DNA of 35,671 nt from Flavobacteriales bacterium (GTDB taxonomy: Bacteria > Bacteroidota > Bacteroidia > NS11-12g > UBA955), in the NCBI GenBank assembly GCA_947447955.1, contig CANFLS010000028.1, forward strand, positions 1 through 35,671. The letters run 5' to 3'. Made by a program: the position numbers and the translations under genes. Below the pieces are notes generated by a model. It searched no databases, had not been told where the DNA came from, and saw only the letters and a list, made by a program, of their open reading frames with translations. This document shows, piece after piece, positions 1 through 35,671 of the stretch (within the stretch, counting starts at the first letter, position 1; each line of letters begins with the position of its first letter).

Positions 1-135
1 CGGATTAGACGGATTAGACAGATTGTAATCGGGTTTATAAAGGTTATTTTGAGGTAGTAACATTATACAAACAGACGAAGCCGTCAACTGCGAAGCGTAA
101 ACAGGCTGAGCGAAGCGAAGCCGTCAACCAATTAG

Positions 136-180
136 ATTAGACGGATTAGACGGATTAGACGGATTAGACAGATTAGACAG
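136..180. repeat. 9-bp tandem array (attagacgg / attagacag)
   Basis: Five consecutive 9-bp units are present: attagacgg at 136-144, 145-153 and 154-162, then attagacag at 163-171 and 172-180. A shorter version of the same array opens the window at 4-21 (one unit of each type). The unit length is a multiple of three, but no coding frame runs through it. Such short-unit arrays tend to vary in copy number by slippage, which is inference here. Confidence 0.9.
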
Positions 181-239
181 ATTGTAATCGGGTTTATAAA
201 GGTTATTTTGAGGTAGTAACATAATACAAACAGACGAAG

Positions 240-344
240 TCTTAAACAGCGAAGCGTAAACAGGATGAGCGAAGCGAAGCCGTCAACTGCGTAGCGTAAA
301 CAGGCTGAGCAAAGCGAAGCCGTAAACTGCCGTAAGGCGTAAAC
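240..344. repeat. 40-bp tandem units rich in gaagc
   Basis: Two full 40-bp units lie head to tail at 240-279 and 280-319, followed by a degenerate partial unit at 320-344. One more unit is at 81-120. Each contains gcgtaaacagg-tgagc followed by aagcgaag. The last partial unit runs straight into the a-tract of the terminator hairpin. Units differ from one another by several substitutions, so this is an older, diverged array than the 9-bp one. Confidence 0.8.
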
Positions 345-379
345 AAAAAAAAGCCCCGTTTCCGGGGCTTTTTTTTGTT
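342..379 (-). terminator. Intrinsic terminator of the giant PKD gene
   Basis: 342-358 pairs perfectly with 363-379 (17 bp), with loop tttc at 359-362. The GC core gccccg/cggggc is flanked by eight A and eight T, so the signal is symmetric and could work on both strands. On the minus strand the hairpin begins inside the stop codon (378-380) of the 1871-aa gene, so that gene has essentially no 3' untranslated region before its terminator. Confidence 0.9.
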
Positions 380-3300
380 ATGGTGTTCTAATCAGATTGA
401 CTGATCCACTTACGTGGTTAATCTTAGTTTTTGATTTGAACTTATAATCTAACTGGTAGAAGTAAGTTCCAGAAGGAGCATCGGCTCCGTCATTGTTGAC
501 TTTACCATTCCAATGCTTTTTAGAGTCTTCAGAGTAGAATACTCTTTCACCCCAACGGTTGAAGATACGAATCTCGAACAAATCGTGTCCTTGAATAGGA
601 ACTTTGAAGAAGTCATTTTTACCATCAGCATTTGGCGTAAACACGTTAGCTAGGTATACGAACAAGTCAACTACAACTTCTTTACATATTGTATCTGAAC
701 AACCTGTTGCATTCTTAACTATCAAACAAGCCCAATATCTGCCAGAACTATCGTATGACCAGTGAACATCTTTATCAGTAGATTTCAAGTTTTCGATGAA
801 ATCATGTGGCATTGAATTCACAATGTCATTTTGATGACCAAAGCCCCATCTCCATTCTACACCATTAATGTCTTTACGAGTAAATACAAAGTCAGGTTTA
901 CCACTAGAATCTATGTCAAAGTCGGCAATCACACTATCTACGGTAAAGAACAAATCACCCATTACAGTTGGACACCATGGTCTTGGATGAGAACCATTGT
1001 AGTCTGCATAATGTGAAACTCTATACACACCTGGGTCATTGAACATTTTCGATACAGTTTTATTACCTGAAGTTAATGTATCCGTAACAACCTTACCTAA
1101 TTTCTTACTGTAGTGAACAAATTTCCATTTGTAAGATTTCAAAATTGTATCTGAATTATCTATGAACGTGTTGCTATCACCAGGACAAATTGCGGCCTTC
1201 AAAACTTTACCTCTAACAGTATCGCGTGGCAATACAGTAATGATGTAAGCTTGTTGACTCGGGGTATCAGGGTAAGTAGCAGGACATGGACGGTATATAT
1301 TTGGAGGAATAAACAAGTAATCATATTGCTCAAGACGAACATTATAAACACCTGGTTTTTTGAATGTATGCCACACAGTATCTACGAAGTGATCTGTAGC
1401 CCAAGGTTTTCCGTTAGGAGCTTTTGTGTACCAAGTAGAATCAGGACCAGAATACAATTCACCATCTCCAAAGAACCATGTCCAAACAGATTTCATAGAA
1501 GCTGAGTCAGACATATTTGTAAATTGAATACTATCACCCATACATATAGTTACATCATGACCCGCTTTGGTTGTGTATTCAAATCTAGGACGTGGTCCAG
1601 GAATTTTAACCCAACGACTGAAGGTATCAAAACAACCTCTTTGTGTAGACAATTGATATTTAATTTGGAACCAACCGTTACGTGTATATTTATGCGCAAC
1701 ACGGTTTGGTAAGCCAGCTTCAGTTTGCTTTTTACGGGTAAACTGATTGACAATACCATCTCCCCAATCAATAGTCCATTGTTTCACGAAATCACATGAA
1801 GTTGGAGCACCACCTGAACAGTTTTTAATAGCCCAATTACAAGGGTCAAACAAATGTGATGAATCAAAAAACTCTATAATTGAATTACAAGAAGGAGTTT
1901 GTAAATCTAAACCGAATTTAACATCTAGTCTAGAAATGAATACTCTCTTGGTTAATGTATCCATACAACCAGTAGAGTCACCTGCAACAACTCTAAACGT
2001 GTAAACACCTGAGTCATTGGTATAGTAGATTCCACCACCACCCAATTGTTTCCAAGGGTTAGCATTTGTACCGGCACCAACAGCACCATAAGGAGCACCA
2101 CCAAAAGGAGTTGACGTTCCATCATCTCTCTTATTCCAATCCCAACGTGTAAATCTTTCTACGTTAGTATCACCAGAAGTTAAACGAGCCGAACGCGCTG
2201 GATCTCTCCAATAATCGTATCCTGTAGGATTTTGAGTAGGGTCAGAATTCCATTGGTATTTCCAATCCCACTGTCCAAAGTTCTGCGGATCAGTTGAGAA
2301 ATATCTAAAGTCTGGAGAAGCAGTTAATGAATTACCCGCATCTTGACAAACCAAAGTATCATTAATTCTTAATCCCATTGCAAAACCAACAATAATTGGG
2401 TATGCACCTACTTTATCACATTTACCATTAGATGAAGTCATGTTCAAACTCATGATATGGAAACCAGCCCAACGAGGTCTAAATTTATAACCTTTAACTT
2501 TTTTAGTTTTCCTAGCCGCTTTATCCCAATAAGTAACACTATCCAAAGGTGAAATAGATGAATCACGATAGTGCAATATTGTTGTATTTTTAGGATCAGG
2601 AATAAAATAGAATTTAATAAATTTACCGAAACCAGTTGTATCGATACAACCATAGGCACCAGTAGCTGGTTGACCAATAACACCTTTGTTATTCCAAATC
2701 AATTTTGCAATCATGGTATCAGCCAATGCGAATGGATCAAATCCTCTTGCTTCCAATTTGGTTTTGATATTATCCCAAACCAAAGAAACGTCAGCACCAA
2801 TGGTATATTTACGAATTTCAGATGTGAAAATTGTATCTGGACCTTTATAGTTCTTAGCTACTCCGTCAGCCCAATCTTCAGAACAAGGAACTTGACGTGG
2901 GTTTTCAAGACCACGGGTTTGAACCATGTAATTGTAAAGATAGTTAGGATTTTTACCCGGAACTTTCTTCTGATTCAAGAAATAATCTTCTTGAATAAAT
3001 TGAGACCACTGATGAGCAAATACCGGAGTTGCATCACCTGTAGTTAATCTCCAACGCAATGATTTCAAATCTTTAATTCTTGTCTTATTTTTAGGGATAG
3101 GACGAACTACGATGTCATTATATTTACAAATTTTATAATCACCCAATTTATTTTTGGTTGGGGTTAACATTTCGAAATCAGTATCAATAATTGGGAAACA
3201 AGCAAAGTGATCGTAATACTGGGTATCAGCACACAATGGGCGTTTTGCAGAGTTTCCACCTGGAGGGGCAATACCGTTTCCTACAATAATACCTACAGTA

Positions 3301-5993
3301 ACACAACCTGTTGAATCATTACAAACATCAGAAGGATTGTATACTTGAGAGAATTTATTTGGAGGGTTACCTGCCAATTGATATCCTGTATTCCAGAAAG
3401 GCAATGGAGGATTCAAAGGACGACCACCTGGGAACAATCCTGGTAAAGAATTCCAGTTACCTGCAGTATTTCCGCAGAAAGTATCATAGTTAATCTTCAC
3501 TTCTGTAAAAGTACAACCTGGTTTCAAGTCACTCAAAATAAAAGTCACACCATAAGAAGGGTTATCAGAACCCAAACACTCAATCGCATCTTTTAACATA
3601 CCACTACCAACACCACCTGCGTTAGCATGAAGCATAGACAATTGTTTAATTGCTTCGCTTTCGCAATGCATTGGATGACAAGTATCTTTATGATTTAATT
3701 TAACATTGTTACATTGAGGAATTTTTGCATAATACAATTCACGGAAACGTTTGTAATTCACAAAGAAATCTCTGTTTCTTACCAATGTACCACCGTTTGT
3801 GTAATCCTTTTTGAAACGTTTGATGATCATTGGTTTTTCACCTTTTGCCTTACGAATTAGGTATAAATCTTTAGGCAAAGTATCCTTTTTAAGATAGTAA
3901 GTAAATAACCAAGTACAGCTATCATATTTGCTTTTTAATTTCAATATTTGTTTTGGCGCCATTGAAATTGTTTGAGGTCCTTTCTTTAAAACAAATGGAC
4001 CTGACGCTGGGCCAACATAGGCAGAATCACCCGCCTCCAATTTCACATCAACATAATCTTCAAAATATCTTTGTCCAACACCACGCATTCCTTTTTGGGT
4101 AGTTTTACCTGTAGGGTTTTTGGTAGATGAAGGTAAAGCTGGCGTATATTGACCATAATTATAATAGGTTGTAGTTTTATTCCCTACAAACTGAGCCTTT
4201 TTGGCAGTGATAACATCATTCATATCTGTAGGAACTACAATTAATGTATCCTGAATGATGTACATACTATCTGAAGGCCAAACTTGAACTTTTTTACACA
4301 AACCTTTTCCTTTGAAAATACCGGTATCCAAGAAAATCGCGTCTTCCATAGGTGCATTTTTGAAATCTGAAAGCATCACCAAATCCCATGATCTGTAATA
4401 GTGATTTGGAATTGAATCTCTTGAGAAGGCACAGTTTACATATACATTTTTATTTGCTCTTGTATCTGTAGTACATTTTGGCGCATAGTTGTCTCCAAAA
4501 TCCCACAAACGAGTAGCACATACTCTTTCTCTTTTCAAAGGATCAAATCCACCACCCGGTGCAGCTGTACCAGAATAACGGGTTACAGTTCCATTTAAGT
4601 TTGAATCCAATCTAATTGGCTTCATCCAAATTTGTGTTGGATTTTTAGCAGTTCCTTGGAAAACGTGTCCCAATGCTGGTGTTTTCCATTTATAGAAAGT
4701 ACTATCATCGTCGGTAAAGTTTCTATCATTGTGATAGAAGGTCGACAAGTTTTTCTTGAAATGCACAGTATCCATTACATCTTTTGGACATTGGAATGTT
4801 TCATAATCAGCCACCCTTTGGAAAGCTGATTCAATAGCAGAAGAAGGACCTAAAATAATAATTGTATCATAAGTAACCTTGTTTCCGCAAATTGGATGTT
4901 TGTATTCTAATTTAATTAAGAAAGGACCTAGGCCAGTAAAGGCATGTTCTGGAGTCCATGTTTTGTTATTTACATTTTGAGGACCAGAATTAGGGTCACC
5001 AAATGTCCACAACAAACCTGTTGCACCTGAAGGAATTTCATTTACACCAAATTTAATATTTGGCGCTGAAATACAAGTTGAATCTTTATCAGCCAAAATA
5101 ATTGCTACTGAACGGAAAACAGTTGCAGTTGCAGTCATTTTAAATGAATCAATACAACCGTCAATCGTTTGAATGACCATTTTAGAGTTATAAGTACCTT
5201 GTCCGTAGAACCAATGGTTTTTGTTAGGCCCCCAGGTTGTATCAATTGAACCATCACCCCAATACCAAGTAATTTTCTTTACAAATTTTGGATCAATGCT
5301 ACTAATATTTTTAATAATTGCTTGAACAGAATCGCACTGAATTGGTTTGTTACTTGTAAACTGAGCACCAATTTTAGCCCTAACTTCTACAGCCGCTGTA
5401 AGTTTCTGGGTATCTTGACAACCGTTTTCATCGGTTGTTTCAATGTATAAGTCAAACTTACCACCACGTTGATCTTTGATTGAGAAGCAAAGTCTGTTCG
5501 GCATTACTGACGGTGGAAAATCGTATTGAAACAATTGACCATCAGAAATTACATATTTTGTACTTGAAATTTTGGCACCATTTGCATTTGCTGTGCTATC
5601 ATCAAAACAAAACAAGTTTTTCTCAAAACATTGCTGTTTGAGATTCACCAATTTCATTTTAATTTTTGGTTTGTCCTTGATAACCAAATTCAACACGGCT
5701 GTACACTTGGTACCTCCAATTGTTGTTATGTAGGTTATTTTTGCATTTCCAGGTTTTTGAAACGCATAGTTGACAATTTTCTGACCACTACTGGTATATT
5801 TCGCACCAGTTGCATCAATAAATTCCCAATCATGGGTTGTACCTGAATTAGAACCGGTAAAGATAATTGCCGATCCAACGCAAGGAGAACCGCTGTACTG
5901 AATTGCACACTGTGCATTTGCAGTATTTGCTCCTAAAAACAATGTGCCAAGTATAACTACCCAGCTTTTTAAATATAAGGAAAATCCTTTCAT
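378..5993 (-). CDS. Giant PKD-repeat surface protein with T9SS type B (CHU_C) sorting domain
   Basis: Predicted 1871-aa secreted protein. The N-terminus MKGFSLYLKSWVVILGTLF to ANAQ is a signal peptide. Several PKD-like modules carry W-x-F/W-GDG cores at about residues 243, 329, 498, 1408 and 1507; PKD modules are beta-sandwich folds common in surface adhesins. The last 90 residues (from about 1784) match the gliding-motility-associated C-terminal domain CHU_C, with NVFTPNADGKNDFF, IFNRWGE and W-x-G motifs, which directs export through the type IX system. The frame stays open upstream to an ATG at 6128, giving 45 more residues, but I choose 5993 because the signal peptide begins there and a consensus promoter lies inside the extension. 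It is the last gene of an ECF sigma/anti-sigma cluster. The ligand is unknown; an adhesin or gliding-related role is inferred. Confidence 0.88.
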   Translation of the reverse strand: MKGFSLYLKSWVVILGTLFLGANTANAQCAIQYSGSPCVGSAIIFTGSNSGTTHDWEFIDATGAKYTSSGQKIVNYAFQKPGNAKITYITTIGGTKCTAVLNLVIKDKPKIKMKLVNLKQQCFEKNLFCFDDSTANANGAKISSTKYVISDGQLFQYDFPPSVMPNRLCFSIKDQRGGKFDLYIETTDENGCQDTQKLTAAVEVRAKIGAQFTSNKPIQCDSVQAIIKNISSIDPKFVKKITWYWGDGSIDTTWGPNKNHWFYGQGTYNSKMVIQTIDGCIDSFKMTATATVFRSVAIILADKDSTCISAPNIKFGVNEIPSGATGLLWTFGDPNSGPQNVNNKTWTPEHAFTGLGPFLIKLEYKHPICGNKVTYDTIIILGPSSAIESAFQRVADYETFQCPKDVMDTVHFKKNLSTFYHNDRNFTDDDSTFYKWKTPALGHVFQGTAKNPTQIWMKPIRLDSNLNGTVTRYSGTAAPGGGFDPLKRERVCATRLWDFGDNYAPKCTTDTRANKNVYVNCAFSRDSIPNHYYRSWDLVMLSDFKNAPMEDAIFLDTGIFKGKGLCKKVQVWPSDSMYIIQDTLIVVPTDMNDVITAKKAQFVGNKTTTYYNYGQYTPALPSSTKNPTGKTTQKGMRGVGQRYFEDYVDVKLEAGDSAYVGPASGPFVLKKGPQTISMAPKQILKLKSKYDSCTWLFTYYLKKDTLPKDLYLIRKAKGEKPMIIKRFKKDYTNGGTLVRNRDFFVNYKRFRELYYAKIPQCNNVKLNHKDTCHPMHCESEAIKQLSMLHANAGGVGSGMLKDAIECLGSDNPSYGVTFILSDLKPGCTFTEVKINYDTFCGNTAGNWNSLPGLFPGGRPLNPPLPFWNTGYQLAGNPPNKFSQVYNPSDVCNDSTGCVTVGIIVGNGIAPPGGNSAKRPLCADTQYYDHFACFPIIDTDFEMLTPTKNKLGDYKICKYNDIVVRPIPKNKTRIKDLKSLRWRLTTGDATPVFAHQWSQFIQEDYFLNQKKVPGKNPNYLYNYMVQTRGLENPRQVPCSEDWADGVAKNYKGPDTIFTSEIRKYTIGADVSLVWDNIKTKLEARGFDPFALADTMIAKLIWNNKGVIGQPATGAYGCIDTTGFGKFIKFYFIPDPKNTTILHYRDSSISPLDSVTYWDKAARKTKKVKGYKFRPRWAGFHIMSLNMTSSNGKCDKVGAYPIIVGFAMGLRINDTLVCQDAGNSLTASPDFRYFSTDPQNFGQWDWKYQWNSDPTQNPTGYDYWRDPARSARLTSGDTNVERFTRWDWNKRDDGTSTPFGGAPYGAVGAGTNANPWKQLGGGGIYYTNDSGVYTFRVVAGDSTGCMDTLTKRVFISRLDVKFGLDLQTPSCNSIIEFFDSSHLFDPCNWAIKNCSGGAPTSCDFVKQWTIDWGDGIVNQFTRKKQTEAGLPNRVAHKYTRNGWFQIKYQLSTQRGCFDTFSRWVKIPGPRPRFEYTTKAGHDVTICMGDSIQFTNMSDSASMKSVWTWFFGDGELYSGPDSTWYTKAPNGKPWATDHFVDTVWHTFKKPGVYNVRLEQYDYLFIPPNIYRPCPATYPDTPSQQAYIITVLPRDTVRGKVLKAAICPGDSNTFIDNSDTILKSYKWKFVHYSKKLGKVVTDTLTSGNKTVSKMFNDPGVYRVSHYADYNGSHPRPWCPTVMGDLFFTVDSVIADFDIDSSGKPDFVFTRKDINGVEWRWGFGHQNDIVNSMPHDFIENLKSTDKDVHWSYDSSGRYWACLIVKNATGCSDTICKEVVVDLFVYLANVFTPNADGKNDFFKVPIQGHDLFEIRIFNRWGERVFYSEDSKKHWNGKVNNDGADAPSGTYFYQLDYKFKSKTKINHVSGSVNLIRTP

Positions 5994-6019
5994 AAGTTTA
6001 TTTTTCGTACGTAAAAGTT

Positions 6020-6050
6020 CAAAAATAGGTTTTTTTGTTGATTTACCAAA
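6020..6050 (-). promoter_or_regulatory. Bacteroidota-type promoter of the giant PKD gene
   Basis: On the minus strand, TTTG (6050-6047) is followed after 19 bases by TATTTTTG (6027-6020). This is an exact fit to the Bacteroidota housekeeping consensus TTTG-N19-21-TAnnTTTG. Transcription would start about 20 bases before the ATG at 5993. The site implies that the giant gene can be transcribed apart from the sigma/anti-sigma pair. Confidence 0.7.
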
Positions 6051-6117
6051 CAATGAGCAATTTTGAACATCATTTTTCGGCAATTCATTGATTTCACTAA
6101 ACCAATTATTTTTCATA

Positions 6118-7263
6118 TTAATTTCCATTAGAATTTCGATTTAAATTTACCCAACGTGTTGTTACACTTTCTTTTTCGCCACTGTATTGTGTTTTGATTA
6201 CCACTTCATAATTGCCATCAATACATGGCTCTCCAAAACAATTTCCGTTCCATGAATCACGGAATTTCGTAGTGGAAAATATCATTTTTTTACCCTTATC
6301 AAAAACCATCATTTCGAAATTTTTTGGTTCAGGAATTGTTATATAATACGCATCATTTTTACCGTCTCCATTGGGAGTAAAAACGGTTGGAATCATTGTT
6401 TCACTTATTGATATTGAAGGAGTTACCTCCACTTTTGTCATAGCACTATCCACACATCCATTCGAAAAAATAGATACCAATTTTATATAAAAATCTTTTC
6501 TAGAATTTACCTTGTAAAAATGATTTACAGCGATTGTATTTCCCTCAAAAAACATCAATTGACCATCTCCAAAATTCAAATAAGATTTTTTTACATTTCC
6601 ATTACAATTAACATTGACCAAATTCCCATTTGAATCAGATTCAACCACACTTAATGTCAATTTATTCTTACAACCATTTTCAATAATATTCCCCAGAACT
6701 GATGAAATTTCATTTTTTGATTTTTGCGCATCCTTTTTATCAGCAATGATAGATTGAATATTATTCAGTAAATTATCACCATTGCCATCAGATTTAACTG
6801 CCAAAAGATCTGTGTTCATTGCTGAAAGTGGATGATAAACGATATATCTATTTCCCTCCTCAATTTGTGTTTTATTACCGTTATCTTCCAATTGACTATC
6901 AGGATTAACAACATCATTATTTAAACCTGTTTCAATTTGACCAGTTTCCTTATTCTCGTTTAAAGATTGCTTTGGGCTAATTTTATTTTGAGTTGAAATC
7001 GCGTTTATTGGATTTAACTTCAAATTGTCATCTTTCAACAATTCAAAGGCAACAACACCACTTACAACAACTGTAGCGACAATTGCAACTTTAGAAACCA
7101 ATCCCAATTTTGCAAACCAACTTTTTGCAGCGACTGTTTGAGAAACACTTGAAACATTTGATAATTGATGAGAAATTCCTTGCCAAGCATTTGCTGGCGG
7201 AATTTCGTTTGCATTTTCTAATGCCGAACGGAAGAGTTGGTCAATATTGTCTTCTGGTAGCAT
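6118..7263 (-). CDS. Anti-sigma-like single-pass membrane protein with PKD-like and CHU_C domains
   Basis: Predicted 381 aa. Residues 1-50 form a cytoplasmic-looking segment (DNIDQLFRSALENA, then PPANAWQ) of the kind found in anti-sigma factors encoded next to Bacteroidota ECF sigmas. Residues about 56-76 are one hydrophobic span without a signal-peptidase site. An Asn/Lys-rich linker follows, then a PKD-like module (LNFGDG, around 220-285) and a terminal CHU_C domain (VFTPNGDGKNDAYY). No zinc-binding HxxxCxxC anti-sigma motif is present, so the anti-sigma role rests on position and topology. The start at 7263 overlaps the sigma stop by one base (TAATG), which favours it over an in-frame ATG at 7290. 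A T9SS-type sorting domain on a membrane-anchored regulator is unusual. Confidence 0.75.
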   Translation of the reverse strand: MLPEDNIDQLFRSALENANEIPPANAWQGISHQLSNVSSVSQTVAAKSWFAKLGLVSKVAIVATVVVSGVVAFELLKDDNLKLNPINAISTQNKISPKQSLNENKETGQIETGLNNDVVNPDSQLEDNGNKTQIEEGNRYIVYHPLSAMNTDLLAVKSDGNGDNLLNNIQSIIADKKDAQKSKNEISSVLGNIIENGCKNKLTLSVVESDSNGNLVNVNCNGNVKKSYLNFGDGQLMFFEGNTIAVNHFYKVNSRKDFYIKLVSIFSNGCVDSAMTKVEVTPSISISETMIPTVFTPNGDGKNDAYYITIPEPKNFEMMVFDKGKKMIFSTTKFRDSWNGNCFGEPCIDGNYEVVIKTQYSGEKESVTTRWVNLNRNSNGN

Positions 7264-7799
7264 TATCGTGAAATTTGAGATTGAAGCCATTTACGGGCTT
7301 TGAACATTTGAGATTTGCTCGTATTTTCTGAGATATTTAAAATTTCAGCTATTTCCGCGTGGGAGTATCCCTCAATAGCAAACATATTAAAAACCGTTCT
7401 ATACCCAACAGGCAGTTTCATTAGCAATTGCATTAAGTTTTTAACATTGATTTCAGCAAATACATCATCATTTGAAGCAATTAACTCATGCACATTATCG
7501 AGACTATCTTGAAACTTAGCTTTGCTTTTTTTCAATGTATCTAGACATTGATTTACACAAATACGTTTCAGCCACCCCTCTAAGGATCCCTCAAAGCGAA
7601 AATCGCCTAGTTTTTGGTAAATCTTTATCATTGCTTCTTGAAACATATCTTCTGCTAAAATATCTTGACCGGCATAGCGTTTACAAATGGCAAACAACAC
7701 TCCCGAATAGCGTTGGTAGAATTCGTGTTGCGCCAATTTCTCGCCCGCCACACAAGCCATTACCATTTTTTTCTCTTCGGTGATTTGCTCTATTGCCAT
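7263..7799 (-). CDS. ECF-type RNA polymerase sigma factor (sigma-70 family)
   Basis: 178 aa, the usual ECF length. Region 2 spans about residues 25-90 (FYQRYSGVLFAICKRY, then AEDMFQEAMIKIYQKL and WLKRICVNQCLD), containing the core-binding and -10-recognition helices. Region 4 spans about 120-175 with the helix-turn-helix YSHAEIAEILNISENTSKSQ, which reads the -35 element. No region 1.1 or 3 is seen, as expected for ECF factors. It directly precedes, and is coupled by a one-base overlap to, a membrane protein that is its likely regulator. A GGCAAC motif and a palindrome lie upstream and may be an autoregulated promoter. The targets cannot be named from this window, though the giant PKD gene is an obvious candidate. 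Confidence 0.92.
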   Translation of the reverse strand: MAIEQITEEKKMVMACVAGEKLAQHEFYQRYSGVLFAICKRYAGQDILAEDMFQEAMIKIYQKLGDFRFEGSLEGWLKRICVNQCLDTLKKSKAKFQDSLDNVHELIASNDDVFAEINVKNLMQLLMKLPVGYRTVFNMFAIEGYSHAEIAEILNISENTSKSQMFKARKWLQSQISR

Positions 7800-7831
7800 T
7801 TGCCAATTTCATAATCCGGATTTTAAACAAG

Positions 7832-7857
7832 ATTGTATTCGCAATACAATAGTTGCC
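7832..7857 (-). promoter_or_regulatory. Palindrome and GGCAAC motif upstream of the ECF sigma gene
   Basis: ATTGTATT (7832-7839) and AATACAAT (7843-7850) form a perfect 8-bp inverted repeat around CGC. On the minus strand GGCAAC (7857-7852) lies directly upstream of it and resembles the GGAAC/GGCAAC -35 elements used by many ECF sigmas. The site lies between the delta' stop and the sigma start. There is no T-run, so it is unlikely to be a terminator. An autoregulated promoter or operator is inferred. Confidence 0.4.
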
Positions 7858-7867
7858 TCGGAATGAA

Positions 7868-8971
7868 TTATTTTTTTAAATTTCTAGCAACCTTAAATGA
7901 CAAATCGGTTAAGATCATTTTTGCATTGCCATTACGCTCAATATTTGAAATGGCCGATTCAATTTCTATTACAATTTTTTCTAATTGAGGGACAGGTATT
8001 TGTAGTGTATTAAATTTCTCTATGAAATCACGTTCTTGGCCTATCCATGAATTAACGCTGCCGTTAAATCCAATAACCAAAACACCCCTTAAAATTTCCA
8101 ATCCATATAGAAGGAAGCTTTTTAAACTCTCTCTTCCAATTGCCGCCATTTCATCAGCCCATTTTACCGCATCACTAATTTTACGGGTATAACAAAGTCC
8201 CATCCAGTTGCGCCACTGATCAAAATAAGGATTTTCGTTTTCCTGAATCAATGAAACTGCTGTTTTAAAATCCCCTTGTGACATTTGGGCGAGTCTGTTT
8301 GCATTGGCTTGTGTCAACTCATATCGTTCAACCAATGCTTTAGATAATTCTTCTAACCCAATTGGGGGAACCCTTACTGGCTGAGTTCTTGAAATGATAG
8401 TATTGATGATTTTATCAGAATTTGCCCCTACCAATAAAAACAAAGTGTTTTGAGGAGGTTCTTCAATGATTTTCAACAAAATATTACCTTCTTGACCTAG
8501 GTGCTCAGGAAGCCACATCAACAATACTTTGTATTCGCTTTCAAAGGGCTTTAATGACAAACTCCTTATAATTGCCCTGCATTCTTTTACAGGAATATTT
8601 CCTTGTTTATTATCTGCCTCAATGATTGCCATCCATTCTTCATAACTCAAATATGGATTTGACAAAAGTGCCGAACGCCATTCTTTCAAATACTCAGATG
8701 CCACTTCCGCTTTTGAGGGAAATGGAAAGCTAAAATGCAAATCGGGATGCACCAAAGATTGGTACTTAGAGCATGAAGAACAAGTTCCGCAACAATCGTC
8801 TAATTGCCTATTGGTACAAGAAACATATTGGGCATAAGCCAAGGCCAAAGGCAAAGATCCATTGCCAACCTTACCCAAAAATAATTGGGCATGTGGAATT
8901 CTTCCAACTGTAACTCCGTGAATCAACTGCTTCTTTAATTTATCTTGACCTACAACTTCTGAAAACTTCAT
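7868..8971 (-). CDS. holB: DNA polymerase III delta' subunit (clamp-loader AAA+ protein)
   Basis: 367 aa. The opening KFSEVVGQDKLKKQLIHGV-x-GRIPHAQLF is typical of the DnaX/HolB clamp-loader family. A zinc-finger cysteine cluster (CTNRQLDDCCGTCSSCSKY) lies at about residues 52-70. The P-loop position reads GKVGNGSLPLA, lacking GKT/GKS, as expected for delta', which does not hydrolyse ATP. The sensor segment EEPPQNTLFLL and ISRTQPV follow near 165-195. It would act in loading the beta clamp at the replication fork. Its ATG overlaps the lgt stop by one base, so the two genes appear translationally coupled. No sign of truncation. Confidence 0.9.
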   Translation of the reverse strand: MKFSEVVGQDKLKKQLIHGVTVGRIPHAQLFLGKVGNGSLPLALAYAQYVSCTNRQLDDCCGTCSSCSKYQSLVHPDLHFSFPFPSKAEVASEYLKEWRSALLSNPYLSYEEWMAIIEADNKQGNIPVKECRAIIRSLSLKPFESEYKVLLMWLPEHLGQEGNILLKIIEEPPQNTLFLLVGANSDKIINTIISRTQPVRVPPIGLEELSKALVERYELTQANANRLAQMSQGDFKTAVSLIQENENPYFDQWRNWMGLCYTRKISDAVKWADEMAAIGRESLKSFLLYGLEILRGVLVIGFNGSVNSWIGQERDFIEKFNTLQIPVPQLEKIVIEIESAISNIERNGNAKMILTDLSFKVARNLKK

Positions 8972-9750
8972 TATTCTATTACCGCATTAGACTTCCTATA
9001 TAACCTGATGTAAAAATAACTACAAGTCAATATAACCAATATTGCCACAAATTGACCATAAGAAAGGTGATTTTTAATTACAAATCCCCTAGAATCATCA
9101 CCTCTATAATATTCTGTGAAAAATCTAGTAACTGAATACACCATTGCATAAATCAAAAACATTTGACCATCAAACTGTTTTTTTGATCTAAACAAAATAA
9201 GCAAAACAGCGATTAACAAAATCACAGATGCATCCCACAATTGAACAGGATAAACAGGAACATTTAAAGGAAAAGCAACAGAATGGGGATCCGTAAAAAC
9301 CACACCCCATTTAGAATCACACTGAATACCATGGCAACAACCTGCCATAAAGCAACCTATTTTACCAAATCCATGAACCAAAGCACCACAAACAGCAGTA
9401 AAATCAAATGCAAATAAAACAGGTATTTTATTTTTCCTAAACCACCAAATCAGCACAGGGATTGTAACTAAAAACGAACCATAAAACACAAAACCTTGTC
9501 CAAAATCGGCAAAGAATTCCCCAATATTCTTTAAATAATACAAAGGTCGTTCTAGAAAATAAAACAATTTCCCTCCAACGAAAACACTTCCAAAACAATA
9601 CAAAAAGAATTCACTAATTTTATCTACTGACAAGCCAAATTCTTGTTTGTTTTTATACAAATATAAAAACGATAGAAGCACTCCAAAAATTATAAAAAAA
9701 CCATAACTATAAATGGTTAAAGATCCAATATGAAATAGCTCTGGGTACAT
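8971..9750 (-). CDS. lgt: Prolipoprotein diacylglyceryl transferase
   Basis: 259 aa from the ATG at 9750. This inner-membrane enzyme moves diacylglycerol from phosphatidylglycerol to the lipobox cysteine of prolipoproteins, the first step of lipoprotein maturation. The N-terminus MYPELFHIGSLTIYSYGFF is the classic Lgt start, about seven hydrophobic spans follow, and the signature region reads HGFGKIGCFMAGCCHG around residues 130-145, close to the H-G-x-G-R-x-G-C-F form with Lys in place of Arg. The C-terminal RFFTEYYRGDD motif also fits. A TTG at 9768 would add six residues but lies within the promoter-like element. The unusual cysteine-rich signature is seen in Bacteroidota Lgt homologues. 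Confidence 0.88.
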   Translation of the reverse strand: MYPELFHIGSLTIYSYGFFIIFGVLLSFLYLYKNKQEFGLSVDKISEFFLYCFGSVFVGGKLFYFLERPLYYLKNIGEFFADFGQGFVFYGSFLVTIPVLIWWFRKNKIPVLFAFDFTAVCGALVHGFGKIGCFMAGCCHGIQCDSKWGVVFTDPHSVAFPLNVPVYPVQLWDASVILLIAVLLILFRSKKQFDGQMFLIYAMVYSVTRFFTEYYRGDDSRGFVIKNHLSYGQFVAILVILTCSYFYIRLYRKSNAVIE

Positions 9751-9754
9751 TATA

Positions 9755-9762
9755 CAAATGTA
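9755..9762 (-). promoter_or_regulatory. -7 promoter element of lgt (leaderless)
   Basis: TACATTTG on the minus strand matches TAnnTTTG exactly. Only four bases (TATA) separate it from the lgt ATG at 9750, so transcription would start at or next to the start codon. No good -33 TTTG was found at the right distance. Confidence 0.55.
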
Positions 9763-9783
9763 AACCAAAAGAATAAAAAAAGG

Positions 9784-10176
9784 TTAAATGCAGTTTCTAA
9801 TTAATTCAGAAATTTGGGCCAATTCATCACTAGAAACTTTTAATTTTTCTCTAGTAAAATTTAAATCGTTGGCGGTTTCCATAGGCACCAAATGAATATG
9901 TGCGTGTGGAACTTCTAGCCCTATTACTGCCGTACCAACTCTTTTGCAAGGAATTGCCTTTTTAATGGCTTTGGCAACAGGAAGTGCAAATTTCCACATA
10001 TTTGCCATTTCTTCTTCGGAAAAATCAAATATGTAGTCGATTTCTTTTTTAGGAACAACCAATACATGTCCCCTTACTAATGGCATCACATCTAAAAATG
10101 CCAAATGATTTTCATCTTCATAAATTTTATGACAAGGAATTTCACCGGCAATGATTTTAGAGAAGATACTTGCCAT
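9784..10176 (-). CDS. HIT family nucleotide-binding/hydrolase protein
   Basis: 130 aa, the usual size for the histidine-triad family. It opens with SIFSKIIAGEIPCHKIYED, typical of the HINT/Fhit-like bacterial branch, and ends its core with the triad HAHIHLVP (His91, His93, His95); the third neighbours the catalytic phosphate-binding site. Members hydrolyse nucleoside phosphoramidates or dinucleoside polyphosphates in the cytoplasm; the exact substrate here is unknown. Its ATG shares one base with the greA stop codon (TAATG), so it is probably co-translated with greA. Confidence 0.93.
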   Translation of the reverse strand: MASIFSKIIAGEIPCHKIYEDENHLAFLDVMPLVRGHVLVVPKKEIDYIFDFSEEEMANMWKFALPVAKAIKKAIPCKRVGTAVIGLEVPHAHIHLVPMETANDLNFTREKLKVSSDELAQISELIRNCI

Positions 10177-10649
10177 TAAACAAATATTTCTAAAATTTCA
10201 AGTTTCACAACACCAGCAGGAACAGTAATCTCTGCTATTTCGCCTACTACCCTGCCTAAAAGTCCGGCACCAATTGCGCTCTTAACAGAAATTTTATTTT
10301 CCTTAAGGTTTGCTTCCTTTTCTGAAACCAACATATAAACGGCTTCCTTACCCACGTTGTGATTTCTCACGCGCACATTGCATAGAATACTTACTCTACT
10401 TGTATCAAGTAAAGAGCTATCTATTACACGAGAATTTGCAAGCAAACTATCCATTTGCGCAATTCGATCTTCAATGTGGCCTTGCGCTTCCTTGGCAGCA
10501 TCATACTCAGCATTTTCGCTTAAATCACCTTTATCTCGAGCTTCAGCTATAGCTTGGATAATAAGAGGACGTTGAACCTGCTTTAATTCCTGTAATTCCG
10601 CTTTAATTGCGTCTAAGCCTTCTTGAGTAAAATATTGAATGTTGCTCAT
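10176..10649 (-). CDS. greA: Transcription elongation factor GreA
   Basis: 157 aa, the standard GreA length, counted from the ATG at 10649 (MSNIQYFTQEGLDAIKAEL). An in-frame extension to 10724 would translate across a terminator hairpin and is rejected. The N-terminal coiled coil has at its tip GDLSENAEYDAAKEAQ; Asp42 and Glu45 are the residues that place the magnesium ion for transcript cleavage in the RNA polymerase secondary channel. The C-terminal FKBP-like globule ends ITVPAGVVKLEILEI. It rescues backtracked polymerase. The leader before it holds a terminator-like hairpin, which could regulate expression. Confidence 0.95.
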   Translation of the reverse strand: MSNIQYFTQEGLDAIKAELQELKQVQRPLIIQAIAEARDKGDLSENAEYDAAKEAQGHIEDRIAQMDSLLANSRVIDSSLLDTSRVSILCNVRVRNHNVGKEAVYMLVSEKEANLKENKISVKSAIGAGLLGRVVGEIAEITVPAGVVKLEILEIFV

Positions 10650-10677
10650 AATTCTAGTTTTGTTTTGATTGTTGATT

Positions 10678-10714
10678 AAAAAAAAAGTTGCACCAATGTG
10701 TTCATTGATGCAAC
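10678..10714 (-). terminator. Intrinsic terminator in the greA upstream region
   Basis: 10687-10698 pairs with 10703-10714 as a 12-bp stem with one mismatch (c against a), with loop tgtt. On the minus strand it is followed by nine T (10686-10678), a strong U-tract. It lies 29 bp after the stop of the PorV/PorQ-like gene and could simply end that operon. It also lies just downstream of the only promoter-like motif seen for greA, so it may act as a leader attenuator. Confidence 0.8.
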
Positions 10715-10721
10715 AATTATA

Positions 10722-10729
10722 CAAATATA
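10722..10729 (-). promoter_or_regulatory. -7 promoter element before greA
   Basis: TATATTTG on the minus strand matches TAnnTTTG exactly. The predicted start of transcription is near 10716, immediately before the terminator hairpin at 10714. No -33 TTTG was found. The surroundings are AT-rich, so a chance match is possible. Confidence 0.45.
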
Positions 10730-10742
10730 ATAAATTTCTAAT

Positions 10743-11888
10743 TTAGTCTTTCTTTACTTTTCCGTTAGATTCTGAACCTAAGCCAATTCTAATTCCAAAA
10801 GAATGGCAACCACCGAATGGATTCGTAGCACGGTAGCTGTAGTCAATTGAAATAACATTGTCTTGATTATCACCATCCATAACATGCCAATCATAGCTTA
10901 AGCCACAAAATGGACCAGTAAATGCCGATGTTCTGGTGTCTTCACTAAAAATACCTTCTTGGTAAGCAAAACCACCGCGTACCATAATAAAATCTTTATA
11001 AGCGTATTCAGCAGATAAGGTAGTTTGATTTGCGCTAAATGAATTGTTTGTGAATCCAAATCCCACAGTTAAACGATTATCGTATTGGTTGTCAGATTTA
11101 TCCAATTTGATATCATAAGATGCGGCAATATTTAACAAAGCTGGCAATTTAACCGCAGATGTTTTCACAATCATGGTTTTATCAAATGTTCCATTTTGCA
11201 ACATTGCTTTATAACTTAGACCTTCACCAGTGAAATCCATATCCGGACCAATATTTTTAATTGAGATACCGAAGTTAAAATCGTTCTTTTTGATGTTGTT
11301 TCTTGAAGGGCTTAAATTGGCAGAATACTGAACACCTGCATCAATTGACATTCCATTTGCTTGTGCATCAGGAATACCTTCAGAAAGCATTCTTGCGGTT
11401 ACACCAGCAGAAATGTTTTTACTGAAACTTTTCGAGTACGACAAACCAATATTGGTCATGCTTACTCTGTAGGTACCGATACCACCGTAAGGATTTTGTT
11501 CAGTTCTGATATCGATTGGATCTATACCAAATTGCATAACTTGAATACCTAAAGTACCACCTTCTCCGTCTTCACCCATTCTCTGAGCGAAACCAACGTT
11601 ATTAACGCCAATTCCAGAGCCTACGAGCCATTCGGTACGGTTAAATACCAATTCAGTATTGTTCACCATTCTATCTAGGCCAGCAACGTTCATAAACATT
11701 GCTTCTGCACCCATAATTCTTCCGCCGTTTGCCCAACCCATTCCCGAGCTTCTGCTCCATGGATTGATTGTAAGTTGAGCCGCACCAGCTTGACCTTGAC
11801 GCTCAGGATTACCAGCGAAAAGGTTATTTGCACCACTTAACAAAATTGTTAAAGCAACTGCCGATATATTTTTCAAATTGATTTTCAT
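10743..11888 (-). CDS. PorV/PorQ-like outer-membrane beta-barrel protein
   Basis: 381 aa with a signal peptide (MKINLKNISAVALTILLSGANNLFAGN). The mature start, GQAGAAQLTINPWSRSSGMGWAN and then GAEAMFMNVAGLDR, matches the opening of PorV/PorQ family barrels (FadL-like fold), in which a run of conserved small residues plugs the barrel. Alternating beta-strand pattern continues to the C-terminus. PorV is the T9SS shuttle that passes cargo to the sortase; PorV-like paralogues often sit beside large T9SS cargoes, as here. It is the third gene of a tight three-gene unit, 11 bp after the 1304-aa gene. The TTG at 11897 is less likely than the ATG at 11888. Whether it serves all cargo or only its neighbour is unknown. 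Confidence 0.78.
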   Translation of the reverse strand: MKINLKNISAVALTILLSGANNLFAGNPERQGQAGAAQLTINPWSRSSGMGWANGGRIMGAEAMFMNVAGLDRMVNNTELVFNRTEWLVGSGIGVNNVGFAQRMGEDGEGGTLGIQVMQFGIDPIDIRTEQNPYGGIGTYRVSMTNIGLSYSKSFSKNISAGVTARMLSEGIPDAQANGMSIDAGVQYSANLSPSRNNIKKNDFNFGISIKNIGPDMDFTGEGLSYKAMLQNGTFDKTMIVKTSAVKLPALLNIAASYDIKLDKSDNQYDNRLTVGFGFTNNSFSANQTTLSAEYAYKDFIMVRGGFAYQEGIFSEDTRTSAFTGPFCGLSYDWHVMDGDNQDNVISIDYSYRATNPFGGCHSFGIRIGLGSESNGKVKKD

Positions 11889-11899
11889 CGTTGTCAATA

Positions 11900-14800
11900 T
11901 TAATAAGTATCTAAATCAACGGCATGCATAATTCCATACCAACGTACAATTTTCTCACCTAAACCTGGAGCTTTAACATGAATTAAGTATAAGCCGCTTG
12001 CAATAGGCACATTGCTTCCATTTTTCAAATCCCACTGATAGTAAGTTGCATCATCCGCTTTATTTATTGTGCGAATCAAATTACCAGACATGTCAAATAT
12101 TGTAATCTTACATGTAGGTGGCAAATTGATGATTTTAACTCTTGAATCAATAGGGCTATTTTCGTATTCGCTGTAACCTCTATAAGGATTAGGTACAACA
12201 TTTACCATGTCTAATGATTTTTTACCAATATCCACAGAACGTTTAGGGGCAATTAATCCACCATCAAATTCGTACATTGGCAATGAGTATTTGTTACTTC
12301 CGCCTCTGTCAACTTGGTTCCTAATATCCTTAGATTCAAGAGGAGCATAAGCTTTTTTGATTCTCACAGTTATTGTTACGTCAGTTGGTGGAACTCCATC
12401 CTTCATTGAGTAGCCACCTGCCAAATAGGTTGGAATAATCCAATTTACTTGCGACAACAATTTCAATTTTTCAGACTTATTTGCGTCCGTACCCACTGCA
12501 GCAGCTTCAAGCCCTTTTCTGAATCTATCAAAATCAGCATCGGCTTCACCCATGTATCTTACACCTTGGTTTGTTCTGGTTGTTCCAGATTTTCCAGTTC
12601 CAAAGATGTAAATAAAATGTTTACCACCAATTGCAGGATAATTTGCATTGTCGTTATAAATATTTGGAGTAGGGTTCCAAAGCATATCTCTACCATTTTC
12701 ACCAGCCAAATAACTATCTTCACCAAATGCCAAAGCCAATCTCTCACCGGTTTCCAAATTAATAGCATAACCTGGGAAATAACTTAAACCTTTATTTCCA
12801 ACAATTTCATTACCATCTTTGTCTTTTGAAACACCCCAACGCATGTTGAATTTATTCATTTTACCTTCGGTACTATTCAAAAGCTCTTCATCTCCCATTT
12901 CCAATACTGGACAACGGGTCCATTTTGATTTGTCTTTGGTGATTACCAATTTGAAACTTGAAAGTTCAGAAATTGGATTTTGCAACCAAGAAGTATTTCC
13001 AGACCATGCAAATCCGTATGTATTTTTATCATTAGTCGCACTGTATTTTTCACGTGCAGCCAATCCATAAGGAGCAATTCTACCACCCCAAATTTTTTCA
13101 AAAGACTGACTTGGATCTACTGGAGTAACTCCATCAGACATCATAAAATCGAATGTATAACCATCAAATGTAGCAACTCCTTTTCCGGTATAACCAGAAC
13201 GAATCCAATTCAACCAAAGGCTACCAGAAGTCGGTGTACTTTGCGCGTCGTTATCCGCAACAGCATTTAACCATTGTTTTCCATTGTCTTCCCATTTCAC
13301 AGACCAATCTAATAATCCGTTTGACGGATCTCCCGTTACAAATTCACCTGGATTGTTGGTTTGAGCAATTTCTATACTCAATCCCCAATCAGCCAAAGTT
13401 TCTTTGGTGCGATTTAGCAAACTTCTCTTTCCTTGAACTGATTCAAAACGATATGCCAAAGAAGTATCTGAGAAAATAGTATCATTACCATCGTCATTTT
13501 TCTTAACCAAGAACCAAGTTGTATTTTTGGTAATAGAATCTTTCAATCCAGCTAAAAGAGAAGGTTTCTTTTCTTTGAATACCAATTCAAACTTAGCATC
13601 TGGAACCTTTAATGGATCAACCACTTTGATGTTTACCGGTCCAGCACCACCTACGTAAGTTGGTTTCTCAGCATAATTGTTCTTTAAAATTTCGTCAATT
13701 GTCTCTTGGGTAAACTCTAAAGACATTCCACCATTACCACGACCAGAAATTCTTGACAACAATGGTCCAGAACCATATCCTGAAGTCAATTCCGTTCCAG
13801 CATTTTCAGGCATTGGATCATGTGGTGTTGCACGGTAAGTTTTAATATTTCTTCTACCAGCTAAAAACTGATTCGGATCAACTTGTAATGAATCGTCACT
13901 CAATATGGCATAACTCATAACCATATAGTAATAGTTTTTGAAGTCTATCAATTGAGTATTTGCAGTTGTTGCAAACAAATCATTTTTGATGCTATATGAA
14001 TGTTGAACACCTTTATCAGCTCCGTCAACTTTTTCAACTGGAATATTTTGAGACAACTTTGGATCAAAAACCTTATTGATAATTTGACCTCTGTTATTTT
14101 TGATGTCACATTGGAAAAGCAAACGTGCTTTATCAATATTATCTAGATCACCTGTATTTACAGTACCATCTTTTAATTGATATACCAAATAACCTTCAAA
14201 TTTATAAGTTTTGGTTTTGTTGTTTGCGTCTTTATATAATTCAGTATAATTTTCAATTTTACCAGAATTCGTATTTAAGAATTTCAAAACAACTTCTTGA
14301 TTCAATTCTTGAACATCAACGTCAGGCGCATTTGGACCATCTAGAATTTTAAAATTGTTATTAAACAATGTTTGTGCTTTATCAGAAGCCAATTTCAATA
14401 AATCCAATGAACCTTGAGCACCACCTTGGGTAGTTCTAGCCCAAACAACACCAACAGTAATGCGTTGAACTTGTCCTGGTTTCATTAAGAAAGGACCAGT
14501 AGATTGAATAAAACGACGATCGCCAGGACGGTTACCTGCAGTTTTCTCTGTCCAAGTCTCACCTGCGAATTGAGGATCTGTATTGCCCGGGAACATATAG
14601 TTACAAACCCTAGATCCGCCTAAACCATTACCACCCCAAGTTACATTTTGGCCACCTTTCCATTTTCCCATCAAGAAATTATAGTATTGATTGGCAGTTA
14701 ATGGGTCACCTGTAATTTGGTCTGCAGAGTTATTATAATACATAAAGTGACTCAATCCCATTTGCTTTCCAGCAGTATCTGTTGGACCTTCAAAATAATC

Positions 14801-15814
14801 AACACCAATTGTAGGAGGATTTAAACCATAGCCTAATACCCCTTCATCATCATCGTCACCATTGTAACAGAAACCCAAACCACGACCAACATCACAACCT
14901 ACATAGTCATCGGCATAGTTACCCAAATCGGCATCTACCCATTGTCCCATATAACAATCATTCAAAGCGGTAAAACCTCTATTGATAATTTTGGTTGAAT
15001 AGAAAGTCATATTATTTACTTCATCATTGGTAGAAAAAGCAAATGCAGTAGTTTGACACTCAATACCAATTGCTTGGCCTGTAGTACCGTGAATATTACC
15101 TTTATCGTTGTAAACCCACCAAATAAACATATCTGGTTGACGGTCTACTCCATTTTCAGCAACAGGACGACGTTCATCAATTACTGGATGTTCTCCATCT
15201 GTTGGATTGTATAAACCATCAGGAACAACTTCTTTATAAGGTGCCAAGTATTCAGATTCAGCTCCAATTTTATAAGAACGAGAACTACCAGCTGGCCAAT
15301 CACGAATACCTGCACTTTGAGTTAAAAACTTACTATTTGCAAATTCTTCTAATTCATCGCGGGTTACTTTCCACATTTTATCGTAAGATTTACAACGCAC
15401 TGGATCTGTTGATGCCGTTGTTGTATCCAATGGTCCTGGCCAAAAATCAACACCGCTTTGACGATAAGTCATTGCAGCCAATTTTAAGTTACCGCCATTA
15501 TCTTTACCACCAATCCAAATTGCACCGGCAAACAAAGAATGTTTACGCACTGCATTAGGGTCAGTAATTTTAGGAATTTCATATTTTGGATTATTTAAAT
15601 CCCACCACATATCACCACCATTCAACAATTTTGTACGAACGTTGTTTATGTCCAAATCTACAGATTGAGAAGCTGGATCACAGGTATTTGCAAAAGCACC
15701 CGCGCGCTTGTCAATCGTTGGTTTGATTGTTCTGTGTGTTAGATTTTCAATTGGACGCGCAGTCGCAAATTGAAAAGCTAACAATCCTAAAACATATATA
15801 CCAATTTTTTTCAT
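11900..15814 (-). CDS. Large secreted protein with C-terminal T9SS type A-like sorting domain
   Basis: 1304 aa. Signal peptide MKKIGIYVLGLLAFQFATA, then a mature domain with repeated Gly/Trp/Asp-rich stretches (NNGGDMWWDLNNPKYE-like opening, SLFAGAIWIGGKDNGGNLK, then FWPGPLD). The C-terminal ~100 residues (NVVPNPYRGYSEYEN, then KITIFDMSGNLIRTI, then SGLYLIHVKAPG) have the fold and order of the T9SS type A / FlgD-like sorting domain. It runs about 15 residues past the usual end (VRWYGIMHAVDLDTY), a tail I have seen only loosely associated with this family. No catalytic motif is recognised. It lies 24 bp after the TonB receptor and 11 bp before a PorV-like barrel, so the three are probably one operon acting at the outer membrane. 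Function is not established. Confidence 0.8.
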   Translation of the reverse strand: MKKIGIYVLGLLAFQFATARPIENLTHRTIKPTIDKRAGAFANTCDPASQSVDLDINNVRTKLLNGGDMWWDLNNPKYEIPKITDPNAVRKHSLFAGAIWIGGKDNGGNLKLAAMTYRQSGVDFWPGPLDTTTASTDPVRCKSYDKMWKVTRDELEEFANSKFLTQSAGIRDWPAGSSRSYKIGAESEYLAPYKEVVPDGLYNPTDGEHPVIDERRPVAENGVDRQPDMFIWWVYNDKGNIHGTTGQAIGIECQTTAFAFSTNDEVNNMTFYSTKIINRGFTALNDCYMGQWVDADLGNYADDYVGCDVGRGLGFCYNGDDDDEGVLGYGLNPPTIGVDYFEGPTDTAGKQMGLSHFMYYNNSADQITGDPLTANQYYNFLMGKWKGGQNVTWGGNGLGGSRVCNYMFPGNTDPQFAGETWTEKTAGNRPGDRRFIQSTGPFLMKPGQVQRITVGVVWARTTQGGAQGSLDLLKLASDKAQTLFNNNFKILDGPNAPDVDVQELNQEVVLKFLNTNSGKIENYTELYKDANNKTKTYKFEGYLVYQLKDGTVNTGDLDNIDKARLLFQCDIKNNRGQIINKVFDPKLSQNIPVEKVDGADKGVQHSYSIKNDLFATTANTQLIDFKNYYYMVMSYAILSDDSLQVDPNQFLAGRRNIKTYRATPHDPMPENAGTELTSGYGSGPLLSRISGRGNGGMSLEFTQETIDEILKNNYAEKPTYVGGAGPVNIKVVDPLKVPDAKFELVFKEKKPSLLAGLKDSITKNTTWFLVKKNDDGNDTIFSDTSLAYRFESVQGKRSLLNRTKETLADWGLSIEIAQTNNPGEFVTGDPSNGLLDWSVKWEDNGKQWLNAVADNDAQSTPTSGSLWLNWIRSGYTGKGVATFDGYTFDFMMSDGVTPVDPSQSFEKIWGGRIAPYGLAAREKYSATNDKNTYGFAWSGNTSWLQNPISELSSFKLVITKDKSKWTRCPVLEMGDEELLNSTEGKMNKFNMRWGVSKDKDGNEIVGNKGLSYFPGYAINLETGERLALAFGEDSYLAGENGRDMLWNPTPNIYNDNANYPAIGGKHFIYIFGTGKSGTTRTNQGVRYMGEADADFDRFRKGLEAAAVGTDANKSEKLKLLSQVNWIIPTYLAGGYSMKDGVPPTDVTITVRIKKAYAPLESKDIRNQVDRGGSNKYSLPMYEFDGGLIAPKRSVDIGKKSLDMVNVVPNPYRGYSEYENSPIDSRVKIINLPPTCKITIFDMSGNLIRTINKADDATYYQWDLKNGSNVPIASGLYLIHVKAPGLGEKIVRWYGIMHAVDLDTY

Positions 15815-15838
15815 ATCTCGAATTTTTAGAATTTACAA

Positions 15839-18800
15839 TTAATTAAGGTTTAAACGTAGTCCCAAACGAATGGTTCTTGGAGCATTCCAGTTACCTGTTT
15901 GAGAATTTAACAAAATTTTATATAGGTCAATATAGCTTTGAGCATCCGTTTGGGTTTTAACCAACAACTTACCTTGAGGTGAGTTTAAGAAACCGTCATC
16001 ATTAGGTTGACCAGTGTAAGGGAACACACCCAAAACATTCCAAGTATTCAAAATATTGTTCACCCAGAAGAATGCGTTGAATCTCAATGTTTTTTTGGCA
16101 CCACGCTTGATTTCAAATCCTTTTGTGATGTTAATATCAAAGTTATACTGCCATGGCAAACGAGATCCATAAGGAACACCTTTAATTTGTGCACGGTCTA
16201 CAGCCCCAATTTGAACTGCTTTTGTAGTTGGAGTATAAGGACCACCAGAATAAGTATTTCCAATGATGTTGAAACTTGCAAATTTGAAAATTTCATATCC
16301 TCCAACAATTGGACCAGTATACAAGTTCTTTTTAGAAACTGGATCTTTTCCACCAGCCCAAGCCCAAGTTGCTGAAACTTTTATGTTGTGACGAATATCT
16401 AATTCACCCAAAGGAATCACATTTCTTAAGTTCGGTTGGTTACTTGCAATCAATGCAGCTTGTGAATTAATATTAGAACCAGTACCATCAGCAAATTGCA
16501 ATTGATAACCAGCAGTTAAATTCATAGCTCCGATGTCTAATAAGTTCAAGTTTCCTCTAAAAGTAGTAATCGTTGAGAAATCAATGTTACGGTAAGTTAC
16601 GTAAGTAATAGGGTAACCTTGGTTAATTTGATATTGACCAAAGTCATTTCTGATTTCTGTATACGATGCTGACAATTCCAAACCTTTATCACTTTTACTT
16701 CCAAAAATTTGTTTAAATCCAACTTCATAGTCAGTTTTCAAACGTGCATTTAATGAACCATTAGAAATGGTAGAACCTTGTCTAAACTTCATGTAATACA
16801 ATTCATCAATACTCAAGAAAGAAGACCCTTGATCAGGACGTTGAGCCAACATGTCATAACTTACATAGAATGATCTTTTCTTATCTAGAGGGAAAGAGAA
16901 CCAAATACGTGGCAACAAGTTTACAATTGGCGTATAATCTGTTAATGATTTTTCTGTCAATTCCTGTTTGTTGTAGTCAACCAAATAAGGAGCAATTTTA
17001 CCATTTGTGGTTTGGTTAGCTAAGAACTCAGGATTTCTTTGTTCACTACCATCAGCATTAAACCATCTGTCTCCGTTTCTGTAACCAATAATTTTGGTTG
17101 GTGCTTGCATATCATTTACATATACAGCAAAATTGCTTCCAATGTTTGTTGGGTGATCTAATTTCAACCCGTTCAATTCTTTTACTTCACCCACTGTTCT
17201 AATTGGATACAAACTATATTGGTCTTTCATTACCAATTGGTTTGCATCATAACGTTCCATACGCAATCCCATTCTAAAGATTAAAGATTTAAACTGAAAC
17301 TGATCTTCTAACCAAGCTGCAATATAAACTGGCTGGAAAGCACCAATTGTTCTTTTGCTTTTGTCATTTAAAAATGAATTGATAGAAGGTTTACCCACTA
17401 CTTTATTTCCTAAATGATCATATCCAAAATAACTGGCATAACTATTACCATTGTTCAATAACTCATCCGCACTAAACATACTTAACTTGAAATCTTCTGG
17501 TTTGTAAGAGTTAATATCTACAAAAGTTCTTTCGTCAATTTTCTTTCCGTAAACATCTTTTGAACCGGTACTAATCAATTGATTTCTGAAATTACGATCA
17601 AAAGTAGATTGTTCACCATAGTTAATTAAACGGTTGTAACGAACTGTATCTGTAAACACACCATTGGCATCATAACTCAAAATAGGATTGTTCACATCCA
17701 ATTCAGAAATGTGTTTATTTGTCAACTGGTTCATCAATATCCACAAACCATTTGCATTCAAACTATAACCTCTCACTTGCAATTGCTCATAGTAGAAACC
17801 AGCTTGTAAGTCATGCGGAGCACGTTCAACTCCTGCAACTGATTTAGGTTTAACTTGCATTTGACCCATTGCAAAAACTGCATATTTTTCAGTTTGGCTT
17901 TTAGAATATCCGGTTACCGTAGTACCAGGAGTTTGGTGAATTGAATATACAGCCGATGGATTATAACCATTTAATAAACCTTGACGCAACAATACTTGGA
18001 ACGAATTTGAAATTGAACCTCCTAATGAATGAACATAATCATACACTTGTTGTGTATAATTAGACCTTACAGGATTTCTTGAAGTTGTGCGATCAAAAGT
18101 CAACGCAGTATCAAAATAACCTACTTGATCCCAATAGTTTCTCAATTGAACGTATTTGCCATATTGGTCACGAACAATTCTTGGTTCTTTATTTGGATTT
18201 TGTTGTGCGTCGTTATTTGCATAGGCAAATAATTCAGTTGGTTTTGCTTGAAAAGTCCCAACATATCCGTAATCAAAGAAATTAGTACCATGTTCTACAG
18301 ATCCACTAGATGACATTGCATTTTGATATTCAGCACGAACTGTATAGAAAGCACTTTTAATAGTTCCTTCTTTTGGCAATTTGAAATTTTGCGTATACTG
18401 TAAATAAGTACGCATTGTTTGATTTTCCGTGCTTCCAGTATTTTGGTAGTTCATAATAGAATTGGAAACACCACGTCCCCCACCATAAAAATAACTACCA
18501 TACGCAACCAACGATGTTAACGTGGTTGGTTTGTATTCTAACTTACCAATAAAGTTACCATTGTATTGAGCAGAATTAGGACGAGCGGCAACTCTTGTAA
18601 AATCAGATTCTCTCAAATATGATGCTGAACTAACAAAACCATTTGGAGTAACTGTTAAAGGATTTTTCTCCAATTCTTGTTGCTTCGCATCGTTAAGCAA
18701 ATAAACACCAGTTCTCGTTGGTGAAGGATCCATGAAATAACCGATGTTCGCATTCATGGTATAACCCAATTTAATTACATTCTTACGTGTGCCATCCGCT

Positions 18801-19591
18801 TGTTTCACATCTTTCTTAACCCAAAGTGGACCAGAAACGAAACCTTCTAAAGTATTGTATCCATAAGGATCTAAACCAGTAGACGAAATACCTTCTAAAA
18901 TACCCACTACTTTTTCAGTAGCACTCTTCGAAGTATATGAAAAAGCTCCTCCAGTTAAATCACCATACATGGCACGAATTCCACCAATTGAAACTGCCAA
19001 TTGATCCGTACCAAGTGAAGGCAATGCACCAGAACCAACTGCACGCATACCGTCAATGAATGTACCATTTCCATCTGGACGCGTACCACGAACTGAAATA
19101 CCAGCCCTTGATTCTACAACTGCAACGTTGGTAGAAATGACAGCATTCATACCTCTACGACCTGAATTCAAAGCTTGCGCTCCAGACATTGGATCCCCAA
19201 TTTGAATCATGTTAATCGGAGATTTCTTTCTCTTTTTGTCAATTGAAATAACTCCATCTCTTTTCACAATTTCCTGTTCCCATTCTTTGTTCAACCCTTC
19301 AGATAAAGTTAATTCTGAAACTGTATTTGTCGGATATCCTTCCTTCGTAAATACAATTGAATATGTACCAGGAGTTAATGTTTGGAACAAAACGTTACCA
19401 TCTCGGTCAGATGTATCTGATGCTTGCTCAATGTTATTTAGCAACATGGAAACTTTAACCCCGCTCATTGGACGAGAATCATCGTTAATGACCTTAACCC
19501 TGAAATCGGCGTAGTTTGTTTGAGCGTTTGCCCAACCACAAATTAATCCAAAAGTGGCTAATAATGCGAATCGTAGTAATCTATACTTCAT
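15839..19591 (-). CDS. TonB-dependent outer-membrane receptor with CarboxypepD-regulatory-like domain
   Basis: 1250 aa. Signal peptide to about residue 23 (GWANAQ), a carboxypeptidase-regulatory-like beta-sandwich at about 27-115 (VKVINDDSRPMSGVKVSM, DRDGNVLFQTLTPGTYSIVF), a plug at about 140-235 (ISVRGTRPDGNGTFIDGMRAVG, IRAMYGDLTGGAF), then a 22-strand-type barrel to the C-terminus RTIRLGLRLNLN. Such receptors import large substrates using TonB energy. There is no SusD-like lipoprotein next to it; instead it is followed by a T9SS-sorted giant protein and a PorV-like barrel. It is therefore not a classical SusC/D polysaccharide locus. The transported substrate is unknown. The last residue is Asn rather than the usual aromatic, which may affect BAM recognition. 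Confidence 0.9.
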   Translation of the reverse strand: MKYRLLRFALLATFGLICGWANAQTNYADFRVKVINDDSRPMSGVKVSMLLNNIEQASDTSDRDGNVLFQTLTPGTYSIVFTKEGYPTNTVSELTLSEGLNKEWEQEIVKRDGVISIDKKRKKSPINMIQIGDPMSGAQALNSGRRGMNAVISTNVAVVESRAGISVRGTRPDGNGTFIDGMRAVGSGALPSLGTDQLAVSIGGIRAMYGDLTGGAFSYTSKSATEKVVGILEGISSTGLDPYGYNTLEGFVSGPLWVKKDVKQADGTRKNVIKLGYTMNANIGYFMDPSPTRTGVYLLNDAKQQELEKNPLTVTPNGFVSSASYLRESDFTRVAARPNSAQYNGNFIGKLEYKPTTLTSLVAYGSYFYGGGRGVSNSIMNYQNTGSTENQTMRTYLQYTQNFKLPKEGTIKSAFYTVRAEYQNAMSSSGSVEHGTNFFDYGYVGTFQAKPTELFAYANNDAQQNPNKEPRIVRDQYGKYVQLRNYWDQVGYFDTALTFDRTTSRNPVRSNYTQQVYDYVHSLGGSISNSFQVLLRQGLLNGYNPSAVYSIHQTPGTTVTGYSKSQTEKYAVFAMGQMQVKPKSVAGVERAPHDLQAGFYYEQLQVRGYSLNANGLWILMNQLTNKHISELDVNNPILSYDANGVFTDTVRYNRLINYGEQSTFDRNFRNQLISTGSKDVYGKKIDERTFVDINSYKPEDFKLSMFSADELLNNGNSYASYFGYDHLGNKVVGKPSINSFLNDKSKRTIGAFQPVYIAAWLEDQFQFKSLIFRMGLRMERYDANQLVMKDQYSLYPIRTVGEVKELNGLKLDHPTNIGSNFAVYVNDMQAPTKIIGYRNGDRWFNADGSEQRNPEFLANQTTNGKIAPYLVDYNKQELTEKSLTDYTPIVNLLPRIWFSFPLDKKRSFYVSYDMLAQRPDQGSSFLSIDELYYMKFRQGSTISNGSLNARLKTDYEVGFKQIFGSKSDKGLELSASYTEIRNDFGQYQINQGYPITYVTYRNIDFSTITTFRGNLNLLDIGAMNLTAGYQLQFADGTGSNINSQAALIASNQPNLRNVIPLGELDIRHNIKVSATWAWAGGKDPVSKKNLYTGPIVGGYEIFKFASFNIIGNTYSGGPYTPTTKAVQIGAVDRAQIKGVPYGSRLPWQYNFDINITKGFEIKRGAKKTLRFNAFFWVNNILNTWNVLGVFPYTGQPNDDGFLNSPQGKLLVKTQTDAQSYIDLYKILLNSQTGNWNAPRTIRLGLRLNLN

Positions 19592-19645
19592 ATCAACTTT
19601 AAATCTAATTTTAACATTAATCGATAATCATCGACCATTTATCGG

Positions 19646-19677
19646 CAAGTTTACCCAAAAAACAAGGATTTAACAAG
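19646..19677 (-). promoter_or_regulatory. Candidate promoter of the TonB/T9SS/PorV-like operon
   Basis: On the minus strand CTTG (19677-19674), 20 bases, then TAAACTTG (19653-19646). Each box differs by one base from TTTG and TAnnTTTG. The spacing is right and it is the best match in the 152-bp gap before the receptor gene. A short inverted repeat cgataa/ttatcg (19622-19627, 19639-19644) lies in the predicted leader. Confidence 0.35.
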
Positions 19678-19743
19678 TTTATTTTATCCTTTTGTTAGGA
19701 AACTTACAAAATATTTTTTGCAAATAGTGCAACAAAATGAGCA

Positions 19744-20703
19744 TTACACTCTATTTATTTTATTGAATTTCAATATATTAAGTAATAAAATTTCTGATAT
19801 TTTCTCATAACTTTCAATTGTCCACCCACCCACATGCGGAGTAAGCAAAACATTTGCATAAGAATTTAGCTTTTGTAACATATTTCTATCAAAATCGTTG
19901 TTCAAATTTGGAGGTTCATTTGGCAACACATCGGCGCCAAAACCAACTATTTTACCAGATTGCAAAAACCTAATAACCGATTGTATATCAACAATTTTAC
20001 CCCTTGATAAATTCAACAAAACGAATGGCTTTGAAACCTTGTTAATGAATTCATCATTTACAAAATTTTCGGTTTCTTTATTAAGTGGAATATGTAAAGA
20101 AATGATATCAGATTTTGCCAAAATTTCATCTAAATTTGCTTCTGTCAAATTTGTGTCACTAAATTCAGATTTGTATTTATCATACACCAAAATCTTGACA
20201 CCAAAACCACTTAATTTTTCGCAAACGGCTTTTCCTGTATTTCCGTAACCAATAATTCCAACTGTTTTTCCTTTTAATTCAATGCCCCTATTTCCTTCTC
20301 TATTCCAAATACCTTGAGTCACTTCATTGTGAGATTTTACCAAATTTGTTCTCAAAGCCAATAGCATTGCCAAAGTATGTTCGCCAACTGCATCGGAATT
20401 GGCGTTTTCAGAATTCATCAATTTTACACCAGCCAGAAACGCAGCTTCTTCGTCAATATTATCCATTCCGGCACCACCCCTAGCCACCCAAATTAAGGAT
20501 GAACATTTGGTGAAAAATTCTCCAGTTAGAAACAGTTTAGAACGAATTACAAGTCCCTCAATATTTTCTTTAACAATAAATTCAGCAATTTCATTTGCTT
20601 GAATATCAGGCATATAAAACACATCAAAGTTGTTTGAAATCAATCCAAACACCAAACTTTGATGTACATCATCAACTATTAAAACTTTTTGAATGATAGA
20701 CAC
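19744..20703 (-). CDS. D-isomer-specific 2-hydroxyacid dehydrogenase (3-phosphoglycerate dehydrogenase-like)
   Basis: 319 aa, NAD-dependent, cytoplasmic. The nucleotide-binding segment GKTVGIIGYGNTGKAVCEKL (about residues 143-162) has the GxGxxG motif with VYDKYKS after it. The catalytic trio is visible: Arg in NLSRGKIVD, Glu in LPNEPPN, His in TPHVGGWT. The substrate end begins VLIVDDVHQSLVFGL. It lacks an ACT domain, unlike long SerA forms, so serine-pathway 3-phosphoglycerate dehydrogenase is plausible but other 2-hydroxyacids cannot be excluded. GTG start at 20703 follows the accC stop with no gap (TAAGTG), so it is co-transcribed with accC. No other start codon is nearby in frame. Confidence 0.82.
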   Translation of the reverse strand: MSIIQKVLIVDDVHQSLVFGLISNNFDVFYMPDIQANEIAEFIVKENIEGLVIRSKLFLTGEFFTKCSSLIWVARGGAGMDNIDEEAAFLAGVKLMNSENANSDAVGEHTLAMLLALRTNLVKSHNEVTQGIWNREGNRGIELKGKTVGIIGYGNTGKAVCEKLSGFGVKILVYDKYKSEFSDTNLTEANLDEILAKSDIISLHIPLNKETENFVNDEFINKVSKPFVLLNLSRGKIVDIQSVIRFLQSGKIVGFGADVLPNEPPNLNNDFDRNMLQKLNSYANVLLTPHVGGWTIESYEKISEILLLNILKFNKINRV

Positions 20704-22203
20704 TTAATAATTTTTTCTAGCCCTATACCATTCTGATTCAGAATGAGATGAATGAGTAACTACAACTGTAGATTCATTACTTTTATTCTGAGCAAAAAAT
20801 GCCACTGCCGCAGTTGCAAGTGCCGAAAGTTCATCGTCAGACAATTTTTCAGCAACCAATTCTTCAGGATTAAAATACTTTTGTATAAAATGCGTATCAA
20901 AGTTTCCTGAAACAAAAGCTGGATGGGTTAACACAAACTCTCCAAAGCTCAAAGTGGTTTCAATTCCGGTAATCACATATTCTTTTATTGCCCTGCGTAA
21001 TCTAGAAATGGCTTCTTCGCGGGTTGGACCCCATGCAATAAGCTTTGCCAACATATTGTCGTAATAAATTGGAATTTCCATATTTGATTCCATGCAATCG
21101 TCTACACGAATTCCTGGTCCATTTGGAACCAAATATTGATTTACCTTACCAATATTCGGTAAAAATTGCTGGAATGGATCTTCAGCACAAACGCGTAATT
21201 CAATGGCGTGACCATTAATTTTCAATTCATTTTGTTTGAAGGACAATGGCAATCCTGCTGCCACGTTTATTTGCTCACGAACCAAATCCAAACCTGTAAT
21301 CAATTCTGTAACAGGATGTTCTACTTGCAAACGGGTATTCATTTCTAAGAAATAGAAATCTTTTCCATCAAATAAGAATTCAACAGTACCCGCACCTGTA
21401 TAATCACAAGCTCTGGCAACATTCACAGCTGCTTCACCCATTTTAGAACGAATTTCCTCAGTAAGTGCAATGCTTGGCGCCTCTTCAACCAATTTTTGAT
21501 GACGGCGTTGTATGCTGCATTCTCTTTCAAACAAGTGACACACATTACCATATTGATCGGCCATAATTTGAAGTTCAATATGCCTTGGACTACCTACATA
21601 TTTTTCAATAAAAACGCTATCATCTCCAAATGCATTTCGGGCTTCATTTTGAGCCATTTGCAAAGCACTTAAAAAATCTGATTCTTGTTCAACGACCCTC
21701 ATCCCTTTTCCACCACCACCGGCAGAGGCTTTTACCAAAACCGGAAATCCAATTTGAATGGCCACTTGCAAGGCTGCATTTGCATCAACAATGGCTTCGT
21801 TGATTCCCGGAACCAAAGGAACTCCGAACTTTTCAACGGCTTGTTTACTTGCAATTTTACTTCCCATTACTTCCATTGCTTCAGCAGTTGGCCCAATAAG
21901 CACAATACCATTTTCAACCAACTTACGCGCAAAATTTGCATTTTCTGACAAAAAACCATAACCAGGATGCACCGCTTGGGCTCCCGTTTTGATACACAAA
22001 TCGATAATGGTATCCATTTTTAGATAACTCTCGTTTGATGGAGCTTTTCCAATGCAATAGGCTTCATCGGCATAGCGCACATGGCGAGCCAAAGCATCGG
22101 CTTCACTATAAACAGCTACGGTTTTAATACCCATTTCACGACAAGTGCGCATTACCCTAATGGCAATTTCACCACGGTTTGCAATCAATATTTTGGTAAA
22201 CAT
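20704..22203 (-). CDS. accC: Biotin carboxylase subunit of an acyl-CoA carboxylase
   Basis: 499 aa. Carboxylates the biotin of a carrier protein using ATP and bicarbonate. N-terminal domain FTKILIANRGEIAIRVMRT; ATP-grasp glycine loop KASAGGGGKGMRVV near residue 160; catalytic/metal site FLEMNTRLQVEHPVTE near 290; C-terminal domain ELRVCAEDPFQQFLPN. E. coli AccC has 449 residues; the extra ~50 residues (AEKLSDDELSALATAAVAFF, ending SEWYRARKNY) resemble standalone subunits of propionyl/acetyl-CoA carboxylases more than fatty-acid accBC pairs. No biotin carrier or carboxyltransferase gene is adjacent, so the partner lies elsewhere. It is followed without a gap by a 2-hydroxyacid dehydrogenase and is divergent from ccmB. 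Confidence 0.93.
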   Translation of the reverse strand: MFTKILIANRGEIAIRVMRTCREMGIKTVAVYSEADALARHVRYADEAYCIGKAPSNESYLKMDTIIDLCIKTGAQAVHPGYGFLSENANFARKLVENGIVLIGPTAEAMEVMGSKIASKQAVEKFGVPLVPGINEAIVDANAALQVAIQIGFPVLVKASAGGGGKGMRVVEQESDFLSALQMAQNEARNAFGDDSVFIEKYVGSPRHIELQIMADQYGNVCHLFERECSIQRRHQKLVEEAPSIALTEEIRSKMGEAAVNVARACDYTGAGTVEFLFDGKDFYFLEMNTRLQVEHPVTELITGLDLVREQINVAAGLPLSFKQNELKINGHAIELRVCAEDPFQQFLPNIGKVNQYLVPNGPGIRVDDCMESNMEIPIYYDNMLAKLIAWGPTREEAISRLRRAIKEYVITGIETTLSFGEFVLTHPAFVSGNFDTHFIQKYFNPEELVAEKLSDDELSALATAAVAFFAQNKSNESTVVVTHSSHSESEWYRARKNY

Positions 22204-22254
22204 TTTTGTTAGTATAAAATTATTTATGAAATCGCCATCTGATTAAGATTCTGA

Positions 22255-22274
22255 TTTACCTTCGCGAAGGTAAA
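22255..22274. promoter_or_regulatory. Perfect 20-bp palindrome in the accC/ccmB divergent region
   Basis: The half-site TTTACCTTCG is followed at once by its exact reverse complement, with the centre between 22264 and 22265. It lies 5 bp before the ccmB ATG and 51 bp before the accC ATG. Each half contains TACCTTCG, one base away from the -7 consensus TAnnTTTG, so it may be a pair of back-to-back promoter elements, a repressor operator, or both. Confidence 0.6.
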
Positions 22275-22279
22275 AAAAG

Positions 22280-22948
22280 ATGCGCAGTATTGCCAAAGTT
22301 ATTTCACTTATAAAAATTGAATGGTCGTTAGATTTAAAACGACCTGCAATTTTGGCGTCTGCTATATTGCAAATGGCAGTGATGGCCTTGCTATCAATGT
22401 TGTCTATGTTATCACAGCCAGAAAAGGCGGCCAAAATATGGAATAGTTTATTTTGGATAACATTAATATTTTGTACATTACAAGCTATATCGAAGTCGTT
22501 TTTAACTGTATCAAGAAGCCGTTGGATTTATTGGAACCAACTTTCATCACCAGGTCAAATATTATGGTCAAAAATCATTTATGGCTGGCTTACAATGATC
22601 ATCTTAACTTTGATGAATTTATTATTGTTCGGATTTTTTATGGGAATGCCAGTGATTCATATGTTTGCTTACATAAAGATATTGATTCTTGTAACTGGCG
22701 GAATTTCAACAATATTTACATTTATCGGTGCCATTGCTTCAAAGGCAAATCAAGCCGGATTTTTGGCACCGGTATTAAGTTTGCCGGTAATATTACCATT
22801 AATTTTATTGGGAATTAAAGCTTCAAATAAAGTATTTAATCCAATACTTGTGAGTTCTGTAAACAAAGATATTTTAATGCTAACAGCACTAGATGGTTTA
22901 ATTCTAGTGCTGTCTGGCATTTTATTTTCAGCTCTTTGGAAAGAGTAA
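22280..22948 (+). CDS. ccmB: Heme exporter permease CcmB
   Basis: 222 aa, six predicted membrane spans. The N-terminus IKIEWSLDLKRPAILASAILQ and the PVLSLPVILPLILLG segment (about residues 165-180) are characteristic of CcmB, the membrane part of the CcmABCDE system I complex used in cytochrome c maturation. CcmB works with the ATPase CcmA and CcmC, but neither is adjacent in this window, so the other parts must lie elsewhere. It stands alone on the plus strand between divergent accC and a convergent protease gene whose stop is 4 bp away. Length and end are normal for the family. Confidence 0.88.
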   Translation: MRSIAKVISLIKIEWSLDLKRPAILASAILQMAVMALLSMLSMLSQPEKAAKIWNSLFWITLIFCTLQAISKSFLTVSRSRWIYWNQLSSPGQILWSKIIYGWLTMIILTLMNLLLFGFFMGMPVIHMFAYIKILILVTGGISTIFTFIGAIASKANQAGFLAPVLSLPVILPLILLGIKASNKVFNPILVSSVNKDILMLTALDGLILVLSGILFSALWKE

Positions 22949-22952
22949 CTTT

Positions 22953-25046
22953 TTACTTTTTCGTCCAATCATAGAGAATCTGAATAGATTCATCCAATTG
23001 GGCATCTTTCATGTATCGTTTCACCCAATCAAGTCTTTGCGCTTTTTTCACTTCATCTGATTTCACTTCATCAATATCCATTTTCAAAGCCATAACAGTG
23101 TCAATTACATTTTTATATTTGTAATCTTTAAATGTTTTTTCTTGGGCTTTTAGCGCTTTTTGTTGGGTTTTGTATCCTTCCAAACTCAAACTATAAGTAT
23201 ATGATTTTCTAATCTTCGCTATATCAGTAGCACGTTTTTTGATTAAATTAAAATACTCATTCTTTTGTGTTCTAAGAATTGCATCTTTAATGATTGCAGT
23301 GCGACCTGGATTATCAAACAATTTATATTTTGCAGCCGGAATTTTATCAAATGGCATGTGATAATCCATTTCCTTTTCTCCTTGCTCAATTCCATCGTAA
23401 ATATCAGGTAAAATCACATCTGGAATCACGCCCATTAATTGAGTAGTACCACCATTAATTCTGTAGAATTTTTGAATGGTTACTTTCACATCGCCGTAAC
23501 CTCGAGGAAACAATGCCGATTTACCACCTTGTAGTGGCAACATGGTTTGCACAGTACCTTTTCCAAAGGTTGTATTTGTACCTACAATAATTGCGCGTTT
23601 ATAGTCTTGTAAAGCTGCAGCCAAAATTTCAGATGCCGATGCACTATATGTATTTGTTAAAATAACCAATGGTCCTGCAAATTGAATTTCCGGATCTGGA
23701 TCTGGGGCTTGTTGAATGCGTTGGCTTGGATCTTTCACTTGAACGATTGGTCCTTCTTTGATAAACAAACCACCCATATCAATTGCATCGGCCAAACTTC
23801 CACCACCATTATTTCTTAAATCCATAACAATGCCATCTACTTTTTCTAGATTTAACTTTTCAAGTTCCAATCGAATATCTTCACTGCTGTGTCTACCTCT
23901 GCCTTGGGCCGCAAAATCAGCATAAAAACTAGGCAATTGAATTAAACCAAATCTCTTTCCTTTAAAATTCACAATTGCACTTCTTGCGTAACTTTCATCA
24001 ATTACAACTACTTCACGAATAATTGGAATAACGTGAATACTACCGTCCGGTTTTTTCACGGTTAAACGCACTTCAGTACCTTTTTTACCACGAATTAACT
24101 GAATTGCATCATCTAATTTCATGTCAACAATATCCACTGGATCTGCTTTTCCTTGGGCAACTTTTAAAATCAAATCGCCGGCTTTCAATTCGCCTTGTCG
24201 CGCACTTGCACTACCTGGAACAATGCGTTCAACTTTTACATATCCGTCTTTTTCTGATAACGTGGCTCCAATTCCTTCCAATTTACCAGTCATAGAAATA
24301 TCGAAATTCGCTTTTTCTTCTGGTGGGAAATAATTTGAATGAGGATCATAAATTTCGGTTATACAGTTTGCATAAAGGCTCAATTTATCTTTTTGATCCA
24401 TTTTTCTCCAACGCTTAAACCAATCTTTACAGAATTTTAAGGTTTCTGTTCTCGCTTTTAATTCTAGTGTATCAAAAGGCAATATTTTCACAATTGCAGA
24501 ATCTTTCTTTTGCTTTACATTTTCTTGATCTTCAATTTTGCGATACAATCTATCAATGGTTTGAAATTGCAACCAATTTTTCCAATCGGTTTTCAAAGCT
24601 TCCAAATTAGGTTTGTATTTTATAACCTTATTTTCAAGTAAATAACTTTGATTTGATTTGTAGTTCAAAGGAGAAGATAATTCTTTTTCAATGATTGGTT
24701 CAAGAACGTTTAAACGCACCATTAAAATAGACCAAGCCGAATCTAAGAAATCGTAACGACCCACTTTAATTTGGTCGTCAATAGATTTTTTAAACACACT
24801 CAGTTTATTGATGTCTTCTTGGGTAAAAAAATGCTTGTCGTCATCCAAATTATTCAGGAGGTTTTCATATACCATTTCCGAAAATTTATCATCAAGCTTC
24901 AAAGGCGCATAATGTTGTTCAGACATTGCATCGGTTAACCTGATAAGCAAAGGCTCGTTGCCATTACTTTGTTTATTACTACAAAAAACCAAAACAGCCA
25001 TTACGGCTGCTATACTGGTTAGGGAAACCCATCTATTAATTTTCAT
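22953..25046 (-). CDS. prc: C-terminal processing (tail-specific) serine protease, S41 family
   Basis: 697 aa. Signal sequence MKINRWVSLTSIAAVMAVLVF precedes a cysteine that lacks a clear lipobox. The N-terminal helical domain of the Prc/Tsp family follows (LDDDKHFFTQEDINKL). A PDZ domain lies at about 230-310 (GIGATLSEKDGYVKVERIVPGS). The S41 core follows with DLRNNGGGSL and the catalytic pair Ser470 (middle serine of SASAS) and Lys496 in FGKGTVQ. The C-terminal domain continues to SIQILYDW. Prc degrades or trims periplasmic proteins at their C-termini. The TTG at 25049 is one codon before the ATG chosen. It lies 27 bp after the M49-like peptidase gene and is probably co-transcribed with it. 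Confidence 0.93.
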   Translation of the reverse strand: MKINRWVSLTSIAAVMAVLVFCSNKQSNGNEPLLIRLTDAMSEQHYAPLKLDDKFSEMVYENLLNNLDDDKHFFTQEDINKLSVFKKSIDDQIKVGRYDFLDSAWSILMVRLNVLEPIIEKELSSPLNYKSNQSYLLENKVIKYKPNLEALKTDWKNWLQFQTIDRLYRKIEDQENVKQKKDSAIVKILPFDTLELKARTETLKFCKDWFKRWRKMDQKDKLSLYANCITEIYDPHSNYFPPEEKANFDISMTGKLEGIGATLSEKDGYVKVERIVPGSASARQGELKAGDLILKVAQGKADPVDIVDMKLDDAIQLIRGKKGTEVRLTVKKPDGSIHVIPIIREVVVIDESYARSAIVNFKGKRFGLIQLPSFYADFAAQGRGRHSSEDIRLELEKLNLEKVDGIVMDLRNNGGGSLADAIDMGGLFIKEGPIVQVKDPSQRIQQAPDPDPEIQFAGPLVILTNTYSASASEILAAALQDYKRAIIVGTNTTFGKGTVQTMLPLQGGKSALFPRGYGDVKVTIQKFYRINGGTTQLMGVIPDVILPDIYDGIEQGEKEMDYHMPFDKIPAAKYKLFDNPGRTAIIKDAILRTQKNEYFNLIKKRATDIAKIRKSYTYSLSLEGYKTQQKALKAQEKTFKDYKYKNVIDTVMALKMDIDEVKSDEVKKAQRLDWVKRYMKDAQLDESIQILYDWTKK

Positions 25047-25073
25047 CAAATAATATCAAATAAAGACTTTAAT

Positions 25074-26954
25074 TTACTTCTTCTCTTTTTTATCTTTAGA
25101 CTTTTCAGCTTCGTCGTAAGCTTTTAAACCTAACGTATCAATTCCTTGATCAAAAATGATATCTACAGGAATTTTTGCTTTTTCTAATTTCGCCAAATCT
25201 TCTTGCAACGAAGCTTTAATGATTCCGCGTTCTTGCAACATTTTACCAACACCACTTTGATCGCCATCGCCTTGTAAATGAAGCAATTCAGCAGCCAATT
25301 TTTCAATTACAACTTTCATTGCAACTACATTCACTGTATATCCTTTTTTGCCATTAACAATACAACCACTATTTAATAATGTATTAAACGTAATCATGTT
25401 TGCTTTGCCATGAGCGCTAGCCGCACCAAAACGTACTGAACGAAAAACAGATGCAACAAATGTTACGTAGTAATCATCTAAAGTGCCTGTTAATTCTCCT
25501 TTATTAAACAATTGAGTAACCATATACAAACCTAATACGTCTGCCTTACATTCTTCAATTGCCGAGTAGTCTGCACCTAAAGCTTCACGAACGGTTTTAT
25601 TGGCGTCAGTTACTAAATTTTTAACACCCAAACCATGTGCAACTTCATGGAACATCACATTTGCAAAAAACGCGTCAAATAGAATATTCTTGTGTTGAGA
25701 TGGGTCAACCAAAATTAAAGAAATAGGTTTTACCATTTCATCAAATTTCGCTTTCATGGTATTTTTCAATTGCGATCTTCTAGTACCATAATACTTCTGA
25801 AGCACTTCGTCATTTGGCAAATTCACTGCAATGGTTTTACTACCTGCATTGCAATCACCAGCATAATAAACCGCATCAAAAACAGCCAATTGACTCAACG
25901 ACGCATTTGGTTTTTGTAGTGGAGGATAACCTTGAATGTCAACCATATCTCCTGATGGCATAATATTGCCATTTTCATCAATTTGATTTACACCTGTATT
26001 GTTCGAAATTTCAGGCTTATACGCTGCCTCTACTGGAATATTGGCTTGAAGCTCTGGTAAATAAGAAACATATTTTTCTAATTTCGCTCCCCATTCTCTA
26101 TCGCGAACCAATACATATGCTTCAAACGAAGTTTTTGTACCCAATAATTTATCTTCATAATTTTCAATTGGTCCAATTACTATATCTAAGTGCGATTTCA
26201 ATGTCATCCATTTGATGTCTGACATGATATATTGATTCGATGTAATTGACATAGCGCGCTCACGCAAATAAATTGAAAACAGTTTGTCTTCTTTTTCAAT
26301 TGCTGTTGACGCCTTCATCATTTCCTGCAATACCAATTGAATATCTTTCTCGAAAAGAGTACTGTAATCTATCAACCCTATTTCATTGCCATTTGTTAAT
26401 GGAAAACGCTCCATCATCATTGGCATTTCTTGCATATTTGGCTTTTCACCTTTTTTAGGCGGTGGCGGTGGCTGCAAATCTGCTTTAGTAAGCGGTTTAA
26501 CAATATTATAAGGCAACATTAACCTTTGGCGAAAATTTGGAGGAACGGTGTTGATATCGAAATTCTCAGGATAAAAATTGCCACCCTTAGGCTTCGCTCC
26601 ATAACCTTGTAAAAATGGCTTATCGTCGTTCAAACGATCCCATGGTCCGTAATTGATTTCAACAAATCTGCGTAAAGTATCATTTTTGATTCCCTCCAAC
26701 GCTTTGGCTTTTGCCTTAAAAGCTTGTTTCCAGAAAATCTCATCCACTTTTTGGGCTGCTTTAATCAAGTGTACCAAACATGTTCTTTCAGCTTCACTTA
26801 ACAAAGCCGTATCCGTTTTGAGGGATATTTTCTTATAACTTGCCAATCTCTCAGCAACGGGGTAACCCTTTACCGCTTTTTGACCAAACGACGCATTGGT
26901 AGATAAAACAACCATTGCAATCATTCCGAAACGATAGAATTTATTTAATGCCAT
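25074..26954 (-). CDS. Exported M49-like (dipeptidyl-peptidase III family) zinc metallopeptidase
   Basis: 626 aa with a signal peptide (MALNKFYRFGMIAMVVLSTNASFGQ). The metal site reads FHEVAHGLG with His436-Glu437 and His440, and the third ligand motif EECKAD follows with Glu468. EEC[KR]A[DE] is the M49 hallmark, but classical DPP III has HEXXGH whereas this has HEXXH; a pentapeptide form is known from a few bacterial (Caldithrix) and plant relatives. It likely cleaves dipeptides from short peptides in the periplasm, although the specificity may differ with the altered motif. A Pro-rich segment (DLQPPPPPKKGEKP) lies near residue 160. The promoter is four bases upstream of the ATG, and the gene is followed by a Prc protease gene. 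Confidence 0.85.
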   Translation of the reverse strand: MALNKFYRFGMIAMVVLSTNASFGQKAVKGYPVAERLASYKKISLKTDTALLSEAERTCLVHLIKAAQKVDEIFWKQAFKAKAKALEGIKNDTLRRFVEINYGPWDRLNDDKPFLQGYGAKPKGGNFYPENFDINTVPPNFRQRLMLPYNIVKPLTKADLQPPPPPKKGEKPNMQEMPMMMERFPLTNGNEIGLIDYSTLFEKDIQLVLQEMMKASTAIEKEDKLFSIYLRERAMSITSNQYIMSDIKWMTLKSHLDIVIGPIENYEDKLLGTKTSFEAYVLVRDREWGAKLEKYVSYLPELQANIPVEAAYKPEISNNTGVNQIDENGNIMPSGDMVDIQGYPPLQKPNASLSQLAVFDAVYYAGDCNAGSKTIAVNLPNDEVLQKYYGTRRSQLKNTMKAKFDEMVKPISLILVDPSQHKNILFDAFFANVMFHEVAHGLGVKNLVTDANKTVREALGADYSAIEECKADVLGLYMVTQLFNKGELTGTLDDYYVTFVASVFRSVRFGAASAHGKANMITFNTLLNSGCIVNGKKGYTVNVVAMKVVIEKLAAELLHLQGDGDQSGVGKMLQERGIIKASLQEDLAKLEKAKIPVDIIFDQGIDTLGLKAYDEAEKSKDKKEKK

Positions 26955-26958
26955 TTTA

Positions 26959-26966
26959 CAAAAATA
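26959..26966 (-). promoter_or_regulatory. -7 promoter element of the M49-like gene (leaderless)
   Basis: TATTTTTG on the minus strand is an exact TAnnTTTG match. Four bases (TAAA) separate it from the ATG at 26954, so the transcript would start at or within a base or two of the start codon. Confidence 0.5.
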
Positions 26967-27104
26967 TGAGGTTAATCATGTTAAAAAAACAGCAACTCAC
27001 AAATAATTAAAAATAAACGACAAAAATATAGTTTCTACCGATTTGAAGAACTGAAACATTAATTTTCAAGCATCTTTGCAGTCGATTTTATCAATCCCAA
27101 CCAC

Positions 27105-28079
27105 TTGATTCCTCAAATTAGCCCAGAACTTACAGATAAGCTATTGCTTTCGATGCCAAATCACTATGGCACAATCAATTTGAATGGAACATCTTTCCCT
27201 ATCAGTTTTATGGAATTAAGTAAACCAACAGGAAAATATGTTTACCGGGTATTTATCAAACTTTTTAATCTTTTTGGAAGAAAGGGATATATACGTATAA
27301 TTGGCAACGCATGCGCTCCAGGAATTGCATTCCCTGACTTATCCAATATCAAAGCCAAAGAATTATTGAGCAGTACCGAAAACAATTGTGGTGTTTTGAT
27401 TGCCAATATTTTGGGCCATGAAAAATACGAATTGGGAACTACCATTCCAGCAGAACCATTCATGGTTATTCGCTTAAATGAAAACCTCACTTCCATCCAA
27501 GAATATTTACAATTATTTTCTTCAAAATATAGAGTACGCGCTCAAAAAGTTTTAAAAAACAGCCATGATATTGTTGCCAAACCCCTGCATGATTTGCCGC
27601 CTAATGAATGGATTTCTCAATGCGGAAAATTGTTGTATCATTCGCTTCAAGACAAAACAATAGCCATTGGACAAAATCTATCTCAACTCATACATTGCTA
27701 TCAAAAATCTTTAGGCTCAAACTTTAAAGTTTTTGGATATTACTTAGATGGCAAAATTGTAGGCTTTATAAGTTTTATCCAAGAGGGAAAAATACTTCAT
27801 GCCACTCATTTGGGAATCGATATGCAACTTCCTTTGACGTATTCTCTTTACCAAAGAATGATGTATGATTTGGTGAGTTATTCAATTGAAAATAAAATTA
27901 CATTTATTAATCTTGGCAGAACAGCCACCGAGATAAAAAGCACAATTGGAGCTGTACCAGTAGAAAATAGTTTTGTCATTTTTACTAAAAGCCCTATTCT
28001 GCATTTTATCAACAAATGCTATACAAAATTTATCCATAAAAAACCCGAATTCATTCTCCGTAATCCATTTAAAAACTGA
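27105..28079 (+). CDS. FemAB/GNAT-like acyltransferase-fold protein
   Basis: 324 aa, cytoplasmic, no signal peptide. The C-terminal half has the GNAT order: substrate-side strands (FKVFGYYLDGKIVGFISFIQ, about 208-228), then HATHLGIDMQLPLTYSLYQRMMYDLVSY, then ITFINLGRTATEIKSTIGA, a segment typical of the peptidoglycan-bridge FemAB-like and Acetyltransf_6 families. Substrate unknown; peptidoglycan or lipid modification is only a guess. The start is TTG at 27105, chosen because a stop lies 45 bases upstream and the family normally reaches that length; an ATG at 27153 would remove 16 residues. A CATCTTTG -7-like motif ends at 27078. It is divergent from the M49-like gene. Confidence 0.65.
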   Translation: MIPQISPELTDKLLLSMPNHYGTINLNGTSFPISFMELSKPTGKYVYRVFIKLFNLFGRKGYIRIIGNACAPGIAFPDLSNIKAKELLSSTENNCGVLIANILGHEKYELGTTIPAEPFMVIRLNENLTSIQEYLQLFSSKYRVRAQKVLKNSHDIVAKPLHDLPPNEWISQCGKLLYHSLQDKTIAIGQNLSQLIHCYQKSLGSNFKVFGYYLDGKIVGFISFIQEGKILHATHLGIDMQLPLTYSLYQRMMYDLVSYSIENKITFINLGRTATEIKSTIGAVPVENSFVIFTKSPILHFINKCYTKFIHKKPEFILRNPFKN

Positions 28080-28085
28080 AACACG

Positions 28086-28093
28086 TATATTTG
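28086..28093 (+). promoter_or_regulatory. -7 promoter element of the C1B-like peptidase gene
   Basis: TATATTTG is an exact TAnnTTTG match. The ATG at 28100 follows after six bases, so the leader would be almost absent. The preceding transferase gene ends at 28079, so a separate transcript can start here. Confidence 0.5.
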
Positions 28094-28099
28094 TAAAAC

Positions 28100-29287
28100 A
28101 TGAAAAAAATAGCCTTTGCCATTATTTCGGTATTTTTCGCGGCATTGAATGCCCAAATTACAACCAATAAACCTGGAAGTAAATACGAATTTACAAAGGT
28201 TGCAGAAACACAAAAACCTTCAGTAAAAGACCAATGCAAAACTTCTACATGTTGGAGTTACAGCACCCTTTCAATGTTGGAATCTGAACTCATGCGCTTG
28301 GGAAAAGGCAATTACGATTTAAGCGAAATGTTTGTTGCGCGATGGGCCTATGTTGAAAAAGCAATTACCTATGTGAGAATGAATGGCAAACATCAGTTTG
28401 AACAAGGTGGCGAAGGACATGATATTCCTTACATCATGAATAAATATGGCATAGTGCCAGAATCAGTTTATACTGGCTTAATCAATGGTAAAACCAGACA
28501 TAACCACAATGAATTGATTGATGTGCTTAAGAGTTATATGGAAACCATTGTAAAGAAAGATCCAACTACCTTAGGCAAAGAATGGATTGCAGGAATAGAA
28601 GGTATTCTCGATGCATATTTAGGTAAAATCCCTACCGAATTTGAATACAACGGAAAAAAATACACCCCAATTACTTTTGCGCAAAGTTTAGGATTGAATT
28701 TAGACGATTATGTTGTGCTAACCTCTTTTACACACCATCCTTACTACAAGCCTTTTGCTTTAGAAGTTCCAGACAATTGGGTTATGCAAACCGCCTACAA
28801 TGTCCCTCTAAATGAATTTGTTGACAATGTAAAAAATGCTTTAAAAGATGGATATTCTTTGGCTTGGTCGGCAGATGTTGGAGAAAAAGGATTTTCGTTC
28901 AAAAATGGAATTGCCATTGTACCTATGCACGATTCTTTAATTCAAAAAATTGGCACAGACAACAAAGGATTTAACGATGGTGGAGCGAATAGATCGGGGA
29001 ATGTTTTTGACACTCCTTGTGCAGAACCTGAAATTACCGAGGCAATGCGTCAAGAAGCATTTGATCAGCAAAAAACAACAGACGACCATGGAATGCACAT
29101 AACAGGTATGTTTACCGAAAAGTCATCAGGTAAATATTTTTATGAAGTGAAAAATTCATGGGGTGTTAATAATCCTTGCAATGGATATTTATTTGTAAGT
29201 GAACCCTATGTTCGTTACAAATCAATTTCTATTATGTTGCACAAAAATGGATTAACCAAAGTTACCAAAAAGAGTCTAGGTCTTTAA
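28100..29287 (+). CDS. Exported C1B-like cysteine peptidase (aminopeptidase C/bleomycin hydrolase family)
   Basis: 395 aa. The papain-like catalytic set is visible: Gln45 and Cys51 in KDQCKTSTCWSYSTL, His330 in DDHGMHITG, and Asn352 in YEVKNSWG. The long insertion between Cys and His with helical segments and the HGM motif resemble bleomycin hydrolase/PepC. Those enzymes are normally cytoplasmic hexamers of about 440-450 aa with a C-terminal tail that fills the active site; this one is shorter and carries a signal peptide (MKKIAFAIISVFFAALNAQ), so it is exported and may act on periplasmic peptides. Two extra cysteines near the active site (C46, and one in the CAEPE segment) could form a disulfide. 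It ends with KSLGL. Confidence 0.85.
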   Translation: MKKIAFAIISVFFAALNAQITTNKPGSKYEFTKVAETQKPSVKDQCKTSTCWSYSTLSMLESELMRLGKGNYDLSEMFVARWAYVEKAITYVRMNGKHQFEQGGEGHDIPYIMNKYGIVPESVYTGLINGKTRHNHNELIDVLKSYMETIVKKDPTTLGKEWIAGIEGILDAYLGKIPTEFEYNGKKYTPITFAQSLGLNLDDYVVLTSFTHHPYYKPFALEVPDNWVMQTAYNVPLNEFVDNVKNALKDGYSLAWSADVGEKGFSFKNGIAIVPMHDSLIQKIGTDNKGFNDGGANRSGNVFDTPCAEPEITEAMRQEAFDQQKTTDDHGMHITGMFTEKSSGKYFYEVKNSWGVNNPCNGYLFVSEPYVRYKSISIMLHKNGLTKVTKKSLGL

Positions 29288-29305
29288 TCAATCATTAACA
29301 AAGTA

Positions 29306-29327
29306 TTACCAATTAGATTATTGGTAA
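29306..29327. other. Short inverted repeat downstream of the C1B-like gene
   Basis: TTACCAAT (29306-29313) and ATTGGTAA (29320-29327) form a perfect 8-bp hairpin with a 6-base loop, 18 bp after the stop of the peptidase gene. No T-run follows, so it is a weak terminator or an operator for the next gene. Confidence 0.45.
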
Positions 29328-29405
29328 CATGAACGTCATTTCTATTTGACATTAAACAAATACTAAGGGCACGTTGAAATCGTTTCTTTGCATGAAGATA
29401 TTTTT

Positions 29406-30248
29406 ATGCAAAGAAAAGACTTGCAAGTATGCGTTATCAGTGACCTACATCTAGGAACCTTTGGTTGTCATGCAAATGAAATTGTTCGCTATTTAAAAGG
29501 AATAAATCCAAAGATTTTAGTTTTAAATGGAGATATAATTGACATTTGGCAATTCCGTAAAAAATATTTCCCTCCAGCTCACATGCAGGTAATTCGTGAG
29601 ATTTTAAAATTAATGGAATCTGGCACAATGGTTTACTATATTACTGGAAACCACGATGAAGCATTAAGAAAATATTCAGGCACCCGTTTGGGCAACTTAC
29701 TACTTGACGACAAATTGGTACTTGATCTTGATGGCAAGAAAACTTGGATTTTCCATGGTGACGTTTTTGATTCAACAACTAAAGGCAGTGCAAAAGTTAT
29801 TGCCAAATTAGGCGGCCAAGGATACGACTTCCTTATTTGGATGAATCATTGGTTAAACAAGCTTTTAACTTTTTTCGGTAGGGATAAAATGAGCTTTTCG
29901 AAAAAAATTAAAAACAGTGTTAAAAAAGCAGTTTCATGGATTGCCGATTTTGAGCAAACTGCAGCTGAATTGGCCATTGAAAAAGGATTTGATTATGTAA
30001 TTTGTGGACATATTCACCAACCCCAACAAAGAACAATCACCAATGAAAAGGGTTCTGTGGTTTATTTAAATAGCGGTGATTGGATTGAAAATTTAACATC
30101 TTTGGAATACGACAAAGGCGAATGGAATATCTATCAATTTGAAACACTGAAAACTCAAATTAATTACAACAAAGAATATCAGCGCACACCGAAAGTTCCT
30201 GATGTAATTACAGAGCAAGTGGCATTCTGGATTCAAAGCGTTTTATAA
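29406..30248 (+). CDS. LpxH-like metallophosphoesterase (UDP-2,3-diacylglucosamine pyrophosphatase-like)
   Basis: 280 aa. All calcineurin-fold metal motifs are present: SDLHLG (D-x-H), NGDIIDIWQF (GD-x-x-D), GNHDEAL, FHGDVFD and GHIHQP. LpxH family enzymes cleave UDP-2,3-diacylglucosamine in lipid A synthesis; the W-x-F segment and the helical insert (MSFSKKIKNSVKKAVSWIAD) fit this family, though the protein is longer than the ~240-residue E. coli enzyme, so a related substrate is possible. I take the ATG at 29406; the TTG at 29388 overlaps a promoter-like TTTCTTTG. The stop overlaps the next ATG by one base (TAATG), coupling it to a glycosyltransferase. Confidence 0.82.
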   Translation: MQRKDLQVCVISDLHLGTFGCHANEIVRYLKGINPKILVLNGDIIDIWQFRKKYFPPAHMQVIREILKLMESGTMVYYITGNHDEALRKYSGTRLGNLLLDDKLVLDLDGKKTWIFHGDVFDSTTKGSAKVIAKLGGQGYDFLIWMNHWLNKLLTFFGRDKMSFSKKIKNSVKKAVSWIADFEQTAAELAIEKGFDYVICGHIHQPQQRTITNEKGSVVYLNSGDWIENLTSLEYDKGEWNIYQFETLKTQINYNKEYQRTPKVPDVITEQVAFWIQSVL

Positions 30249-31246
30249 TGAAAATATTATACGCAGTTCAAGCTACTGGAAACGGACACATTGCAAGAGC
30301 AATTGAAATGATGCCACATTTGCAAAAATATGGCGAGGTTGATGTATTTTTAAGTGGAAGTAATTCTTCTTTAAATCCTAATTTACCTGTTAAATACAGA
30401 AGCAGTGGATTAAGTCTGTTTTACCAAAATACAGGAAGTTTAGACTATAAAAAAATTGTTTCTAAAATAAATATTCCAAGAATTCAAAAAGAGTCAAAAG
30501 AGTTACCTGTAAAAAACTACGATTTAATCTTAAATGATTTCGAATTTATTTGTTCCAATGCTTGCAAAAAATCAGATAAAAACATGATTCACATTGGCCA
30601 CCAAGCCAGTTTCGTATCTAAAAACGCTCCTCGCCCTGAAAAATCTGATATGATTGCAGAATGGGTTTTAAAAAACTACTGCAAAAGCACTAAAAACATA
30701 GGCTTTCACTATGAATCCTACGAAAATTGGATTTTACCTCCGGTAATCAAGCAAAGTTTATGGAATGCCGTACCAACCAATAAAGGACATATTGCTGTTT
30801 ACTTGCCACAGTATTCCGATGCAAAACTTTACAGTGTATTTAGTTCCTTGCCTAAAATTCAATTCGATGTGTTTTCAAAGCACATACAAACCCAAAAAAC
30901 CGAGCAAAATATTACTTGGATGCCAATTGACAATCAAAACTTTGCAACTAGTTTGATTCATTGTCACGGAATTATTACGGGTGCAGGATTTGAAACTCCG
31001 GCAGAGAGTTTATTTTTAGGCAAAAAAATGATTTTGATTCCCATAAAAGGCCAATATGAACAATTATGCAATGCCGAATCATTGAAAAAATACGGCGCAC
31101 AAATAGAGTATGACATTGATCACTACTTTGGCAGCAAAATAAACAAATGGTATTATCAAAACCCATCGGTGATTGAAATGGATATGCCTAACTTTTTGCC
31201 TACAAATATCATTATTGAAAAAGCCATGGAAATTGCCTTGGCATAA
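30248..31246 (+). CDS. Glycosyltransferase, GT-B fold (MurG/UDP-GT-like)
   Basis: 332 aa, cytoplasmic, no membrane span. The N-terminus KILYAVQATGNGHIARAIEM carries the glycine loop of GT28/MurG-like enzymes, and the C-terminal half has the sugar-nucleotide binding patch HCHGIITGAGFETPAESLFLGKKMILIPIKGQYEQLCNAESL, in which GxGFETPAE and the QYEQ motif are typical of this family. The acceptor is unknown. It overlaps an LpxH-like phosphoesterase gene by one base, and a Kdo transferase gene is 3 kb downstream, which supports a role in lipid or envelope glycosylation. That is inference. Confidence 0.8.
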   Translation: MKILYAVQATGNGHIARAIEMMPHLQKYGEVDVFLSGSNSSLNPNLPVKYRSSGLSLFYQNTGSLDYKKIVSKINIPRIQKESKELPVKNYDLILNDFEFICSNACKKSDKNMIHIGHQASFVSKNAPRPEKSDMIAEWVLKNYCKSTKNIGFHYESYENWILPPVIKQSLWNAVPTNKGHIAVYLPQYSDAKLYSVFSSLPKIQFDVFSKHIQTQKTEQNITWMPIDNQNFATSLIHCHGIITGAGFETPAESLFLGKKMILIPIKGQYEQLCNAESLKKYGAQIEYDIDHYFGSKINKWYYQNPSVIEMDMPNFLPTNIIIEKAMEIALA

Positions 31247-31280
31247 TCAGGTCAAAACGCCATCTAAATTATAGAAAAGT

Positions 31281-31315
31281 TTTTGCGGCGTATTGCGTTG
31301 CAAATATTATCTTTG
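31281..31315 (+). promoter_or_regulatory. Promoter of alanine dehydrogenase
   Basis: TTTTG at 31281-31285, then 22 bases, then TATCTTTG at 31308-31315. The -7 element is an exact TAnnTTTG match and the spacing is one base beyond the usual 19-21. The predicted leader to the ATG at 31333 is about 12 bases. Confidence 0.6.
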
Positions 31316-31332
31316 CACCAATTTTAACTATC

Positions 31333-32448
31333 ATGATAATTGGCGTACCTAAAGAAATCAAAAACAACGAAAATCGCGTTGCTTTAACCCCAGCTGGGGC
31401 TAGTGAATTGGTAAAAAACGGTCACACGTTGTATGTACAAGCTACTGCTGGAAACGGAAGTGGTTTTTCAGATGAGGAATATGTACGTGCAGGTGCTCAT
31501 ATTCTTCCAACCATTGAAGAAGTTTACGGCATTGCCGAAATGATTATCAAGGTTAAAGAACCAATTGAATCAGAATATCCTTTGATCAAAGAAAATCAAT
31601 TGCTTTTCACCTATTTCCACTTTGCTTCTTACGAACCATTAACACATGCTATGATCAAAAGCAAAGCAGTTTGTTTGGCATATGAAACAGTTGAGCGTCC
31701 CGATAGAAGCTTGCCTTTATTGGTACCAATGAGTGAAGTAGCTGGTAGAATGAGTATTCAAGAAGGAGCAAAATACCTTGAAAAACCTATGGGTGGCCGT
31801 GGTATCCTTTTGGGAGGCGTACCAGGTGTTAAACCAGCAAACGTAATCGTTTTAGGTGGTGGTATTGTTGGTACCCAAGCTGCTAAAATGGCGGCAGGTT
31901 TAGGTGCAAACGTAACATTGATGGATATTAGCTTGCCACGTTTACGTCAACTAGACGACACAATGCCAGCAAACGTAAATACACAATATAGCAACGATTA
32001 CAACATCAGAGAAGCAATCAAAACTGCTGATTTGGTAATTGGTGGTGTTTTGATTCCTGGTGCTAAAGCTCCAAAATTAATTACACGCGACATGTTGCCA
32101 ACTATGCGTAAAGGTGCAGTTATTGTTGACGTTGCAATTGACCAAGGTGGTTGCTTCGAAACTTCAAAACCAACTACACACGCTGAACCTTGTTATGAGA
32201 TTGATGGTGTAATTCACTATTGCGTAGCAAATATGCCAGGTGCAGTTCCTTATACTTCAACATTAGCACTTACAAATGCAACTTTGCCATACGCTGTGCA
32301 ATTGGCGAATAAAGGTTGGAAAAAAGCTTGTAGCGATAACCAAGATCTTAAATTAGGATTGAACGTTGTAAATGGTGATGTAGTTTACAAAGGAGTAAGC
32401 GAAGCATTTAACCTTCCTTACACACCGGTTGAATCAATATTGAATTAA
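31333..32448 (+). CDS. ald: Alanine dehydrogenase (NAD-dependent)
   Basis: 371 aa, the usual size for the homohexameric enzyme that interconverts L-alanine and pyruvate plus ammonia. Substrate-binding residues fall at the known positions: Arg15 (ENRVALTPAG), Lys75 (KVKEP) and His96 (FTYFHFAS). The Rossmann segment VIVLGGGIVGTQAAKMAAGLGANVTLMD begins near residue 171, and VDVAIDQGGCFETSKPTTH carries the conserved Asp. The C-terminus is complete. It is monocistronic: its own promoter precedes it, and a strong terminator follows 19 bp after the stop. Confidence 0.96.
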   Translation: MIIGVPKEIKNNENRVALTPAGASELVKNGHTLYVQATAGNGSGFSDEEYVRAGAHILPTIEEVYGIAEMIIKVKEPIESEYPLIKENQLLFTYFHFASYEPLTHAMIKSKAVCLAYETVERPDRSLPLLVPMSEVAGRMSIQEGAKYLEKPMGGRGILLGGVPGVKPANVIVLGGGIVGTQAAKMAAGLGANVTLMDISLPRLRQLDDTMPANVNTQYSNDYNIREAIKTADLVIGGVLIPGAKAPKLITRDMLPTMRKGAVIVDVAIDQGGCFETSKPTTHAEPCYEIDGVIHYCVANMPGAVPYTSTLALTNATLPYAVQLANKGWKKACSDNQDLKLGLNVVNGDVVYKGVSEAFNLPYTPVESILN

Positions 32449-32467
32449 TTTTTAATCAAATACATAC

Positions 32468-32501
32468 AAAGGGGAAAAGATCATATCTTTTCCCCTTTTT
32501 T
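32468..32501 (+). terminator. Intrinsic terminator after ald
   Basis: 32468-32481 pairs perfectly with 32485-32498 (14 bp, four G-C pairs in the centre) around a CAT loop, and the descending arm merges into six T (32496-32501). It is only 12 bases before the ATG of the alpha/beta hydrolase gene, so it can also modulate read-through into that gene. Confidence 0.9.
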
Positions 32502-32512
32502 ATAAAAATAAA

Positions 32513-33277
32513 ATGTTGGTAAACCACAAAATATACGGCGCTGAAAACACAAAGCCAATTTATATTCTCCATGGTATTTTTGGGATGCTCGACAATTGGC
32601 ACAACATTGCCAATCACCTCTCAAATCAATTTAGGGTAATCACTTTTGACGCCCGTAATCATGGCAAATCATTTCATAACAATGATAGTTCATACGTGGC
32701 AATGGCCAATGATTTGAAACATTTGATGGAGTGCATGCACGACCAAGAAGCGATTATCATTGGACATTCAATGGGTGGGAAAACCGCATTACTCTTTGCC
32801 GACATGTATCCAGAAATGGTTAAAACTTTGATTGCTGTTGATATTGCTCCGAAACAATATCACCCTGGACATTTGGAATATTTTAGGGCCTTTAGAGAAT
32901 TGGATTTTTCACAAATACACTCAAGACGAGAAGCGGAAACAGCTTTCTTACCTTTTGCTCCAGATATGGGTGTTCGTCAGTTTTTATTGAAGAACTTAGA
33001 AGCTGATTCAACCGGTGGATATAAGTTAAAAATCAACTTGCCTGCCATTGAAAATTATTACGATGAGATTATTGGGGCCATTGATTTTAAAAATGCATTT
33101 ACAAAATCAACGCACTTTATTCTTGGTGAAAAAAGTGGCTATTTGAAAGAAAGTGACAAACCATTCATTGAGCAACACTTCCCAACTGCATCGTACCATA
33201 CAGTTTCAAAGGCTGGACATTGGGTTCATGCCGATAATCCTGCAGAATTTTTGTCAATTATAAACCAAATTCTATAG
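32513..33277 (+). CDS. Alpha/beta hydrolase (YbfF-like esterase)
   Basis: 254 aa. Opens MLVNHKIYGAENTKPIYILHGIFGMLDNW, the usual form of this group with HG and LDNW. Nucleophile elbow GHSMGG (Ser86) and catalytic His236 in AGHWVHADNP are visible; the acid lies in the region between. FDARNHGKS is the conserved strand-3 segment. Likely a cytoplasmic carboxyl- or thioesterase; the natural substrate is unknown. The start is fixed by this conserved N-terminus, which leaves no room for a normal promoter between it and the terminator upstream. Confidence 0.88.
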   Translation: MLVNHKIYGAENTKPIYILHGIFGMLDNWHNIANHLSNQFRVITFDARNHGKSFHNNDSSYVAMANDLKHLMECMHDQEAIIIGHSMGGKTALLFADMYPEMVKTLIAVDIAPKQYHPGHLEYFRAFRELDFSQIHSRREAETAFLPFAPDMGVRQFLLKNLEADSTGGYKLKINLPAIENYYDEIIGAIDFKNAFTKSTHFILGEKSGYLKESDKPFIEQHFPTASYHTVSKAGHWVHADNPAEFLSIINQIL

Positions 33278-33295
33278 CATCTCAGTTTTTAATAT

Positions 33296-33303
33296 TATTT
33301 TCG
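33296..33303 (+). promoter_or_regulatory. Candidate -7 element before the outer-membrane protein gene
   Basis: TATTTTCG is one base from TAnnTTTG and lies six bases before the ATG at 33310. The same TTCG variant appears in the ccmB palindrome. No -33 box was found at the right spacing. Confidence 0.3.
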
Positions 33304-33309
33304 AATTCT

Positions 33310-34149
33310 ATGCGCTATCTATTTGCTTTTAAATATATTCTTATTTGCGGTCTTCTTTTCATTTCTGCTGAAATAGCTGCATCTAATATTATTGCATTAG
33401 ACACCATAAAAATTCAAAAAGTAGATTCTGCAATTACTAAAAATGTTGCGCTCACTTCAAAAGATAAATCTTGGATATTTTTAAATTTTGGGGCTGCATA
33501 TTGTGTAAATTATAGCGATATCGCGCTTAAATACCCAGATTTCAATAGCTTTCCAATTGCCCTCGAATACCAACACCAAGGCAAATGGGTAGGAAGTTTA
33601 GATTATAATATCTATTTTGGAAATGATGTAAGAACCACAGGGTTTTTTAACAATATTTCTAACGAAAATGGCGACATTATTGACATGAATGGACATCCTG
33701 CAGTGATACGAGCACGATTAAGAGGGTTTTCATCTAGGGCCTACATTTCACGCAATTTTTATCCTTATCAGAAATTTACAAAAAAACACTTAGCCTTACA
33801 AATTGGAATTGGTGGTGGTTATTCTCAAACCTACATCGAATATCAGGTTGACCAAGGAACAATTCCTCAAATTGAAGGCGATAATTTATCGGGTTACGAC
33901 AAATTAGCCGGTGGTTACCAAATTGCAGAAAGAATTCGTATCCAATACTTTAATTTTAATGCTATTAGCTGTGTCTTGGGATTTGATTTTATTCAAGGAG
34001 TTGCGCATAGTTTGCGTCCTTGGGATTTCGGAAACAACAAAGCAGACAATTCCGCCATCAATGAAATTACCACTGGCGTACATTTTGGCTTAATTATCCC
34101 AATTAGAGTTGACCAAAAATTGAGAGATCAAGAGTATTTTATGGATTAA
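33310..34149 (+). CDS. Probable outer-membrane beta-barrel protein, function unknown
   Basis: 279 aa. A signal peptide (MRYLFAFKYILICGLLFISAEIAASN) is followed by alternating hydrophobic/polar strands with aromatic ends (ALEYQHQGKWVGSLDYNIYFG, LALQIGIGGGYSQTYIEYQV, ERIRIQYFNFNAISCVLGFDFI, TTGVHFGLIIPIRV), the pattern of a small outer-membrane barrel. I do not recognise a named family. It is 4 bp before waaA and shares its strand, so it may be co-transcribed with Kdo transferase, hinting at an envelope role. No catalytic motif is seen. Confidence 0.6.
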   Translation: MRYLFAFKYILICGLLFISAEIAASNIIALDTIKIQKVDSAITKNVALTSKDKSWIFLNFGAAYCVNYSDIALKYPDFNSFPIALEYQHQGKWVGSLDYNIYFGNDVRTTGFFNNISNENGDIIDMNGHPAVIRARLRGFSSRAYISRNFYPYQKFTKKHLALQIGIGGGYSQTYIEYQVDQGTIPQIEGDNLSGYDKLAGGYQIAERIRIQYFNFNAISCVLGFDFIQGVAHSLRPWDFGNNKADNSAINEITTGVHFGLIIPIRVDQKLRDQEYFMD

Positions 34150-34153
34150 TATT

Positions 34154-35389
34154 TTGAAAGTTATTTATTCATTTTTCATTTTTGTTTTTGAGGGACTCAT
34201 TCGCCTGGCAGGCATTTTTAGCCCGAAAGCCAAGGAGATGATTGATGGGAGAAAATCACAAGTTGATTTATTAAATAAACTACCTAAAAAAACAAACAAA
34301 AGAATTTGGATTCATGCGGCTAGTTTGGGCGAATATGAAATGGGGATTCCATTGATTGAAGAAATTGCCAAAAACGAACCTTCAACAGAGTTTATTATCA
34401 GCTTTTTTTCTCCTTCAGGATATAAAAATGCAAAATTAATGGCTAATTGCACCAAATTCTATTTGCCTTTTGATTCTGAAAAAAATGCAAGGAAATGGAT
34501 TCAAAATATTGATCCAGACATTGCCATTTTTATTAAATATGAATTTTGGCCTAATTTGATCAATGCTTGTCATCAAAAAACCATCCCACTTTGGTATTGG
34601 AATTTTTTACTAAGAGACAATCATTTCATTTTAAAACCATGGGCTACATTTTGGCAAAATGCATTAAAAAAATGTGCTGGTTTCTTTGCGCAAAACAACA
34701 ATACAGTTGCTTTGGCAAAATCCCTTGATTTGCCGAATGCCAAATTAATGGGTGACATTCGTTATTTGCGCACACAGAAATTACAATTGCAACTTGATGA
34801 TGTCCCTCAAGAAATAAAAGATTTCACAAAAGATAAGTGCACGTTAATATTGGGCAGTTCTTGGGAATCGGAAGAAGATGGTCTTGTTAAATATTTACAA
34901 AATCAAGGTTTAAAAGAGAATCAAAATATCCTCATAGCCCCGCATGATATTTCTCACAGCCATATTGAAGAAATTGAACAGAAATTCAAAACTTTTGGCG
35001 TAGAACGATTTTCTACATTTGAAAATCATTTAAATACTAAAATTCTTATTATTGATAGCATCGGATTATTGTCGAGGTTATATGCGTTATCAGATTTAGC
35101 CGTTGTTGGTGGTGCGTTTGGAAAGGGATTACACAATATCATTGAAGCATCTGCTGCAGGAGTTCCTGTTATATTTGGCCCCAATACCGCTAAATTCCCT
35201 GAGGCAAAAGAATTCGTCGATGCCAAAATTGGCTTTCAAGTAAGCAGTAAAGATGAACTCGCACAAACTATAAATATATATTTCAATTCTTCCGAATTAC
35301 CATTACTCAAACAAAAAACTAGAGCGCACTTCGACAAGTGTATCCCTCAAATTGAATTTGCTGTTAAGGAAATACTGAATATCAAATAA
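34154..35389 (+). CDS. waaA: 3-deoxy-D-manno-octulosonic acid (Kdo) transferase
   Basis: 411 aa, GT-B fold, GT30 family. It adds Kdo from CMP-Kdo to the lipid A precursor at the inner membrane. An N-terminal membrane anchor (KVIYSFFIFVFEGLIRLAGIF) is followed by IWIHAASLGEYEMGIPL, the family's active-site segment with the conserved glutamate; KYEFWPNLINACHQKTIPLW and DIRYLRTQ fit too, and the CMP-binding end reads VVGGAFGKGLHNIIEASAAGVPVIFGPN. The start is TTG at 34154, four bases after the previous stop; no ATG lies close, and the family's usual N-terminus matches this point. It is the only clear committed lipopolysaccharide gene here apart from the LpxH-like enzyme. Confidence 0.92.
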   Translation: MKVIYSFFIFVFEGLIRLAGIFSPKAKEMIDGRKSQVDLLNKLPKKTNKRIWIHAASLGEYEMGIPLIEEIAKNEPSTEFIISFFSPSGYKNAKLMANCTKFYLPFDSEKNARKWIQNIDPDIAIFIKYEFWPNLINACHQKTIPLWYWNFLLRDNHFILKPWATFWQNALKKCAGFFAQNNNTVALAKSLDLPNAKLMGDIRYLRTQKLQLQLDDVPQEIKDFTKDKCTLILGSSWESEEDGLVKYLQNQGLKENQNILIAPHDISHSHIEEIEQKFKTFGVERFSTFENHLNTKILIIDSIGLLSRLYALSDLAVVGGAFGKGLHNIIEASAAGVPVIFGPNTAKFPEAKEFVDAKIGFQVSSKDELAQTINIYFNSSELPLLKQKTRAHFDKCIPQIEFAVKEILNIK

Positions 35390-35446
35390 AAATCTGTCGG
35401 TTAAATTATTTCACAAATTAAATTACCATTAAGTCAACAATCTGAA

Positions 35447-35493
35447 TATGACAAATTGACACAGAGATTTCTGATTTGTCATAAATTTCTGAT
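35447..35493. promoter_or_regulatory. Repeats upstream of groES
   Basis: TATGACAAAT (35447-35456) and ATTTGTCATA (35474-35483) form a perfect 10-bp inverted repeat with a 17-bp spacer. In addition ATTTCTGAT occurs as a direct repeat at 35467-35475 and 35485-35493, 18 bp apart. The cluster is about 95-140 bp before the groES ATG. It is not a CIRCE element (TTAGCACTC-N9-GAGTGCTAA). Confidence 0.5.
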
Positions 35494-35586
35494 AAAATTG
35501 CAGTCAAAAATTGTTCAAAATGCCTTGGCATAATATTCGATAGAATAAGAGAGAAATTAACAATTATAAAAAATCCAATAAAAAAT

Positions 35587-35671
35587 ATGTCAGTGAACAT
35601 TAAACCATTGGCCGACCGAGTTCTGGTAGAGCCGGTTGCCGCAGATCTAAAAACAGCTTCAGGAATTATTA
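35587..35671 (+). CDS. groES: Co-chaperonin GroES (partial, cut by window end)
   Basis: The first 28 codons read MSVNIKPLADRVLVEPVAAD followed by LKTASGII, the unmistakable GroES N-terminus (KPLxDRVLV and the start of the mobile loop region). GroES caps the GroEL chaperonin; groEL is expected just beyond the edge. The start is clear, and the family length of about 90-100 aa means most of the gene lies outside. The 197-bp gap before it contains the inverted and direct repeats noted separately and no clear TAnnTTTG box. Confidence 0.95.
   Translation, partial: MSVNIKPLADRVLVEPVAADLKTASGII

What the first reader, a model, noticed from the sequence alone, without database searches (positions are those of the whole stretch)
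378..7799. ECF sigma / anti-sigma with CHU_C domain / giant PKD surface protein: possible secretion-sensing circuit
Seen: a sigma gene overlaps by one base a single-pass membrane protein whose outer part ends in a CHU_C domain of the same type (VFTPN-x-DGKND) as the neighbouring 1871-aa cargo. Known: CHU_C domains are T9SS sorting signals, and anti-sigma factors often sit beside ECF sigmas. Inference: the membrane-held CHU_C domain may compete for or report on the T9SS machinery, so sigma activity would follow secretion load. I know of neighbours with this layout in Bacteroidota but not of a demonstrated mechanism; this is my best candidate for an undescribed system.
Basis: partly seen in the sequence, partly recalled or inferred. 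Interest (0 to 1): 0.8.

Follow-up and report, generated by a model that had tools for sequence, protein, structure and literature searches.

The report
Anti-sigma factor with secretion-signal tail
In many Bacteroidota, a switch for gene expression seems to be held at the inner membrane by a tethered protein whose outer end resembles the export tag of the type IX secretion system, so cells may use that tag as a sensor instead of a passport.

Summary
In detail: an ECF sigma gene (7263-7799, minus strand) overlaps by one base a 381-aa single-pass membrane protein ending in PKD-like and CHU_C/TIGR04131 domains, followed by a giant type B T9SS cargo. The pair is deeply conserved: in a class-level search 26 of 26 full-length relatives (30 loci fetched) have an ECF sigma directly upstream; 14 were already in the profile, so the independent count is 12 of 12. 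[quoted passage not shown] but the outer beta-barrel is replaced by PKD + CTD. Its N-terminus is homologous to that of a barrel-tailed anti-sigma of the same genome (hhalign 94.7%). The CTD keeps most type B motifs but lacks NR[WYF]G (0 of 50, against 39 of 39 giants), which argues for docking or sensing rather than export. A conserved promoter-like motif precedes sigma. No contact with T9SS, sigma binding or signal is shown. Verdict: new variant of a known kind, with a testable secretion-sensing hypothesis.

The parts
7263..7799 (-). ECF sigma factor, 178 aa
   Evidence: Sigma70_r2 E 3.2e-14, Sigma70_r4_2 E 7.5e-18; 40-98% identical to 18 relatives
7829..7857 (-). Predicted autoregulatory promoter GGCAAC-N18-ATCTT, starting 58 nt before the sigma ATG
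   Evidence: Strict form upstream of sigma in 54 of 88 records (duplicate organisms included); mononucleotide shuffles mean 1.3, max 6. Relaxed form in 20 of 26 class-level pairs (no control run). Role inferred
6118..7263 (-). Single-pass anti-sigma-like membrane protein, 381 aa, one-base overlap with sigma
7150..7263 (-). N-terminal sigma-binding-type domain (residues 1-38; helices 7-16 and 26-35)
   Evidence: hhalign to the N-terminus of the barrel-tailed anti-sigma family, prob 94.7, E 6.4e-8; model. Binding not tested
7045..7101 (-). Transmembrane segment, residues 55-73
   Evidence: mean hydropathy 2.29 over 19 residues, positive-inside; not modelled as a helix by AlphaFold2 (pLDDT under 50)
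6661..7044 (-). Disordered tether, about residues 74-201
   Evidence: block pLDDT 34-58 for residues 71-200
6424..6660 (-). PKD-like domain, residues 202-280
   Evidence: model strands, block pLDDT 74-95; Foldseek hits to PKD1 domains 6aem and 4l9d; profile hits to solved PKD domains
6148..6393 (-). CHU_C / type B CTD-like domain, residues 291-372, without NR[WYF]G
6020..6027 (-). Predicted housekeeping -7 box TATTTTTG (fits TAnnTTTG), 34 nt before giant Met46
   Evidence: TAnnTTTG within 90 nt of the start in 32 of 60 records, shuffle mean 1.6, max 7: 28 of 32 in the window's family-type loci, 4 of 28 in the rest; consensus named in PMC9723704 (passage)
378..5993 (-). Giant PKD protein with type B CTD, 1871 aa from Met46
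393..650 (-). Type B CTD of the giant, with NRWG

Best explanation
The pair is an ECF sigma factor and a trans-envelope anti-sigma factor built like the Dma proteins. A short cytoplasmic two-helix domain holds sigma at the inner membrane (inferred from homology and gene order). A TM helix and a tether long enough to cross the periplasm carry a PKD + CTD-like head towards the outer membrane. There the head docks on something that normally meets type B CTDs (a PorP/SprF-type shuttle, the T9SS translocon or a CTD cargo) without being exported itself, because it lacks part of the type B signal. A change at that site (secretion load, a jam, loss of cargo) alters the tethered head and frees sigma (inferred). 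Free sigma transcribes its own operon from a GGCAAC-N18-NTCTW promoter; read-through, or in a few lineages a second copy of that motif, would raise the giant. Shown here: architecture, conservation, N-terminal homology to the barrel-tailed type, conservation of the promoter-like motif, absence of NR[WYF]G. Inferred: sigma binding, promoter function, T9SS contact, the signal and its direction.
For: Sigma directly upstream in 26 of 26 full-length class-level relatives, 12 of 12 outside the profile, gap -31 to +48 nt; none beside the 4 partial matches. N-terminus homologous to a barrel-tailed anti-sigma of the same genome, whose model shows the Dma plan: helices 8-16 and 25-35, TM helix 40-66, disorder, 8 long strands. 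Sigmas of both types on one branch, SH-aLRT 99, 58 of 65 rows. TM-to-CTD distance at least 112 residues in 61 members. CTD positions dominate the most conserved columns, and the CTD stays in six members whose shorter length suggests loss of the PKD part (L080, L120, L124, L135, L142, L188). T9SS present: SprA, 6 PorP/SprF, 40 TIGR04131 matches, 30 over cut-off. Conserved motif before sigma, a second copy between anti-sigma and giant in L067/L094, L074, L106, L110, L180 (no control run).
Against: No binding or expression data. The CTD lacks NR[WYF]G (0 of 50; 2 of 61, L075 and L181, have DRYG) and keeps the last-strand pattern in only 17 of 50, so T9SS may not recognise it. Pairs exist without the giant, and in L175, L178, L186, L187, L189 no T9SS sorting domain was found in the next genes scanned (L187's gene is cut by the locus end), so the signal need not be this cargo. 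Not every giant-like gene has the pair: 5 of 28 distant loci lack it (L119, L136, L139, L140, L143). The giant has its own likely housekeeping promoter in this family. The genome-wide pattern search shows no excess over the control (50 against 63), so no T9SS regulon is seen. The sigma tree has long branches that the program flags. The TM helix was not modelled.
Confidence: 0.42

Rival explanations
1. Same trans-envelope anti-sigma, but the CTD-like fold is now a plain ligand-binding Ig-type head with no T9SS contact. It senses envelope stress, a glycan or another periplasmic or outer-membrane ligand, as hypothesised for Dma2.
For: 0 of 50 anti-sigma CTDs have NR[WYF]G; 42 of 44 lie apart from the giants in a weakly resolved tree, which suggests old divergence; Paillat et al. 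report that each of five conserved type B motifs is needed for secretion (PMC12618676, section 10); Dma2 is hypothesised to sense a glycan (PMC13088901, discussion).
Against: 60 of 61 members still match the T9SS type B model at E<=0.001; TPNGDG..ND and W.G columns are among the most conserved; a giant CTD cargo often follows.
Confidence: 0.35
2. Secretion-coupled release: T9SS takes the tethered CTD into the translocon or across the outer membrane, and pulling or cleavage triggers proteolysis of the anti-sigma, so sigma reports a working T9SS (comparable in logic to FlgM export; recalled).
For: C-terminal position of the CTD and TM-to-CTD distance of at least 112 residues; T9SS present.
Against: NR[WYF]G absent and last strand often changed; T9SS effectors are described as having a Sec signal peptide (PMC12618676 passage), whereas this protein has a membrane anchor about 54 residues from its N-terminus.
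Confidence: 0.13
3. The 381-aa protein is not an anti-sigma factor; adjacency is operon sharing.
For: No Pfam anti-sigma domain; only 1 of 61 members matches the NCBIfam anti-sigma model NF052375, at E 7.8e-4.
Against: Adjacency in 26 of 26, 12 of 12 outside the profile, over 13 family codes; N-terminal homology to the barrel-tailed family, which has a sigma match in 21 of 22 fetched loci (L298 and L304 overlap).
Confidence: 0.06

Closest known systems
[quoted passage not shown]
   Same: Order of parts given in PMC13088901 (passage): N-terminal sigma-binding domain, TM helix, long disordered tether, C-terminal outer domain; adjacent ECF sigma; reported only from Bacteroidota
   Different: C-terminal beta-barrel replaced by PKD-like + T9SS type B CTD-like domain; ECF21 membership of this sigma not tested
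PorA-PorXY-SigP pathway of Porphyromonas gingivalis
   Same: A CTD protein influences an ECF sigma, with a T9SS theme (PMC7712824, abstract and first part of discussion)
   Different: PorA is a surface protein acting through a two-component system; here the CTD is part of the putative anti-sigma itself
T9SS type B cargo with PorP/SprF shuttles
   Same: CTD family TIGR04131 with TP..D..N, W.G and G.Y motifs
   Different: Membrane anchor instead of a signal peptide; NR[WYF]G absent; none of the 6 PorP/SprF matches of the genome lies on the window's contig
FecR/FpvR cell-surface signalling anti-sigmas (recalled)
   Same: Inner-membrane anti-sigma that reads outer-membrane state
   Different: There the outer partner is a separate TonB-dependent transducer; here a sensor head sits on the anti-sigma

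Membership tests
Dma anti-sigma family | N-terminal anti-sigma (sigma-binding) domain | tested here: met
   38 N-terminal columns homologous to the barrel-tailed family of the same genome, prob 94.7, E 6.4e-8. This is homology; binding was not testable, and no B. thetaiotaomicron Dma sequence was compared
Dma anti-sigma family | Single TM helix | tested here: met
   One hydrophobic segment: 54 of 61 members above 1.6, none with a second stretch above 1.8; not modelled as helix in the window protein
Dma anti-sigma family | Long disordered tether | tested here: met
   Low pLDDT across residues 38-195; TM-to-CTD 112-296 residues in 61 members, PKD part included where present
Dma anti-sigma family | C-terminal beta-barrel | tested here: not met
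   PKD-like plus CTD-like domains instead
Dma anti-sigma family | Adjacent ECF21 sigma | tested here: inconclusive
   Adjacent ECF sigma: yes; it shares a branch with barrel-type sigmas (long-branch warning); no ECF21 reference sequence was available
T9SS type B cargo | TIGR04131/CHU_C C-terminal domain | tested here: met
   38.0 bits, cut-off 35; 60 of 61 members at E<=0.001
T9SS type B cargo | Sec signal peptide | tested here: not met
   About 54 residues precede the hydrophobic segment, positive-inside anchor; no signal-peptide predictor was run
T9SS type B cargo | Conserved secretion motifs | tested here: not met
   NR[WYF]G 0 of 50; TP..D..N 49, W.G 47, G.Y 50, last-strand pattern 17 of 50. 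That NR[WYF]G is one of the paper's five motifs is my inference; the letters are only in its figure
T9SS type B cargo | Secretion through SprA with a PorP/SprF shuttle | not testable with these tools
   Machinery present; no experiment

The most novel reading that the evidence does not exclude
A class of trans-envelope anti-sigma factors that use a secretion-incompetent copy of the T9SS export tag as an occupancy sensor at the outer membrane, coupling gene expression to the state of the type IX secretion system.
Probability: 0.38. Interest if true: 0.88.

Novelty: new variant of a known kind. Interest (0 to 1): 0.72.

Why it matters
How Bacteroidota sense the state of T9SS is an open question; in the P. 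gingivalis case (PorA/PorXY/SigP) the authors found no direct contact between PorA and PorY (PMC7712824). An anti-sigma that carries an export-tag-like head covalently would be a direct link. It would also show that the Dma plan is modular, with exchangeable outer heads. It gives a simple test: delete or swap the CTD and read sigma output.

Tried and rejected
Rejected: a large sigma regulon visible by pattern. RCAACY-N17-WTCTW gave 50 matches in the own genome against 63 for the backwards-read control, and 43 against 64 in G007. Contexts were examined for the 49 own matches other than the sigma promoter and for 30 of 43 in G007; all but two (L228 at a contig end, L269) lie inside an ORF of at least 80 aa or 60 aa. 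The pattern does not cover GTCT or CTCT forms.

Rejected: a recent copy of the neighbouring giant's CTD as the origin of the anti-sigma CTD. Rejected: a conserved leader peptide before the giant's signal peptide; the conserved IFE stretch coincides with a TAnnTTTG box.

Led nowhere: no solved relative of the CTD by sequence (PKD hits; weak FlgD and C5a peptidase hits to the CTD part); Foldseek on the whole model returned multi-domain beta-sandwich proteins and PKD domains. A phylum-level sample of 148 genomes gave only the own genome at E<=1e-40; 20 of the 147 others were listed, all of the same class, so it says little about other classes. Literature: the nine searches showed no paper whose listing or passages describe a CTD-bearing anti-sigma; the library lacks most subscription papers, and the 2024 Dma1 paper is not held.

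Caveats on counts. The pools (88 records; 91 records) hold some organisms twice (G-genome and genome contigs copies; the de-duplication missed opposite-strand copies). Of the 91 loose anti-sigma calls, 83 have sigma upstream and 76 a giant-type ORF downstream; the 8 without sigma are L182 and L185 (contig ends), L183 and L184 (upstream protein is not a sigma), L155 and L158 (probably cargo), L174 (sigma matches in two frames) and L127. The 20 loci and the 20 were picked by ORF size; of the loci, 15 have a sigma match directly upstream, L174 has it in two frames, and L182-L185 do not. Profile A4 left out L078, L127 and L182-L185. In the count two full-length loci (L326, L330) are partial in the listing and full-length in my own scan. 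NR[WYF]G in cargo: one search scanned 30 own loci, of which L003 and L018 are the window's own genes and L030 was misread, so one search uses 27 (22 positive). In one search three of the four partial (cargo) loci also scored negative in their last 110 residues. In a wider check 8 of 14 other CTD ORFs have [NSD]R[WYF]G, 3 more have TRWG, and 3 are stretches outside a normal CTD; with D allowed, 2 of 61 anti-sigmas (L075, L181) match.
Full report
OBSERVATION. The sigma gene (7263-7799, minus strand) ends in TAATG shared with the ATG of a 381-aa protein (6118-7263), a one-base overlap. Family scans give Sigma70 regions 2 and 4 in the first, CHU_C (E 1.4e-11) and TIGR04131 (38.0 bits, cut-off 35) in the second, and PKD, CHU_C and TIGR04131 in the giant.

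CONSERVATION. Twenty relatives chosen by ORF size from a search of 57 genomes all carry the pair, and 18 also a giant of about 1590-1920 aa; the other two lie at contig ends (sigma in L067 and L072 was hidden by my ORF filter and found). The giant is far better conserved (mean column identity 62%) than the membrane protein (31%). In the named genome collection, 28 of the loci with distant giants (L118, L119, L121, L122, L124, L126-L148; mostly 27-34% identity) split as follows: 19 have sigma and a CTD-bearing membrane protein upstream, beside another upstream gene than in the window's family; L127 has the membrane protein without a sigma match; 3 are cut by the contig start (L118, L129, L133); 5 have neither (L119, L136, L139, L140, L143). 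The 11 weakest loci (L149-L159) do not have the pair. So the pair is not mere shared synteny, and not every giant-like gene has it.

The least selected count is a class-level search of 198 genomes with the 61-member alignment. Of 30 loci fetched, 26 are full-length in my scan and all 26 have an ECF sigma directly upstream on the same strand (gap -31 to +48 nt); the other 4 are partial matches of 608-749 aa without sigma. Fourteen of the 26 are members of the profile itself (99-100% identical), chosen partly after their sigma was seen; 12 are not (24-70% identical to the nearest member), so the independent result is 12 of 12. The 26 lie in 13 of 66 family codes. The one search list is cut, and two further full-length genomes (G186, G244) had no locus, so occurrence is a lower bound. 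A phylum-level sample of 148 genomes found only the own genome at E<=1e-40, so the type is widespread but far from universal.

ANATOMY. The model (mean pLDDT 69) has two N-terminal helices (7-16, 26-35), disorder from 38 to about 195, a PKD-like domain (202-280) and a CTD-like domain to 374, both mostly at pLDDT near or above 90. Foldseek and a profile search support the PKD part. One hydrophobic segment (55-73) with a positive-inside pattern is the anchor; AlphaFold2 left it unmodelled. Over 61 members the distance from TM to CTD is 112-296 residues, median 212. Six members with 112-134 residues probably lack the PKD part (L080, L120, L124, L135, L142, L188) yet keep the CTD.

RELATION TO DMA. 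PMC13088901 (abstract, introduction, discussion and passages seen) describes Dma proteins as N-terminal sigma-binding domain, TM helix, disordered tether and C-terminal beta-barrel, beside an ECF21 sigma. The window's genome holds at least one pair of that plan (L193/L283): its model shows helices 8-16 and 25-35, a TM helix 40-66, disorder and eight long strands (sub-threshold Pfam OMP_b-brl match). Two more ECF-linked proteins (L192, L195) look similar by eye only. Profile comparison aligns the N-terminal 38 columns of the CTD type and the barrel type (prob 94.7, E 6.4e-8). In a sigma tree 41 CTD-type, 16 barrel-type (two of them so labelled by eye) and 1 other row share a branch with SH-aLRT 99, apart from 7 other sigmas of the genome; those 7 have long branches, which the program warns about. 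So the window protein appears to work like a Dma with another head. It fails the barrel criterion and I do not file it as a Dma member. ECF21 membership could not be tested.

THE CTD. Anti-sigma CTDs keep TP..D..N (49 of 50), W.G (47 of 50) and G.Y (50 of 50), but none of 50 has [NS]R[WYF]G (also 0 of 26), against 39 of 39 giants and 22 of 27 other CTD proteins of the own genome. With D allowed, L075 and L181 (2 of 61) match. Some cargo lack the motif too (L001, L008, L013; L016 and L021 have DRWG; see also Tried and rejected). In a weakly resolved tree 42 of 44 anti-sigma CTDs fall on one side with 4 cargo; L186 and L189 fall among cargo. Paillat et al. found five type B motifs each necessary for secretion (PMC12618676, passages and section 10); that NR[WYF]G is one of them is my inference. 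I read the pattern as a docking or sensing module rather than a working export tag, but loss of any T9SS role fits as well.

PROMOTERS. Upstream of sigma lies GGCAAC-N18-NTCTW. The strict form occurs in 54 of 88 records (mononucleotide shuffles: mean 1.3, maximum 6), a relaxed form in 20 of 26 class-level pairs. This looks like ECF autoregulation. A second copy sits between anti-sigma and giant in L067/L094, L074, L106, L110 and L180 (no control run). Genome-wide the pattern is not in excess over its control, and nearly all examined sites are inside ORFs, so no wider regulon is visible. The giant also has a TAnnTTTG box near its start in 32 of 60 records (shuffle mean 1.6): 28 of 32 loci of the window's family type, 22-41 nt upstream, but only 4 of 28 others. 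This is the sigma-A consensus named in PMC9723704 (passage). In this family the giant is therefore probably made constitutively and boosted by sigma.

MECHANISM. T9SS is present: one SprA, six PorP/SprF shuttles, none on the window's contig, and 40 TIGR04131 matches, 30 over cut-off. My favoured model is an occupancy sensor: the tethered head docks where type B CTDs are received, and a change there frees sigma. Against it stand the missing motif, pairs without the giant (L175, L178, L186, L187, L189) and the absence of any experiment. PorA of P. gingivalis shows that a CTD protein can influence an ECF sigma (PMC7712824, abstract and first part of the discussion), by another route.

VERDICT. 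Architecture and conservation are firm; the anti-sigma role is likely; the T9SS link is a testable inference. Novelty: new variant of a known kind.

Noticed in passing
window 6020-6027 and homologous places in relatives: The conserved in-frame leader before the giant's signal peptide is better read as a housekeeping promoter box (TAnnTTTG).
   Followed up: yes
window 10743-11897: PorV/PorQ-family gene (NF033709, 117.7 bits) beside a 1304-aa protein (11900-15814) with a type A CTD match just below cut-off (22.8 bits, cut-off 23).
   Followed up: partly
window 22953-25049: Carboxy-terminal processing (prc-type) protease gene (TIGR00225, 279.2 bits).
   Followed up: no
window 1-376: Direct repeats (units with cggattagac) after the giant, then a hairpin with a T run at about 345-376 that looks like its terminator; seen by eye.
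   Followed up: no
L193/L283 (G000:C4:59754-61596), L192 (G000:C26), L195 (G000:C64): Other ECF sigma/anti-sigma-like pairs in the same genome; L283 is predicted to end in a barrel of eight long strands, i.e. Dma-like.
   Followed up: partly
L175 3755-8683, L178 5448-10407: CTD-type pair followed by a second ECF sigma, a 245-249-aa unknown protein and uvrC.
   Followed up: no
L174 5253-5802: Sigma matches fall in two frames, so the gene looks broken or the contig has an error.
   Followed up: no
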